Origin: Microcaldota archaeon
GTDB taxonomy: Archaea > Micrarchaeota > Micrarchaeia > Norongarragalinales > UBA97
Assembly (NCBI GenBank): GCA_016194335.1
Contig: JACQBR010000011.1
Span: forward strand, 1-64,000
Direction: 5' to 3'
Length of the DNA stretch: 64,000 bases
The notes under the pieces are model-generated. The model was not told the DNA's origin. It made no database searches and saw only the letters and a program-made list of their open reading frames with translations. Positions 1-64,000 of this stretch are shown in pieces; positions within the stretch are counted from its first letter, which is position 1; every line of letters begins with the position of its first letter. The position numbers and the translations under genes are program-made.

Positions 1-1
1 A

Positions 2-1060
2 GAAATTAATTCAGCTGGAAAAATCCTCATCAAAGTGAGCCATTCCGAAGAAGAAAAAGCATGGGCCGAAGGCGTTTTAGATAACTGGCGAGCTGACCAT
101 GCCTATCCAATGCATATTTTTCAAATGACCTTAAGAAATTACGCGAAAGGAATTGACCCTAATGCTCTCATTACTCAACGCCTTAAGCGTGAACCAGCCA
201 TTAAAAAGAAACTTACGCATAGTTATCATGGTCATGCGCCCTCAATGCAATTATTCCAAATGCAAGACATTGGGGGATGCAGGGCGGTTTTATCAAATCT
301 TAGTCAGGTTAATAGGCTGGTTAATGAAAAATACATACGAGGACACTTAAAGCATAAATTAACACAAACCTCTCCGAGAAACTATATTCAGCAGCCTAAT
401 GCAGAAACAGGATACCGGAGCATTCACTTAATTTATAGTTTTCATTCTCCTGATTCTGGTAAAAGTAAATATAATGGATTATTAACTGAAATTCAAATCA
501 GAACTAAATTACAACACATTTGGGCAACCGCAGTTGAAACGGCAGGTTTTTTCACTAGTCAAGCCCTAAAATCAAACGAAGGCCAGAAAGAGTGGATAGA
601 TTTTTTCCGCCTTGTTAGCGCAGCTTTTGCAAAAATAGAAAATACAGCTCCAATTCCAAACACGCCTACAAGTAAACTTGAGTTGTTTTCACAGATAAAA
701 AAAGCCGAATCAAAACTAAAGGTTATTGAAGAACTTACGAGTTGGTCGGACGCAATAAGGTCATTTGATAAGGAAGTTAAGGATATTCGTGGTTTTAGGT
801 ATTATTTGCTTGAATTAGATATTAAGGGAAAGAGATTAACAGTTGCAGGTTATTCGGACGAACAAAAGGCAGTTGCCCAATATGATAAAGCCGAGAAAAG
901 GGGTCAAGAAAATTATGATGTTGTTTTAGTTGGCGCTGACGCAAGCGCTGACTTAAAAAAAGGCTACCCGAACTATTATGCGGATACGCATGAGTTCGTC
1001 AAACAATTAAGTGATATTATTTCAAAACACCCTAATGGCCGGCCTGATGGTATCGTATGA
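2..1060 (+). CDS. RelA/SpoT-domain (p)ppGpp synthetase-like protein, 5' end truncated by window edge
   Basis: ORF 35..1060; the same frame is open to base 2 (EINSAGKILIKVSHSEEE...WRADHAYP), so the start probably lies upstream. Motifs DIGGCRAV, TGYRSIHLIY, EIQIRTKLQHIWA fit RelA_SpoT nucleotidyltransferases. Confidence 0.85.
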   Translation, partial: EINSAGKILIKVSHSEEEKAWAEGVLDNWRADHAYPMHIFQMTLRNYAKGIDPNALITQRLKREPAIKKKLTHSYHGHAPSMQLFQMQDIGGCRAVLSNLSQVNRLVNEKYIRGHLKHKLTQTSPRNYIQQPNAETGYRSIHLIYSFHSPDSGKSKYNGLLTEIQIRTKLQHIWATAVETAGFFTSQALKSNEGQKEWIDFFRLVSAAFAKIENTAPIPNTPTSKLELFSQIKKAESKLKVIEELTSWSDAIRSFDKEVKDIRGFRYYLLELDIKGKRLTVAGYSDEQKAVAQYDKAEKRGQENYDVVLVGADASADLKKGYPNYYADTHEFVKQLSDIISKHPNGRPDGIV

Positions 1061-1440
1061 CTTTAGGAACAGTTTTTCGACTTTAAGAACAAAAAAAACT
1101 TAAACTACAAAGCTCCTTTTTCCGCAACCATTATTAACAACTGCAATCAATCTCATTGTGAAGCAATTATGTCAAAGCAGGATTTTTCGCAAAGCAATGC
1201 GCTCTTTTCCAGCTTTAGCTTCGACTATTTTTATTGGCAGGAATAAACGCCCCATGGTCCTGATTTTCCCGTGAGGCTTTCGCTCCCCCGGGTTGGCGGC
1301 TTTGGGGTGCGAAGGGTTTTTTGAAAAAGAGCCTAGGCCATGTCTTGCCTCTCCACTTTTTTTCAAACACCACCGATTTGGGCTTTTTGCATCCCCCCCG
1401 GCTTGGCCGGAATTTAAAACGCAAAAAGAGAGTGGTTGAA

Positions 1441-2460
1441 ATGATGACAGTCCTGTTAAGGAATGCCGATGAAAAGAGCATCTCGCGGCTGAGCGGAAGC
1501 CTTGGAAAAAAGGGCTTGAAAATCGTGGGAATGGAAAAAATGGGAAAGACCCACGCACTGATTGAGACTGGCGCAATTTCCATTGCTACCCAACCGCAAG
1601 ACGTGGAGCTGGCTGCCGAGCCTAAATGCAGCAAGCAATTCAGGCTTGCATCGCGCGAAATGAGTTTGGGCGACACTGTTGTGAAGCTCAATGGCGGGGT
1701 CGAGGTCGGGGGTAGGCAGCTCGCGCTGATTGCCGGCCCATGCAGCGTGGAGAGCGAGGAACAGCTTCTGCAGACCGCAATCGAAGTGCAGAAAGCTGGG
1801 GCGCAAATCCTTCGCGGAAGCGTGTTCAAGCCCCGCACTTCGCCGTACGATTTCCAGGGGCTGGGGGTAGAGGGGCTATCCATACTCGAGTCAATAAGGG
1901 AGGAGACCGGGATGCTTATTGAAACCGAGGTGATGGAGCCTTCGCACGTCAAGCTCGTCGAGCCGTTCGTGGACATGTTGAGAATCGGGTCGCGCAACAT
2001 GCAGAACTTCGAGCTGCTGCGGGAGGCGGGAAGGAGCGAGAAGCCCGTCATCCTCAAACGGGGCCTTTCGGCAACGGTGAATGAGTTTCTCCTCGCCGCG
2101 GAGTACATCCTTAGCGAAGGCAACCCCAACGTCATTCTCTGCGAGAGAGGGATTCGCACATTCATGACCGAGACGAGAAACACCCTTGACCTCAACTGCG
2201 TGCCGCTCATCAAGGCATTAAGCCACCTTCCGGTCATCGTCGACCCGTCGCACGGGACTGGAAAGGCAGACTTGGTGCTTCCCATGAGCAAGGCGGGAAT
2301 TGCGGTTGGTGCGGACGGGCTGATGATTGAGGTGCACCCCAACCCCAAAGCGGCGCTTAGCGACAACGCCCAGCAGCTTACTCCATCCCAGTTTGCAGAC
2401 TTGGTGAAGAAATGCGTCCCAGTTGCGAATGCGGTGGGAAGGACGATGCGATCGGAATGA
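1441..2460 (+). CDS. aroF: 3-deoxy-7-phosphoheptulonate synthase (type I-beta AroF)
   Basis: IAGPCSVES, LRGSVFKPRTSPYDFQGLG, ILKRGLSATVNEFL, VIVDPSHGTGK motifs; ATG at 1441 preferred over the ORF-track start at 1321. Confidence 0.93.
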   Translation: MMTVLLRNADEKSISRLSGSLGKKGLKIVGMEKMGKTHALIETGAISIATQPQDVELAAEPKCSKQFRLASREMSLGDTVVKLNGGVEVGGRQLALIAGPCSVESEEQLLQTAIEVQKAGAQILRGSVFKPRTSPYDFQGLGVEGLSILESIREETGMLIETEVMEPSHVKLVEPFVDMLRIGSRNMQNFELLREAGRSEKPVILKRGLSATVNEFLLAAEYILSEGNPNVILCERGIRTFMTETRNTLDLNCVPLIKALSHLPVIVDPSHGTGKADLVLPMSKAGIAVGADGLMIEVHPNPKAALSDNAQQLTPSQFADLVKKCVPVANAVGRTMRSE

Positions 2461-3593
2461 TGGAGGCAATGGTTCATACTACGCAAAAAGCGCAGCGAAT
2501 GATTGTGCACACCAAAAGCGCCCACCACCTCTGCACCGTAATTGTTGGAGGGAATGTTGAGCAGGCCGCAGGGTTAGCCAAAGGCATGGCCGCAAGCAAG
2601 GCCGCAGCGGTGTGTTGCCAAAATACTCTTCCTATCGCACGGCGAATAGAGGCGGCAGCCACGGGCGGGGGGCTGGACTGCACGGTAATAGCAATGGACG
2701 ACGGGGAGGAGAACAAGACTCTCGCAACCGTGGAGAATCTCTTCAACGAATTCCAGAAGGCGGGTTTGGACCGCGATGCGGTGGTAATTGCGGTGGGGGG
2801 CGGGGTCGTAGGCGACGTTGCAGGTTTTGTAGCATCGGCATTCCTGCGGGGAGTGAGGCTGATTCACGTTCCCACCACGCTCCTTGCTATGGTGGACAGC
2901 TCGATTGGCGGAAAAACCGGAGTGAACCTTGAAGGAGGGAAGAACTTGATTGGGGCGTTTTACCAGCCTCATGCAGTGGTGATCGACTTCTCCACGCTCC
3001 AGACGCTTCCGCCTCAAGAAGTGCGGCAGGGGTTTGCGGAAATCGCAAAGGCAGCATGCATCGCAAGCCCCGCATTGTTTGCAAAGCTGGAACAGAATGC
3101 AACCGCAATGGTTTCGCTCGAGCCGTCCGTTCTTGAGGAAGTTGTGAAACAGGCGGTTGAAATCAAGGCGGGCATCATTTCGCAGGACGAGAGGGAATCG
3201 CGAATTCCACATGCCGCGTCAAGAATGTTCCTCAACTTCGGCCATTCCATAGGCCACGGGTTGGAGAAAGCGTCGAAATTCTCAATAAGGCACGGCGATG
3301 CGGTGAGCATCGGGATGGCGGGGGAGTGCGGCATTGCGGTGAGGCTGGGAATCCTCGAGCAAAGCGATGCGGAAAGGATTGAAAGGCTGCTTTCCTCACT
3401 CGGCCTGCCCACGAGTGCGCCTGGAGTGGATGCAAATAGCGTGCTGAATGCGATGGAATACGACAAGAAGAACAGGGGTGGCGGGCTTGTGATGGCGCTT
3501 CCAAGCGCGATTGGCAGCCCCACGATAGTGCAGGGAGTGCCGAGGGAGGACGCGCTTGACGAGATAATGAAATTGGCGAAGGGCGGGGACTGA
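2457..3593 (+). CDS. aroB: 3-dehydroquinate synthase
   Basis: AVGGGVVGDVAGFVASAFLRGVRLIHVPTTLLAMVDSSIGGKTGVN; LNFGHSIGHGLE; ATG overlaps the aroF stop. Confidence 0.95.
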   Translation: MMEAMVHTTQKAQRMIVHTKSAHHLCTVIVGGNVEQAAGLAKGMAASKAAAVCCQNTLPIARRIEAAATGGGLDCTVIAMDDGEENKTLATVENLFNEFQKAGLDRDAVVIAVGGGVVGDVAGFVASAFLRGVRLIHVPTTLLAMVDSSIGGKTGVNLEGGKNLIGAFYQPHAVVIDFSTLQTLPPQEVRQGFAEIAKAACIASPALFAKLEQNATAMVSLEPSVLEEVVKQAVEIKAGIISQDERESRIPHAASRMFLNFGHSIGHGLEKASKFSIRHGDAVSIGMAGECGIAVRLGILEQSDAERIERLLSSLGLPTSAPGVDANSVLNAMEYDKKNRGGGLVMALPSAIGSPTIVQGVPREDALDEIMKLAKGGD

Positions 3594-3595
3594 AG

Positions 3596-4786
3596 ATGAA
3601 CATCGCGCTGGTGGGAATGATGGGAAGCGGAAAAAGCCGCGTGGGAAAGGAAATCGCCCATAGTCTCGGCTTTGGATTCGCGGACACCGACAGGATGGTG
3701 GAGGAACTTGAAGGCGAGGGGATTGCGCAGATTTTCCAACGGTCGGGAGAGGAAGGGTTCAGGATAAGCGAGTCGGCAATGGTTGGGCAGGCAGCTGGTT
3801 TGGAGGACACGGTAATCGCGTGCGGCGGAGGGGCGGTAGAGAACGATGAGAACATGCGGATCCTTCTCGAAAACTGCATCGTGTTCCACCTTTCATGCAC
3901 TCCCGCACTCGCGGCCCAGAGGGTGGAAAAAGATTCGGTCCGCCCGCTCCTCGCGGGTAAGGGCGCGGTCGGGGTGCTTACGCAGCTGCTTGAAAGGAGG
4001 GAAGCGAATTACAAGCGGGCGCACTTCAAGGTGGATGCAAATGAGGATGTGAAGAAAACCATGGGTGAAGTGAAGAGAATTCTTTCGCGCGAGGTGGAGT
4101 TGTGCGCGGTGGTGACTGCAAGGGGGGCGAAAGCGGCCAAGGGGCAGGTCGCTCAGGCTGCGAGGGAAGGTGCCAAGATGGTGGAGTTGAGGCTCGACCT
4201 CACCGGATGCAGCGCCGCGGAGGCGGGGGAACTCGCGTCGGAATGCAGGCGGTTGAGGCTGCAATCAATCGCCACTTGCAGGGAAGGGAATGAGGGGGGA
4301 AAATTTGAGGGGAGTACGCAGGAGAAAATAGAGCTGCTGGCAGGTGCAGCATCAAACGGAGCGTCGTTTATCGACTGCGAAATCGCCCAAAAGGATGCGG
4401 TTGCAAAGGCGGGGGAAATTGCGAGGGCAAACCGATGCAAGCTCATCGCATCCATGCACGAGATGGAAGGGACTCCTGATGCGAAAATGGTGGAGAGCAT
4501 AATGCATGAGCAGATGAAGGTTGCCGACGTTGGGAAAATCGCATGCAACGTCGAAAAAGAGGGATGTGGAGCGCTGATGCGCGCGCTTGGCAAGGCAAGC
4601 GAAATGAAATTTCCGCTGATAGCATCACCAATGGGGCATGATAGCATCGCGGCAAGGGTCGCGTGCGGCCTTGCGGGGTCGCGCTTCGTATTCGGTTTTG
4701 TGGGCATGCCTTCGTTGGAGGGGCAACCTAGCTTTCGCGAGCTCAAGTCGGTAAAGGAGAAATTCGCGGCGTTGGAAAGTGATTGA
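3596..4786 (+). CDS. aroK-aroD: Fusion: bacterial-type shikimate kinase (AroK) + type I 3-dehydroquinate dehydratase (AroD)
   Basis: N-term GMMGSGKSRVGKEIAHSLGFGFADTD P-loop kinase with GGGAVE; C-term ELRLDL, ATCREGNEGG, FIDCEI, IASMHEM type I DHQase motifs. Confidence 0.9.
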   Translation: MNIALVGMMGSGKSRVGKEIAHSLGFGFADTDRMVEELEGEGIAQIFQRSGEEGFRISESAMVGQAAGLEDTVIACGGGAVENDENMRILLENCIVFHLSCTPALAAQRVEKDSVRPLLAGKGAVGVLTQLLERREANYKRAHFKVDANEDVKKTMGEVKRILSREVELCAVVTARGAKAAKGQVAQAAREGAKMVELRLDLTGCSAAEAGELASECRRLRLQSIATCREGNEGGKFEGSTQEKIELLAGAASNGASFIDCEIAQKDAVAKAGEIARANRCKLIASMHEMEGTPDAKMVESIMHEQMKVADVGKIACNVEKEGCGALMRALGKASEMKFPLIASPMGHDSIAARVACGLAGSRFVFGFVGMPSLEGQPSFRELKSVKEKFAALESD

Positions 4787-5687
4787 AATGGAAGGCCCCT
4801 CATCTTCCGCAAAAGTGTTCGCAATCATTGGTGACCCCGTGTCCCACTCCGCAAGCCCGGCTATGCACAACGCTGCGTTCAGGGCGTTGGGGATGGATGC
4901 CGTTTACTGCGCGTTTCGCGTGAAAAAAGAATCGCTCCCGCACGCACTGGATGGAATGAGGGCGCTTGGAATCGCAGGAATGAACGTCACAGCGCCACAC
5001 AAGCAGGATGCGATGCGGCTGGTTGATGAGGTTGACGAGATGGCCTGCAAGGCAGGAGCGGTGAATACCATAGTTTCGCAGGGTAGGAAGCTGAAGGGGT
5101 TCAATACCGATGTGGCGGGATGCGCCCGAGCTTTGCAAATGCTTATGGGACGAGAGAATATGGCGGGACTCGAAGTCATAGTTCTTGGCGCAGGCGGCGC
5201 GGCGAGGGCGGCACTCGTTGCTTTTGGCAATGGAAACCGAATTTCAATCGTGAGCAGGGACGTGCAGAAGGCGATTGACGCGATGCGCGAGCTGGGACTC
5301 TCAAGATTCAAGGCAATAGGTTGGGATGGGATTGCAAATGCCGTAGAGCATGCCGACTTGCTGGTAAATGCCACTCCGGTGGGCCTTGCCGAGGGGGAGA
5401 GTCCCATTGAAGCGTCGCTTCTTTCACCCCATACGCGCGTGCTTGACCTGGTCTACACGAGAGGCGGGACTAAATTGGTCAGAGACGCCAAGGCGCTGGG
5501 AATCAATGCGGTTGATGGGAAGGAAATGCTCCTTCAGCAGGCTTTCGAGTCGTTTGGACTCTTCACGGGAATGGAAGCGCCACGGGAGGAGATGAACAAT
5601 GCGCTTGAAGAGTGGAGCAGGGACAAGCACCAACCCCTAGATGAAGAAAAGAAAACGGGAAATCTCTGGAAAGAAAATGAAAAATGA
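4779..5687 (+). CDS. aroE: Shikimate dehydrogenase
   Basis: IGDPVSHSASPAMHNAAF, MNVTAPHKQDAM, GFNTDVAG, VLGAGGAARAAL motifs. Confidence 0.95.
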   Translation: MIEMEGPSSSAKVFAIIGDPVSHSASPAMHNAAFRALGMDAVYCAFRVKKESLPHALDGMRALGIAGMNVTAPHKQDAMRLVDEVDEMACKAGAVNTIVSQGRKLKGFNTDVAGCARALQMLMGRENMAGLEVIVLGAGGAARAALVAFGNGNRISIVSRDVQKAIDAMRELGLSRFKAIGWDGIANAVEHADLLVNATPVGLAEGESPIEASLLSPHTRVLDLVYTRGGTKLVRDAKALGINAVDGKEMLLQQAFESFGLFTGMEAPREEMNNALEEWSRDKHQPLDEEKKTGNLWKENEK

Positions 5688-5743
5688 CGCAAGGCCGAAT
5701 GAAGGCCAGTGAAGTGGATGCAGTCTAGGAGTTGAGTTTGAAG

Positions 5744-6853
5744 ATGAATCCGTTCGAGTTCGGTGAGAAATTCCGCATTGAAGTAAGCGGCTCAAGCCAC
5801 GGCCCCAGCGTGGGCGTGAGGATTGGCGGATGCCCTGCAGGAATTGAGGTTAACGAGAGTGGCATCCAGCTGCAGCTTGACCACCGCAAGCCGGGCCAGA
5901 GCCTGCTTACCACCCAAAGGGTGGAGGAAGACAAGGTCGTAATCGAATCGGGGATTGAAAATGGCGCAACTACGGGAGGGGAAATCTCGATGCACGTGAA
6001 AAACAAGAACGTAATTGCGGCGCATTACTCCTCGATGCAGAATACCCCGCGTCCGGGACATGCGGACTTTCCCGCAAAGGTCAAATACGGCCCAACGGAC
6101 TTGAGCGGCGGGGGATTCTTCTCGGGAAGGATGACTGCGGCGTTCGTGATGGCGGGTGCAGTTGCGAGGAAAATCATTGGGAAAAGTGGGATTGAAACGA
6201 TGGCGTTCGCAAGGCAAATCGGCAGCGTGAGTGTGCAGCGCGACGTTAGCGAAAGCGAGATTAGGCAAAATACATACTCCAACCCCGTGCACACCGCAGC
6301 TGCCGAATCGGTGGAGAAGATGGTTACTGAAGTCGAGTCTGCGCGGCGCGATGGAGATTCGGTGGGCGGGGTGATTGAATGCCGGATCCTAGGCGTGCCC
6401 GCGGGAAGGGGAGAGCCCATGTTCCGCTCGATTGAGAGCGTCGTTTCGCAGGCAATGTTCGCCATTCCTGCAGTGAAGGGGATGGAATTCGGCTCGGGAT
6501 TCGCAGGCTCCACCCTGCGCGGCTCACAAAACAACGACGGGTACGCACTTGAGGACGGAAAGGTAGTGACTACCACGAACAACTGCGGCGGGATACTGGG
6601 AGGTTTGAGCACCGGCATGCCCATAATCTTCAGGGTGGCAATCAAGCCCACATCCAGCATATACACGCCGCAGCATACTGTGGATTTGCAGACGATGAAA
6701 CCGGCGATGCTTTCGATTAAAGGGCGCCACGACCCCTGCATCGCAATCAGGGCGGTGCCGGTTGTCGAAAACCTTGCCGCGGTTTGCATTGCGGACATGA
6801 TGCTGCTCGAGGATGAGGGGGAAAAAAAGATTGGGGGAAAGAAATGGGAATGA
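5744..6853 (+). CDS. aroC: Chorismate synthase
   Basis: SGSSHGPSVGVRIGGCPAGI, TPRPGHADFPAKVKYG, LSGGGFFSGRMTAA; ATG at 5744. Confidence 0.94.
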   Translation: MNPFEFGEKFRIEVSGSSHGPSVGVRIGGCPAGIEVNESGIQLQLDHRKPGQSLLTTQRVEEDKVVIESGIENGATTGGEISMHVKNKNVIAAHYSSMQNTPRPGHADFPAKVKYGPTDLSGGGFFSGRMTAAFVMAGAVARKIIGKSGIETMAFARQIGSVSVQRDVSESEIRQNTYSNPVHTAAAESVEKMVTEVESARRDGDSVGGVIECRILGVPAGRGEPMFRSIESVVSQAMFAIPAVKGMEFGSGFAGSTLRGSQNNDGYALEDGKVVTTTNNCGGILGGLSTGMPIIFRVAIKPTSSIYTPQHTVDLQTMKPAMLSIKGRHDPCIAIRAVPVVENLAAVCIADMMLLEDEGEKKIGGKKWE

Positions 6854-6928
6854 AGACAGAGAACGAATGCAGGAAAAATGGGAAAAAAGGGCGGATGAAC
6901 GGAATTGGAAGGGGGCGTGAACCTGGGA

Positions 6929-8092
6929 ATGAACGGACGCATTGAAACTTTGAGAAAAGGGATTGACGGGATTGACGCGCAGATAGTGGCGATGCTTAGC
7001 CGCAGGCTTGAGGCAGCAATGCTTATCGGCAGGGAAAAACGGATTGATGGAATCCCGCTGCGCGACGTGGAAAGGGAGAATGAAGTGTTGGAATCCGCGG
7101 GGAAAAGCGCTGCGAGGCAGGGGGCGATTAGTTCAGGAGCGGTGGAGGGAATATTCGGCAATCTCATTGAAGAATCGGCACGCGCACAGGAGAAAAGCTG
7201 CATTGCAGTCGCTTTCCAAGGCGAGAGGGGCGCGTTTAGCGAACAGGCGGCACGAGCAACTTTTAAGAATTGCGTGCCTCTTGCGTTCCGCACCTTTACC
7301 GAGGCGTTTGCCGCAGTGGAGAATGGCGATGCCGACGTGGCGCTCCTTCCGGTTGAGAATTCCACGGAAGGCCCTGTGGGGGAGGTGCACGACCTTCTTG
7401 CGCAAAAAAATCTCGCCGCAATAGGCGAGGCGCTGCTTCGCGTGAAGCACTGCCTGGTCGCAATGCCCGGAACGGAATTGAACGGGATTACGGAAGTGTA
7501 CTCCCACCCGCAGGCGCTGGGGCAGTGCTCGGGATTCTTGAAAAAAGAATTGCCCCATGCGAGGACCGTGCCTTTTTACGACACTGCCGGAGCGGCGAGG
7601 ATGATTGCAGCGCAGGAGATGGAAGGCGCTGCGGCAATTGCAAGCGAAGGGTCGGCAGTTGCGTACGGCCTTGAAATTTTGCGGAAGGGGATTGAAGACA
7701 GCGAAAGCAACACAACGCGGTTTCTGGCATTGAGAAAAGGCACGGGAAAAACGCAGATGGAAATGGGAACGGCGTTGAAAACCACTGACGGTAAGGAAGC
7801 GCCCCAGAAAACGGAGGACCGATTGAAAACGTCGATAATCTTTTCCGCTTCCCACACGCCGTCTTCACTTTCGCATGCGCTCGAGCCGTTTGCGAAAAGG
7901 TCCCTCAACCTCACGCGAATAGAGTCGCGCCCGTCGAGGCGCACGCCGTGGGAATACGTCTTCTTCCTCGATTTCGAGGGAACGTCGCAGGAGGGGGCGG
8001 GAAGGGAAGCGATTGAGGAAATGAAGCGCATCTGCCGGTGGCTCAATGTGCTCGGGACATACCCCAAGTCAAGAACGGTAATTGGAGAATGA
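6929..8092 (+). CDS. pheA: Bifunctional chorismate mutase / prephenate dehydratase with ACT domain
   Basis: N-term AroQ helix (IDGIDAQIVAMLSRRLEAAMLIGREK), prephenate dehydratase FQGERGAFSEQAA and PVENSTEGPVGEV, C-term ACT with ESRPSRRTPWEYVFFLDFEG. Confidence 0.94.
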   Translation: MNGRIETLRKGIDGIDAQIVAMLSRRLEAAMLIGREKRIDGIPLRDVERENEVLESAGKSAARQGAISSGAVEGIFGNLIEESARAQEKSCIAVAFQGERGAFSEQAARATFKNCVPLAFRTFTEAFAAVENGDADVALLPVENSTEGPVGEVHDLLAQKNLAAIGEALLRVKHCLVAMPGTELNGITEVYSHPQALGQCSGFLKKELPHARTVPFYDTAGAARMIAAQEMEGAAAIASEGSAVAYGLEILRKGIEDSESNTTRFLALRKGTGKTQMEMGTALKTTDGKEAPQKTEDRLKTSIIFSASHTPSSLSHALEPFAKRSLNLTRIESRPSRRTPWEYVFFLDFEGTSQEGAGREAIEEMKRICRWLNVLGTYPKSRTVIGE

Positions 8093-8112
8093 AGGGAGAG
8101 GAGACATTCAGC

Positions 8113-8835
8113 ATGAAAATAGGCATAATCGGATTCGGCGCGCTGGGAAAGATTGCGGCAAAACACCTCAACAAGAAATTTGAAGTCGCGGTGAATGACT
8201 CCAGGCCTGACGCTGCGCAAGAGGCTGCCGAAGCGGGAGTAGAGTTTGTCAGCCTTGGCGATGCATGCAAAAGTGACGTCGTGCTTCTCTGCGTTCCTTC
8301 CTCTGCGATGGAAACCGTGCTCCTCCAAATTGCACAGCTGGTAAAGCCGGGGGCGCTTGTAGTGGACGCATGCTCGGTCAAAGTCCTTCCATGCAGGCTG
8401 ATGGAAAGAATCCTGCCTTCCGAGGTGGAAGTGATTGGGGCCCATCCCCTTTTCGGGCCGCAAAGCGCATCAGAAGGTCTTGATGGACTTCGGGTGGTGC
8501 TCTGCGCGGTAAGAACTACGCGTTTGGAAGAGGTGAAGAATTCGCTTTTGGCAATCGGGCTGCAGCCATTGGTGATGAGTGCGGAAGAGCACGACCGGGA
8601 AATGGCGCGAACGCAGGCAATCGCTCACTTCGCGCTGAAAGCAATGGCCAGAATCATTCCCGAAAAACCCGCCGTGCGATTGAGGAGCGTGCAGAAAATT
8701 CTTGAGGCGATCGGAATGGTGAATGACGACTCTCTCGACCTGTTCAACGACATGCAGAATCTCAACCTATTTGCGAAAACCGAGAGAAAACGGTTTCTTA
8801 GAGAGCTTGGAAAAATCGAGAGTGAATTGGAATGA
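8113..8835 (+). CDS. tyrA: Prephenate dehydrogenase
   Basis: Rossmann GIIGFGALG, IGAHPLFGPQSA, AEEHDREMARTQAIAHF; operonic with pheA and aroA. Confidence 0.85.
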   Translation: MKIGIIGFGALGKIAAKHLNKKFEVAVNDSRPDAAQEAAEAGVEFVSLGDACKSDVVLLCVPSSAMETVLLQIAQLVKPGALVVDACSVKVLPCRLMERILPSEVEVIGAHPLFGPQSASEGLDGLRVVLCAVRTTRLEEVKNSLLAIGLQPLVMSAEEHDREMARTQAIAHFALKAMARIIPEKPAVRLRSVQKILEAIGMVNDDSLDLFNDMQNLNLFAKTERKRFLRELGKIESELE

Positions 8836-10112
8836 AGGATATCGCCCCTCTAGCTCACGGCCTTGACGCTACCATTGTGGCACCGCCAAGCAAGGCGCAC
8901 ACCCTCCGCGCCATTTTCATCTCTGCGCTTGCCTCAGGAATAAGCAGGATTGCAAAACCCCTGTACGCCCAGGACCAGCTGGTTGCAATCGAGGCAATGA
9001 GGAAATTCGGCGCGGTAATGGAACTGGAGGATTCATCCCTGACGGTGGAAGGCACGGGCAGGGAGATGGAAGTGCCTTCGCAAGTGCATGCGGGCAACTC
9101 AGGCGTTTCGATGCGGTTTCTCTGCCCGATTGCAGGTCTTGCTGGGAAGGGCGGGGAGAGAATATTGATTGACGGCAGCGGACGGATGAGGCAACGGCCG
9201 GTGGGGGACTTGCTTGAAGCGCTTGGGAAATTGGGGGGTGGCGCACGAAGCATACATGGCAACGGCTGCCCACCGGTGGAGATCATGGGCAGAAGTTTGC
9301 GGGGAGGAACCGCGGCAGTGGATTGCTCGAAAAGCTCGCAGTTCGCATCAGCATTGCTTTTGGCCCTTCCCCTCGCGCCCGAAAATTCCGAGTTGGAACT
9401 GGCTGGAAACTTGTCTTCGCGGCCTTACGTTGGAATCACGTTGGACATGGCTGAAAAATTCGGAGCGAAAATAGCAAGGGGGGACGATGGACGCGACTTT
9501 TCGATAGGAGGAGGGCAATCCTACTCCGGCCGCGACTTCGCAATAGAGGGCGACTACTCCTCGGCGGTATTCTTCTTCCAGGCTGCGGCAATCAGCGGAG
9601 GCCGCGTGAGGGTTGAAGGGCTGGTGGGAAATTCGTTGCAGGCAGACGCCCATGCGCTTCCGCTCCTAGAGAGGATGGGTTGCGAAGTCAAGCGCAATGG
9701 GCATTCCGTTGAAGTGACCGGGCCTGAAGAGCTTAAGCCACTGGATGCGGATTTGTCCGACTGTCCCGATGCTTCAGTTACTCTGGCAGTGGCATGCGCA
9801 TTCGCAGGAGGGAAAAGCAAGCTGCGCGGGCTTGAAAACCTGCGCCTCAAGGAAAGCGACAGGCTGCAGGTGCTAAGCGAAGGGTTGAATGCCATAGGCG
9901 CAATGACGGTAGTGACTCCCGACGGGCTTGAGATATCCGGGAACCGCAAGCGAATCCGAGGCGCGGCAATCAACCCGCACGACGACCACCGGATTGCCAT
10001 GGCATTCTCTATTGCAGGCCTTGCTGCTAAAGGGATGGCGATTGAAAACCCCGAGTGCGTCAAAAAAAGCTTTCCCAGTTTTTTTGAGGAAATGGAAAAA
10101 CTTCGCGGCTGA
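8832..10112 (+). CDS. aroA: 3-phosphoshikimate 1-carboxyvinyltransferase (EPSP synthase)
   Basis: PPSKAHTLRAIF, HAGNSGVSMRFL, ESDRLQVLSEGL, DDHRIAMAFSIAGLA motifs; ATG overlaps tyrA stop. Confidence 0.94.
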   Translation: MKDIAPLAHGLDATIVAPPSKAHTLRAIFISALASGISRIAKPLYAQDQLVAIEAMRKFGAVMELEDSSLTVEGTGREMEVPSQVHAGNSGVSMRFLCPIAGLAGKGGERILIDGSGRMRQRPVGDLLEALGKLGGGARSIHGNGCPPVEIMGRSLRGGTAAVDCSKSSQFASALLLALPLAPENSELELAGNLSSRPYVGITLDMAEKFGAKIARGDDGRDFSIGGGQSYSGRDFAIEGDYSSAVFFFQAAAISGGRVRVEGLVGNSLQADAHALPLLERMGCEVKRNGHSVEVTGPEELKPLDADLSDCPDASVTLAVACAFAGGKSKLRGLENLRLKESDRLQVLSEGLNAIGAMTVVTPDGLEISGNRKRIRGAAINPHDDHRIAMAFSIAGLAAKGMAIENPECVKKSFPSFFEEMEKLRG

Positions 10113-10366
10113 ACCCAGGCGGGGGGCATCCCGGCATCTTATTCATCCGCTTGCTCAAGGGGGGTGAAGGCATTTTCCCAACTGAATGATAGTGACTGCA
10201 CTCATGCTTAAATACTTGAATCGCCAACTGAATAAGCTCCGGCGGGGGCGCAGGGTTAGTGGTGGGGTAGGGTGCAAACATACCAGAAGTAGTATGGAAT
10301 CCGCCCAAAAATGATGCAAAGGTTAATATGGTAGTTTGGCATCATTAGTGTCGCAAAAAGCGAAAA

Positions 10367-10415
10367 GCCCAAGATGTAGTGGTCAATTAGGTTCAGGCAA
10401 CACAATATGTAGTGG
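10367..10415 (+). promoter_or_regulatory. Two NrdR-box-like sites (GCCCAAGATGTAGTGG at 10367-10382; ACACAATATGTAGTGG at 10400-10415)
   Basis: Second site fits the known NrdR-box pattern acaCwAtATaTwGtgt at about 14/16 positions; first site is weaker (about 11/16); starts are 33 bp apart, upstream of nrdR. Confidence 0.65.
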
Positions 10416-10448
10416 TTATGGGAATAAGGCTAGAGTGCCGCTTGCCCG

Positions 10449-10955
10449 GTGGAACAAATGAGGTGCCCCTTCTGCCTTCACGAAGAGACGCGCGTGCTTG
10501 ACAAGCGGGAGGCCGAGGATGCCGAGAGCAACCGCCGGAGGCGCGAGTGCCTCAACTCCAACTGCGCCAAGCGCTTCACCACCTACGAAAGGGTCGAGGC
10601 GCCGGAGCTTACGGTAATGAAGAAGGACGGGAGGCGGGAGATGTTCGAGCCTGCCAAGGTGCGCTCGGGCATCCTGCACGCGTGCGAAAAGACGCGCGTG
10701 ACGGGGGAGCGGATTGACCGCATCGTGTCCGAAATAGAGGCTGAACTGCGCTTCGGCTCGCCAAGCGAGGAAGTGACCAGCAGTGAAATCGGCGAGAGGA
10801 TAATGGAAAAGCTCCGCGCCCTTGACAAGGTGGCGTACATAAGGTTCGCAAGCGTCTACCGCGAGTTTGCGGACGTGGCGGAATTCGAGAGGATGCTCAA
10901 GGAGATGAAAAAGGAAGACAAGGCCGAAAGGGTGAAGGAAGCGGCAGTGGCGTAA
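10449..10955 (+). CDS. nrdR: Transcriptional repressor NrdR (Zn ribbon + ATP-cone)
   Basis: MRCPFC...TRVLDKREAEDAESNRRRRECLN..C..RFTTYERVE plus ATP-cone; precedes nrdJ. Confidence 0.93.
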   Translation: MEQMRCPFCLHEETRVLDKREAEDAESNRRRRECLNSNCAKRFTTYERVEAPELTVMKKDGRREMFEPAKVRSGILHACEKTRVTGERIDRIVSEIEAELRFGSPSEEVTSSEIGERIMEKLRALDKVAYIRFASVYREFADVAEFERMLKEMKKEDKAERVKEAAVA

Positions 10956-10991
10956 TCGGAAAGAGGCCATTGGGTTGGGGGGGAAGGAAAG

Positions 10992-11309
10992 GTGGATCAG
11001 GAGGCTTACGCGGAGTTCCTTTCGCAAATCAAGATTGCCCTTGGACAGAACGACCACAAGTTCGACGAGAGGGGGGACTCGCTCGTGCTTAAGACGCACG
11101 CCGAACCTGCCGATGTTTTCGGAATACTTCCGGAACACGACCGATTTATGGCGATGGTGGAGGAAATAAACCAAGGCAGGAGAAGGAAAAGCACCATAGT
11201 CAAGATAGTGCCCAAAGCGGATGGCGCGGCCACGGGAGGAGACGCGCCCATGAAGATTAAGAAGGAACTTGGCAAGCGCGGCAAGGAAAAGCGCTATTGG
11301 TCATATTGA
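10992..11309 (+). CDS. Hypothetical protein between nrdR and nrdJ
   Basis: 105 aa ORF in the nrd operon, basic C-terminus; no family recognised. Confidence 0.6.
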   Translation: MDQEAYAEFLSQIKIALGQNDHKFDERGDSLVLKTHAEPADVFGILPEHDRFMAMVEEINQGRRRKSTIVKIVPKADGAATGGDAPMKIKKELGKRGKEKRYWSY

Positions 11310-11384
11310 ACGGGGGGCTCAACGGCCCGGAAATCGGCAACGGCTGGAAGAACGAAAAGAAGAAATGCGCGGGATGATGGGAAA

Positions 11385-11630
11385 ATGGCAAACGTCAAGA
11401 AATACGTCCTGTTCACGACGCCTTACTGCGTGAGCTGCAAGCCGGTGAAGGAATTTCTCAAGAGGGCGACAATCGACGGCGAGACTCTCGACGCCAGCGG
11501 CGAGGGGAGCGAAAAGGCGGTGGAAATGGGAGTGCGTTCGGTGCCTACCGTGGTGCTTCTGGACGAACGTGGGGGCGAAGTGGCGCGGGCGAGCAACGTC
11601 TCGACCTTGCGCGAGCTTCTGAGCGGGTAG
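11385..11630 (+). CDS. Glutaredoxin/NrdH-like thioredoxin-fold protein
   Basis: LFTTPYCVSCKPVKEFL CxxC and VRSVPTVVL cis-Pro motif; 81 aa; adjacent to nrdJ. Confidence 0.85.
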   Translation: MANVKKYVLFTTPYCVSCKPVKEFLKRATIDGETLDASGEGSEKAVEMGVRSVPTVVLLDERGGEVARASNVSTLRELLSG

Positions 11631-11706
11631 GAATTTGGGCCCGTTGGGAAAAATAGCGGGGCAAAGGGGTAAAAAAGATAACACCGGGTAAGCCCAAGCT
11701 TCGGCT

Positions 11707-14700
11707 ATGCCGGCCGATCCAAAAATGTTTGTCAATTTCTTTGAAAATGGGTGGGGGGGCGAATCCATGACTCCTGTTGCTGAAGGGAAGGAAAAGGGCG
11801 GGCTGACTGTTTCGGAGCAGAAGAGGATCACTGGCCTGAAAATCCAGCGGGTTTTCACCAAGGAAGGGCAGGACCCCTACTCGACGGTCAAGTGGGACAG
11901 GCGCTCAAGCGTAATCCGCAACCCTGACGGCAGCACGGTGTTCGAACTCAAGGACGTGGAAGTGCCTGCAAGCTGGTCGCAGGTGGCCACCGACGTGATG
12001 GCGCAGAAATACTTCCGCAAGGCGGGAGTCCCGCAGTTCGACTCAGGCGGAAAGCCCGTCCTCGACTCGAACGGAAAGCAGTTGCTCGCGGGGGAGAATA
12101 GCGTGAGGCAGGTGGTGTCGCGCATTGCAGGCTGCTGGCGCCACTGGGGAGAGAAGCACGGCTATTTCGCGTCAGCTCAAGACGCGTCTGCGTACGAGGA
12201 CGAGATGGCGTTCATGCTCCTCAACCAATACGCCGCGCCCAACTCGCCCCAGTGGTTCAACACGGGCCTCAATTACGCCTATGGAATCGCCGGACCGGCA
12301 CAGGGGCATTGGTATGTCGACCCCGATTCTGGGCACCTCACGCAATCGAAAGACGCGTACACCCATCCGGCTCCGCACGCGTGCTTCATCCAATCAATAA
12401 GGGACGACCTCGTCAATGAGGGCGGGATTTTCGACCTTGCAAGGAGGGAGGCGCTTGTTTTCAAGTACGGCTCTGGAAGCGGGTCCAATTTCTCCTCTCT
12501 GCGGGGTTCGGGTGAGAAGCTCAGCGGAGGCGGAATCTCAAGCGGGCTGATGAGTTTCCTGCGGATTTTCGACAGGGCTGCGGGCGCGATTAAATCCGGC
12601 GGGACCACCCGCAGGGCGGCGAAGATGGTCGTGGTGGACATGGACCATCCCGACGTGGAGCAATTCATCGAATGGAAGATGGTGGAGGAGCAGAAGGTCG
12701 CCGCACTGGTGACGGGCAGCAGGCAGAACGCAAAGTGGCTCAACGAAATAATGAAAGTCTCAATTGAACAGAAAACGGATGATTACAAGCGCAACCCCGG
12801 CCTTGCAAGGGCAGTTGCCCAAGCGCAGGAAAACGGCGTCCCCCTGAACTACATCGTGAGAACCGTTTCGCTTGCAACTCAAGGAAAGACAAGCCCCAAC
12901 ATTCCCGTTTATGACACCCACTACGAGGGAGAGGCGTACCTGACCGTAAGCGGGCAGAACAGCAACAACAGCGTACGCGTGTCAAACGAATTCATGCGCC
13001 TTGTCGAGAAGGACGGCGAATGGAACCTCATTGCCCGCACGAGCGGAAAACCCGTCAGGACACTCAAAGCGCGTTACCTGTGGGATAAAGTGGCCAACTC
13101 CGCTTGGGCAAGCGCCGACCCCGGAGTGCAATTCGACGATACGATCAACGAATGGCACACGTGCCCGGTGGACGGGAGAATCAACGCAAGCAACCCGTGC
13201 AGTGAATTCCTCTTTCTCGACGACACCGCATGCAATCTCGCAAGCATAAACCTCGCGCCATTTCTCAACGAGGACACCGGAACATTCGACGCCAAGGGAT
13301 TCCTGCACGCCTGCAGGCTATGGACAATAACGCTCGAAATCAGCGTGCTGATGGCCCAATTCCCCTCAAAGGAAATTGCCTTAAAGAGCCATCTGACGCG
13401 AACACTCGGCCTCGGCTACGCCAACCTCGGCACGGTCCTGATGGTGATGGGCGTGCCTTACGACAGCGACAGGGGCCGCGCCATTGCGGGCGCCATTACC
13501 GCCCTGATGTGCGGCGAGGCGTACGCGACGAGTGCGTCCCTTGCAAAGGCGCTCGGGCCTTTCGAGGCATACGGCCGCAACAAGGAGCACATGCTCCGGG
13601 TCATCCGCAACCACCGTCGAGCGGCTTACGACGCGCCCGCAGGCGAGTACGAGGGGCTGACGGTAAAACCAGTCGGTATTAACGAACAGCATTGCCCGGC
13701 AGAACTGGTGACGGCGGCAAGGGAAGCGTGGGATCGGGCCTTGGACCTTGGGGAAAAAAACGGGTACAGAAACGCGCAAGTTACGGTGATCGCTCCGACT
13801 GGCACGATTTCTTTGGTGATGAACTGCGACACCACGGGAATCGAGCCCGACTTTGCCGTCGTGAAGTACAAGAAGCTCTCGGGAGGCGGGTATTTCAAGA
13901 TAGTGAACCAGAGCGTGAAAAAGGCGCTTGGGCACCTGGGCTACTCCCGGCAGCAAATGCACGAGATTGAAAGATACTGCGTGGGCCACGCGACCCTGCA
14001 GGGCGCACCGCACATAAATTGGGAGAGCCTCAAGCAAAAGGGTTTCACGCCGGACAAGATCGACGCCATTGAGAAGCAGCTCCCAAACGCGTTCGAGCTC
14101 AAGTTCGCGTTCAACAGGTTCGTGCTCGGCGAGGAATTCTGCAGGGGCGTGCTGGGATTCACCGAAGCGCAGCTTGACGACCCCAAGTTCGACCTGCTCA
14201 AGGCGCTCGGCTTTTCAAGGCAGGAGATAGCAGAGGCCAACGACTTCGTGTGCGGCACGATGACGACCGAAGGCGCGCCCCACCTCCGGAAGGAGCACTA
14301 CGCGGTGTTCGACTGCGCGAGCAAGTGCGGCAAGAGGGGAACGCGGTTCATTTCAGCAAGGGCGCACCTGAGGATGATGGCCGCCGCCCAGCCTTTCATC
14401 AGCGGCGCGATTTCAAAGACCATCAACATGCCCAACGAGGCGACGGTGGCAGAGGTGAGGCAGGCGTACGACGAGTCGTGGGGCCTGATGCTCAAGGCAA
14501 TCGCACTCTACCGCGACGGGTCGAAACTCAGCCAGCCCCTCAACGCCTCGGCGGACGGGGAGGACGAAGTTGCAAGCGTGCTGGGAAGGGAAGAGCAGGA
14601 CGTGGACGAGACCAGGGGGCTCCGGGAGCTTCAGGAAAAAATCGTCGCGTCATACAAGCTGCGCAAGCGCGACCTGCCCCACAAGCGCCTGGGCTTCACG

Positions 14701-15378
14701 GAAGAGGCGAGGGTGGGCGGGCACAAGATTTACCTGCGCACCGGCGAGTACGGCGACGGCACTCTCGGGGAGATTTTCGTCGACATGTACAAGGAAGGCG
14801 CCGGATACCGCTCCCTGCTCAACTGCTTCGCGATTGCCGTGAGCAAGGGGCTGCAATACGGAGTTCCCCTTGAGGAATTCGTCGACACGTTCACCTTCAC
14901 CCGCTTCGAACCCTCGGGAGTGGTGCAGGGCAACGAGAACATCAAGAACTCCACAAGCATCCTCGACTACGTGTTCCGCGTGCTGGGCTACGAGTATTTG
15001 GGAAGGGAGGATTTGGTGCACTACAACCCGCAGGGCCACGCCACGCGGCCCGAACTCACCCAAGGCCAGAAACAGCTCGCAACCTACCTGCCCCCGACCG
15101 CGTCTAGAATGCCTCCCGAAATGAGGATGGCCCACCCTTCCGGACTGCCAGCCGCACCCGCAACAAGCGTTTCCGCCCCAGCAGCCACGTTCTCCCAGCA
15201 CGGCAAGGACTTCACCCGCGGCGCAGATGAGGCGGGCGGGAATGCGGAAAAAATTGCCGACGCCAAGGCGCAGGGCTACACCGGGGAACAGTGCCTCAAC
15301 TGCGGAAGCATGAAGGTCAAGCGCAACGGCTCGTGCGCAGTGTGCGCCGACTGCGGCGAGACGACGGGATGCAGCTGA
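11707..15378 (+). CDS. nrdJ: Adenosylcobalamin-dependent (class II) ribonucleotide reductase
   Basis: [55 protein letters not shown]-terminal [25 protein letters not shown]-track start used; the ATG at 11767 is an alternative. Confidence 0.95.
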
Positions 15379-15865
15379 CAGCCCTTTCTTCGGGCATCCT
15401 CCTCGCAAGCTCGTCGGAGTGCCCTCGAAAGCCCTGGGGGGAAATCAGCGTGAATTCTGCGCCCAATGGGCAAGCTTCCCCGCGACCCATTCGGAGAAAT
15501 CTCTCCTCCAACACCTTTGGAAGTCTTTCGTCCACCTGCCGCCTGAAATAGCCCAAAAGCTCCTCTTGCTCATTTCTTTGAAAGTGAATGCGCCCGCCAT
15601 TCACGGCCAGCGAATGCCCTTGGAGCTTCTCGCTTCCAAGACGCACGACTCCCCTCTCGTTAAAATCAACGGCAATGCGGTGTTCGGTCACACTACCTGC
15701 AGAAATTCTCTTTCCGGGAAGCCGCGCAATTTTCCCCATCCTGCCACTCGCGGGAGTGTATGCAACGGCGCAGCGCAAGTTCGGATGGCCGGGAACCTCG
15801 ACTAACGGGCCGACTATCAAACCGCCCCCCGTCGGCCGGCCCACCAAATCCCGGATTTTTTCCAC
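15317..15865 (-). CDS. Hypothetical protein
   Basis: 182 aa ORF filling the gap downstream of nrdJ; its 3' end overlaps nrdJ; no family recognised. Confidence 0.45.
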
Positions 15866-15892
15866 GCTTTGATAAAACGCGGCAAATATAAA

Positions 15893-15987
15893 TACAGAAA
15901 AACAGGAAAGTCTTGCGAAAATGCAATTCCTGTTTTGCTACTAGCGGACTCGGCAAATCACCTGCACAACTTTCCGAGTCCGCTATA
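15893..15987 (-). repeat. Dual-hairpin element, divergent copy D
   Basis: Stems 15899-15908/15927-15936 (AAAACAGGAA/TTCCTGTTTT, 18-nt loop) and 15942-15953/15974-15985 (TAGCGGACTCGG/CCGAGTCCGCTA, 20-nt loop); shares borders and central TTTGCWACTAGCGGA with the other copies. Confidence 0.75.
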
Positions 15988-16065
15988 GCTTCCCCTGATG
16001 GCTTGCGCGGGGGTTCCGCAAATTTATTGACGGTTGGGCGGCGCGTCCCGCCGTCTTTTTCACGC

Positions 16066-16157
16066 TATAGCGGATTGCATAGATAATGAAACATTGCCAG
16101 CAATCCGCTAGTTGCAAATCGCACTTCTAAAGTTCCAGAATTAATGCGATTTGCTAT
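16066..16157 (+). repeat. Dual-hairpin element, copy 1 (92 bp)
   Basis: TATAGCGGATTGC...GCAATCCGCTAGTTGCAAATCGCA...TGCGATTTGCTAT; near-identical reverse complement at 22698-22789. Confidence 0.9.
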
Positions 16158-16923
16158 ATTTGCCGGCCGCGGGGGGACCGGGCATCCTGTCTGCAACGAG
16201 CATGAAACGGCCTCCCACCTCCTCGCCGGGAAACTGGCGCACCCGCACTTTGAAGCCTTTTTCCTCCAGCAACGCGGCGAATTCCGCAGGATCGCTCGCA
16301 ACGTGAGCCGGATATTGCCTGCTGGCTGGAAGGTCGATGACCACAAGCCGGTGGGAAATGGCATCCGCAATTTTCCGAAGCGTTTCAAGCCGCTTTTCAG
16401 GCTCGATGTGGGTGAGCACCTCGGGAAGAAACGCAATGTGGAACGAACCGGAGAAGGGCAGGTTCCGCGCGTCCGCCTGCACGTAACTGAATTTTTCCCG
16501 CGGCGGCTTGTGGCGCGCGTACTTGTCGCGCAGCTTGGCCAGCGCGAGGGGAAGTCCGTCCTTTCCCTTCACCCGGCTGAACGACGTTGCATCCAGCCAG
16601 TCCTGGCGGAGATATTCCCCAACCGCCTTGTTTTTCGTGTTGGCGATCCCCTCGCGCAGGAATTTGAGGAGGTTTCTCGAAATGTCGAGGAAAACCGTAT
16701 GGCCAAATTTCCTGCCGGCAAGCATTGGGTTGTATCCCGCGCCTATTTCCAATCCCCGGACGTCCCCGTTTTTCAATCCCGGCACCCGAAGAAACCGGGA
16801 TACCTTCAGCCGGTTTGACGGGGAGGAAAGCAGGGTGGCGTACGACGGGGGCAAATCCCGGTCGTAAAGCCTGCGGTGGGTCCACATCCGGCGGTTTTCA
16901 TCAATCTCGAAATTGCCTGCCAT
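16141..16923 (-). CDS. Class I SAM-dependent methyltransferase
   Basis: GLEIGAGYNPML, VFLDIS, YVQADARNLPFSGSFHIAFLPEVLTHIEP; start at MAGNFEID (16923). Stop codon falls in repeat copy 1. Confidence 0.8.
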   Translation of the reverse strand: MAGNFEIDENRRMWTHRRLYDRDLPPSYATLLSSPSNRLKVSRFLRVPGLKNGDVRGLEIGAGYNPMLAGRKFGHTVFLDISRNLLKFLREGIANTKNKAVGEYLRQDWLDATSFSRVKGKDGLPLALAKLRDKYARHKPPREKFSYVQADARNLPFSGSFHIAFLPEVLTHIEPEKRLETLRKIADAISHRLVVIDLPASRQYPAHVASDPAEFAALLEEKGFKVRVRQFPGEEVGGRFMLVADRMPGPPAAGKYSKSH

Positions 16924-17014
16924 GCTGCAGGTTTTTTTAGGTGCGGGGTGGTATTTCAATGCTTTTCGCAAGGGAACCGCTGTGGTTTTAATCCTTAGGC
17001 ACGAAAACTTGTTC

Positions 17015-17803
17015 ATGGAGAAAAGCCCTGCAGTAGTTTTTCTTCTTGCCTCTGCACTCATCATTTCCGGCTGCCTCTCCCCCGGCGGAGCGCCCGCGCC
17101 TGCGAGCAACGGCACGAACTCCACTGACGGGGGGAACCTCACTTTCTTCCAGCTGGGCACGCCCGACGGCTGGATGCTTCCGGGCTTCAGGCTGGCGCCC
17201 GCGCACGCCGCAAACGGCAGGGCGGTAATCCTCCTTCACGCGCTGGGAAGGGACAAGTCCGAGTGGGCGTCGTTTGCAAACTCCCTCGCGGTTGGAGGTT
17301 ACGACGTTTTCGCAATGGACCTGAGGGGCCACGGCGATTCGGGCGTCAACGGCACGCGGAGAAGCTACGGAAGTTTCGACACTGCAGATTTCCAGAAGAT
17401 GGCTGGAGACGCGGGCGGGCTTGCGCAATTCATACGAAGCAATTACAAGGAAGAGAGAATCAGCATCGTGGGCGCGAGCATCGGCGCGAACGCCGCACTC
17501 AATTACGCGGCGCGGGATGCGCAGGTCGGTCCAGTCGTGCTTCTCTCGCCCGGGCTTGACTACCGCGGGGTGCAAACGCCGAATGCGATGAACAACTACT
17601 CCCAAAGCGGAAGGAAGGCGCTGCTGGTTGCGAGCGGGGAGGACGAGTACGCGGCATTTTCGTCAAGGCAGCTGAAGGAAACCGCAGGCGGCAATGCCGA
17701 ACTCGCAATCCTGCAGGGCGCGGGGCACGGGACGGAAATGCTTGCTGGAACCAACGGGCGGGAACTTTCAAAAAAAGTTATTGAATGGCTTGGCCGGAAC
17801 TAG
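17015..17803 (+). CDS. Alpha/beta hydrolase, lipoprotein-like
   Basis: Signal/lipobox LLASALIISGC; MDLRGHGDSG; IVGASIGANAALNYA; C-terminal GAGHGTEML. Confidence 0.85.
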   Translation: MEKSPAVVFLLASALIISGCLSPGGAPAPASNGTNSTDGGNLTFFQLGTPDGWMLPGFRLAPAHAANGRAVILLHALGRDKSEWASFANSLAVGGYDVFAMDLRGHGDSGVNGTRRSYGSFDTADFQKMAGDAGGLAQFIRSNYKEERISIVGASIGANAALNYAARDAQVGPVVLLSPGLDYRGVQTPNAMNNYSQSGRKALLVASGEDEYAAFSSRQLKETAGGNAELAILQGAGHGTEMLAGTNGRELSKKVIEWLGRN

Positions 17804-17897
17804 GGCCCGGATTCTGAAACCCTCTATTTCCAGAATATCGGAGGGCAAAACCCCACAAGGTTTCCCCGCCTACGGAGGAGAGTCCTGCTATCTTGCT

Positions 17898-18797
17898 TCA
17901 ACTCCTCCGGCTTTCCCCTGGCTTTTTTTCGGGAGCTACAAGGCCGTAGAGGAAGGTGGCGATGTCAATCCCGCCGGGCGGCTTGAATTCGCGCAGGTCC
18001 GAAAGCGACCCTGAAAACGGCCCGAGGCTTGCCTTAGTCGGGTCATCAACATGGAGAATCTTGTAACGCAAAGTGAGCGGCACTCGCGTTGACAAAGGAG
18101 TTTTCGGATTTTCGGAAGTGCCGAAATGTCCCTGGAATTCCAAGAGCTTTTGGCGCACGCCGTCATTCGCAACCGTTTCCGGGCTTACCCCGCGCAATTT
18201 TTCTATGATTGTCTGGACATCGGGGTGCCGGAGAATGAAGGAATTGACGCGATCCATCGCCTTGGCGGCCTCCCCACTGCTGTCGGTGTGAAGCATGAGG
18301 AAAATCTCGTCCCCTCCCTTCCTAACGACCACATCCTCGTTGCGGAGCTTGGAAGTGAGCGTCTCTGCGATTGCGCGCAACGCCTTGTCGCCCGCAGTGT
18401 CTCCGGCAAGGTCGTTAACCATCTTAAGGCCCTGAAAATCAGTTCCCACAAAAGACACGGCGCGCCCCAATCTCGCCACTCCAGGCAGTTTCTTGGGCAC
18501 AAGCACGCTCCTAACGAAGGCAAAATTGTGCAGGCCGGTAAGCCCGTCTTTCATCGAGCGGATCCTGTTCCATTCGTTAAGCCGCAAAAGAGCCTCTTCG
18601 CCCCAATTAGGGATGCCTGCACCCTCTTCGCCCCTGGAGAAAGCCAGCCTTTTGGCCCTCAACTCATCAAGCCTATCCCGATTGACGTCCTCCAGCGTGC
18701 GCCGCTTCCTGACAGGCTTGGCGCCTTTTTTTCCGTTCGGCAATTTATTTTCACATCCTTTATAGCTCAAACGCCCTTGCGGGCGGATCTTCATCAA
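17898..18797 (-). CDS. GGDEF-domain protein (putative diguanylate cyclase)
   Basis: MKDGLTGLHNFAF, GTDFQGLKMVNDLAGDTAGDKALRAIAETL, RKGGDEIFLML. Confidence 0.83.
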   Translation of the reverse strand: MMKIRPQGRLSYKGCENKLPNGKKGAKPVRKRRTLEDVNRDRLDELRAKRLAFSRGEEGAGIPNWGEEALLRLNEWNRIRSMKDGLTGLHNFAFVRSVLVPKKLPGVARLGRAVSFVGTDFQGLKMVNDLAGDTAGDKALRAIAETLTSKLRNEDVVVRKGGDEIFLMLHTDSSGEAAKAMDRVNSFILRHPDVQTIIEKLRGVSPETVANDGVRQKLLEFQGHFGTSENPKTPLSTRVPLTLRYKILHVDDPTKASLGPFSGSLSDLREFKPPGGIDIATFLYGLVAPEKKPGESRRS

Positions 18798-18857
18798 TTA
18801 CTGCCAAATACGTTTAAAAGCGCTGGGGGAGTAATGGCTACCGGTGAGTAGCGCTTA

Positions 18858-19568
18858 ATGCCTTCAGCTCTGGAGAGGGTGCCCACGGGAATCGCGGGGC
18901 TGGACCAGATTACCAACGGCGGCTTCCTTCGAGGCAGCACCGTGCTCTTAAGCGGCGAGGCGGGATGCGGAAAAACGATCCTCTCGCTGCAGTTCCTCTA
19001 CAACGGCGCGCTTGACGGCGAGCCGGGGCTTTACGTGACGGTGGAGGAGCCGGACATCGACCTGTTCTGGAACATGAAGAACTTCGGCTGGGACCTCGTG
19101 ACGCTGGATGAGAAGAACCTCTTCCACCCCTTCAAGCTCGACATGTTCGAGCGCTGCGACGATTTCGTGAAAATCGACGAGACGGTGCAGAAGCTTGCCG
19201 AAGTGGTCGACCAGACTGCGGCAAAAAGGGTGGTAATCGACTCCCTCACCGCATTCACGCTCTACAGCGGCGACAGGCAGAAAATCCGCTACATGGTGCA
19301 CAACCTCGCGTCGATGCTGCGGAAGAAGAAAGTGACTTCCATACTCACCTGCGAAATCAAGAGGGGGCAGATAAGCAGGTTCGGGGTCGAGGACTTCATC
19401 GCCGACGGGGTCATCATGCTCTACAACCAGCCGGCCAACCGCGCCATCCACGTCCGCAAGCTCCGCGGGGTGAGGCACGACAGCACAATCCACCCTTACT
19501 TCATCGGCGGGAAGGGAATCGAAGTGCAGGCGAACGAGCAGGTAATGTGGGACTCGGTGAACAGATGA
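18858..19568 (+). CDS. KaiC/RecA-superfamily ATPase
   Basis: VPTGIAGLDQITNGGFLRGSTVLLSGEAGCGKTILSLQFLYNGA; RVVIDSLTAF. Confidence 0.88.
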   Translation: MPSALERVPTGIAGLDQITNGGFLRGSTVLLSGEAGCGKTILSLQFLYNGALDGEPGLYVTVEEPDIDLFWNMKNFGWDLVTLDEKNLFHPFKLDMFERCDDFVKIDETVQKLAEVVDQTAAKRVVIDSLTAFTLYSGDRQKIRYMVHNLASMLRKKKVTSILTCEIKRGQISRFGVEDFIADGVIMLYNQPANRAIHVRKLRGVRHDSTIHPYFIGGKGIEVQANEQVMWDSVNR

Positions 19569-19754
19569 GTTTTGCGCGCAAGCTTTAAATCGGCGCGCCG
19601 GTTTTCTTCACGGCATGATGCAATAGGCGTACGTGCACGAAGGCATTGCAAGAAGGCTTTGAAATCCGGAGGCCGCAGCCAGCCTCCCGGCTATGCTTAA
19701 ATAGCTGGAAGCGCTAATTAACGCCGATGAAGAGAACGGAACAGGCGGGCCGAA

Positions 19755-20474
19755 ATGGATAAAGCCGAATCCAAACCCAAAGCCCCAGCGAAGGCTGCGG
19801 GAGCCAAGGCATCGTCAAACTCAATGTGGATTGCCGCAGCGGCAGTCCTCATTCTCCTGTTGCTGGGCGCGATGCGATTCGGCCTCGTCGGCCTCAACCC
19901 CGGCCAATCAGGAAGCGGGCCGGACGGGAACCAAATTATTTCAAGCGCAACGCCTGCCGTTTTTGCAACCTCGAAGCCCAAGGTGGTAAACCCCCCCACG
20001 CCGATTCCAGCTGCAAGGGCAACCTCGACACAGGGGCCCACGGCGCAGGCTGTGGCATCATCAATCCCAAGCGCAACCCCGGAGCCTGCGACCGCATCCA
20101 CTTCTCCAGCGCCAAGCCCAGAGATTCCACCCTCGCCGCCGGGAACTGCCGCTCCAAGCCCTGCAAATTCACCTGCGCCGCAGTCAGCGACGCCAACGCC
20201 ATTTGCGGGCGGGGTCAAACGCGTCTACACTGGCGAATCGTTCCCATTCAACGGCAATGCAATCAGCCTCGTGAAGATTGCGCCCCTTAACGGCGGAAGC
20301 ACGCAATACGCGTTCATAGAGATAGGCGACTCTTCCGGAACGCGGCTGGACTACTTCACCCTCTCGAAAGCCTCCACGCCTTACGACCGCAACGGAATGC
20401 AGATTTCAATAAAGGAAATCTACTTTGCCGGCGACAACGCCACTTCCGTCGACATGGAACTGAAGGCAACCTGA
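19755..20474 (+). CDS. Single-TM protein with P/A/T/S-rich linker and extracellular C-terminal domain
   Basis: N-term TM (WIAAAAVLILLLLGAM); C-term GTRLDYFTLS...YDRNGMQISIKEIYFAGDNATSVDMELKA resembles the C-term of the 28626 protein. Confidence 0.75.
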   Translation: MDKAESKPKAPAKAAGAKASSNSMWIAAAAVLILLLLGAMRFGLVGLNPGQSGSGPDGNQIISSATPAVFATSKPKVVNPPTPIPAARATSTQGPTAQAVASSIPSATPEPATASTSPAPSPEIPPSPPGTAAPSPANSPAPQSATPTPFAGGVKRVYTGESFPFNGNAISLVKIAPLNGGSTQYAFIEIGDSSGTRLDYFTLSKASTPYDRNGMQISIKEIYFAGDNATSVDMELKAT

Positions 20475-20609
20475 TTTTCTAGCGAAGTTTGCAAATGCTC
20501 ATTTGGCGCTTGCCCAGGGCGCTTAGATTTTTTCCTTTAGTTTCGGCAAGCTTGTCAAGAAGCGTTTTTAAGGTGGCTCTGTCAAGATATATTCGGGTGA
20601 TGGTAAGGG

Positions 20610-20801
20610 ATGGACAACTACGAGTTTTACGTTTCTTCCAGTCTTGAGAAATACGTCGGCCAGTGGATAGCGGTCGTTGACGGCAGGGTTGTTGCCAACG
20701 GGGAGAATGCCAAGGCAGTTTACGACACTTCCAGAAAGGCTTTTCCAGCCAAAACCCCTCTCCTCACCTGCGTTCCGAAGTCCATTGCAATGATTCTCTG
20801 A
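20610..20801 (+). CDS. DUF5678-like small protein
   Basis: EKYVGQWIAVVDGRVVANGENAKAVYDTSRKAFPAKTPLLTCVPK pattern. Confidence 0.75.
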   Translation: MDNYEFYVSSSLEKYVGQWIAVVDGRVVANGENAKAVYDTSRKAFPAKTPLLTCVPKSIAMIL

Positions 20802-20820
20802 GTGATAACGAGGAGGTTTC

Positions 20821-21255
20821 GTGGCCCTGAGGTTCCGTTACAAATCCATCGAGAGGCCCGAGCCGCTTGGGCCAAAGGCGCTTCCCGTAATCCCCATCAC
20901 CTACTTTGGCAAGAGCGCCGAGTCGTTCGAAAGCGCCCCAATCCTCGATTCGGGCGCAGATTTTTCAGTCATCTTCAAGGAACACGCTGAAATCCTCGGA
21001 ATCGACTTGAGCAAGTGCGAGGAAACGGAGTGCCAGGGAATAGGCGGAAAGGTAAAAGCGTGGAAAACGAAAATACCGGTAAGGCTCAAAGGAAAAGGCG
21101 AACACCGCTCGTTCAACCTGGAAATTCCAGCCATGATCCTGGAAAAACAAGCCGCAAACCACCCGCTCCTAATAGGCCGTGCTGGCTTCTTCGAACAATT
21201 TGAAATATGCTTCAACGAGAAAGAGCGTACAATAACCCTGAAGTCAACCCAATAG
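20821..21255 (+). CDS. Retropepsin-like aspartyl protease
   Basis: ILDSGADFSVIFKEHAEILGI and HPLLIGRAGFFEQFEICF; GTG start preceded by gaggagg. Confidence 0.75.
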   Translation: MALRFRYKSIERPEPLGPKALPVIPITYFGKSAESFESAPILDSGADFSVIFKEHAEILGIDLSKCEETECQGIGGKVKAWKTKIPVRLKGKGEHRSFNLEIPAMILEKQAANHPLLIGRAGFFEQFEICFNEKERTITLKSTQ

Positions 21256-21456
21256 CGCGATTGACACTATAGGATTCGGCACGCTAATGCGGCAAAATAC
21301 GCCTTGCCCTCTCAACATACCCCTGGGGCGCTGACCCTTCCTGCCGAGTTTTACCAAATTCAGCCCCTCGCAAAATTCTGGAGGGAAAGACACCACTATG
21401 GGACGCACTTGAGGCACTTGCATGATTCTCGCCAGTTTGGCAGGTTCTGTTTTTGG

Positions 21457-22650
21457 TCAGAAATGTATCTCAAATAGAGGCGCGATTTCCGAAAGCCTCT
21501 CCACCGCCACTTCCAGGCGCTTCTCGTTTTGCGTGAGGGCGAAACGCACGTATTCCCTGCCGAATTGGCCGAAGCCCGCGCCGGGCGTGCAGACCACGTT
21601 CTTCTCCAGCGCATTTCTGCAGAACTCCACCGCCCCCCCGCCCAAGCGGATCCATAGGTAGAACGTGGAAGGAGGCTTGGTGCAGCGGATGCCGATTGAG
21701 TTGAGGCCGGTGACGAAGGAATTCCGCCTCCGCTCGTACTCGGCCATTATCTGCTCCACTGCGGGAGGGCGTTTGCGCGAAGAATAGGAGGAGAGCGCGG
21801 CAACGGCGGCCTTCTGCAAATAGGCGCTTGAGCCCGAATCGATGTTGCCCTTGATTTTCTTCAGCCCCGCAATCACCTTGGGGTTGCCAGCTGCAAACCC
21901 GCAGCGGTCACCCGTCATGCAGAACGTCTTGGAGAGGGAAATGAATTCAACCGCGCACTCGGGAGCCCCGCTCACTTCCATGATGCCGGGCGCCACGCGG
22001 CCGTCGAAGGTGAATTCGCTGTAGGCATTGTCATAGCAGAGGATGATTCCATTCCCAAGGCAGAAGTCAACAGCTTTCTTCAAAAACTGCTCGCCGGCAG
22101 CAGCTCCCGTGGGGTTGTTGGGATAGTTGAGGTAGAGAAGTTTCGCATCCTTCGCGGCCCGGGCGGGAATGTCCTCGAAAACGGGGAGAAAGCCATTCTC
22201 CTCAAGCAAGGGCATCGCAACGGGAATGCCGTCGCAGAGGAGGGTGGCGCCGTTTTTGTAGACGGTGTAGCCGGGGTCGGGATGCAAGACCGTATCCCCC
22301 GGGTTGACAAAGGCGCGCGCAACATTGGCGATGCCTTCCTTCGAGCCGATGAGGTTGCACACCTGCGTTTCGGCGTCAAGAGAAACGCCGAAGCGCTTTG
22401 AATACCAATCAACGGCGGCACTGCGGAATTCCCTCTCGCCTGCGGAAGACGAGTAGTTGTGGTTGGAGGGGTCCATCGCCTCCTTCGCAAGGGCCGCGCG
22501 GATGAAAAGCGGAGTGGGGATGTCAGGGTCGCCGATGCCGAGGTTGATGACATCCTCCCCCCTCGCCTCCTTTGCCGCAATCGCCTTTTCTATCTCCACG
22601 AAAAGGTAGGGAGGGATGCTCTTGAAACGGTTCGAATATGCTATTTCCAA
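21457..22650 (-). CDS. dapL: LL-diaminopimelate aminotransferase-like class I/II aminotransferase
   Basis: INLGIGDPDIPTP, YLNYPNNPTGA, CYDNAYSEFTFDG, SLSKTFCMTGDRCGFAAGN; in the lysine cluster. Confidence 0.85.
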   Translation of the reverse strand: MEIAYSNRFKSIPPYLFVEIEKAIAAKEARGEDVINLGIGDPDIPTPLFIRAALAKEAMDPSNHNYSSSAGEREFRSAAVDWYSKRFGVSLDAETQVCNLIGSKEGIANVARAFVNPGDTVLHPDPGYTVYKNGATLLCDGIPVAMPLLEENGFLPVFEDIPARAAKDAKLLYLNYPNNPTGAAAGEQFLKKAVDFCLGNGIILCYDNAYSEFTFDGRVAPGIMEVSGAPECAVEFISLSKTFCMTGDRCGFAAGNPKVIAGLKKIKGNIDSGSSAYLQKAAVAALSSYSSRKRPPAVEQIMAEYERRRNSFVTGLNSIGIRCTKPPSTFYLWIRLGGGAVEFCRNALEKNVVCTPGAGFGQFGREYVRFALTQNEKRLEVAVERLSEIAPLFEIHF

Positions 22651-22697
22651 AATACCACCTTCAATCGACAGATTGTTTTTGCTGCAAAATCATTTTA

Positions 22698-22789
22698 ATA
22701 GCAAATCGCATTAATTCTGGAACTTTAGAAGTGCGATTTGCAACTAGCGGATTGCTGGCAATGCTTCATTATCTATGCAATCCGCTATA
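22698..22789 (-). repeat. Dual-hairpin element, copy 2 (92 bp)
   Basis: Reverse complement of 16066-16157 with one difference seen by eye (aaacatt vs gaagcatt context); lies between lysA and dapL. Confidence 0.9.
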
Positions 22790-24077
22790 ACAGCCTATCG
22801 GGAACGCTCTGCCTTCCAATGAGGTCGCCGACATTCTCCCGCTCGCGAATCAAGTCGGCCTGCCCGCCATTCACCATCACCTCGGCGCAGCGCGGCCGGG
22901 AATTGTATTGAGAGGACATGCCAAAGCCGTACGCGCCGGCGTTGAGCACCGCGATGAGGTCTCCGTCATGCACTGCCGGGAGGGGACGGTCGCGCGCAAT
23001 GTGGTCGGTGTTTTCGCAAATCTGCCCCACGACCGAAGCCGTGCCTTCCACCGGCGCGTTGAGGTTGTTCGCCACAAGAACCACGTGGTAAGCGCCGTAC
23101 ATCGCAGGCCGCAGTAGGGTGTTCATCCCCGCGTCGGTCCCTATGAAGCGCTTTCCGGAATTCTTCACGTGATGCACCCGGGCGAGGAGGACTCCGGCAT
23201 CGCAGACGAAATAACGCCCGGGCTCCACGAGAAGCTGCGGCCGTGCGGAAGCTCCGTCACCGATGTGCTCCTTGAACTTCTCGGTGACCTCCCTGCCCAC
23301 GCGCCCTACATCCAACTCCACCTCACCCGGCCTGTAGGGAACGCCGAAACCCCCTCCGATGTTGATGAAACCGAATTCGATTCCAACCTCGCGGGAGATT
23401 TTCGCCGCAGTGCGGAAAAGCATTTCAGCCACTTGCGGGAAGTATCCGGCGTCAAGCACGTTCGAGCCGGTCATCATGTGAATGCCGAAATTGCAATAGC
23501 CAAGCTCCTTCGCGCGGGCGTAAGCGCCAAGGATGCGGTCTTCGGAAATGCCGAACTTTACCTCGGGCCCGGCAAACACCAGCTTTTCCATCCCGCCCCT
23601 GCCCAAGCCGGGATTGAAGCGGAAGCATATGCCTGCAATGTCCGATGGCTTTGCGACTTTTGCAAGCTTCTCCAGAAGCGGCGCGTCGTCAAGATTGACC
23701 GTCACCCCGTTCTCCCCGGCGAATTTCAATTCCTCAAGCGAATTGTAATTGCCCGTGTAGAGCAGGTCCTTGCGTGAAAAGCCGGCCTTGAGCGCGAGGG
23801 CAATCTCGCTTGGCGCGGAACAGTCGGCACCCGCCCCTTCGCTTCGCAAGACCGAAAGCACGCTGAGGTTGTTGTTCGCCTTCACGGCGTAATAGGCGCG
23901 GAAGTTTGAATAGTGCCGTGCGAACGCGTCCTTGAGGCGGCGGTAATTCTCGCGCATGCGGCTCTCGCTCATCACGTAAACCGGCGTGCCGAATTTCCCG
24001 GCAATCTCCATTGAACTGCAGCCGTCGATGAAAAGCGTCCCGCCACGGTTCTCCAGCTGGCCTTCAATCGCAAGCAT
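22785..24077 (-). CDS. lysA: Diaminopimelate decarboxylase
   Basis: FRAYYAVKANNNLSVLSVL, INIGGGFGVPY, LVEPGRYFV, NAGAYGFGMSSQYNSRPR; stop lies inside repeat copy 2. Confidence 0.93.
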   Translation of the reverse strand: MLAIEGQLENRGGTLFIDGCSSMEIAGKFGTPVYVMSESRMRENYRRLKDAFARHYSNFRAYYAVKANNNLSVLSVLRSEGAGADCSAPSEIALALKAGFSRKDLLYTGNYNSLEELKFAGENGVTVNLDDAPLLEKLAKVAKPSDIAGICFRFNPGLGRGGMEKLVFAGPEVKFGISEDRILGAYARAKELGYCNFGIHMMTGSNVLDAGYFPQVAEMLFRTAAKISREVGIEFGFINIGGGFGVPYRPGEVELDVGRVGREVTEKFKEHIGDGASARPQLLVEPGRYFVCDAGVLLARVHHVKNSGKRFIGTDAGMNTLLRPAMYGAYHVVLVANNLNAPVEGTASVVGQICENTDHIARDRPLPAVHDGDLIAVLNAGAYGFGMSSQYNSRPRCAEVMVNGGQADLIRERENVGDLIGRQSVPDRLL

Positions 24078-24121
24078 CTTCCCAAATCACCCTCGAAACA
24101 GTCAACCGCTTACCATTCATT

Positions 24122-25162
24122 TCATTTCAGATAGCCTTTAAGTTCCAGAAGCTCGGCAAGCCACACCGCTCCCGCGGCCGCGCCCATTTTGGTATTGTGG
24201 GAGAGAAGGACGTATTTGAGGCCGAGTACCGGGTCGGCACGGATGCGCCCCACGCTCGTTGTCAGGCCGTTGCCCTCGTTCCTGTCTAGGCGTGGCTGCG
24301 GCCGGGAGGCGTCCTCGAAAACGCGGATGAGCCTGCTGGGAGTGGAGCGGGTGCGATATTTGGGCAGGAAACCGCTCATTGCGGCAGCCGCCTCCTGCGG
24401 GGAGGGCGTTTTTTCAAACGAGGCGAAAACCGTTTCCGTGTGCCCCTCCAGCACGGGCACGCGAGTGCAGGTGCAGGAAACGGCAAGTGAGGGCAGCCCG
24501 AGGATTTTCCTCGTCTCGGCCTCGACCTTCTCCTCCTCGCCGGCGATGAACGGGATTACGTTGTCGGTAATGTCAAGGGCAGCCACGCCGGGGCTGCGGC
24601 CCGCCCCTGAAACCGCCTGCATCGAAGTCATCACCACCGAACGCAGGCCGAACGCGCCGGAAAGGGGCTTGAGCGTGATGGCCAAACCCGTGGTGGTGCA
24701 GTTGGGAATCGGGGTGATAAACCCGTCCCAACCCCTCTGCTCCCTCTGCGAGTCAATCAGGCCGACATCGTCGGGATTGACCTGCGGGATGACGAGGGGC
24801 ACGTCGCTTTCGCAACGGAATGCAGAAGCTGTGCTCACCACCCCGCAGTGCTCGGCGAATTTCGGCTCGAGCGTTCGGGCCGCGTCGCTTTCGATGCAGG
24901 AGAGAACCAAATCCACGTCCCGCGGGTCGAGCGACGAAGCGTCCGACACGGCCATCCCGCCAATTCCTGCGGGCATCTCCCCGTCGGCATGCCAGCCCAG
25001 AACCCCGCCGCGGGCGATGGCATCGGAGTATTTTTTGCCAGCTGACTTTTCGGACGCCGCAAGCGAAACTATCTCGAATTGCGGATGGCCCAAAAGCGCG
25101 TTGATTGCCTGCTGGCCCACCACGCCGGTTGCGCCGACGATTGCAACGGAAAGTTTTTTCAT
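24122..25162 (-). CDS. asd: Aspartate-semialdehyde dehydrogenase
   Basis: VAIVGATGVVGQQAINAL, PNCTTTGLAITLKPL, MTSMQAVSGAGRSPG. Confidence 0.93.
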   Translation of the reverse strand: MKKLSVAIVGATGVVGQQAINALLGHPQFEIVSLAASEKSAGKKYSDAIARGGVLGWHADGEMPAGIGGMAVSDASSLDPRDVDLVLSCIESDAARTLEPKFAEHCGVVSTASAFRCESDVPLVIPQVNPDDVGLIDSQREQRGWDGFITPIPNCTTTGLAITLKPLSGAFGLRSVVMTSMQAVSGAGRSPGVAALDITDNVIPFIAGEEEKVEAETRKILGLPSLAVSCTCTRVPVLEGHTETVFASFEKTPSPQEAAAAMSGFLPKYRTRSTPSRLIRVFEDASRPQPRLDRNEGNGLTTSVGRIRADPVLGLKYVLLSHNTKMGAAAGAVWLAELLELKGYLK

Positions 25163-26619
25163 TGGGAAAGCTGCACCCTTGTTCTCTCTTCCGGACTGCC
25201 GGCAACTCCGACCGCTGCGCCTTCTCCCACGCCGACGCCAACACTTGCATCAACTCCGGAATCAACCGCCCCAAACCCGGCGGCATTGCCGAAAAACTCG
25301 TCGTGAATCGCCCTCACGGCAGTTTCGTAATCGCCTTGGGAAACCACGAGCGAGAGGTCGATTTCGCCAGCGCCTTGGGAAACCATCTCAACGCCAACGC
25401 CAGCTTTGGCAAGGGAAGAGAACACGCGCGAGACGCAGCGGGGATGGCGCTTGAGCCCTGCGCCCACCACGCCCACGAGGGAAAGGCCGGCCTTGTGGTT
25501 GAGGTTGAACTTGGAAATGCCCTCCATCCCCCCAAGCGCCCCAAGCGCACCCTCCAAGTCCTTGCCGTCGATGGTGAAGGACATGTTTGCCTGGGCAGTT
25601 GCGATTACGTCAACTGGAATGCCGACCTGCGCCACTTGGGAAAGGATGGCCGACGCGATTCCCGACGAGCCGACGAACTCCTCGCCGGAAACGCTGAGCA
25701 CCGCAATGCCGGTCTTGCCCGCAATAGAGGCGATTTCCTTCCTCGCATTGTCCTCGCTTATGAGTGTCCCCCGCTTTTGGGGCGCGAGAAAGTTTCTCAC
25801 CTCGGCAACCGCCCCGGTGCCCCACAACGGCTCCAACGCACAAGGGTGCAGTATCTTCGCCCCGAACCGGCACACCTCGCTCGCCTCCTCGAAACACATT
25901 TCGCGCACAAGGCTGGCGCTCCCCGCCACCCGAGGGTCGGCGGTCATGAACCCGTCAACATTCTTCCAAAATTCAACCTTTTCAGCCCCAATCGCCCTTG
26001 CGACGCAAGACGCCGAGTAGTCCCCGCCCCCGCGGCCGAAGAGCCTCACCTCCCCGCCCCCGCCCATCCCGTAAAAGCCGGTGACGACGCTGCGTTCGGG
26101 CGGTTTTACGGTCCGCTCAAAATCGCAGCGGGAGTTGAGAAAATCCCCTTTTGCCGCGAAGCCGTTTTCGGAGGGCCACGCCGAAAAATCGGGAAGATGC
26201 GAAGAGAGGATGTGGGCGGAAAGGAATTCCCCGCGGGAGAGGACAAGCGCGTAAAGCCGCCCGCTGTACTCGCGGGTGTATCCCACGCCCGTGAGAATCT
26301 TCTCAATGTCGGAAAAGACCGAGTCGATTTGTTTGGATGCCGCGGCGAAATGGCCTCCCACCTTCCCTCCATCAGGATAATTGCCTTCAAGCGCATTCCG
26401 GTGCTTCTCCTTGAGCGCAAAAAGGGCGTTGCTAAACGACTTCCCCTCCCTCGCCGCATGAAGCAGGGAGATGAGCTCGTCAGTCACCCCGCCCATTGCA
26501 GAAACCACCACGCAGTAGGGCTTGCTCGCCCGAACTATCGCCGCGGTGCGCCCGTAATCGGCTGCGCTTGATAGGATTCCCCCGCCGAATTTCTGCACTA
26601 GCATTTGTGAAAACCTCAA
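25159..26619 (-). CDS. lysC: Aspartate kinase with ACT domains
   Basis: VQKFGGGIL, LFGRGGGDYSASCVARAIGAEKVEFWKNVDGFMTADPR, C-terminal ACT region; overlaps asd start. Confidence 0.92.
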   Translation of the reverse strand: MRFSQMLVQKFGGGILSSAADYGRTAAIVRASKPYCVVVSAMGGVTDELISLLHAAREGKSFSNALFALKEKHRNALEGNYPDGGKVGGHFAAASKQIDSVFSDIEKILTGVGYTREYSGRLYALVLSRGEFLSAHILSSHLPDFSAWPSENGFAAKGDFLNSRCDFERTVKPPERSVVTGFYGMGGGGEVRLFGRGGGDYSASCVARAIGAEKVEFWKNVDGFMTADPRVAGSASLVREMCFEEASEVCRFGAKILHPCALEPLWGTGAVAEVRNFLAPQKRGTLISEDNARKEIASIAGKTGIAVLSVSGEEFVGSSGIASAILSQVAQVGIPVDVIATAQANMSFTIDGKDLEGALGALGGMEGISKFNLNHKAGLSLVGVVGAGLKRHPRCVSRVFSSLAKAGVGVEMVSQGAGEIDLSLVVSQGDYETAVRAIHDEFFGNAAGFGAVDSGVDASVGVGVGEGAAVGVAGSPEERTRVQLSQ

Positions 26620-26661
26620 ACTGCCCCCCCGTCAAACCGGAAGGCAATGCGGGCGCTTTTT

Positions 26662-27375
26662 TCAGCGCTTGAGCACTTCACGAAAGTCGTGAAGCGTCCC
26701 GTCCCTCTTGTGCGCCACCCACTTCGCCGCCTGCAACGCGCCCGCCGCAAAGCACCTGCGCGACGTCGCGCGATGGGTGAGCTCGATGCGTTCGGAATTG
26801 CCGGCAAAGAAGAGCGCGTGGTCGCCCACCACGTCGCCCACGCGGAGGGAATGTATTGGAATCTCCGCCTGCGTGAGGCCCAGGGCGCCCATCGTGCGCA
26901 ACGCGGTGCCGGATGGCGCGTCCTTCTTGGCCTTGTGGTGCGTCTCCACCATCTCCAAATCGTAATTCTCCAGACGCTCCTGCAGGAATTTTGCGGCCTC
27001 CAGAAACACGTTCACTCCCACTGAAAAGTTTGCGGAAATCACCCCGCTTGCCCCTGAAGCGGCAATCGCGCCGCCGATTGAATCCACCTCTTCGGGGCTT
27101 AACCCGGTGGTCCCAATCACCACGGGCTTGGCGAGGCGCGCGGCTTTCGCCGCATTCACGGCGCACGCCTCCCTAGTGGAGAAGTCAATCACCACGTCGG
27201 CAAGGGCAAACGCCCTGTCGGGATTGTCGAAAACGGGAACGCCCCCCGCTGCGGAAGCGGCCGTCTCAACGCGCCGCGTGAGGACGGATGCGAACTGGAC
27301 CTCGCGGTCCTCCCGCCCCAGCGCGAAAACCTCGCGGTTCATCCTACCGAAGCCGGAAAGGCAGATTTTGACCAA
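26662..27375 (-). CDS. dapB: 4-hydroxy-tetrahydrodipicolinate reductase
   Basis: VVIDFSTREA, VVIGTTGLSPEEV, ISANFSVGVNVFLEA, METHHKAKKDAPSGTAL. Confidence 0.93.
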   Translation of the reverse strand: MVKICLSGFGRMNREVFALGREDREVQFASVLTRRVETAASAAGGVPVFDNPDRAFALADVVIDFSTREACAVNAAKAARLAKPVVIGTTGLSPEEVDSIGGAIAASGASGVISANFSVGVNVFLEAAKFLQERLENYDLEMVETHHKAKKDAPSGTALRTMGALGLTQAEIPIHSLRVGDVVGDHALFFAGNSERIELTHRATSRRCFAAGALQAAKWVAHKRDGTLHDFREVLKR

Positions 27376-27457
27376 TGCAATACCACAGGCGAACTTTTTT
27401 ACGAGAATATAATTTCCGCAACCTAAAAACTTTTAAGCCGCCATCAGGCAAATCCCG

Positions 27458-28435
27458 TCAATAGCTTATCCAGTGCGAATCCTTTTCCAGCCTCGCGTCA
27501 ATGTCGACGTCGAAAAACTTCCCAACCGGCTCGAGGATTTCCGGCGAATCGCGCCAGAGCTGGGCGAGGGTCGAGCGGACGTGGCGCGTGCCCTCGGCGC
27601 TCATTCTCCCCAACGGCCTGCGCACCCCGTAATCAATCATTCCCAATCCGGCCATCGCCGTCTTGAAGGGAACGGGGTTGCGGAACTTGTGGCCGCCTGC
27701 CTTGACCGTGACGAGGGAGAAGAGGGGGGCGAGTTTGGCCGCAAGCTCAGAGGCGCGCCCGTCGCCCGCGTTTGCCGCGACGCACATCTCGTTAACCGCC
27801 CTGGGCGCGATGTTGGATGCGACGGAAATCACCCCCGACGCGCCGATGCCTCCGTCGGCCATCATGCGGTAGGTGAGGTCGTCGTCGCCGGACATTATGC
27901 GGATGGAAGGGGAGAGTTCGCGCGTGCGCCTCATCCTCTCCAGGTTTCCCGTTGCCTCCTTCACGCAATCCAGGTTGGGGTTGCCCGAATGCAAGTGCGC
28001 CAGGTCTTCCACGCTCAATTCGCACCCGGTCCTTCCGGGAATGACGTATGCCGTGAACTTCATTTCGGGAAACGACTTGCAGAGGTAGCCGTAGTGCTCC
28101 TCGCGCAACTCCAGCGAGGAAGGGCCATTGTAGTAGCAGTCGACCAGCAAGGCGCGCCCCACCCCCTCCGACGCAGCCGCCTCGATGAGGTGCCCCGTGT
28201 GGGAGGTGTCATTCGAGCCGCATCCCGCAGTTACCTCGCCGCCTGCAGCCACGGCACGCCGGACAAGCCCGGCCTTCTCCGCATCACTGGTGGTCGGACT
28301 CTCCCCCGTGGTGCCGTTGGCCACGACCTTCCTCACGCCGTTTTCAAGCTGGAAATGCACGAGGGAGTCCCACTTCCCGCCATCCACCGCCCCGTTTGCG
28401 AATGGCGTCACCAATGCAGTCACGCAGTTTTCCAA
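27458..28435 (-). CDS. dapA: 4-hydroxy-tetrahydrodipicolinate synthase
   Basis: ALVTPFANGAVDGGKW, VANGTTGESPTTSDAEK, KEATGNLERM, SGDDDLTYRMMADGGIGASGVISV. TTG start at 28435 inferred; ORF track starts at 28495. Confidence 0.93.
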   Translation of the reverse strand: MENCVTALVTPFANGAVDGGKWDSLVHFQLENGVRKVVANGTTGESPTTSDAEKAGLVRRAVAAGGEVTAGCGSNDTSHTGHLIEAAASEGVGRALLVDCYYNGPSSLELREEHYGYLCKSFPEMKFTAYVIPGRTGCELSVEDLAHLHSGNPNLDCVKEATGNLERMRRTRELSPSIRIMSGDDDLTYRMMADGGIGASGVISVASNIAPRAVNEMCVAANAGDGRASELAAKLAPLFSLVTVKAGGHKFRNPVPFKTAMAGLGMIDYGVRRPLGRMSAEGTRHVRSTLAQLWRDSPEILEPVGKFFDVDIDARLEKDSHWISY

Positions 28436-28500
28436 ACCAACACCCTCACTACGAAATGCACAGTAAAGAAATAAAAAGTTTGTTGAAGAACGCAATTAAA

Positions 28501-28515
28501 TTACGGAATCCGTAA
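28501..28515. promoter_or_regulatory. Perfect inverted repeat TTACGGA-a-TCCGTAA (candidate operator)
   Basis: 15-nt palindrome with 1-nt centre in the divergent region between dapA and the wHTH-TM gene, next to AT-rich TATA-like sequence of the dapA side. Confidence 0.55.
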
Positions 28516-28625
28516 CAGCGGATATTAGCCTGCGGCCTTAGCAAAAGCGAGGCGTTAAAAAAAAACCCGGATGAGGCAACGGGTATTATACTTCCCAGCG
28601 GCAATCTTTCTGCAGGAAGACCCGA

Positions 28626-29573
28626 ATGGATGATGTCACTTTAGACCACAAGACGATCAAGGCCCTTGGGACGCAAACAAGGGTGAAGATACTCAAGCTG
28701 CTTTCAATGCGGCGCATGACGCAGACGGAACTGGCGCACCAGCTCGGCCTCGCCGTCCCTTCGGTGGACGGGCACCTGGAAAACCTCGAGTCCGCCGAGC
28801 TGGTGAGGCAGATTGACGACGGGAGGAAGTGGAAGTATTACGAACTCACCCCCAAGGGGGAAGCAATTGTCAAGCCTGCCCGGAACGGGATGCGCATACT
28901 CTTCATGCTCGGCCTTCTCGCAATCGCATTCGCATTCGCGGTAAACCAGTTTAACATCAACGAGGCGGTGCACTTCGGGCAGGCCGCGCCGAAGCCGATT
29001 GCACCGGCGGCATCAGTAGAGGCAACCGCATCAAATGGGATGCCAAGCGCAACTGCCGCGGGGATTTCACCAGCAACCGCTCCGGCTGTGCCAACCGCAA
29101 TGCCATCAACCGTTGCTGCAGATGAAAGCCCCCCAGCGCCTCCTGAAATCCCGCCTGGGGCAACAACCCCGCCCGGAGCAATTGCGCCGACTGCAACCAG
29201 CCCTGCGCAATCCCCGGAGGCAAGGCAACCGCCCGCGCCAACGGCGTCACTCCAGCCCACCGCGCAATCATCCACACCGACTCCGAGGGCCTTCGCGCCT
29301 GAAGGCAGCGTGCAGATGAAAGTCGGGGACGCGATTCAAATCGGCGGCAAGACCGTGAGGCTCACGAGCATCTCGCCCATTGCGACGAGCAACGCGCAAT
29401 TCCCATTCGCCTACTTCGACGTTCTTAGTGCAAACGGGACGAAACTCGATTACTTCTCGATGTCATCCGAAAGCCAAGGCTACTCAAGGAACGGAATCTC
29501 ATTGAACGTGACTTCGGTATTCGTGGGAGGGGGGGACTCGTCGTTCGTGAACATAGAGGCGCGGCCCGATTGA
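28626..29573 (+). CDS. ArsR-type wHTH-TM-extracellular domain protein
   Basis: N-term LGTQTRVKILKLLSMRRMTQTELAHQLGLAVPSVDGHLENLESAELV; TM ILFMLGLLAIAFAFAV; P/A/T linker; C-term domain shared with the 19755 protein. Confidence 0.8.
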   Translation: MDDVTLDHKTIKALGTQTRVKILKLLSMRRMTQTELAHQLGLAVPSVDGHLENLESAELVRQIDDGRKWKYYELTPKGEAIVKPARNGMRILFMLGLLAIAFAFAVNQFNINEAVHFGQAAPKPIAPAASVEATASNGMPSATAAGISPATAPAVPTAMPSTVAADESPPAPPEIPPGATTPPGAIAPTATSPAQSPEARQPPAPTASLQPTAQSSTPTPRAFAPEGSVQMKVGDAIQIGGKTVRLTSISPIATSNAQFPFAYFDVLSANGTKLDYFSMSSESQGYSRNGISLNVTSVFVGGGDSSFVNIEARPD

Positions 29574-29671
29574 ACGGATGGCTCCAATTTGGATTGTAAG
29601 CCAGGCGCCTTACGATTTCGCAACCGTCAACTACTGCCGCAGAGCAATGAATCATTAAGGTGATTTCAGAT

Positions 29672-30307
29672 ATGGACAGACCAGTATTCATCGGATTGGC
29701 GGGGGCGCTTCTGCTTGCAGTGGCATCCCTCGTTTCGGCGCAAAGCCACGCCACTTCGGGAACAAGCTCTTTTGACGCACCTCCCCAACCACCCGTCGAA
29801 GGCGCGAAGGAGGAATTCACAATAATGTTTCAGGAAGGATGGTCGCTTTTCAGCGTGCCACTCTACTACGACGGCCCGTCACTATGCACTGCCGAAGGGG
29901 CGTGCACCGCAGACTACCGCGGGAGGATGCCGAAGGTGAAGGAAAACACCTGCGATGTCAGGGCGGTCTACGGCTTTGACGGTGCGCGTTACGTGAAGTC
30001 GGGCATCAACTACCTGCAATCGGGCAGGGGATACTGGCTCAACGCCCAAAGCCCGTGCGCCATAACGTTCGAGGGGAACAACCGCCTCTTCACGCAAAAG
30101 TATTCCCAACCCCTCAACGCGGGCTGGAACCTCGTCGGCACGCCCATGGACAAGGTGGACCTCGACCAGCTAAAGAACGACTGCCGCATCACGTCCGGTC
30201 CCTGGAGATATGCCGGAGGCAAGTTCGTCAAGGAAGACTCGATGACAGGCGGCAGGGCGTATTGGGTGAAGAGCGCAAACGACTGCACGCTCGCGGCAAA
30301 GCAATAG
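29672..30307 (+). CDS. Secreted protein with GW-type repeats
   Basis: Signal peptide FIGLAGALLLAVASLVSAQ; FQEGWSLFSVPL, YLQSGRGYWL, LNAGWNLVGTP, TGGRAYWVKS. Confidence 0.7.
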   Translation: MDRPVFIGLAGALLLAVASLVSAQSHATSGTSSFDAPPQPPVEGAKEEFTIMFQEGWSLFSVPLYYDGPSLCTAEGACTADYRGRMPKVKENTCDVRAVYGFDGARYVKSGINYLQSGRGYWLNAQSPCAITFEGNNRLFTQKYSQPLNAGWNLVGTPMDKVDLDQLKNDCRITSGPWRYAGGKFVKEDSMTGGRAYWVKSANDCTLAAKQ

Positions 30308-30386
30308 GTTGAAAGAGGAGGCCGGAAGAGTTTCGGCCCTCTTGTTCAATTCTTTTTTTTCCCCAATAAGCTCATTCCCACCAGAT

Positions 30387-31265
30387 TCAGGGCTTGAGCG
30401 CTTCCCTCGCGTGCTTCTCAAATTCCTTCCCCACTTTTGGATGCTTGAGGGCGAAGTCGAAAAAGGTGAGCGCATAGTCTTCCTTCGTGCCGATGTCGTA
30501 CCACTTGGCGTCCACCACTTTTGCGAACATCGGCTCCTTCTGTGAAAGGAGGCGCAACGCGTCGGTCAGCTGGATTTCACCGTTCTTGCCGGGCTTGGTT
30601 TCCCTGAGGCAGCCGAAAATTCCGGGGGTGATGATGTAACGAGCGGCGATTGCGAGGTTGGACGGCGCCTTTCCAACTGCAGGTTTCTCCACAAGGTCCT
30701 CCACCCTCAGCGTGGCCGAATCAAGGGGCGTTCCTTTCACGATTCCCCAGCGCTCCACATCCGCAGGGTCGACTTCCCTCACTGCAATCACGCTGCCATG
30801 ATGCTTCTCATAAGACTGCACGAGCTGTTTGGTGCAGGGGACGGAAGATTCGAAAATCGTGTCGCCCAGAAGCACTGCAAACGGCTCGCCGTCAACGTGC
30901 TTTTCGGCCAAAGAAACGGCGTGCCCCAAACCAAGCGGCTCGGGCTGGCGGATGTAATGGATTTCCGCAAGCTCCTCTATCTTCTCCAAATCCGCCAGCC
31001 TTGAGGAGTCGCCTTTCGACTTGAGGTAGCTCTCGAGCTCGAGCGAGCGGTCGAAATGGTTCTCAATCGCGTGCTTTCCCCTGCCGGTGACTATTAGGAT
31101 GTCGTCGATGCCGCTGGCAACGGCCTCCTCAACCACGAATTGGATTACTGGCTTGTCAACCAGCGGGAGCATTTCCTTCGGCTGCGCTTTCGTCGCGGGA
31201 AGGAAACGCGTGCCCAACCCCGCTGCGGGAATGACTGCCTTCTTTATTTTCGCACTTGAAACCAT
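30387..31265 (-). CDS. galU: UTP-glucose-1-phosphate uridylyltransferase
   Basis: AVIPAAGLGTRFLPATKAQPKEMLPLVDKPVIQFVVEEA. Confidence 0.95.
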   Translation of the reverse strand: MVSSAKIKKAVIPAAGLGTRFLPATKAQPKEMLPLVDKPVIQFVVEEAVASGIDDILIVTGRGKHAIENHFDRSLELESYLKSKGDSSRLADLEKIEELAEIHYIRQPEPLGLGHAVSLAEKHVDGEPFAVLLGDTIFESSVPCTKQLVQSYEKHHGSVIAVREVDPADVERWGIVKGTPLDSATLRVEDLVEKPAVGKAPSNLAIAARYIITPGIFGCLRETKPGKNGEIQLTDALRLLSQKEPMFAKVVDAKWYDIGTKEDYALTFFDFALKHPKVGKEFEKHAREALKP

Positions 31266-31328
31266 CTTATATTTTCAACCCTGAATTGTAATCTTCAACC
31301 CTGAAATCGCGAACCTGCCTGAATGCTC

Positions 31329-32660
31329 TCAAGCGCCCGCGCCCACCGCCTTATACTTCACGCCGGCGCTTTTCATATCCGCGGGGTCGAGAATCCTTCT
31401 TGAATCCACCACCGTGGGGTTTTTCATCAGCCTCACGAACTTCACGCCAGGAATGGCGAACTGCTTCCACTCGGTGACGATGAGGCAGGCGTCCGCGCCT
31501 TCAAGCGCGCCTTCAATCGAAGCCGCGTAAGGCGCGTCGGGAAAGAGCAGCTTGAAGTTGGGCATTGCCGCGGGGTCGAAAAGAACGGCGTTGGCCCCCC
31601 GCGACTGCAATTCGCGCACGATTGCAATTGCGGGAGAGTCGCGCACGTCGTCAGTCCCCGCCTTGAATGCGAGGCCGAGGACGGCGATTTTCCTTCCCTT
31701 AAGCCCGCTCCCAAGCGACTCCTCCAAAAGCAGCGCCATGCGCTTCTTCTGCTCCTCGTTCGAATCGAGGACCGCATCGAGGATTTTGGGCCGCAGGCCA
31801 ATCGACTTCTGGGCTGCCACAATGGCTTTCACATCCTTGCCGAAGCACGAGCCGCCCCAACCCGGGCCGGCGCGGAGGAAGTGCGGGGAGATGCGCGAGT
31901 CAAGGCCCATTCCCCTCGCAACCTCGTCCACGTTCATTCCCATACGCTCGCACGCGCGGGACAACTCGTTGACAAAACCTATTTTCGTGGCGAGAAAAGA
32001 GTTGCTTGCGTACTTTATCATTTCGGCAGTTTCAATCGTGGTTTCTACAAGCGGAACGGAAGGCAACCCCGAATGCATCTTCTTCAGGACTGAACCGCTC
32101 TTCCCATCCAACGCGCCAATCACTATCCTGTCGGGCTTGAAAAAGTCGTCAACCGCGCTTCCCTCGCGCAGGAATTCAGGGACCATTCCCGTGCCGAAGT
32201 GCTTCCCGGCCTTCTTTCCGCTTTCCCTCTCCAGAACGGGGATGAGCGAGCGGGTGCTTCCGGGAACCACCGTGCTCTTCACCGCAACGACTGGAAAATC
32301 AAGTTTGGACGAGGCGAGTGCCTTGCCTATTGCGGCTGCTGCGGAATTCACGTAACTCAAATCCACGCTCCCGTCGCTTCTCGACGGGGTGCCGACGCAG
32401 ATGAGGATAACCTCGGAATGCGAAACGGATGAGTAGTCTTTCGAGGCAGTGAGCTTCCTTGCACCCACCACTTTGCCAAGCAGGTCGTCAAGCCCCTCCT
32501 CAAGAAACGGCGCCTTTGCGGAATTGACATTGGCAACCTTGCCTTCGTCAATGTCGATGCACGCGACGTCATTGCCAAGCGACGCGAGGCCAGCGCCCGT
32601 GACCAGGCCGACGTAACCCGCGCCGATTACGGAGATTTTCATTTTACCCACCCAAAACAA
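31329..32660 (-). CDS. ugd: UDP-glucose/nucleotide-sugar 6-dehydrogenase
   Basis: ISVIGAGYVGLVTGAGLASLGNDVACIDID; PGWGGSCFGKD; LGLAFKAGTDDVRDSPA. Confidence 0.94.
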   Translation of the reverse strand: MFWVGKMKISVIGAGYVGLVTGAGLASLGNDVACIDIDEGKVANVNSAKAPFLEEGLDDLLGKVVGARKLTASKDYSSVSHSEVILICVGTPSRSDGSVDLSYVNSAAAAIGKALASSKLDFPVVAVKSTVVPGSTRSLIPVLERESGKKAGKHFGTGMVPEFLREGSAVDDFFKPDRIVIGALDGKSGSVLKKMHSGLPSVPLVETTIETAEMIKYASNSFLATKIGFVNELSRACERMGMNVDEVARGMGLDSRISPHFLRAGPGWGGSCFGKDVKAIVAAQKSIGLRPKILDAVLDSNEEQKKRMALLLEESLGSGLKGRKIAVLGLAFKAGTDDVRDSPAIAIVRELQSRGANAVLFDPAAMPNFKLLFPDAPYAASIEGALEGADACLIVTEWKQFAIPGVKFVRLMKNPTVVDSRRILDPADMKSAGVKYKAVGAGA

Positions 32661-32665
32661 CGAGG

Positions 32666-33364
32666 TCAGAGCCTGTCCTGAAGAAGCCGGGTGACGATTT
32701 TGAGCCCGTCGGGGAACGAAAGCTTCGACTTTCCCACCCTCTTCGAATAACTAATTGGCACCAAACGCATTTTAAGGCCTTTTTTAGCCGATTGGGAGAA
32801 CAGGTCGGCCTCCAGGTCGAACCCCTTCGCGGTGATTGCCGGCGCGAGTGCCACAAGGGCCGAACCGCGGAATCCCCAGTAGCCCGTGCAGATGTCGGGA
32901 TTGTAATGGAGGTAGAGGGCGGAACCGAGGAGGGAGATGAGGCTCCCGCCAATCACGTGGAAGAGGCTTCGCAGGCTGTGGATGAAAACCGGCCTCGCGC
33001 CCGTGGCAACGTCGCAATCCCGCAGCGCGGCGACAAAACTCCCGAGTTCTGCGGGGGAGTAGCTGCCGTCGGCATCGAGCATGACGTAAAACTTACTTGA
33101 GTCGATGGGATGCCGGAGAAGGAATGTTTGGAATGCCATGCCCTTGCCCCTGCCCTGCTGGAGAATGACTTTTGCGCCTAGTTTTTCCGCCACCTCGACA
33201 GTCCTGTCGGTTGAATTGCCGTCAACCACCACAACCGCGCCCACGCCCATTGACTTGAGGGGGGTGATGACCCGCGCAATGCCGTTCTCCTCGTTAAGCG
33301 CAGGGACGATGGCGACGACATTACCGAAATCATCTTCTGCCTTGTCCATTGTTGAAAACCCCAA
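32666..33364 (-). CDS. Family 2 glycosyltransferase
   Basis: AIVPALNEENGIARVI, VVVDGNSTDRTVEVAEKLGA, VMLDADGSY. Confidence 0.9.
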   Translation of the reverse strand: MGFSTMDKAEDDFGNVVAIVPALNEENGIARVITPLKSMGVGAVVVVDGNSTDRTVEVAEKLGAKVILQQGRGKGMAFQTFLLRHPIDSSKFYVMLDADGSYSPAELGSFVAALRDCDVATGARPVFIHSLRSLFHVIGGSLISLLGSALYLHYNPDICTGYWGFRGSALVALAPAITAKGFDLEADLFSQSAKKGLKMRLVPISYSKRVGKSKLSFPDGLKIVTRLLQDRL

Positions 33365-33371
33365 TGCCCGC

Positions 33372-34784
33372 TCAGTTCTTTCTATACACCCTCATCCCGC
33401 TCTGCTCGAAAACGAGCGTGCGGCCCGAAGTGTAATTGGCGTTGACCACGTTGGGGTCGAACGTGCTTTGGATGGCGCAGTCGGCCTGCGAAATGTCAAC
33501 CTGCGGCTTGCTGGCGTAGTAATAGATGACGCGCTCGACGTTGGAGTAGTAGGACGCGCAGTTTTGTGCGGCGTATTTCCCAACAATGTCGTAACCCGCC
33601 TGCTTGGGGGAAGTGCCGAACTTCCCAATCACAAAAGCGCCAACCAGCATGTTGAGCGCGACAAGGGCAATGAGTGCGCGGGCAAGCATCTTCTTAGAGA
33701 TGTTGAGCCGACGAGGCCACACGCCCGAGGGCCTGCCTTCCAGAACGTGGTCGGATGCCCAGCCTGCAAGAAGCGCCACGAATGGCGCGATGGGAACGAG
33801 ATAGCGCAGGAGGCGGAAGTGGAGAAAGCCGTAAGCCTCAAGCGAAAGCGTGATGATGACGGAGGAGAGGACGAGGAGGTAAATGAAATCGTCCCCAAGC
33901 GTTCCGGCCGCGTGATTGCAGGAGGATTTCACCTTGGCCAAGAGCAGCCGGAGAACCAAGGCAATCGGGATTATCGCCGCGCCGGCAATGAAGGGCGCGA
34001 AAAGGGCGTAGCTGGCAATGCGGTCGGGAAGCGCAAAGCCTCCTTGGAAAAGCTGCACGTTGGAAAGGAAAAACTCCTTGAAAAAGCCTAACGCGTCGCC
34101 CGTTGCGTAGTAGCTCAACGCAAGCCACGGGAGGAAGACCGCAACCGATGCGGCCGCGCCGTAGAGGAACTCCCTCGTGCGAAGCAAGTCAAGCCTCTTT
34201 TTGGAGTGCCAGAAAACGAGGGCAACCGGCGCGAGGTAGAGGCCGAAAAAACGCGAGAGCACGAGGAGGGAAAAAAGCGCGCCGAGGGGGATGAGCGCAG
34301 CCTTCCTTTCGACGCTTTTGAAAACGAGGTAGACGCACGCGGTGAGCAGGAGGAAGAAAAGCGGCTCGCTAAGCACCTTGCTTGAAAGGAACGCGAAGAA
34401 CGGAGAGCTGCCAAGGAAGAGGACAGAATAGAATGCGGCGCGCTTGGAAAAGAGCCTTGACGCGACTGCAAAAACCAGCGCGAGGCACGCGAGGCCGATG
34501 AGGATGTTGAGCAGCCTCGCGGAAAGAATCGAATGGCCGAATGGCAGGGACCACGCGGTGAGGAGCCAGGGGAAGACCGGAAAGCGCGAGCTGTCGGGCG
34601 CCTGGAGGACCTTGCCTTGCGAAAAGAAAGAGCTCATCTCGAGGTATGTGTACTCGTCCATCGAAAGGGCGGTGAACTGCAGGGCAAACGCGCAGAGGAT
34701 GAGGTAGGGAAGCGATGCGAGGAGGAAAGAACGCAGGTTCTCCCGCAACTGTGGGGAAATGGATTGGACCAAAATCAACATCAA
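33372..34784 (-). CDS. Membrane glycosyltransferase (PMT/ArnT-like)
   Basis: Multi-TM; SMDEYTYLEMSSFFSQGKVLQAPDSSRFPVFPWLLTAW, R/S-rich first loop typical of GT-C enzymes. Confidence 0.75.
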   Translation of the reverse strand: MMLILVQSISPQLRENLRSFLLASLPYLILCAFALQFTALSMDEYTYLEMSSFFSQGKVLQAPDSSRFPVFPWLLTAWSLPFGHSILSARLLNILIGLACLALVFAVASRLFSKRAAFYSVLFLGSSPFFAFLSSKVLSEPLFFLLLTACVYLVFKSVERKAALIPLGALFSLLVLSRFFGLYLAPVALVFWHSKKRLDLLRTREFLYGAAASVAVFLPWLALSYYATGDALGFFKEFFLSNVQLFQGGFALPDRIASYALFAPFIAGAAIIPIALVLRLLLAKVKSSCNHAAGTLGDDFIYLLVLSSVIITLSLEAYGFLHFRLLRYLVPIAPFVALLAGWASDHVLEGRPSGVWPRRLNISKKMLARALIALVALNMLVGAFVIGKFGTSPKQAGYDIVGKYAAQNCASYYSNVERVIYYYASKPQVDISQADCAIQSTFDPNVVNANYTSGRTLVFEQSGMRVYRKN

Positions 34785-34862
34785 CTCTTTTTCAAGCGCG
34801 AACGATTTTTTTCAAACTGAAATCAATTCGACCCGTGCAAAATATCCCGCAGTAACGTTCCT

Positions 34863-36137
34863 TCAGCGCGTGCGGTGCTCCCACTCGATTAGCCGCCCCT
34901 CGAACTTTTCAAGAGCGTCGAAAATGAGCCCTGAGGAATTGCCGTTCCCGTACGGGTTTTTCATCCTGCGCATCCTGGCGTTGTCGCGTTTCACGACTTC
35001 GAACGCCTTGGCTATGTTCCCGACGCTGGACGGCTTTGCCAACACCGTCACGCCTGCCTCGACGCTCTCCGGCCTGTCGGTGACGAAGCGCAGGGAGACG
35101 CACGGCACGCGCAATGCGCACGCCTCCTCCTGCATGCTCCCGCTGTCGGTTGCCACGAAAAGGCTTTTCGAAAGCAGGAACATGATGTCGGAATAGCGGG
35201 GGATGTCGGAAACGAGGAAGATGTTCCCCTCCATCCTCACCTTCTCGAGAAGGCCGTATTGGGCAAGCGCGACGAAAGTGCCGGGCCGCACGCTCCAAAG
35301 CACCTGGTGACCCTGCTGCGCCAGCCGGATTGCGGCATTGGAAATCGCCTCGAACCTCTCGCGGTGCATGAGGTTTTCCCTCCTGTGCGACGAGAAATAT
35401 ACGATTGGCCTTGCAAAATCCACGCCAAGCCTCTCGAAAAACGCCCTGCTCTCCCCCCTCGCCCCCGCCTTTTTCGCCGCCCACTCGGCAGCGTCAACGA
35501 CGGTGTTCCCGACGGTGAAAATCCTGCTTCTGGAAAAGCCCTCCCGCAAGAGGTTCCCCTCATTGGTTTTCGTCGCCGCGAAGAAAAGGTCGCTGCACGC
35601 GTCCGCCGTGCGCGTGTCGGTCTGTTCCGGAAAAGGCTCGCGCGAGAAAGTGCGCAGCCCCGCCTCCACGTGGCCCACGGGAATGAGGTTGAGATGCGCC
35701 GAAAGCCCCGCAGCCATGCAGGTAAGCGTGTCGCCGTGCACGAGGACGATGTCCGCGTCCTTGAGAGTGCCGCGGAAGAGATTGTTGAGGCCCAGCATGA
35801 TGTGCGCGACAGTCGCGGCGGGGTTGGGCCGCGCCTCCGTCACCCTCGTCGCCACTTCCTCAAGCGACTTTGAAGTCCCCCAGCCGAACCTCTTGTCCAG
35901 CTCGAATGCAAACTTGCTCGCGACAATGCCCGCCCGCTTCACCGCCGAAGAGTAGACCATGTGCCGGGGGGGAAACGGCAGTTCCAAATCCTCGTACACC
36001 CCCTGGAAGAGATGGTATGGGAAATGCTGCGCCGCGTGCACCAGCACCATCTCGTGCCCCCTTTTGCGGCCTTCCCAGTAGAGCGGAGCCATCTTGATGA
36101 TGTCCGGACGAGTGCCCGTCACGATTACGACTTTCAT
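34863..36137 (-). CDS. wecB: UDP-N-acetylglucosamine 2-epimerase-like
   Basis: MKVVIVTGTRPDIIKMAPL, VLVHGDTLTCMAAGLSAHL, GHVEAGLRTFSREPFPEQTDTRTADACSDLFFA, SHRRENL, TDSGSMQEEACAL; start at MKVV (36137). Confidence 0.9.
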   Translation of the reverse strand: MKVVIVTGTRPDIIKMAPLYWEGRKRGHEMVLVHAAQHFPYHLFQGVYEDLELPFPPRHMVYSSAVKRAGIVASKFAFELDKRFGWGTSKSLEEVATRVTEARPNPAATVAHIMLGLNNLFRGTLKDADIVLVHGDTLTCMAAGLSAHLNLIPVGHVEAGLRTFSREPFPEQTDTRTADACSDLFFAATKTNEGNLLREGFSRSRIFTVGNTVVDAAEWAAKKAGARGESRAFFERLGVDFARPIVYFSSHRRENLMHRERFEAISNAAIRLAQQGHQVLWSVRPGTFVALAQYGLLEKVRMEGNIFLVSDIPRYSDIMFLLSKSLFVATDSGSMQEEACALRVPCVSLRFVTDRPESVEAGVTVLAKPSSVGNIAKAFEVVKRDNARMRRMKNPYGNGNSSGLIFDALEKFEGRLIEWEHRTR

Positions 36138-36333
36138 TCCAGAAACAACCCTTTCTTCGCGAACCGCGCAAGCCAGCAATTGAACGCTCGCGATTCTAAT
36201 TACTCTGGCTTGACGGTTCGTCGCTCACTACTCTTCGCTTCGTTCGACTCGCTCTGCGGCGTGAAGCCAGAGTAGCGTAAAACGCTGCTTTGATTTGCTG
36301 GCTTCGCACCGCATCGAAAGCGTTGACGGAAAT
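36138..36333. repeat. Element related to the tRNA-Gly introns
   Basis: Starts TTCCAGAAACAACCCTTTCTTCGCG and ends CGAAAGCGTTGACGGAAA, matching intron starts (CCCTTTCTGCGC) and intron 3' motif; contains TACTCTGGCTT/AAGCCAGAGTA inverted repeat. Confidence 0.5.
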
Positions 36334-36460
36334 TGTCAAATACAACAACCCACTGTCTGTATAATGCCTAATATGCCCAAATCACGCACTGCCTAAAATG
36401 AATAACCAATACAAACCATAAATAAGAATGTTCCGAAGCCAAAAACAATAGCATCAAAAC

Positions 36461-36710
36461 GCGGCATTGGTCCAGAAACCCTTTCTGCGCTCCTCGGAGT
36501 GCTCGCTTGCAACGCTCGCATCCTGCGGTGCTTGAAAGCGTTTACGGAAAGTTGCGCTGAACGGGTTGGACAATGGCAAGATACGGGCTTCCCAACAACC
36601 CTTTCTGCGCGCAACTCCTCGCGCTCTCGCTCGTCGAGTGCGCTTGAAAGCGTTGACGGAAACGGTTGTGGAGAAAGCCTGAGACGCGGGTCCGATTCCC
36701 GCATGCCGCA
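36461..36710 (+). tRNA. tRNA-Gly(CCC), two introns (D-loop ~36477-36573; anticodon 37/38 ~36595-36675)
   Basis: Acceptor GCGGCAT/ATGCCGC; anticodon stem CGGGC/GCCTG around TTCCCAA; T-arm GCGGG-TCCGATT-CCCGC; discriminator A, no encoded CCA. Intron 2 flanked by ACAACC/GGTTGT helix. Confidence 0.88.
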
Positions 36711-36829
36711 TTGAGCCCTAGGTTGAGTTCCCACAAGGCACTGAAATCTTTTTTTTCACCTCGTCAGCACTGGAGCTTTGTACGTTTATATATGCCTCTA
36801 AAGTAAGACGAGCAACGAAATGTATCTCG

Positions 36830-37228
36830 TCAGATTTTCTTTCCTATAAACGCCGGTACCTTACGCTCGGAGTTCAGGAAAGTGCAAGCTCGTTTGAACC
36901 CGTCGTAGATTCCAGCTTGTCCGCCTTCAATAAAAATTGTGATTGGCGGCAGTTTTTCCAATTGCAGTTTATACTCAGCTATAATCGTTCGTACAGAATC
37001 AGGAGCTTGTTTGTACAGATCGGACAAACTTTTTCCTTTAGCGTCATTGATTTCCATGACGTTCTGGAAACGGACATTAACAAGTATGGCCGGGTCGACA
37101 TAATCGAACCGCCACTCGCTTTTTCCATCGTCAAAAAAGTCTAAATCTCGCGTGTTATCTCGACTAGGCTGACAAAGTTTCAGGTTATCCAAAGCTTCTT
37201 TACCCGTGGCTTTTCGTGAAGTAATCAT
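36830..37228 (-). CDS. ParB/Srx-fold-like protein
   Basis: C-term LPPITIFIEGGQAGIYDGFKRACTFLNSERKVPAFIGKK resembles a ParB-like domain; ATGA overlap with upstream gene. Confidence 0.5.
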   Translation of the reverse strand: MITSRKATGKEALDNLKLCQPSRDNTRDLDFFDDGKSEWRFDYVDPAILVNVRFQNVMEINDAKGKSLSDLYKQAPDSVRTIIAEYKLQLEKLPPITIFIEGGQAGIYDGFKRACTFLNSERKVPAFIGKKI

Positions 37229-37566
37229 CAGAAAAGGGAAACGTAGCCCAAGCTGTTTAGCTGGAGTATTACTAGCCCAAGTAGTAGAACGAGTGTTACT
37301 ATGCCGCTGCCCAATTTTGTTCCATAAGCCTGTCTTTGCGATGTGGCGAGTGCCGCGATGATACCGACCACGCCAACAATTATGCCTGCAGCAAATAGGA
37401 TTGGCATATTCGAAGAAGTGAATATCGTAACGAATCCGTTAGCTAGTAAAACGAGACCGTTTTCTACCGACGAATCGCGAAGGACGTAGTGTTTTTCCTT
37501 TGTGACCTTAGGCACGATGAAGGCTAGGCTCAAAATCGCCAGTCCGAGTGAAAGAAGCTCCGCCAT
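37228..37566 (-). CDS. Small membrane protein
   Basis: 112 aa with several hydrophobic segments; operonic with the ParB-like ORF. Confidence 0.6.
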   Translation of the reverse strand: MAELLSLGLAILSLAFIVPKVTKEKHYVLRDSSVENGLVLLANGFVTIFTSSNMPILFAAGIIVGVVGIIAALATSQRQAYGTKLGSGIVTLVLLLGLVILQLNSLGYVSLF

Positions 37567-37657
37567 ACTTAACTTCAGGTGTGCTTTCTATTAAAAACGG
37601 CTATTTCCGAAATCTTTAAATATCATTAAGTATTATTAGCTATTATTAGGTGGGCGT

Positions 37658-38989
37658 GTGAGTGCTGATTTCGAAAGCCAGGGATTAGAGCTGAAGCTTG
37701 AGGTGGAAAACTTCAAGGATATCAGTAAGGCAGCCTGTGCTTTCGCTAATGCCTTCGGTGGCAGGATAGTTGTAGGCGTTTCTACCGACGGCAAGGTTGC
37801 GGGAGCGCAAGGAAATCTTGACGTGCTGCAACAGCGACTGGAAGGCGCAGTGCAACAGGTAAACCCAGTTCCTTTTCACAAAATCCCCGTGGAAGACCGC
37901 GAAGGCAAGAAAGTAGTAGTTGTCGAAGTTTATCCGATTGGCCAAGGCTCATTTTGCACGTTTAACGGCATCGTTTACTATCGGAGTGGAAGCACCAATG
38001 CCAAGCTTGAAGGAAGAACGCTTCAAGATTACCTCATCAAACGCCGAATTCTCTCGTTTGACGAGTCAATTTCCAAAGCCAAGCTGGAAGATGTCGACAC
38101 TTCGAAACTGAAGAGCTTCCTCAAGAAACGCTCACCCGGAGTAGAGTTTGAAGAAAACAAGGTCAAAGAGTACTTGCTCAATCTTGGCGCAGCTCAGCAA
38201 AACGGCGACTTTTCCCTCAAGAACGTCGGCATTCTCTTCTTTACCAAAGAGCCTTCGAGATTCTTATCGCAAAATGAGGTCAAGCTCGTCCGATTCAAGG
38301 GCGTGCAGCCCATAGACATCATTGACTCTCGCTTTGTAAACTCTTCGCTCCCCGACAATCTGAAGGAGGCAGAAGATTTTATCAAAAAGAATACGCGTAC
38401 GGCGTTCAAGATAGAGAAAACGCAGCGGGTCGAAGTTCCGGAATATCCCGCTCAAGTAATCCGCGAGGCGCTGGTAAACGCATTGGCGCACAGGGACTAC
38501 TTCAGCCGCGATGCTACGCAAATCAACATTTTCGATGACCGAATAGAGTTCCTTAATCCGGGCACTCTTCCTACGGGACTAAGCCGCGATATTTTAGGAA
38601 CGCTTTCAGTCCAACGCAACCCGCTTACCTACCTCATTATGCGCGACCTTGGCCTGGTCGAAGGCCTTGCAACTGGGATACCTAGGATGCGGGAAGCCAT
38701 GAAGAACGCTGGCTTGCCCGAACCAAAGTTCGAGGAGCTGGGAAGTTTCTTCCGCGTCACGATCTTCAACCAAACCAAGCCCGATTCGAGCGGGCTGAAT
38801 GAACGGCAAAAGCGTGCACTGGCCTACTTGGAAAAGAACGCCTCGATAACCTCGAAAACCTACCTAGGCCTCGCCAAAGTATCCCACCCGATAGGCGTAT
38901 CCGACTTGAACGAGCTATGCAAAAAAGGATTATTGAAAAGAATAGGAAAAACAAGGGGCGCGTACTACGTTAAAGTTAATAATAGTTAA
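37658..38989 (+). CDS. Schlafen AlbA_2-domain ATP-binding protein (RecG-C/AAA_4-like) with C-terminal wHTH
   Basis: ESQGLELKLEVENFKDISKAACAFANAFGGRIVVGVSTDGKV; VIREALVNALAHRDYFSRDATQINIFDDRIEFLNPG; C-term wHTH. Confidence 0.88.
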   Translation: MSADFESQGLELKLEVENFKDISKAACAFANAFGGRIVVGVSTDGKVAGAQGNLDVLQQRLEGAVQQVNPVPFHKIPVEDREGKKVVVVEVYPIGQGSFCTFNGIVYYRSGSTNAKLEGRTLQDYLIKRRILSFDESISKAKLEDVDTSKLKSFLKKRSPGVEFEENKVKEYLLNLGAAQQNGDFSLKNVGILFFTKEPSRFLSQNEVKLVRFKGVQPIDIIDSRFVNSSLPDNLKEAEDFIKKNTRTAFKIEKTQRVEVPEYPAQVIREALVNALAHRDYFSRDATQINIFDDRIEFLNPGTLPTGLSRDILGTLSVQRNPLTYLIMRDLGLVEGLATGIPRMREAMKNAGLPEPKFEELGSFFRVTIFNQTKPDSSGLNERQKRALAYLEKNASITSKTYLGLAKVSHPIGVSDLNELCKKGLLKRIGKTRGAYYVKVNNS

Positions 38990-39003
38990 TAATAAACTAA
39001 TAA

Positions 39004-39375
39004 TTGGTTAAAGAAACTTATAGAAAACTGGTTCGAATGGACAAGGAAGAACTCAGGAAGGAAATTCAAGAACTCGCAGATCGCTTTAGTTCGCACCAGT
39101 CGGAGTACGAATCAAGCGACTACTTGGAGAGCCAGCTTAGGGCGGACTTTATAGACGAAATGTTCAGACTTCTCGGCTGGGACTTTTCCAACAGGGCAAA
39201 CTTGTCGCACCTCCAGCGTGAGGTTTTGGTAGAAAAGGGAGACACGAAAGGCCGCCCAGACTATTCATTCCGTGTTAACGGAGAAGACCGGTTTTTTGTT
39301 GAGGCCAAGGCTTCGTCAAAAGGAACGGACAAGCCCGAAGACATTGCTGCTTTTAGACGTAGAACTTTTATGTAA
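39004..39375 (+). pseudogene. Truncated restriction/RM protein (HsdR_N-like N-terminal fragment)
   Basis: SQLRADFIDEMFRLLGWDFSNRANLSHLQREVLVEKGDTKGRPDYSFRVNGEDRFFVEAKASS then premature end; the remainder of such proteins is absent. Confidence 0.7.
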
Positions 39376-39393
39376 GCTGCGAGCAATACAAAA

Positions 39394-39654
39394 ATGAAAG
39401 ATGCGTATAGGGCTGAAGTAGTAGAAGAAAATCTTCAAATAGCTAAAAAAGCGCATACGGGACTACGCCCAGGATTTAACGTTGGTGACTTTTACGCTCA
39501 CAAGTTCGGAGCGTGCTGGAAAGCCTTTGACGCCTATTGCGTTTCTGAATTTCCGACCAATAGCGTCGAAGCTAGACTAAAACAGTTTAAAGCTCCATTC
39601 TCCCGATTACCGTATGCCGGATTATCCGTGGTTGAAAGACCGCGGCTCCATTGA
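39394..39654 (+). CDS. Hypothetical protein/fragment
   Basis: 86 aa ORF downstream of the truncated restriction gene; no family recognised. Confidence 0.35.
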   Translation: MKDAYRAEVVEENLQIAKKAHTGLRPGFNVGDFYAHKFGACWKAFDAYCVSEFPTNSVEARLKQFKAPFSRLPYAGLSVVERPRLH

Positions 39655-39726
39655 AAGCGTTTTTCGTTCAACAATGAGTCGTTTTGCTTTTCATAGATTG
39701 AATTAACGGCTTGAGAAACGCGACGG

Positions 39727-40482
39727 TCACGCTGTTGCTTGGCGCAGTTCGCTTTCGCTTGCCCCTTCTTTTTTGAGTTCGGCAATGGCCTGCTTTCTGG
39801 CCATGCCTTTCTTCAAGCGCATCTCGTAAGACTCTTTGAGTATGCTGATTTCATCAAGCCTGCGGAGCTCTTCCTGAATCGGCGCGTCAATCCGGTAAGG
39901 TTCCCGGCTGAGCTCAACGAGCTTGTTGTAGACCGCGCCATACCAATACCGCCCCAGGCTCTGGCTCTTGCACTCCTCAAGAATCACGCTCCAGTCAACC
40001 GTTGCGGTCCTGACAATCGATGCGACGTCATCCAAGTCGCCCGGCCGTTCGGTTATCGCCTTGAAGAGAACCAGGTCCTCATTTGAAAACAAGTGCGTTG
40101 CAAGGTTGCCGTAGTTTCCGAATGGAACGCTCCTCTTTTTGACTGTTGGCGAAAGGGAAAGCGCGCCGCACACTTTCTTCGCGAAAACATCGAACCGAGA
40201 ATCACTCCGCAACCACACGCCCCCGGCTGCCTGCATGAGGTCGTAAGGCCCTTCCAACTTCCTGTCTTGGGTGAAACCGATTGACTTTAGGGCCTGTGCA
40301 AAAGATTTTGCGTCTCCAACGGTTTCAAACACCACGTCAACATCCTTGGTAGATGCTTTCTGGTTTCGGAAAACCATTGCCCCGCCCCCAAAAATGTAGG
40401 CATCCATGCGGCTCGGCAGGAATTTGCCTGCCTCGCCCAAAGCGGCTTTTAACCCGGCGTCATCCAATCTGGCCATTTCCAC
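39727..40482 (-). CDS. Nucleotidyltransferase, AbiEii/DUF6036-like
   Basis: AYIFGGGAMVFRNQKASTKDVDVVFET (GG...DxD NTase signature); divergent from an HTH gene. Confidence 0.75.
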   Translation of the reverse strand: MEMARLDDAGLKAALGEAGKFLPSRMDAYIFGGGAMVFRNQKASTKDVDVVFETVGDAKSFAQALKSIGFTQDRKLEGPYDLMQAAGGVWLRSDSRFDVFAKKVCGALSLSPTVKKRSVPFGNYGNLATHLFSNEDLVLFKAITERPGDLDDVASIVRTATVDWSVILEECKSQSLGRYWYGAVYNKLVELSREPYRIDAPIQEELRRLDEISILKESYEMRLKKGMARKQAIAELKKEGASESELRQATA

Positions 40483-40555
40483 ACCAATTTACTAATTATA
40501 GTTACTCCTATTAGTTTCAGTAAAATATATTAAGGTAATTGTTTACTATTCTTGT

Positions 40556-41434
40556 ATGATTAAACTCAGTAAGTCGGAGTTGCGCGTGCTGATTGGGGTT
40601 GTTACCGGCGGGGGGGGCACGGTGAGCAATTTGGCCTCTTCGCTGGGGGTTACCCCCGGGCTAATTTCCCGCGCGGTTTGTTCCCTGCAAGCCGGAGGTC
40701 TTGTAAAAAGTGAAAAGAAAGGGAGGATGAAACTCGTGGAATTGGCCGATACCGGCCATGCGGCTGCGTTTATGCGTTTGCTTCAATCACGACCTGACGC
40801 TTCACTGAACTGGCTTTCTGGATTTGCAATCGAAGTGCTCATAATTGCGGCAGGAGAGAAGGGAGTGGCAAGCGATTGGCTGGAGAAGGAGGCGACTTGT
40901 TCAAAGGCCACGCTGAGGAAAATGATTTACGGCCTGAGGTCTGCCGGGGTGCTTGCAAAAATTTCGGGGGGGTTCGAGGTTACTGAGGGTTTGGCGCGTG
41001 ATTTCGCAAACGCCTACGCAGACTGGCTCCAATTCAAGGACCAAGAAAGGTTTACGGGTTATAGCGTAAGCAAGAGAATAAGAAAACACGTAATCCTGCG
41101 CACTCAAACAAAGCAGGTGCCGGAATGGTTTGGCAAAACCGGAATGACTGCTTTAATAGAGTCCGGCTTGAACCTTACTCCCACCTCTTACTCCGATTAC
41201 TATTATTCCATTGACAAGCGCAAGCGCAGCCTACCAATAGAAGAACAGCTTGTTCACGCAATAGTGCTTTCGACTCTTCGCCAACATGCAGCCGACCGCA
41301 CGGCATTATCAATGTTTCTGGCAACCAACCGCCTAGATTATGGCGCTCTAACCTATCTTACGGCACAGTACTCGGTTCAAAAAGAGTACGAGGAACTGCG
41401 CAGGGTAAACGAACTGGTAAAGAGAATCCAGTAG
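40556..41434 (+). CDS. MarR-like wHTH protein, possible AbiEi-like partner
   Basis: LSKSELRVLIGVVTGGGGTVSNLASSLGVTPGLISRAVCSLQAGGLVKSEKKG plus a second HTH-like region and C-terminal domain. Confidence 0.7.
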   Translation: MIKLSKSELRVLIGVVTGGGGTVSNLASSLGVTPGLISRAVCSLQAGGLVKSEKKGRMKLVELADTGHAAAFMRLLQSRPDASLNWLSGFAIEVLIIAAGEKGVASDWLEKEATCSKATLRKMIYGLRSAGVLAKISGGFEVTEGLARDFANAYADWLQFKDQERFTGYSVSKRIRKHVILRTQTKQVPEWFGKTGMTALIESGLNLTPTSYSDYYYSIDKRKRSLPIEEQLVHAIVLSTLRQHAADRTALSMFLATNRLDYGALTYLTAQYSVQKEYEELRRVNELVKRIQ

Positions 41435-41543
41435 AGGTTTTGCCACATGCCCGGAGGCATTTTGCCGGCAATTCGCTGGCAGCAATGTCAATCCCGGCTG
41501 TTTATTATCCTCTCTTCCCGAATTTCTCAGGGAGTTTGGTAGG

Positions 41544-42089
41544 GTGGAAGCTGCGGGATTGCTGCCGAAGGGAGGAATAGAATTCAACGACGAGTTCCGG
41601 CAGGCTCTTGGCATCATGGAAGATACCAACAGCCACGCGTTCATCACCGGCAGGGCGGGAACCGGAAAGTCCACCCTGCTCGAGTATTTCCGCAACACCA
41701 CAGGAAAGGAAATCGCGGTGCTCGCGCCAACCGGCGTCGCGGCGGTGAACGTGCGCGGCCAGACGATACACTCTTTTTTCGGGTTCAAGCCGGACATCAC
41801 CATTGGGAAAGTGAAGAGAGTTTCGGGGAAAATGCGCCGGCTGTACGGAAATCTCGACGCGATAGTGATTGACGAGGCGTCAATGGTGCGCGCAGACCTG
41901 CTTGACTGCGTGGACCGTTTCCTCCGCCTCAACTCGGGCAATGAGGCCGCGCCGTTCGGGGGAGTGCAGATGATTTTCATCGGCGACCTCCAGCAGCTTT
42001 CCCCCATAGTAACGGGCCGCAACGACCCTTGCCCCTGCGGCTCCGGAAGGAAATTCAAGAAATGCTGCCTCAACCCACTCGCCCCTTAA
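41544..42089 (+). CDS. Truncated Pif1/RecD-like helicase N-terminal domain fused to a SEC-C motif
   Basis: SHAFITGRAGTGKSTLLEYF, LAPTGVAAVNVRGQTIHSFFGF, VIDEASMVRADL, IFIGDLQQLSPI then GRNDPCPCGSGRKFKKCC. Confidence 0.8.
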   Translation: MEAAGLLPKGGIEFNDEFRQALGIMEDTNSHAFITGRAGTGKSTLLEYFRNTTGKEIAVLAPTGVAAVNVRGQTIHSFFGFKPDITIGKVKRVSGKMRRLYGNLDAIVIDEASMVRADLLDCVDRFLRLNSGNEAAPFGGVQMIFIGDLQQLSPIVTGRNDPCPCGSGRKFKKCCLNPLAP

Positions 42090-42149
42090 GCACGAGCTTC
42101 ACACCCCCCGCGCTATGACAGACAAAAAAACGCAGAAGGACGGCAAGTG

Positions 42150-42235
42150 CGGAGCCAACTCGGCCGTTGAGCAGCAGGCGCAGCGGGGGGTAACTGAAAA
42201 CCAAAGGCCGGCAAGCCGCTTGGCTCCGGTTTTTT
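42150..42235 (+). terminator. Hairpin-bounded intergenic sequence ending in a T-tract
   Basis: CGGAGCCAA (42150-42158) pairs with TTGGCTCCG (42220-42228), followed by GTTTTTT. Confidence 0.4.
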
Positions 42236-42285
42236 AATGCCACCGCCGCCATTCTAACTGCCAGAATGGAATTGCGGATGTCGGA

Positions 42286-43697
42286 ATGATGTTGATGGAC
42301 TCCAGTTTTCGCCTGCTTTCGAAAACGGGCGACGAGCTTGCGCTGCTGTTCAGCCCGCCGGGCGCGCTCAAAGTGGGCGATTGCGTGAGGATTTACGATG
42401 GGGAACTCGAAATTGCCGCACAGGCGTACGACTTGCGTTACGGAGGGTTGCGCAAGGCGATTGGGGAAGTCATCTCAAGGCTCTCAAGCCCGGACGCCAA
42501 GCTCGCCGCCGAACTGGTTGCAAAGCACGCGCAGGAATTTTCGGAATTCAGGGTTGCAAAATGCAAAATAAGGGGCACTATCGAAAACGGCAGGTTCACC
42601 CCGGGTTTGCTGCGCCTGCCTTCAAGCCAGGCACGCACGGAGCGCATGACCTAGCGGCAGGTGCTGGGGATGCTGGCGCTCTCTCCTAAAAAACCCGCAG
42701 CCATAGGCTCGCTTTACGGCTCTGACTTTCCGCTGGAAATCGATTTGGCAAGCCTGCAGGGAGTGACGCTGGTGACCGGCAGGAAAGGCAGCGGAAAGTC
42801 GCACTTGGCCAAAAAACTGCTGGAGCAGATAATAGCCAACGGCGCGCCGGCAGTGGTGCTGGACGTGAACGGCGAGTATGCCAGCTTGAAGAAAAACACC
42901 TCGGGCGGGGAGAGCGGCGTTTGTGAAGAGATTTTCGAACTTGCGCCGGGAAGCAATTTTTTCATCCCGCTTGACGGCATCAGCTTTGAAACGTTCTGCA
43001 AAATGTGCCAGATTGAGGAAAACCACAACTCCTTCAGGCTCTTTGCGCGCTACTGGTCGGAAAACGATACCGGCAAGGACCTTGGAAACCTGCGCGAATG
43101 GGTGCAATCTTCGCAAAGCCCGCCCGGCTCCCTCAACGCGGCAATGGCCCGCATAGACTACGCCTCGAGCCTGGGGGTGTTTGGCGAATTCAACTTCGCC
43201 GCAAAGCTTGAGGGCGTGAGAAACGGCGGCGCCATAGTGCTGAACTTGTTCAAGCAAGGCGAGAAGGCAAAGGAACTCTCCATCGTCTACGTGCTGAGGC
43301 AGTTGATCGAAGCGGGATTGCAAGACCGGGGGCGGGTGTTCCTTTTTGCCGAAGAGGCCCAGAATACTTCGAAAAGGAATTTTGGGACGACGTTATTACC
43401 AGAATGCGCCACTTGGGAATCTATTCCATCGTCATCACCAACGAGCCAACAACCTTGCCAAGCATGGTGTTCCGCCAGTGCGACAACCTGTTCGCCTTCA
43501 ATTTCTCCTCCGACAACGACATTGCCTTCGTCTCCAACGCGCAGGTTATAGATCCGCAGAGCCTTGCGCTCATCAAGAACCTCGGGGTGGGCCAGTGCGC
43601 GGCAATAGGAAAGTGCACGAACAACTTCCCGCTGTTGATCCAAGTCAGCCAGACGAACGCGAAAGCAGGCGGGGAAACAAAACTATTGTGGAAGTGA
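42286..43697 (+). pseudogene. HerA-like ATPase, interrupted (in-frame TAG at 42652-42654; frameshift near 43365)
   Basis: HAS-barrel-like N-part and ATPase part (TLVTGRKGSGKSHLAKKLLEQ) share one frame; after EEAQN a -1 shift gives YFEKEFWDDVITRMRHLGIYSIVITNEPTTLPS. Confidence 0.8.
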
Positions 43698-43705
43698 GAA
43701 AAGGC

Positions 43706-45193
43706 ATGGCATACGATTCAGGCAAGATGGAAACCAAGGAACTGGTAGAATCCCTCGAGAAAGACGGGCTGGACCTGGATTTGCAAGTGCCGAAAACCCT
43801 GATGGCAAGGCCGGATGCCGTGCCCCTGCTGAAAAACACCGTGGAGTTCAACTACGATTGCGGAGACGGATTCGCCATAATTCACGCCGTGCACGTGCTG
43901 GGGGCAATCAAGACTCCCGAAAGCTTCGATGCGTTGCTTTACGCGCTGGTGAACCGCCAGGAAGCGTTGGGCGATTGGCCTGTTGAATGCATGCCAAGCC
44001 TCCTAGCCGGATTCGGCCCTCCAGCCCTCCCGAAACTCAAACAAGCGGCAAGCTTCAGACTGCTGGACGAATTCGCGCGCGTTGACGCGATGGCCGCAAT
44101 CACGGCAATTGCTTGGAGGCACCCGGAAGCAAGAGAGGAATGCGTGGAATTCCTCAAACTTGCGCTGGAAAACGAGGACGACCCGTATGTCGTGGGGGAG
44201 GCCGTAAACGGGTTGTGTGAGTTGCATGAAACCAGCGCGCTCCCGGCCGTCACAAAGGCATTCGATGAGAAGCGCACAGAGTTCAACCAGGCTGACCAGA
44301 AGGAGGCGCTTGAAACAATGGCCGGAAAACCCATCGGTGCTGGTGGGCCGCAGGACGACTTCCAGCGGGCAGAAAACTACTTCACTGAAGAGAATTTCAG
44401 GCGGTTGCGCGAGATTAGCGAAGAAAGCGATGAAGATGGCGAGGCCGAAGAAGATTCCGCCGAATCTACGAAGGAACTGTACGTGTCCATGGCGCTCGGG
44501 TTGCGCGAGTCACACGATGCACGGCGGGAGTATTTCAAAGGCAAGACGCCGGAGAGCGTAAGCGAAATCAAGCGAGAAATTGAAGAGTTCACCGAGTGGT
44601 ACAATAGCGAGAGGAAGCTCAAGACAGTGGGGCTGGCGCCAAAGGAAATTGAGGAGGGAAAAATCAGCAGAGAAGAAAAGGAAGAGCGGGAAAAAAACCA
44701 CCCCTGGAGCAAGGCGTACGGCCTGATATACGAGGCGATTGGACTGCTGAACACTGACACCGCCGAAGGCGACCATGAGGGAAAGGCACTGATTGAGCAG
44801 GCACTGGAACTCGACCCCGACAATGAAAAAGCACTCTCGATCAAAGCCGACTTGCTGTCATCGCGGCAAGATCGGAAAGCGCTGCCACTGCTGGACAAGC
44901 TCATCGAATTGGGGGAAGCCGGCTCTCACGAATACGCCATGAAAGCGCAATTCCTCGTCCTGGACTCAGGGCTCCAGTCAAGGAGCAAGATACGCGAAGC
45001 CCTCGGGTACGCGGAAACCGCCTGCGGGATGGACTCCGAGAACTTCGACGCAGTAATACTCCTCGCACAAATCAAGTACTGGCTCTACGACGGGAGCTAC
45101 AAGCAACTCCTCGAGCAAGCAAGGCAAATAGACGCCCCGAGAACCGAAAACTTCATGAAAAACCCGTGGATACGCGAAAGAAACTTCAGGTAA
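43706..45193 (+). CDS. HEAT-like/TPR repeat protein (DUF1186-like N-terminus)
   Basis: Helical repeats (IIHAVHVLGAIKTPESFDALLYAL..., ALIEQALELDPDNEKALSIKADLL). Confidence 0.65.
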   Translation: MAYDSGKMETKELVESLEKDGLDLDLQVPKTLMARPDAVPLLKNTVEFNYDCGDGFAIIHAVHVLGAIKTPESFDALLYALVNRQEALGDWPVECMPSLLAGFGPPALPKLKQAASFRLLDEFARVDAMAAITAIAWRHPEAREECVEFLKLALENEDDPYVVGEAVNGLCELHETSALPAVTKAFDEKRTEFNQADQKEALETMAGKPIGAGGPQDDFQRAENYFTEENFRRLREISEESDEDGEAEEDSAESTKELYVSMALGLRESHDARREYFKGKTPESVSEIKREIEEFTEWYNSERKLKTVGLAPKEIEEGKISREEKEEREKNHPWSKAYGLIYEAIGLLNTDTAEGDHEGKALIEQALELDPDNEKALSIKADLLSSRQDRKALPLLDKLIELGEAGSHEYAMKAQFLVLDSGLQSRSKIREALGYAETACGMDSENFDAVILLAQIKYWLYDGSYKQLLEQARQIDAPRTENFMKNPWIRERNFR

Positions 45194-45471
45194 GCAAAAG
45201 CGAACAGCCGAAAAAAGCCGTACCCCCCAAAAAAAACACCAGCCCGCCAATTTCCAGGCAATAAACGCCCTGGCTGCAGAGCCTTGGTAAAAATCGTTTT
45301 GCAATTCGATTGCTTCGTTGCCGAACTGGACCTTCGGCTTCAGCCCACGAATGCCGCACTCAAACTCAGGGCTTAGTTCCCTCCATGTCAAATCTCGACC
45401 TCGGGGGAGGCTTCCGTAGGTTGCAGAATTAATAACGCGCCCGCCCTATTGTATTGAAGGGGCAAATCGCT

Positions 45472-46443
45472 ATGGACATCTACTTCTACTTCGGGCTTTT
45501 CGCCGCCTTCCTCTCCATTTCCGCATTGTTTTCGGTGATGGAAGCGTCGTTCATCTCCCTAAGCGCGCTGCACGCCAAGAGGCTGTTCAAGCAGGGAAAG
45601 CCCAATGCGGAGGCGCTTGTGAAGCTGAGGGAAAGGCCCAGGCGGGTTCTCATCACCATCCTGCTGTGGAACAACGCCGCAAACGTTGCGGCAACCGCAG
45701 TTGCAACTTACGGCGCCACGAAGTCTTTCGGCTCCCCCTGGGCGGGACTGGTGCTGGGCGCGGTGGCCATCGCGCTTCTGCTCTTCGGCGACGTGATTCC
45801 AAAGATTTTCGCAATCCTGCGCCACGAGCGGATGGCACTCGCGCTCGCGCCCCTGTTACGCGCCCTCGTCCTCGTAACCGCGCCCCTGGTGGCGCCCATT
45901 GAGATGCTCGCGCAGTCGGTGAGCGGAAAGGAGTCCAAACGCCCGCTGCTTACGGAAGAGGACGTCGAGGCGCTCGTGGCCATTGCGGTTGAGGAGGGGA
46001 CGGTGGGCGAGAACGAGGCGAAGATAGTCAGGAGGGCCCTTGACTTCAACGAATACACCGCGGAACAGGTGATGCGTCCCGTCAAGGACGTTGAGGCGAT
46101 AAGCCCGCAAACCACGGTGTCCGAGGCGCTCTTGAAATCAGTTGCCTCAACCCACCACCGCTTTCCCGTGATGGGCCAAAACGGCGAGGCCGTCGGGACG
46201 GTGAACGAAAAGAGGCTGCTGGAAGCGAGCCAGAAAGGCCGGGGAGGGATTCCGGTGGGGGAGATAGTGCGCCCGCCGCTCCTGGTGCAGCCGAGTGCGA
46301 GAATAAGCGTGGTTTTCGAAACACTCAAGAAAAGCAGGAGGAGAATGGCAGTCGTGGTTGACGGGAAGAGCAAGATGATAGGGCTTGTCACGCTCGAGGA
46401 CATCCTGCAGAAATTGGTCGAGGAAATACACGGTTTCGACTGA
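45472..46443 (+). CDS. DUF21 (CNNM/CorC) membrane protein with CBS domains
   Basis: SVMEASFISLSALHAKRLFKQG; CBS VMRPVKDVEAISPQTTVSEALLKS; VTLEDILQKLVEEI. Confidence 0.88.
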   Translation: MDIYFYFGLFAAFLSISALFSVMEASFISLSALHAKRLFKQGKPNAEALVKLRERPRRVLITILLWNNAANVAATAVATYGATKSFGSPWAGLVLGAVAIALLLFGDVIPKIFAILRHERMALALAPLLRALVLVTAPLVAPIEMLAQSVSGKESKRPLLTEEDVEALVAIAVEEGTVGENEAKIVRRALDFNEYTAEQVMRPVKDVEAISPQTTVSEALLKSVASTHHRFPVMGQNGEAVGTVNEKRLLEASQKGRGGIPVGEIVRPPLLVQPSARISVVFETLKKSRRRMAVVVDGKSKMIGLVTLEDILQKLVEEIHGFD

Positions 46444-46482
46444 AAACATCTGATGGGAAAAGACGGAAAACGCCCCCGCGCC

Positions 46483-47061
46483 TCAATTCCGCCCGCGGCC
46501 GTATTTCTTCACCACCGACTTCCAGTCGATTAGGAAAACCCCCAGCGTGAGGGCGATGCCGATTAAGTCCGCCGCCCAAACGAGGGGATTGTCGAGGGAG
46601 AAATACGGACGGACTGCATCAACCGCCACCTTGGCCGCGCTGATGAGGGCGTAGTAGGAAATCACCCGGCCGGCGAAAAAGCCCGCCGCGATTGGGGCGA
46701 TGTTGAGGTCGGCGCTTCCCGCGACGATGAAAACGGCGTTTGAGGGAAACGGGCCCAACGCGTAGAAGAAGGTGAAGGCAAACTCCGCCCCGGGGAATTT
46801 CCTCAGCTCGCCGTGGAGGTAGTGGAGGTTGCCCGTTTCCCTCCTGCCCAAAAACCTCGGTAGGTATTTGGAAATGCGCGCGAGAACGAGGCGTCCGAAA
46901 GTGGAGAAAACCGCGCCAAGAACGGCGAGCGCGAGGGGGTCGCCCCCCTGCGTGACGAACACGTAGGAAAGGAACGCCCACGTCGGGGGCATGACTGGAA
47001 TGATGTTTGCCAGAAAGACGACGAGCATGATTACGGGAAGCGAAAGCGGGGGAAGGGCCAT
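46483..47061 (-). CDS. Small multidrug-export/VTT-like membrane protein
   Basis: Hydrophobic protein with PVMPPTWAFLSYVF...GPFPSNAVFIVAGSADLN. Confidence 0.6.
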   Translation of the reverse strand: MALPPLSLPVIMLVVFLANIIPVMPPTWAFLSYVFVTQGGDPLALAVLGAVFSTFGRLVLARISKYLPRFLGRRETGNLHYLHGELRKFPGAEFAFTFFYALGPFPSNAVFIVAGSADLNIAPIAAGFFAGRVISYYALISAAKVAVDAVRPYFSLDNPLVWAADLIGIALTLGVFLIDWKSVVKKYGRGRN

Positions 47062-47375
47062 GAAGAAAACCGCCTGGAAATGTTTAGGCAGGAATTCTTA
47101 GAACGGTGGTGCAATTTAAGGCAGGCTGAAGGACGCAATGGGCAGGGATGGTTTTACGCCGTTTTTGCACCGTGAGCCTTAAAAGGGTGCTATGCCTTTA
47201 GCCCTTGGACGGAATTCAATTTCTCTAAATAAAAAAAAATTCTCTGCCAATCCACTTTCTCCCAACTGCGAAAAAAATTGAATTTGCCATTCATCATACC
47301 AACGAATTTTTTTTCAACCTTCAAAAGCTCTTTTTGAACCCCTTCCCCCAACTAAAACAAACGGCTGGAAAAACG

Positions 47376-48731
47376 ATGTCGTCAAAAAAGCACAACGTCA
47401 AGCGCGAACTGGCCCATCTTGCCCGCGAGGTGCATCACGTGGGCAGGGAGATAGGCAGGGCGGCGGACGCGCAGGGCCGCAACCTCATCAAGCACGGGAG
47501 GATGCTCGGGCCGGGGCTGATTACGGGCGCGGCTGACGACGACGCGGGAGGAATCGCCACTTACTCCATCGTCGGCGCGACCACCGGCTTCGCGCTCGGG
47601 TGGCTGATGGTCTTGAGCACACCGATGCTCATTGCGGTGCAGGGCATTTGCGCAAAGATAGGGAACGTGACGAAGAAGGGAATCGCGACCCTCACGAGGG
47701 AGAGGTACGGCCGGAACGTGGCGATGCTCTCCGCGGCCCTGCTGGTGATTGCAAATGTCGCGATTATCGCGGCGGACGTTGCGGGAATGAGCCTCGCGGC
47801 GGAACTATTCACCGGCATCCCGTGGGCGTATTTCGTCATCCCCCTATGCCTCGCGGTCCTCTACGTGGTGGTGTACAAGAACTTCAACACCATCCAGAAG
47901 GTTCTCATCTACCTTTCGTTCGTCCTGCTCGCCTACGTTGCGGCGGGAATCCTTGCCAAGCCCGATTGGGGCGAGGTGCTCCGCCAGACGCTGGTTCCCC
48001 GCGTGGAATTCTCAGTCCCCTTCCTCCTCGCGGCAGTGGGCCTTCTGGGGACGACAATCACGCCCTACCTTTTCTACTGGCAGACTGCGGCGGAAATAGA
48101 GGCGAAGCGGACGGAAAAGCAGCACGCTCGGGTGAATTTCGACGTGATTACCGGAATGGTTTATTCGAACCTCGTTTCTTACTTCATCATCATCGCCGCC
48201 GGCACCGAACTCTACCCCCGGCTTCAGGCCATTGGCGGGGCTGCCGCATTAAGCAGCGCACCCGACCCCGCGCGCTTCATCGCACTCGCACTTCGACCGG
48301 TTGCGGGCGACTATTCATTCTACCTCTTTGCAATAGGGCTCTTCGCAGCCTCGGTGCTTGCAATTGCCGTGCTTTCGTCATCCACCGCATTCGTGGTATC
48401 CGAAACCCTCGGGTGGAGCAAGGGGCTGAACAAGAGGGTGAGACAGGCGCGCGGGTTTTACGGCGTGATAGCCGCGTCGGTGCTCGCTGGCGCCGCAATC
48501 CTTTTCGTCGGCGTGACGCCCTACGTGGCGCTCTACTACTCGCAGGTGCTTTCGGGAATCCTCGACCTGCCGCTGCTCATCATCATCATGGCCCTCGCAA
48601 CCGACAAGGCGGTGATGGGACAAAACGCGGTTAGCGGCTGGTGGAAACGCGTGGGTTACGCGACGATTGGAGTTATTGCCGTTGCGGTCATTGCGCTCTT
48701 CTACGGAATACTCTTTCCAACTGTGGCGTGA
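47376..48731 (+). CDS. Nramp-family divalent metal transporter
   Basis: GPGLITGAADDDAGGIATYSIVGATTGFALGW (DPGN-like) and 11-TM pattern. Confidence 0.9.
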   Translation: MSSKKHNVKRELAHLAREVHHVGREIGRAADAQGRNLIKHGRMLGPGLITGAADDDAGGIATYSIVGATTGFALGWLMVLSTPMLIAVQGICAKIGNVTKKGIATLTRERYGRNVAMLSAALLVIANVAIIAADVAGMSLAAELFTGIPWAYFVIPLCLAVLYVVVYKNFNTIQKVLIYLSFVLLAYVAAGILAKPDWGEVLRQTLVPRVEFSVPFLLAAVGLLGTTITPYLFYWQTAAEIEAKRTEKQHARVNFDVITGMVYSNLVSYFIIIAAGTELYPRLQAIGGAAALSSAPDPARFIALALRPVAGDYSFYLFAIGLFAASVLAIAVLSSSTAFVVSETLGWSKGLNKRVRQARGFYGVIAASVLAGAAILFVGVTPYVALYYSQVLSGILDLPLLIIIMALATDKAVMGQNAVSGWWKRVGYATIGVIAVAVIALFYGILFPTVA

Positions 48732-48800
48732 GGGCGAAACGTCAAAGCGGGGAGATAACCTGCGCCGCGCGGCCCTCTTGATTTACCGACTGGAAACAAG

Positions 48801-49253
48801 TCAAATCGAGCCGAGCACTTCTTTCGCGTGCCCTTCGGGCTTTACCGACTCGAAAATCTTCCCTATCTTCCCGTCGGGCCCGATGATGAAAGTCGTGCGC
48901 AGCACGCCGTAGTATTACCGTCCCATGAATTTCTTCCTGCCCCACGCGCCGTATGCATTGATTGCCTTCTTTTCGGGGTCGCAGAGGAGGAGGAAGTTGA
49001 GGCCGAGTTTTTTCGCGAACTTGGCGTGCGACTCTTCCGAATCTGCCGAAACGCCCACCACCGCCGCTCCCTTGCCGGCAACCGCTTCGGCCGTGTCGCG
49101 AAACCCGCAGGCTTCAACGGTGCAGCCGGGAGTGTCGTCCTTGGGGTAGAAATAGAGGACTACCTTGCGGCCGAGGAATTCGGAAAGCGGGTGGAGCTTG
49201 CCGTTGCCGTCGGGAAGGGAAAAGTCGGGGGCGGAATCGCCAACTTTGGGCAT
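48801..49253 (-). pseudogene. bcp: Bcp/PrxQ-type peroxiredoxin interrupted by in-frame TAA
   Basis: [33 protein letters not shown]; after KKFMGR an in-frame TAA (48915-48917), then YYGVLRTTFIIGPDGKIGKIFESVKPEGHAKEVLGSI continues in frame. Confidence 0.85.
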
Positions 49254-49367
49254 TTGGGGGGCGCATCCGGATAATGTTTGTCTGCGAGTGGGCATGTTGT
49301 CGAAAGATAGAGGAATCCCGCTCGGGAAATGGAGAAAAATATTTTGTTTGAGAATTGGGAGAAACTT

Positions 49368-49856
49368 CTACGAATACGTCCTTCTTCCCTCTCCGACCTT
49401 GGGGTGCGGCAGGTGCACCATCTCGATGTTCGCTTCCTTTGCGAGTTCCTTGGCAAAGCCATCCTCGTATTCCTCGACGAAAACGATGCGCTTCACCCCC
49501 GCCTGAATCACTGCCTTCATGCACTCGCAGCAGGGCGAGCCCGTGGCGTAGAGAATCGTGTCCTCGCGGAGGGAGGCGTGGCGGGCGGCGTTGATGATGG
49601 CGTTCATCTCCGCGTGGATGCACATGCATTGGTGGTGCTTCTCGCAGAAAATCCTGCTGCGCTTGGCAACGGGGTCCCACTCGCAGTGGCGCATTCCCAT
49701 AGGCGAGCCGTTGTAGCCGAGGGAAATGACGAAGCCCCGCCTGTCCACGAGAAGGGCGCCTTGCGAAGTGCGCTTGCACGTGCTCCGCTTTGAGATGACA
49801 AGCGCCATTTCGGCGAACCACTCGTCGCGCGACGGCCGGTTTTCTTCAGGTTGCAT
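49368..49856 (-). CDS. dCMP deaminase
   Basis: CIHAEMNAIINAAR and TGSPCCECMKAVIQAGV zinc motifs. Confidence 0.92.
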   Translation of the reverse strand: MQPEENRPSRDEWFAEMALVISKRSTCKRTSQGALLVDRRGFVISLGYNGSPMGMRHCEWDPVAKRSRIFCEKHHQCMCIHAEMNAIINAARHASLREDTILYATGSPCCECMKAVIQAGVKRIVFVEEYEDGFAKELAKEANIEMVHLPHPKVGEGRRTYS

Positions 49857-49892
49857 TTTCAGATCACTTCAAAATGTCTAGCAAGCCCCAGC

Positions 49893-50879
49893 TCAAGCTT
49901 TGTTCATCGTCCTGTCCTTCTCGTCAAAACCCCCCGCGACTGTAAGCTCCCCTTTTATCGAGGGGTGGGGGTTGTAGTTCTCAAGCGTGACGAGCTCGGG
50001 CCTGAACGAGTCGATGCTTGTCACGGCGTCCGAAATCCCGATTGTGGGAAAGGGGCGCGGCTCGCGTGAAAGCTGCTCATTCACCTGTTCGTAGTGGTTG
50101 GAGTAGACGTGGGCATCGCCATAGTTGTGCACTAACTCGCCAGGCGAATAGCCGCACGCGCGGGCAATCACGTGGGTGAGCAGGGCGTAGCTTGCGATGT
50201 TGAACGGCACGCCGAGGAACATGTCGCAGCTCCTCTGGTAGAGCATGCAGGAGAGCTTCCCCTGCGAAACGTTGAAGTGAAGCAGTATGTGGCAGAGGGG
50301 GAAGCTCAGCGCCTCACCCGGAAGGGCCATGCCGTAGAGGAACTCGGGATTCCACACGCTCAGAACTGCGTGCTTGCGGTCGGGAAAGTTCTTCAGCGTA
50401 TCCACCACCCATGCTGCCTGGTCGATTTCCCTCCCGCCCTTTGCGGGCCAGTGCCTCCACTGCGCGCCGTAGATGTGTGGCAGCTCCCCCCACTCCCTGG
50501 CGAATTGCGCGTCCCCCCGGATGTTCTGCACGAATTCATCCTTTGAAACTGGCTCGCCGCCCGCCCCCATCGTTTTCTTGAGGTAAATCTTGTAGGGATA
50601 GTCGTCCCAGATGTGCACGTCGTTGTCCACGAGGTACTTGATGTTGGACTGGCCGGAGAGGAACCAGTACAGCTCGTGAAGCACGCCCTTCCAATAGACG
50701 CGCTTTGTCGTCAGAAGCGGAAAGCCTTGGGAAAGGTCGTAGCGCGAACTGCGGCCGAAGACGCTTTTGAGCGCCACGCCGGTGTTGTGGTCCCTCTTCT
50801 CCACGCCGTGCTGCATGATGTCGCGCAGGAGGTCGAGATACTGGAATTCGGGATGCCTGCCTGAATCGGGGTTGTCCAT
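49893..50879 (-). CDS. thyA: Thymidylate synthase
   Basis: FPLLTTKRVYWKGVLHELYWFLSG, IYGAQWRHW, ALPPCH-equivalent LPGEALSFPLCHILLHF, QRSCDMFLGVPFNIASYALL. Confidence 0.94.
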   Translation of the reverse strand: MDNPDSGRHPEFQYLDLLRDIMQHGVEKRDHNTGVALKSVFGRSSRYDLSQGFPLLTTKRVYWKGVLHELYWFLSGQSNIKYLVDNDVHIWDDYPYKIYLKKTMGAGGEPVSKDEFVQNIRGDAQFAREWGELPHIYGAQWRHWPAKGGREIDQAAWVVDTLKNFPDRKHAVLSVWNPEFLYGMALPGEALSFPLCHILLHFNVSQGKLSCMLYQRSCDMFLGVPFNIASYALLTHVIARACGYSPGELVHNYGDAHVYSNHYEQVNEQLSREPRPFPTIGISDAVTSIDSFRPELVTLENYNPHPSIKGELTVAGGFDEKDRTMNKA

Positions 50880-50953
50880 AATTAATAACAATAGACGAAG
50901 GTAATAACTAAAAGGCTATTTGAGTGGGCCAACGCCCTGCAATAGTGGCGAAC

Positions 50954-51475
50954 ATGATTGATTCAGACGGCAAGAACAAACCCGAAATAATCCTCATCGC
51001 TTCGGTGGCGTCCAACGGCGTGATTGGCAGGGACGGCGGCCAGCCCGTCTACCTCAAGGCCGACCTTAAGCGCTTTCGGCAGTTCACGCTCCACCACCCG
51101 GTCATCATGGGAAGGAAGACGTTCGAGGCGATTGTGCGAAAGACTGGCAAGCCCCTTTCCGAAAGGACCAGCATCATCATCACCAAACAGGATGGCTATT
51201 CTGCGCCTGCGGGGTGCGTCGTGTGCAACTCCGTCCAAGAGGCGGTTGAAGAAGGGACGAAGCTTGACGGGAATGTCTTCGTAATCGGCGGCGAGCAGAT
51301 TTTCAGCCAGACGATTGCGATTGCGGACAGGCTTGAGCTCACCGAAATCCACGATGAGCTTCCCGGCGACGTTTACTTCCCAAAAATCAACAAGAGCGAA
51401 TGGAGGGAGACTTCAAGAGAAGAAGCGGAGGAGGACGGGATGAGTTACGCGTTTGTGAGTTACGGGAGGAAATAG
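50954..51475 (+). CDS. folA: Dihydrofolate reductase
   Basis: IASVASNGVIGRDGGQPVYLKADLKRFRQFTLHHPVIMGRKTFEAI; VIGGEQIFSQT. Confidence 0.93.
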   Translation: MIDSDGKNKPEIILIASVASNGVIGRDGGQPVYLKADLKRFRQFTLHHPVIMGRKTFEAIVRKTGKPLSERTSIIITKQDGYSAPAGCVVCNSVQEAVEEGTKLDGNVFVIGGEQIFSQTIAIADRLELTEIHDELPGDVYFPKINKSEWRETSREEAEEDGMSYAFVSYGRK

Positions 51476-51478
51476 GGT

Positions 51479-52027
51479 TCACACCTGCTTTTCCATCCCC
51501 GTAGTCGTTTCCTGCGTCGAGACGCGCCCGCCTTGCCACTGTCCCCTGTATGCAGAGCCTTCGCCCTCGATGGTGGCGAACTGCACGTGGGCGATGCGCG
51601 CGCCCAATTCAATGGCGTAGTTGCAATTGCCGAGGTTCTTGAGGCCGAAAACCAGCGGCCCGGAATAGCCCGGGGCGGTTTGCGTTGCGATGAGGGCAAG
51701 GCCCGCGCGGTGGAGCGTGCTGCGGGGGAAGGTATGCATTGTGAGGTTGTTGGGAACGTTAAACGATTCCATGGTCTTCACCAGGACGAAATCGCCCGGG
51801 GAAACGGTGAACGAAGCGTGCGTGCCGTGCTTGGCAACCGACTTCGCCTCCGGCGTCCTTCTTTCAGTGACGCCGAGGAACGAATCGCCCTCGACGGTGA
51901 AAAACTCTCCCGCTCGGATGTCAAAACCCGCGCCCTCGGGATTGGCCAACTCGCGTTCGGAAAGGTTTTCCACAAGCTTCTGCGTGCGGACGAGTTCAAG
52001 AAGGCGGTCTACGCCGAGGACTGACAT
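51479..52027 (-). CDS. dcd: dCTP deaminase-like
   Basis: GAGFDIRAGEFF, FPRSTLHRAGLALIATQTAPGYSGPLVFGLKNLG. Confidence 0.88.
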   Translation of the reverse strand: MSVLGVDRLLELVRTQKLVENLSERELANPEGAGFDIRAGEFFTVEGDSFLGVTERRTPEAKSVAKHGTHASFTVSPGDFVLVKTMESFNVPNNLTMHTFPRSTLHRAGLALIATQTAPGYSGPLVFGLKNLGNCNYAIELGARIAHVQFATIEGEGSAYRGQWQGGRVSTQETTTGMEKQV

Positions 52028-52149
52028 CGTGAACCACCATTGAGGATGAGCCGGTTTGATGTGGAATCGCGGAAGTGTTTACGAACTTGAGATGGTTTGA
52101 TGCCAGGATTCGCGAAAGTGTTTGTTGTGGGGAAAGCAACTTAAGCTAT

Positions 52150-52632
52150 TCATCCCTTCACCGCAACCTTGTGCGCAAGCGAATCAACCGACTTGCACGC
52201 CCTGAGGAACCCCGGCTTGTCGCGAAGCACCGCATTCAGCTCCATTTCCCCCGCAATAATCGTGGCGGTGAAGTCCTTGTCGAGCACGTCGGGAGCGATG
52301 GAGATTGAATCGATGTCCTTGAGATGGATTGATTCGATTTCTCCCGCGTGGGAAATTACCAGTCCGGTTTTGGAAAGCGAGCTGACGCGCCTGGCTTTTC
52401 TCTGGTTGAGGCTGCCGTAGAGGTTGAACGTGGCGTAAAGTGCGAAAAGAAGCCACGCAAATGAGAGGAACGCGGCGAGGTAGAACGAATTGCCGGAAGA
52501 ACTCCGCTCGGAGTATGCCCAATAGACCAGAAGAATCTCGCCAAGCCAGATTGCGCCGTGCCCCAGAATGTAGAGAAGCGAACGGGCGAAGATGCGCGGG
52601 GGCCGGTCTTTCCAAACGATGTCGTTACCCAT
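52150..52632 (-). CDS. Membrane protein, PH-like C-terminus
   Basis: Two TM segments and soluble C-term (GEIESIHLKDIDSISIAPDVLDKDF); start inferred at MGNDIVWKDRPP. Confidence 0.6.
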   Translation of the reverse strand: MGNDIVWKDRPPRIFARSLLYILGHGAIWLGEILLVYWAYSERSSSGNSFYLAAFLSFAWLLFALYATFNLYGSLNQRKARRVSSLSKTGLVISHAGEIESIHLKDIDSISIAPDVLDKDFTATIIAGEMELNAVLRDKPGFLRACKSVDSLAHKVAVKG

Positions 52633-52752
52633 GTGAAAACTCCCTGCCTTAAATAGCGCATCAGGGCATAAAAAATGGTACGCAAACGACAACTGCCTTT
52701 TTCCCTGATTAATATCGAGAAAAAAACCAAGCCTACCGGTGATTTAACCATT

Positions 52753-54213
52753 ATGCTCAACAACAAGCCCGAACTGAAGAAAATCAACGATTACGCCTGG
52801 GAAGTTTCCAAGGAATTCAAGCAGGGGATGCGCGTGCCAGCACGAATTTACGGAAGCAAGGCAATCGTCGACGCGATGGACATACAGGTTTTCGACCAGG
52901 TGACCAACGTCGCAACCTTGCCGGGAATCCAGCGTGCTGCGCTTTGCATGCCTGACGGCCACTCGGGATATGGCTTTCCAATAGGCGGAGTTGCGGCATT
53001 CGACGCCGAAACCGGAGTAATCTCTCCTGGCGGAGTCGGGTTTGACATCAACTGCGGCATGCGCCTTGTCCGCACCAACCTCACTATTGACGAAGTGAGG
53101 CCCAAGCTCAGGCAGCTTGTGGACCAGCTTTTCACCGCCGTGCCCGCGGGAGTGGGGAGCAGCGGTTTTGTGAAATTGAACAAGGGCGAGTTCAGGGAAA
53201 TCATCGAGGAGGGCGCCGACTGGTGCGTCGACCGCGGCTTCGGCTGGGAGCAGGACCTTGCGCGCACTGAAGAGGACGGCTGCATCAAGGGGGCGGACGA
53301 GAAGAAAGTCAGCGGCAAGGCCGTGGAAAGGGGGCTTTCGCAAATCGGCACGCTTGGAAGCGGCAACCACTATCTCGAAATCCAGTGGGTAAAGCCGGAA
53401 AACATTTTCGACGAGGAGGCGGCCAAGGCATACGGAATCTTCCCCAACCAAGTGGCGGTGATGTTCCACTGCGGCAGCCGCGGGTTCGGCCACCAGGTCG
53501 CCACCGACTACCTTCAAGTGTTCCTCAACGTGATGGAAAGCAAGTACGGAATCAAGATTCTCGACAGGGAGCTGGCGTGCGCGCCGTTCCACTCGCCGGA
53601 AGGCCAAGACTACTTCGCGGCAATGAAGTGCGGGCTGAACATGAGCTTTGCAAACAGGCAGGTCATCCTTCACCGCATCAGGGAAGTGTTTTCAAAAGTG
53701 ATGGGCAAGACTGCCGAGGAGATGGAAATACAGCAGGTCTACGACGTGGCGCACAACACGGCCAAGCTCGAGGAATACGAGATTGACGGCAAGAGGACTA
53801 GGGTTGTGACGCACAGGAAGGGCGCGACGAGAAGCTTCGGCCCCGGGAGGCCCGAGGTGCCGCAGGAATTCCGCGCAGTGGGCCAGCCCGTCATCATCGG
53901 CGGGAGCATGGAAACTGGTTCGTATTTGCTTGCGGGAACGCAGAAGGCGATGGAGGAAACGTGGGGCTCGACAGCGCACGGCTCGGGAAGGACGATGAGC
54001 CGCACGCAGGCAAAGCACATGTTCAAGGGCGAGGCCCTCCAGAAGGACATGGAACGCCGGGGAATTCTCGTAAGGAGCGTTTCGTACGCGGGGCTGGCCG
54101 AAGAGGCGGGCAAGGCGTACAAAGACATCGACGCCGTCATCGACGCGACGCACCAGGCGGGAATCAGCAGGCGCGTGGCGAAATTGCTGCCAGTTGCCAA
54201 CGTGAAGGGTTGA
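52753..54213 (+). CDS. rtcB: RNA-splicing ligase RtcB
   Basis: MPDGHSGYGFPIGGVAAFD, SPGGVGFDINCGMRL, LGSGNHYLEIQ, HCGSRGFGHQV, HRKGATRSFGPG; start at MLNNKPELKKI. Confidence 0.95.
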   Translation: MLNNKPELKKINDYAWEVSKEFKQGMRVPARIYGSKAIVDAMDIQVFDQVTNVATLPGIQRAALCMPDGHSGYGFPIGGVAAFDAETGVISPGGVGFDINCGMRLVRTNLTIDEVRPKLRQLVDQLFTAVPAGVGSSGFVKLNKGEFREIIEEGADWCVDRGFGWEQDLARTEEDGCIKGADEKKVSGKAVERGLSQIGTLGSGNHYLEIQWVKPENIFDEEAAKAYGIFPNQVAVMFHCGSRGFGHQVATDYLQVFLNVMESKYGIKILDRELACAPFHSPEGQDYFAAMKCGLNMSFANRQVILHRIREVFSKVMGKTAEEMEIQQVYDVAHNTAKLEEYEIDGKRTRVVTHRKGATRSFGPGRPEVPQEFRAVGQPVIIGGSMETGSYLLAGTQKAMEETWGSTAHGSGRTMSRTQAKHMFKGEALQKDMERRGILVRSVSYAGLAEEAGKAYKDIDAVIDATHQAGISRRVAKLLPVANVKG

Positions 54214-54268
54214 CGTGGCATAAATGCCAACTGCGGGTAATTAATCAAAGGCACGCCTAATTCTTTTC

Positions 54269-55210
54269 ATGAAACAAAACGCTTCCCAAAAGCGCGTTGG
54301 CAAAGTCCCACTCACCATCCTCACCGGCTACCTGGGCGCGGGGAAGACCACCTTGCTGCAGAGGCTGCTCCACCACGCGCAGAAAAGCGGCCTGAAGCTC
54401 GCGGTTTTGATGAACGAGTTCGGGGAAATCGGCATCGACACCAAGACAATCAAGGCAGGGCGGAATGTTGACGTGGTGGAAATGGCGGGCGGGTGCGTGT
54501 GCTGCTCGATGACTGGCGAGTTCGAGGCGGCGGTTAGGGAAGTGATTGGAAAATTCCATCCCGAGCACATCGTGCTTGAGGCGACTGGAGTGGCCGAGCC
54601 GGACGCGATTGCCTTTGACGTGCGCGAGGCGCTGCCGCAAGTTAGGCTTGATGCCATCATCACTATTGTTGACGCGGACGCGCTCGTGCGCTTCCCTTCC
54701 CTCGGCAGGACGGGAAGGACGCAAATCGAGATGGCGGACATCATCCTGCTAAACAAGAAAGACTTGGTTGACGCGCCCGGAATGCAAGACGCGCGGAAGG
54801 CAGTGGGGGAAATCAACGCAAGGGCGGCAATCATCCCGACGGTGAGGTGCGATGCCGACCCGCAAATGCTCCTCGGAGTGAATGCTGAGGAAAAGAAGAC
54901 TGCGAAAAATGAAGCGCACGAGTCGGAAAAAACCGGGAGCTTCGTTTTCAAGGCCGAAAAGCCGATGGATGAAACGAAGGCCGCGGCCATTCTGGAGAAA
55001 CTTCCTTCCGGAATCTACCGCGCCAAGGGATTCGTAACGGTGGGGGACGGGAAGGGCGTAAAGACGCTTCTTTACAACTTTGTAGCCGGCAGGGCGGAGT
55101 TCGAGCCTTTCGCGAAAGAGGGAAAGACTGCCTTGGTCTTCATCGGCGAGGGAATCAATTCAAAAGTCCAAATTGATTTGGAGAAAAAACTCCGATTATG
55201 CCTGAAGTGA
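54269..55210 (+). CDS. CobW/COG0523 GTPase
   Basis: LTGYLGAGKTTLLQRLL, MNEFGEIGIDT, GGCVCCSM, NKKDLVD. Confidence 0.92.
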   Translation: MKQNASQKRVGKVPLTILTGYLGAGKTTLLQRLLHHAQKSGLKLAVLMNEFGEIGIDTKTIKAGRNVDVVEMAGGCVCCSMTGEFEAAVREVIGKFHPEHIVLEATGVAEPDAIAFDVREALPQVRLDAIITIVDADALVRFPSLGRTGRTQIEMADIILLNKKDLVDAPGMQDARKAVGEINARAAIIPTVRCDADPQMLLGVNAEEKKTAKNEAHESEKTGSFVFKAEKPMDETKAAAILEKLPSGIYRAKGFVTVGDGKGVKTLLYNFVAGRAEFEPFAKEGKTALVFIGEGINSKVQIDLEKKLRLCLK

Positions 55211-55216
55211 AAAACT

Positions 55217-55654
55217 ATGCCTTACAAGTTCCTCGAGGGAATCACCGTTGCGGACGTGGCGTTCGAGGCGAGCGGAGCGACTGAAAACGAGATGTTTGAA
55301 AGCGCCGCAGAGGCGGTGACCTCCACGATGGTGAAGGACCACAAGAGCGTGAAGGCCAATATTCCTAAGAAGCTGGCGCTTAAAGCCCCGTCGCTTGAGC
55401 AGTTGCTTTTCGACTTCCTGCAGGAACTGGTTTTCCTCAAGGACGCCAAGCTGATGCTTTACGGCAAATATGGCGTGAAGGTTTCCCAAGAGCCCAATGG
55501 AGGAAAGTTCAAGCTTGCCGCGGAATTGAAGGGCGAGAAGCTCAACCCCAAGAAGCACGAATTGCTCGTGGACGTCAAGGCAGTCACGTGGCACGAGTAC
55601 CGGGTTTGGAAGGAAGGGAACCGATGGAAGGCGCGGGTCGTGCTCGACGTCTGA
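55217..55654 (+). CDS. Archease
   Basis: MPYKFLEGITVADVAFEASG...ELLVDVKAVTWHEYRVWKEGNRWKARVVLDV; operonic with rtcB. Confidence 0.9.
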   Translation: MPYKFLEGITVADVAFEASGATENEMFESAAEAVTSTMVKDHKSVKANIPKKLALKAPSLEQLLFDFLQELVFLKDAKLMLYGKYGVKVSQEPNGGKFKLAAELKGEKLNPKKHELLVDVKAVTWHEYRVWKEGNRWKARVVLDV

Positions 55655-55817
55655 AACTGTAGATGAACTGGAGCGGGAGGATGGCGCCAGCCCCCTTTGG
55701 GCGACTTTGGCGCTGATTGCCCGCAAACTTCCGTCCCGCCACCCCCCGAGGCATACGCTTATTTAAGGAACGTCCAGCCATTATGCCTTCATAAAGGCGG
55801 GTGGGATTAGGGCCCGT

Positions 55818-56144
55818 TTGTTCGCGCCGGTCGCGCTGGTGGTTGTCTCAATGCTTCTGGACACTAAGCAAAAGCCCCTTCACGAGTATACCATCACTTT
55901 GGAAAGCTCGAGGCGGGGAAGCGTGGCGGTTTACGACGATGGCATCGTGCTCAAGGACGGCAGGACCGAAACGCCCATCCGCAGCAATTACGTTCAGTCG
56001 GTGGAAATGGCGGGCGGGGCGCCGATGCTTGGCCGCGTGCCCGTAAAAATACACTTTTTCGACATGTTCGGCAACAAGGAAAGCGCCACCGTGCTCATGA
56101 GGCCGAGCGACGCGACTGCCCTCAAGCAGGACTTGGGAAAGTAG
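55818..56144 (+). CDS. Small hypothetical protein
   Basis: 108 aa; N-terminal hydrophobic stretch; beta-rich. Confidence 0.5.
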   Translation: MFAPVALVVVSMLLDTKQKPLHEYTITLESSRRGSVAVYDDGIVLKDGRTETPIRSNYVQSVEMAGGAPMLGRVPVKIHFFDMFGNKESATVLMRPSDATALKQDLGK

Positions 56145-56263
56145 AAAGCCCAACATCGCCCAAACCGTAAGACCCCCCCGACCTATTCCTCCCTATTCTC
56201 ATCAGTTCCCAACGGAAGCCATAATAATTTTGGAGCCCTAGCCGTTTGTGGTGATTTGTCTTC

Positions 56264-58498
56264 ATGGCCGCGCGTAATGTCATTTCTCTCGCCCTTTTGG
56301 TTCTGCTCATCCCTCCGTTGGCATTTGCGGGCAGCACGATGAGGGTGCCTGCGGTGGACACGGCCGGGCAGGGGGTGCTTACCACCGCCACGGCCTCGGT
56401 GCAGCCGGGCGAGGGGAAAATCTTTGTGGACATCCAGCCGTTCTTCTCCATCGAGACGCAACAGTCGAGCAAGAGCGCCGTGGCCGCCGCGTCCTCGTTG
56501 GCGGGGGTGGACCGCAACAAGTTCAACTTCTATTACGAGATATTCGCCCAGGCGGAAATCGTCGACGGCCCCAGCGGCGGCGTGGCCCTCGCGCTGCTTT
56601 CGTACGCGGAACTGGCGAAGAAGAAATTGCGCTCCGACCTCTCGGCAACCGGGACAATCACCTCGGACGGGGGGGTGGGGAAGGTCGGCGGGGTTTTCGA
56701 AAAGGCGTCTGCCGCGTCCCAGCAGGGAATCAAGGTGCTGCTCATCCCCGCAGGCCAGGCAATCCAGAACGGCGTCGACCTCACCACTTACGCCCCCGAG
56801 AAATGGGGCCTGCAGGTGGTCGAGGTGGGAAGCCTGCGCGAGGCGGTGAAATTCGCCTTCAGCGACGAGGGAAGCGCAATCAGCGCGCCGTCGAGGCAAA
56901 CCATTCCGCTCTCCCTCCCGGCCATTGCGCTTGGCAACGCCGCCCGGCCGCTGGGAAAGGTGACGGCGCACCAGCTGGAGGGAATTGCCGCCTCGGTTGG
57001 GGAGCTGGGGAGAAAGTCGGGCCCGACCGCGCTTTACAACAGGAGCGCCATTGACCTGAACAATTCGCAATACCTATTCGGGAAGGGCTACCTCTATTCC
57101 GCGGCCAACCTCGCTTTCGTCACGCGCGTCTCAGTGGAATCCTACCTGCTCTCCAACATCACGCGGCAGGAACTCTCACGAAGGCTTGGGGAAGTTGAGG
57201 GGAAGGCGCTTTCGATTAGGTTCGCAAACAAGACCGCCGGAAACCTCGAGTGGGCCGCTTCGGCTCAGCTGCGCGCGTACTGGGCGCTTGAGAGGATTGA
57301 CGACGCGAGGAAAAACCTGCAAATCGCGCCGATAGCGCAAGCCGTCCAGTCGCTTGCCGCGGCCGAGAATTGGGAGGGCGCCGCCGAGGACCTCAATGCC
57401 GCTGCCGCGGAGATTGGAGGGGGAAGCCCTTCAACGCAGGCGGGAGTTGCGAATTCGGATTCAGCCGCAAACCCGGCTTACGACCCCGCATCAAGCGCCG
57501 CCATAAACGAGCTTGCCCTCCGGGGCTATGCGGGCGGGATGATGGAAAACGCCAGGAAGCTCGTGGCCGCAGCCGGCGACAGCGAGGCGACGATGCACCT
57601 CAAGACCGCGCGCAGGGAATTTTCAGCAGGCGCGTATGCGGCAAGCATCCTCGACTCGGCGTACGCAACGGCCTTTTCCCGCGCGCTTTCCGAGAACGGG
57701 GAGAGCCCGGCGGAAGAGCTCATCATTGCAGTGGGGAACCAAAGCAGGCTCGCGGCATACAACGCTTCGGGATGGGCGCAGCTTTTCTACGCGCACGCCC
57801 TTTACAGCCTCGGGGAATACAACCGGACGGGAGACTACGACTCGCTTGGCAACGCGGTGAAACTCCGCTACCTTTCCGACGAATTTTCCACCCAGCTTGC
57901 GAGAATCCCCATTGAAGCCTCGCAGGACATTCCGTTGGGGGCGGGAGGGAACTCCACCGATGGGAATGCGGCGTCATCGCAATCGCCTTCCGGCGCCCTT
58001 GCCCCGGGCAACCTCAAGGTGGCAGTCACTACCGTGCCGTCGCGCAGCGCCGGAATCGACGCGAGGGCCCTCGCGCTGGTTGCGTTAATCGCAATCGGCC
58101 TTGCGATGATGGCGGTGCTTTACCTCCTCAAGCGCAGGCATGGAGAGATTAGCGTGAGGCCGCACATTGCCCTTCGCGCCGCGAGGCAGAAGCTCGACGC
58201 GCTTGACGAGCTGCTCGTCGCGGGGAAAATAAGCGAAGGCAACTACGACCGCCTGAGGGAGAAATACGAAGGGAAGCTGGAGGAACTCGGCAGCGAGCTT
58301 GAGGCCGACGAAAAGGAGGCCGAGGCGGTGAGCGAAGGGGGAACACTTGACGGGGTTGCCACTCCCGCGGAAGGACGCACGGATGTGCGCGAAGAGGGGG
58401 CGGCAAGAAAAAAACCTGCCGGCAACAAAAAACCCGGCGTGATTGGCGGGAGGAAAACCAAGAAGCCTCAAAGCAAGAGGAGAAAGGAGGGAAGATAG
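56264..58498 (+). CDS. Membrane-anchored S16 (Lon-type) protease without AAA+ domain
   Basis: Signal peptide; VDGPSGGVALALLSY (Ser), GGVGKVGGVFEKASAASQQGIKVLLIP (Lys); C-terminal TM. Confidence 0.88.
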   Translation: MAARNVISLALLVLLIPPLAFAGSTMRVPAVDTAGQGVLTTATASVQPGEGKIFVDIQPFFSIETQQSSKSAVAAASSLAGVDRNKFNFYYEIFAQAEIVDGPSGGVALALLSYAELAKKKLRSDLSATGTITSDGGVGKVGGVFEKASAASQQGIKVLLIPAGQAIQNGVDLTTYAPEKWGLQVVEVGSLREAVKFAFSDEGSAISAPSRQTIPLSLPAIALGNAARPLGKVTAHQLEGIAASVGELGRKSGPTALYNRSAIDLNNSQYLFGKGYLYSAANLAFVTRVSVESYLLSNITRQELSRRLGEVEGKALSIRFANKTAGNLEWAASAQLRAYWALERIDDARKNLQIAPIAQAVQSLAAAENWEGAAEDLNAAAAEIGGGSPSTQAGVANSDSAANPAYDPASSAAINELALRGYAGGMMENARKLVAAAGDSEATMHLKTARREFSAGAYAASILDSAYATAFSRALSENGESPAEELIIAVGNQSRLAAYNASGWAQLFYAHALYSLGEYNRTGDYDSLGNAVKLRYLSDEFSTQLARIPIEASQDIPLGAGGNSTDGNAASSQSPSGALAPGNLKVAVTTVPSRSAGIDARALALVALIAIGLAMMAVLYLLKRRHGEISVRPHIALRAARQKLDALDELLVAGKISEGNYDRLREKYEGKLEELGSELEADEKEAEAVSEGGTLDGVATPAEGRTDVREEGAARKKPAGNKKPGVIGGRKTKKPQSKRRKEGR

Positions 58499-58572
58499 AA
58501 TAGGGGGAAAGCTGGTCAGGGCGATTTTGGGGGACGGATGCGAGGAGGCCGTGCAAAGGCTCTAACCCCGCT

Positions 58573-59238
58573 TTACTTTTTTACACTTTTTGGCCGATGC
58601 GCTGGCGGCAAGCCCTTAGAGGCATTTTGATACTTTTCTATGAGCGCGCGCAATGCCTTCCTTCCGCGGTGGAGGCGCGACCTGACGGTTTGCTCGCCGA
58701 CACCCATTTTTATGGCCGCTGATTTGTACGAATGCCCGCGGATGTCGATAAGTTCCACGGTCCTGCGGAAATCCTGGTTCAAGGCTTCCAGCGCCTTCTG
58801 CACGGGTTCGGAAAAGCTGTTGTTGATGAATTCCTCGGCAGGGTCGGGCACGGGAATTTGCCGCTCGATTTCCCCGCCATCTTCGGCCTTGGCATACAGC
58901 GGCAACGCCTGCTTCCCGCGCTCTCTTCTCCACTTGTCCCTGATGAGGTTGAGGACTATCTTGGCAATGCAGGCGTGCACGCCGTTTGGGCGCAGGCGCT
59001 CTTTCATTCGCAACAGCCTCAAGCTGGCTTCCTGCGTGAGGTCTTCCCTGTCCGCGGCAATCATCCCCTTGCCTAACCTTTCGATGTTATTTGCAATCCA
59101 AGGCCTGGCTGATTGAAAGAAGTTGTCCAAATGCTCCTCCTTCCCCGTCCATTTCCACATTTGGAGGTGCACCTGTGGGTCGCCCAGGGACTTCCTTTGC
59201 CATTGAGTTGTCTCATTCCTGCGGGCCAATGCCATCAC
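58573..59238 (-). CDS. Sigma-70 family (ECF-like) sigma factor homologue
   Basis: Region 2-like DREDLTQEASLRLLRMKERLRPNGVHACIAKIVLNLIRDKWRRERG; region 4-like VQKALEALNQDFRRTVELIDIRGHSYKSAAIKMGVGEQTVRSRLHRGRKALRALI. Confidence 0.85.
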   Translation of the reverse strand: MMALARRNETTQWQRKSLGDPQVHLQMWKWTGKEEHLDNFFQSARPWIANNIERLGKGMIAADREDLTQEASLRLLRMKERLRPNGVHACIAKIVLNLIRDKWRRERGKQALPLYAKAEDGGEIERQIPVPDPAEEFINNSFSEPVQKALEALNQDFRRTVELIDIRGHSYKSAAIKMGVGEQTVRSRLHRGRKALRALIEKYQNASKGLPPAHRPKSVKK

Positions 59239-59325
59239 TGTCCGTCGGCTTTTTTCGGGGGTTGATTCGGGGACGATTCAATTGGTTTGAGTTGATTTAA
59301 ATAGCATTGAAGATAAAATAAATGT

Positions 59326-61518
59326 ATGCAGTCCGAATCGGGAAAACTCCCTCCAAACCACTTGCTCCTCCCCGCAGTGGCCCTGCTTTCGTTCCTTGCC
59401 CTCGCGGGGTTTTCCTACGCGCAGGCGGCCGGATGCGCGCCATTCCTCACGGTCAATTCTGAAAACTCAAAGCGCGTGGTGCAGGGAAGCGCGGCGGCGT
59501 ATGCAATACAAGTTTCCAACGCCGGCGCCTCGACGCAGTCCGTTTCAGTGGATGCAATATGCCCCACTCCGCTGCAATGCGAATTTTCCGGCCTTCCCAC
59601 GCCATTCAACCTCGCAACGGGCCAGTCGCAAGCCGTCACGCTCAACGTGAATACGCCGGGGGCGCTTGGGAACTACTCTCTTGCGTTGCAGGTTTTCGGC
59701 GGCGGAGGCTCGTGCCTCGAGGAAAGGGCGCTCAACCTCACGGTGGACCCCAATCCCGTGCAGCCAAGCGCATCGAACGAGTTCTTCTCCGCAACCCTCA
59801 GTTCCGACGACGCGATTGTCCAGCCGGGGGAGAGCGCGTTCTGGACCCTCGTGGTGCAGAGCAGGCTTGAGGACAGGCAGTTCGTGAGCGTGATGCACGG
59901 CAAAGGCGAGGGGAACCTGCTTGAGAGCAGCACGTTTGCCAACCCCGACGTATTCCCACTTCTTGCGGGAGAGGAGAAGACCGTTCCCATCGAGGTGGGA
60001 ATTCCGCCGTCAACCCCGGGGGGAGTGTACGATTTCATCCTCAAAGTCAGGGGCGTTAACGCGCAGGGGCGCGCGTATGACGTTGACCTGCCCGTGCGGC
60101 TTTACGTCTTTTCCCCGACGCTTTCACTCCAGCTTCTCAGCGCGCCTGCAAGCGGCGAGTGCGCAAGCGCGAACGGCGGCAACGCCACTTACCGCGATTA
60201 CCAAATAAAGAACTACGGCGGGATTGAAGGGCCGTTTCGCGTGGAACTCGGCAATGCGGGAGCGCCGTTCGTCTCGGTTGACAAGAACGTGCTGCAGATT
60301 GCCAAGGGCGAGACCGCGACGCTGCGCGTGACGGCGGCACCGGTTATGAACGCGCCTGCCGCCAGAAGTTACTATTCAATCGTCCTGCGCTACAACGATT
60401 ACGCCGCGCTGCGCATCGACGACTGCGCGGGCGTTTCGGAAGTGCGCGGGCTTGAGGCGCTGGGCCTGCGTGAAATCGTGCTGCCCCGGGGCGAAAGCAC
60501 CTCAATACCGTTCAGCGTCAGGAACTCGGGAAGCGTTGCCACCGAGTATTCCATCGACTACAACCCCCAGCCCATCGCAGGGGTGTTCATGGAGATTGAC
60601 CCGAAGGTGTTCACATTGGGAGTGGGGCAGGGGCTGCAGGGAAGCATCACGTTCCTCCCGACAGTTTCCGCACCGCTGGGCGCCCCGCAGGACATTCCAA
60701 TCTCCATCCACGCGACGAACTTCTCCAAGCCCGTCACCCTCAGGGTGAAAATAGTTGCCGACAACCGCACTTCATTCCTCACTATCAGGCCCACATCGCT
60801 CGTCGCGGTTGAAGGCGCGCCTTCGCAAACCGCGATTGCCGTGGGCAACGGGGGGGACGACGCCCTCCAGTCGGTTGTGCTTGCGGTTGAGGGCATTCCC
60901 AAGGCGTGGGTGCAGGTGAGGCCCTCCGCCCAGGACATTGCCGGCCGCAAGGGCCGGGACTACCTCGTCACGTTCAGCGTTCCCAAAGGGTTCGTCCAAG
61001 GAAGCGCAGACCGGCAGACCATTCCGTTCGGCCTCGTTGCCGCAAGCGGCCTTGAAAGCGTGCGGAAGGACGCGGAGCTCGCCATCATCAGGCCAGTGCG
61101 CAAACTCGACGCCAAAGTTGCCTCGGTAGAGCCGGTCACGGCCCCGGACGGAAGGACCCTAAGCGTGAGCGTGAAGATTGCAGTCACCAACGCGGGGAAC
61201 GTGCGCGAGGAGGACATTGACGCAAGCGTCCCATTCTCCGCCGCCTTCGTCGCCACTTCCTCCGACCGCCCTACGCTCGAGCCCGGCTCGGCGCAATTCG
61301 TGACGGTGACGCTTGCGCCCACGGTGGATTCGCCCGAGCAGGACGTGCCGATCATCCTGCGCAGCACCCAAGGCGGGCAAACCACACAGACGGTGAGGGT
61401 GCCGGCAATGGGCAAGAACCCCGCAGGCGCCTCTTCGGACAACGGCCTATTCCTGCGGGTGGGCGCAATCGTCCTGCTCCTAATTGCAATCGCCGCCCTG
61501 CTTAACAGGAGGGATTGA
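59326..61518 (+). CDS. Large secreted/surface protein with repeated Ig/CARDB/NPCBM-like domains and C-terminal TM
   Basis: Signal peptide; repeats of NSGSVATEY/NAGNVREED-type beta domains; C-term LFLRVGAIVLLLIAIAALLNRRD. Confidence 0.8.
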   Translation: MQSESGKLPPNHLLLPAVALLSFLALAGFSYAQAAGCAPFLTVNSENSKRVVQGSAAAYAIQVSNAGASTQSVSVDAICPTPLQCEFSGLPTPFNLATGQSQAVTLNVNTPGALGNYSLALQVFGGGGSCLEERALNLTVDPNPVQPSASNEFFSATLSSDDAIVQPGESAFWTLVVQSRLEDRQFVSVMHGKGEGNLLESSTFANPDVFPLLAGEEKTVPIEVGIPPSTPGGVYDFILKVRGVNAQGRAYDVDLPVRLYVFSPTLSLQLLSAPASGECASANGGNATYRDYQIKNYGGIEGPFRVELGNAGAPFVSVDKNVLQIAKGETATLRVTAAPVMNAPAARSYYSIVLRYNDYAALRIDDCAGVSEVRGLEALGLREIVLPRGESTSIPFSVRNSGSVATEYSIDYNPQPIAGVFMEIDPKVFTLGVGQGLQGSITFLPTVSAPLGAPQDIPISIHATNFSKPVTLRVKIVADNRTSFLTIRPTSLVAVEGAPSQTAIAVGNGGDDALQSVVLAVEGIPKAWVQVRPSAQDIAGRKGRDYLVTFSVPKGFVQGSADRQTIPFGLVAASGLESVRKDAELAIIRPVRKLDAKVASVEPVTAPDGRTLSVSVKIAVTNAGNVREEDIDASVPFSAAFVATSSDRPTLEPGSAQFVTVTLAPTVDSPEQDVPIILRSTQGGQTTQTVRVPAMGKNPAGASSDNGLFLRVGAIVLLLIAIAALLNRRD

Positions 61519-61738
61519 CGGCACGCCGGGACGCAACTGTACCATTCGATCCTCATCGGCAAGCACCCCTCAATCACCGACGGGGCGTCCGCCATCATAT
61601 CGATCCATTGAGGCGTCCCAATAAAGAGGCAGGCACTGGCCGCAGGCGGCGCTGATTGTTACCATTCGCCAGATACGACATTCGGAAAGGTTTTTATTGC
61701 CCCCTCGGCCTAATTTAGTGGAGGGGTGGTATTTTCCA

Positions 61739-63289
61739 ATGGCAGACCTTTTCACTATTGGCGCAATCATAGTCGTAATCGCACTCATCATAATTGACGC
61801 GTACGCATTTGCGAGGCTGCGCGAGAGCCAGCGCGCGCTGCAACGGGCGGAGGGGGATGCGAGGCACGCGCTCGCCAGCAAACTTGACGACGTGCATTCG
61901 CGCGTGAGGGCGCACATGGAGCCCCGCACCAACACCTTCTCACACGCTGAAATCATCACTTCGCGCGAGAGGACCGCCGGCTTTGACGGGACCCTCCCGG
62001 TGAAGGGAAGCGTGGAAATGGACGAAGCAAGAATGACGCCCTCCCCAAGCACCGACGTCGCGGAAATACACGCTGCGCCCTCATTCTCGAAGGAAGAGCT
62101 GGAGCGGCTCGAACAGGTGGAGGGCAAGCTTGACGACCTCAAGGTGCTCGAAAGGAAAATCGAGGTGATGGAAAAGGAGTCCAAAAGCCACGATGAAGTC
62201 GAGCTTGAGGCGGTGAACCGGAAGCTTGCGGAGATTGAGGAGAAGATTCTTGAAATCACCACCGACGAGTCGGGCCACGAGACGCTGGACAAGGCAAAGC
62301 AGGCCTACGAGCAACTGAGGGAGATTGAAGGGCGGCTCAACGGGCTTGAGGAAAGGTCGGCCGAACGCGAGGAGGCGATGGAACCCACCATCCGGCAGTA
62401 CGACGAGATGGTGAGGGAAATGCGCCAAAAGTCCCAAGAACTCCAGAAGGCCAGCGACGGCATGCCCGTCACGTCCGCAACGATGGGCGAGACGGTATCG
62501 AAGCTGGAGGAAAAACTCAAGGAAATGGAAGGCAGGTTCGAAAGCCAGTTCCTCTCCATTGACGAGAAGGCAGGCAAGGCGCTCAAAAGCGCCCAGAAGG
62601 GCGTGAGGCGCGTGGAGAGGAAGGCGAAGACGGCCCTTGCCCGCGCCGAAGAGAAGGCGCTCAAAGAGGCGCGAAGGGCCAGGATTGAAGCCAAGCGAAT
62701 GGCGAAACGGAAGGCGGAAGACGAAAGGAAGCTTGCAAACAAGGTCAAGAGGGAAGCCCGCAAGATTGCAATGAGGACAACCGAAGAAGCCAAGCTCGAG
62801 GCGAGGAAGGCAGGACGGGAAGCCCGCAAGATTGCAATCAGGTCAACCGAAGAAGCCAAGCTCGAGGCGGGCAAGGCAAAGCGCGCGGCGAGAAGGGCGG
62901 CTGCCAAGACCACCCTCGCGGAGGAAGAGGCGCGCAAGGCAAGCGCCTCCGCAAGAAAAACCGCCCGCAGCATCAACACCAAAATCAGCGTTGCGGTGAA
63001 GGAAAGCATGCCGGCAAAAAAGGGAAAGAACGGAATGGCGAAGAAAGCGACTTCGGGAAAAGGCAAGGCCGCCGGGAAAAGCGGGAAGCGCCCGAGCAAA
63101 GCCAGGAAGCCCACCGTGAAGAGAACCGCCAAAACCGCCCTCACCGCTGGCAAGCCCGCAAAAACCAAGAGGGCCAAAGTCTCATTCACGCGCGAAGGGA
63201 GAAAGCCGGCCAAGGCGCAAACGGCGGGGCAGACCACCGTCACGGTTGAAAGCAGCAACGCCGAACGGCCCAAGATTACGGTGGGCTAA
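61739..63289 (+). CDS. TM-anchored coiled-coil protein with Lys/Ala-rich H1-like tail
   Basis: N-term TM FTIGAIIVVIALIIIDAYAFA; heptad-rich middle; basic C-term KKATSGKGKAAGKSGKRPSKARKPTVKRTAKTA. Confidence 0.75.
   Translation: MADLFTIGAIIVVIALIIIDAYAFARLRESQRALQRAEGDARHALASKLDDVHSRVRAHMEPRTNTFSHAEIITSRERTAGFDGTLPVKGSVEMDEARMTPSPSTDVAEIHAAPSFSKEELERLEQVEGKLDDLKVLERKIEVMEKESKSHDEVELEAVNRKLAEIEEKILEITTDESGHETLDKAKQAYEQLREIEGRLNGLEERSAEREEAMEPTIRQYDEMVREMRQKSQELQKASDGMPVTSATMGETVSKLEEKLKEMEGRFESQFLSIDEKAGKALKSAQKGVRRVERKAKTALARAEEKALKEARRARIEAKRMAKRKAEDERKLANKVKREARKIAMRTTEEAKLEARKAGREARKIAIRSTEEAKLEAGKAKRAARRAAAKTTLAEEEARKASASARKTARSINTKISVAVKESMPAKKGKNGMAKKATSGKGKAAGKSGKRPSKARKPTVKRTAKTALTAGKPAKTKRAKVSFTREGRKPAKAQTAGQTTVTVESSNAERPKITVG
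62751..62882 (+). repeat. Tandem 66-bp (22-aa) duplication within coiled-coil gene
   Basis: gggaagcccgcaagattgcaat... at 62751 repeats at 62817 with few differences. Confidence 0.85.
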
Positions 63290-63362
63290 ATTACGCAAGG
63301 CACGCCGGGGGAAATGAGAAACGGGCATTGGTTTTAAAGCCAAGCCCGAACATAATTGGCGA

Positions 63363-64000
63363 GTGGAGAAACTCCGGCCGCGCATCTTTTTCTTTCTGCT
63401 TCTTTCCCTGCTCCTGCCGACAATAGCCTTCAACGGCGCGAAGAGCTTCTACTTCCCCCACGCGCAGGTTTCATACGGCGTTTCGGAAGACGGGAGCGTG
63501 AACGCGTCGGAAGAGCTCACGTTCAGCTTCTCCGGCGCCTACTCGTTTGCCTACAGGGATTTTCCGCAAGGGCAGTGGAATTACGAGAGGATAAGGGTTT
63601 TTGAGAAAACTGCGGCAGGGCTTGAGGAAAAGCAGGCTTACACCTCCTACTCGGGAAACAACCTGCGGGCGCAGTGGAATTACGGCGCTGAAAACGAGCA
63701 GCGGACGTTTGTCATCACCTACCTTGTCAAAAACGCAATCACCTCTTACGACGACGCCTACGACTTCTATTGGAAAGTTTGGGGGGAGCAGTGGGACGCG
63801 CGCGTCTCGCGGCTTGACGCCACGGTGAAATTCCCCAAGCCACTCCACTCGGGTGCAAAGGTGTGGCTGCACCCCGCGCTTGACGCGCATTACGACTTGA
63901 ATGGCGACACCCTGTCCATAAGCGCAAACAACATCCCTCCAAGGACTTTCCTTGAATTCCGAATCCTCTTCAACAAGGAGGCGCTTGTAGGCGGCGCGAT
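63363..64000 (+). CDS. DUF2207-like membrane protein, 3' truncated by window end
   Basis: GTG start; VEKLRPRIFFFLLLSLLLPTIAFNGAKSFYFPHAQVSYGVSEDGSVNASEELTFSFSGAYSFAYRDFP; frame open to end. Confidence 0.8.
   Translation, partial: MEKLRPRIFFFLLLSLLLPTIAFNGAKSFYFPHAQVSYGVSEDGSVNASEELTFSFSGAYSFAYRDFPQGQWNYERIRVFEKTAAGLEEKQAYTSYSGNNLRAQWNYGAENEQRTFVITYLVKNAITSYDDAYDFYWKVWGEQWDARVSRLDATVKFPKPLHSGAKVWLHPALDAHYDLNGDTLSISANNIPPRTFLEFRILFNKEALVGGA

Follow-up and report, generated by a model that had tools for sequence, protein, structure and literature searches.

Two short elements in the window (the whole 64-kb stretch of Micrarchaeota DNA analysed here) each consist of two side-by-side hairpins, and the stems are perfectly paired but differ in sequence from one element to the other. 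What are these elements, and what keeps their stems paired as the sequence changes? A preliminary description, made from the sequence alone, read the compensatory change as selection on structure and named three candidates: a non-autonomous element derived from PATE or IS200-605, recombination sites, or a double-hairpin RNA.

A dispersed family with two hairpins

Both elements are present where first described. The first, on the minus strand, spans 15895–15985 (91 bp), with boundaries set by aligning related copies together with their flanks. Its left hairpin, TAGCGGACTCGG..CCGAGTCCGCTA, occupies 15942–15985 and its right hairpin, TAGCAAAACAGGAA..TTCCTGTTTTTCTG, occupies 15895–15940, as delimited by stem pairing and DNA folding; the TA on either side (15893–15894 and 15986–15987, from the flank alignment) is a putative 2-bp target duplication. 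The second, on the plus strand, spans 16068–16156 (89 bp), with a left hairpin, TAGCGGATTGC..GCAATCCGCTA, at 16068–16110 and a right hairpin, TTGCAAATCGCA..TGCGATTTGCTA, at 16112–16156, delimited in the same way; the flank alignment again places a TA on each side (16066–16067 and 16157–16158). The preliminary description also holds for the core TCCGCTAGTWGCAAA, for the outer TATAG/CTATA ends and for the stems, which pair perfectly yet differ in sequence. A third element, at 22699–22787 on the minus strand (89 bp), is a further copy of the second type and lies between 3-bp TNA duplications at 22696–22698 and 22788–22790 (TTA|..|TTA on the element strand; L009). Folded as DNA, the elements in the window gave z-scores of -4.7 to -8.6.

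The third element adjoins an ORF for a PLP-dependent decarboxylase (22785–24077, minus strand), whose TAG stop codon is supplied by the element (22785–22790); the insertion thus changed the final codons of the decarboxylase gene. Elsewhere in the window, a GGDEF-domain ORF (17898–18797, minus strand; Pfam E-value 2e-16), unexpected for an archaeal genome, overlaps an ORF on the opposite strand. A class II ribonucleotide reductase of 1223 aa (11707–15378, plus strand) has its barrel domain split into two stretches, perhaps because an intein or another domain is inserted.

A covariance model (R1) found about 48 distinct copies in the 1.18-Mb genome, in three subfamilies, A, B and C, and matched all three elements in the window. 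The host assignment rests on a gene in the window whose closest protein neighbours in the database belong to Micrarchaeota. The same plan is shared by all subfamilies: hairpin 1 (TAGC...GCTA), a single G, and hairpin 2 (TWGC...GCTR). The element at 15895–15985 belongs to subfamily A (91 bp, TAGCGGACTCGG.. / ..TTCCTGTTTTGCTG). Those at 16068–16156 (99% identical to the consensus) and 22699–22787 belong to subfamily B (89 bp), of which 30 copies were analysed, 13 of them identical 89-mers; subfamily C is 91 bp long. In the same genome, 17 intact left hairpins were found by pattern search (reversed control, 0), and the core with at most one mismatch occurred at 45 places (control, 0). The elements are therefore short (89–91 bp), non-coding, dispersed and multi-copy, they start TAGC and finish GCTR as terminal inverted repeats, and they lie between TA or TNA on both sides, all of which are features of miniature transposons (MITEs). 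This bears out the earlier suggestion of a family that is non-autonomous.

The elements were mobile, as is proved by copies nested within one another. In one case (L002) a B copy sits within the right loop of a C copy with TAA duplicated, and in another (L005) an A copy sits within the right loop of a B copy. These nested copies also provide the empty-site evidence, in place of sister-strain sites. At L002 the change from the empty site, GATAAGATT, to GATAA-element-TAAGATT is as expected; L005 requires the loss of one T to be consistent with a TA duplication. Two 123-bp C/B chimeras with an identical order of parts occur at different sites (L003, C8:49786; L060, C23:41079), and may derive from a B copy nested in a C copy that lost one arm and then itself became mobile. 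A fragment adjoining a B right end (L094, C22:1–1770) was considered as a possible partner and rejected: a copy on contig C18 has the same end but not the B sequence, so the fragment belongs to another transposon, unrelated to the family, that inserted into the loop of a B copy. This decayed transposon carries an IS3-type insertion, and a remnant of the same transposon lies at L104 (C18:82223).

The exact core pattern had no match in 84,980 genomes and IMG/VR outside the element's own genome, and the family was detected elsewhere only through structure or terminal-inverted-repeat (TIR) models. With R1, related multi-copy elements were found in 18 of the 295 genomes of the class, the window's genome included; a broader model (R2), applied to 301 genomes of the phylum, found them in 26. 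Here and in the other genomes, the ends are TAGC..GCTR between TA or TNA. The loops, which had been called unrelated, proved at the level of the family to carry the subterminal part of the TIR: GTAATGCRAC in what we term class 1 (subfamilies A and C) and TKGAACTTT in class 2 (subfamily B). By sequence alone, as a TIR pattern, the class 1 end was recovered from 23/295 genomes (reversed pattern, 0). Since the motif has opposite orientations in the two loops, hairpin 1 corresponds to the left end of a transposon and hairpin 2 to the right end.

Each hairpin on its own begins TAGC or TTGC and finishes GCTA or GCTR, and the linker between them is 1–3 nt, which would also suit an origin from two mini-elements of one hairpin each (TAGC..GCTA), formerly mobile alone and then fixed in tandem. 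We consider this origin improbable. Nearly all elements found have both hairpins, the left and right loops share their subterminal motif in opposite orientation, as the ends of one transposon do, and among the elements recovered, full hairpins were not seen to form a family of their own.

Stems that diverge together

In each element, the 11–13 bp that open either end recur just inside it in inverted form, and across genera the two arms of a stem have diverged together. In the model-fitted alignment, two-sided changes were seen in 22/22 stem pairs, so that the stems of the many further copies and relatives have been maintained. This alignment is biased toward the modelled structure and includes many elements twice, once per strand; in it, 95.5% of cells were paired, as against 72.3% after shuffling and 31–45% after sliding. 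Arms of the same end paired in 406/432 cells compared with at most 349 after arms were swapped; this set took only ends with 9/12 or more positions paired, and part of its loci had been chosen by the model. When TIR hits were picked regardless of structure, 20 of 38 clusters repeated 10 or more of their first 12 bases in inverted form further in. The covariation reported earlier therefore stands; its cause may be selection on structure, as was proposed, or an equivalent copying process.

Strong folding and covariation are also what transcribed double hairpins would show, whether as a small RNA, a 3' UTR stabiliser or a terminator, with stems selected at each site. Some B copies, moreover, lie exactly at stop codons (5/16 non-interior insertions against an 11% background, p = 0.027, with crude gene calls). 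Some placement of this kind would be expected in any case, since TAA, TGA and their complements are all forms of TNA, and with numbers this weak we do not claim any special targeting of stop codons. Against an RNA, a helix should favour G-U over A-C mismatches, and this was not the case: on best strands only, the 1272 cells with letters on both sides comprised 1221 Watson-Crick pairs, 17 G-U and 12 A-C. Within subfamily B, all stem changes were uncompensated, with eight one-sided, pair-breaking changes and no two-sided ones, and an Rfam scan of the window gave no matches. A double-hairpin RNA is thus very improbable. Rare G-U pairs together with decay of the stems after insertion indicate a constraint at the DNA level, acting on source copies.

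The inner arms are not universal. The ends of autonomous insertion sequences fold back at 6.7/12 positions on average, near chance, with the exception of three at 9–10, and some small elements have no inner arms (L261 and L262 in G027, L265 in G023, L174 in G142). The first three of these are class 2 MITEs of 82 bp, hairpin-free and with flanks resembling TNA. The last (G142:C56:17903) is a TA-flanked TAGC..GCTA element of 40 bp that resembles a left and a right end joined without inner arms. Together, the data point to fold-back as a DNA-level property of the source copies that move, one that the MITEs gained or reinforced and that individual sites do not maintain.

Target-site duplications and candidate source transposons

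In the window's own genome, TA was present on both sides of all A and C copies (14/14; 6/6 for A). In contrast, a TNA triplet matched on both sides in 24 of the 30 B copies, against a mean of 7.4 and a maximum of 16 after shuffling, and its middle base varied from site to site. The B copy at 16068–16156 is one of three with TA instead of TNA. We then tabulated flanks for 102 elements, with class called by eye from the loop motif before the tabulation. Class 1 flanks were TA in 47/49 (TNA in one and other in one), while class 2 flanks were TNA in 35/51, TA in 10 and other in six. The association between class and flank type is strong (Fisher p = 3e-15), a value that is optimistic since copies within one genome are related, although the split recurs in several genomes. 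The standard target duplication of the IS630 family is TA, and TNA is unusual. Class 1 (A and C) thus duplicates the TA expected of an IS630-derived MITE and class 2 (B) does not, and even the class 2 rule is not strict, given TA in 10/51.

Related genomes contain larger transposons with matching ends. A transposase domain of the DDE_3 family (PF13358) was present in 33/295 genomes, and the transposases, which combine DDE_3 with IS630-type HTH domains, split into two separate clades, group I and group II, with support of 1.0. Many of the IS630-type ORFs stop 3–28 bp ahead of a TAGC end, in the register seen in the MITEs, and the terminal and subterminal sequence of the elements (TAGCRAA-N-AAAGTAATGCRAC or TAGC-N-AATATTGGAACTTT) matches the IS630-type ends in register. 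Group I ends resemble class 1. A class 1 end occurs in a full IS630-type element (L187/L211; L187 in G251), and the group I end in G002, a genome of the same family as the window's, reads ACTTTCTTGGTCAGCTATA where subfamily C has ACTTTCTTGGTTTGCTATA, and TAGCTGACCAAGAAAGTCTT where C has TAGCAAACCAAGAAAGTCTT. Group II ends resemble class 2 (TAGCTAA..TATTTGAACATTTT, and TAGC..AAATATTGGAACATTTT at L229). Among five group II elements whose flanks were examined, three had TNA (L208 TAA, L216 TTA, L218 TTA), L219 had TA and L213 had unlike triplets. G001, also of the window genome's family, carries a group II element with two ORFs (IS630-type HTH and DDE_3). Ends matching an IS630-type transposon were found in other genomes only (L266 in G002, L187 in G251, L219 in G001, L229 in G012). 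Judged from these sequences, class 1 and class 2 elements track the two transposase clades.

A profile search of the window's genome, an assembly that is 85% complete, found no DDE_3 transposase. The burst of B copies is recent, and its partner is therefore either absent from the assembly or lost. TAGC..GCTA ends were not found at its three DDE_Tnp_1 (PF01609) transposases, which have other or unrecognised ends. Flanks of TNA or TA are a signature of the IS5 family (IS1031/IS427), and an IS5 reading of the flanks here was replaced after the IS630-type ends had been found in relatives.

Hairpins near both ends, in an assembled genome that yielded no autonomous partner, would fit a PATE-type element whose end hairpins are read as single-stranded DNA by an IS200/IS605 HUH transposase. 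HUH transposition leaves no target duplication, however, and the element carries the right-hand site with it, so the variable but matching TNA around B copies (24/30 against 7.4 expected) excludes single-strand insertion for them; all ends match instead the IS630-type DDE elements of relatives. We regard the PATE origin, one of the candidates in the preliminary description, as almost certainly wrong. Covarying stems and unlike loops recall the general behaviour of single-stranded recombination sites, yet attC-like sites that fold in this way are the least credible of the candidates, in view of the target duplications, the nested insertions, the transposase-matched ends, the lack of RYYYAAC/GTTRRRY boxes on inspection of the aligned ends, and the lack of any visible cassette array.

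On the evidence of target-site duplications, nested insertions and in-register ends, all read from sequence, the elements are MITEs related to the IS630 family. The explanation that best covers the data as a whole, and that we hold with high confidence, is that they are IS630-type MITEs with dual fold-back ends, the fold-back being a DNA-level feature of the source elements. These non-autonomous elements would use the transposase of larger IS630-type transposons, which would recognise them by the TAGC at the outer end and by the motif that lies in the loop. In the source elements the inner copy would be perfect as a feature of the DNA, and inserted copies would afterwards decay neutrally. Palindromic ends, as a cruciform or a single-strand hairpin, may aid transposition, or the inner copy may be regenerated by fold-back copying; we favour the two about equally. 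A bolder proposal is that an archaeal IS630-type clade makes 3-bp, stop-codon-shaped TNA duplications and that the co-evolving fold-back ends of its MITEs are active in transposition, with the hairpin or cruciform recognised or regenerated at each round. We offer this tentatively and think it rather unlikely in full.

Relation to known mobile elements

Several known repeats share part of this design. Double-hairpin elements of mitochondrial DNA consist of two adjacent hairpins and are dispersed and apparently mobile; we know of none with IS630-type ends or TA/TNA duplications. REP/REPIN and PATE elements are also short, palindromic dispersed repeats with covarying stems, but they depend on HUH chemistry without target duplication, which the elements here do not share. 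The ends of Correia/NEMIS elements of Neisseria also begin TATAG[CT]GGATT, a possible resemblance to those described here. These are small MITEs with 5'TA3' termini and a target duplication (PMC2229807); they differ in having longer paired terminal repeats, no dual-foldback layout and a different host.

The nearest described case is RUP, the repeat unit of pneumococcus, which is thought to be mobilised by IS630-Spn1 (PMC2229807, PMC3049150). RUP is a non-autonomous element of 107 bp with high copy number, a TA target and IS630-like ends (PMC2229807, PMC3049150), and so follows the same logic with a different architecture: its terminal repeats pair with each other (PMC3049150), whereas in the present family the pairing partner of an end is the inner copy next to it. 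The present elements further differ from RUP in their two separate, co-evolving hairpins, their archaeal host and a class with TNA. Non-TA duplications are known elsewhere in the IS630-Tc1-mariner supergroup, with TAA in Fot (pogo) (PMC7386202) and TATA in Sailor (PMC8533490), so TNA is a variation rather than a break. Those cases share the transposase supergroup but belong to the pogo and Sailor clades, while the one here is a compact archaeal group with a degenerate TNA.

What sets the family apart is the pairing of each end with its own inner copy, a folding that the ends of insertion sequences generally lack. Within the literature searched, we found nothing on such elements in Micrarchaeota, and we believe that no earlier account describes MITEs in this archaeal lineage as a family. 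The present one shows an IS630 clade with TNA in place of the TA target duplication. It also supplies a naturally occurring set of DDE transposon ends, left and right, whose fold-backs have stayed perfect as their sequence changes, and with it the importance of hairpin ends to a DDE transposase becomes a directly testable question.
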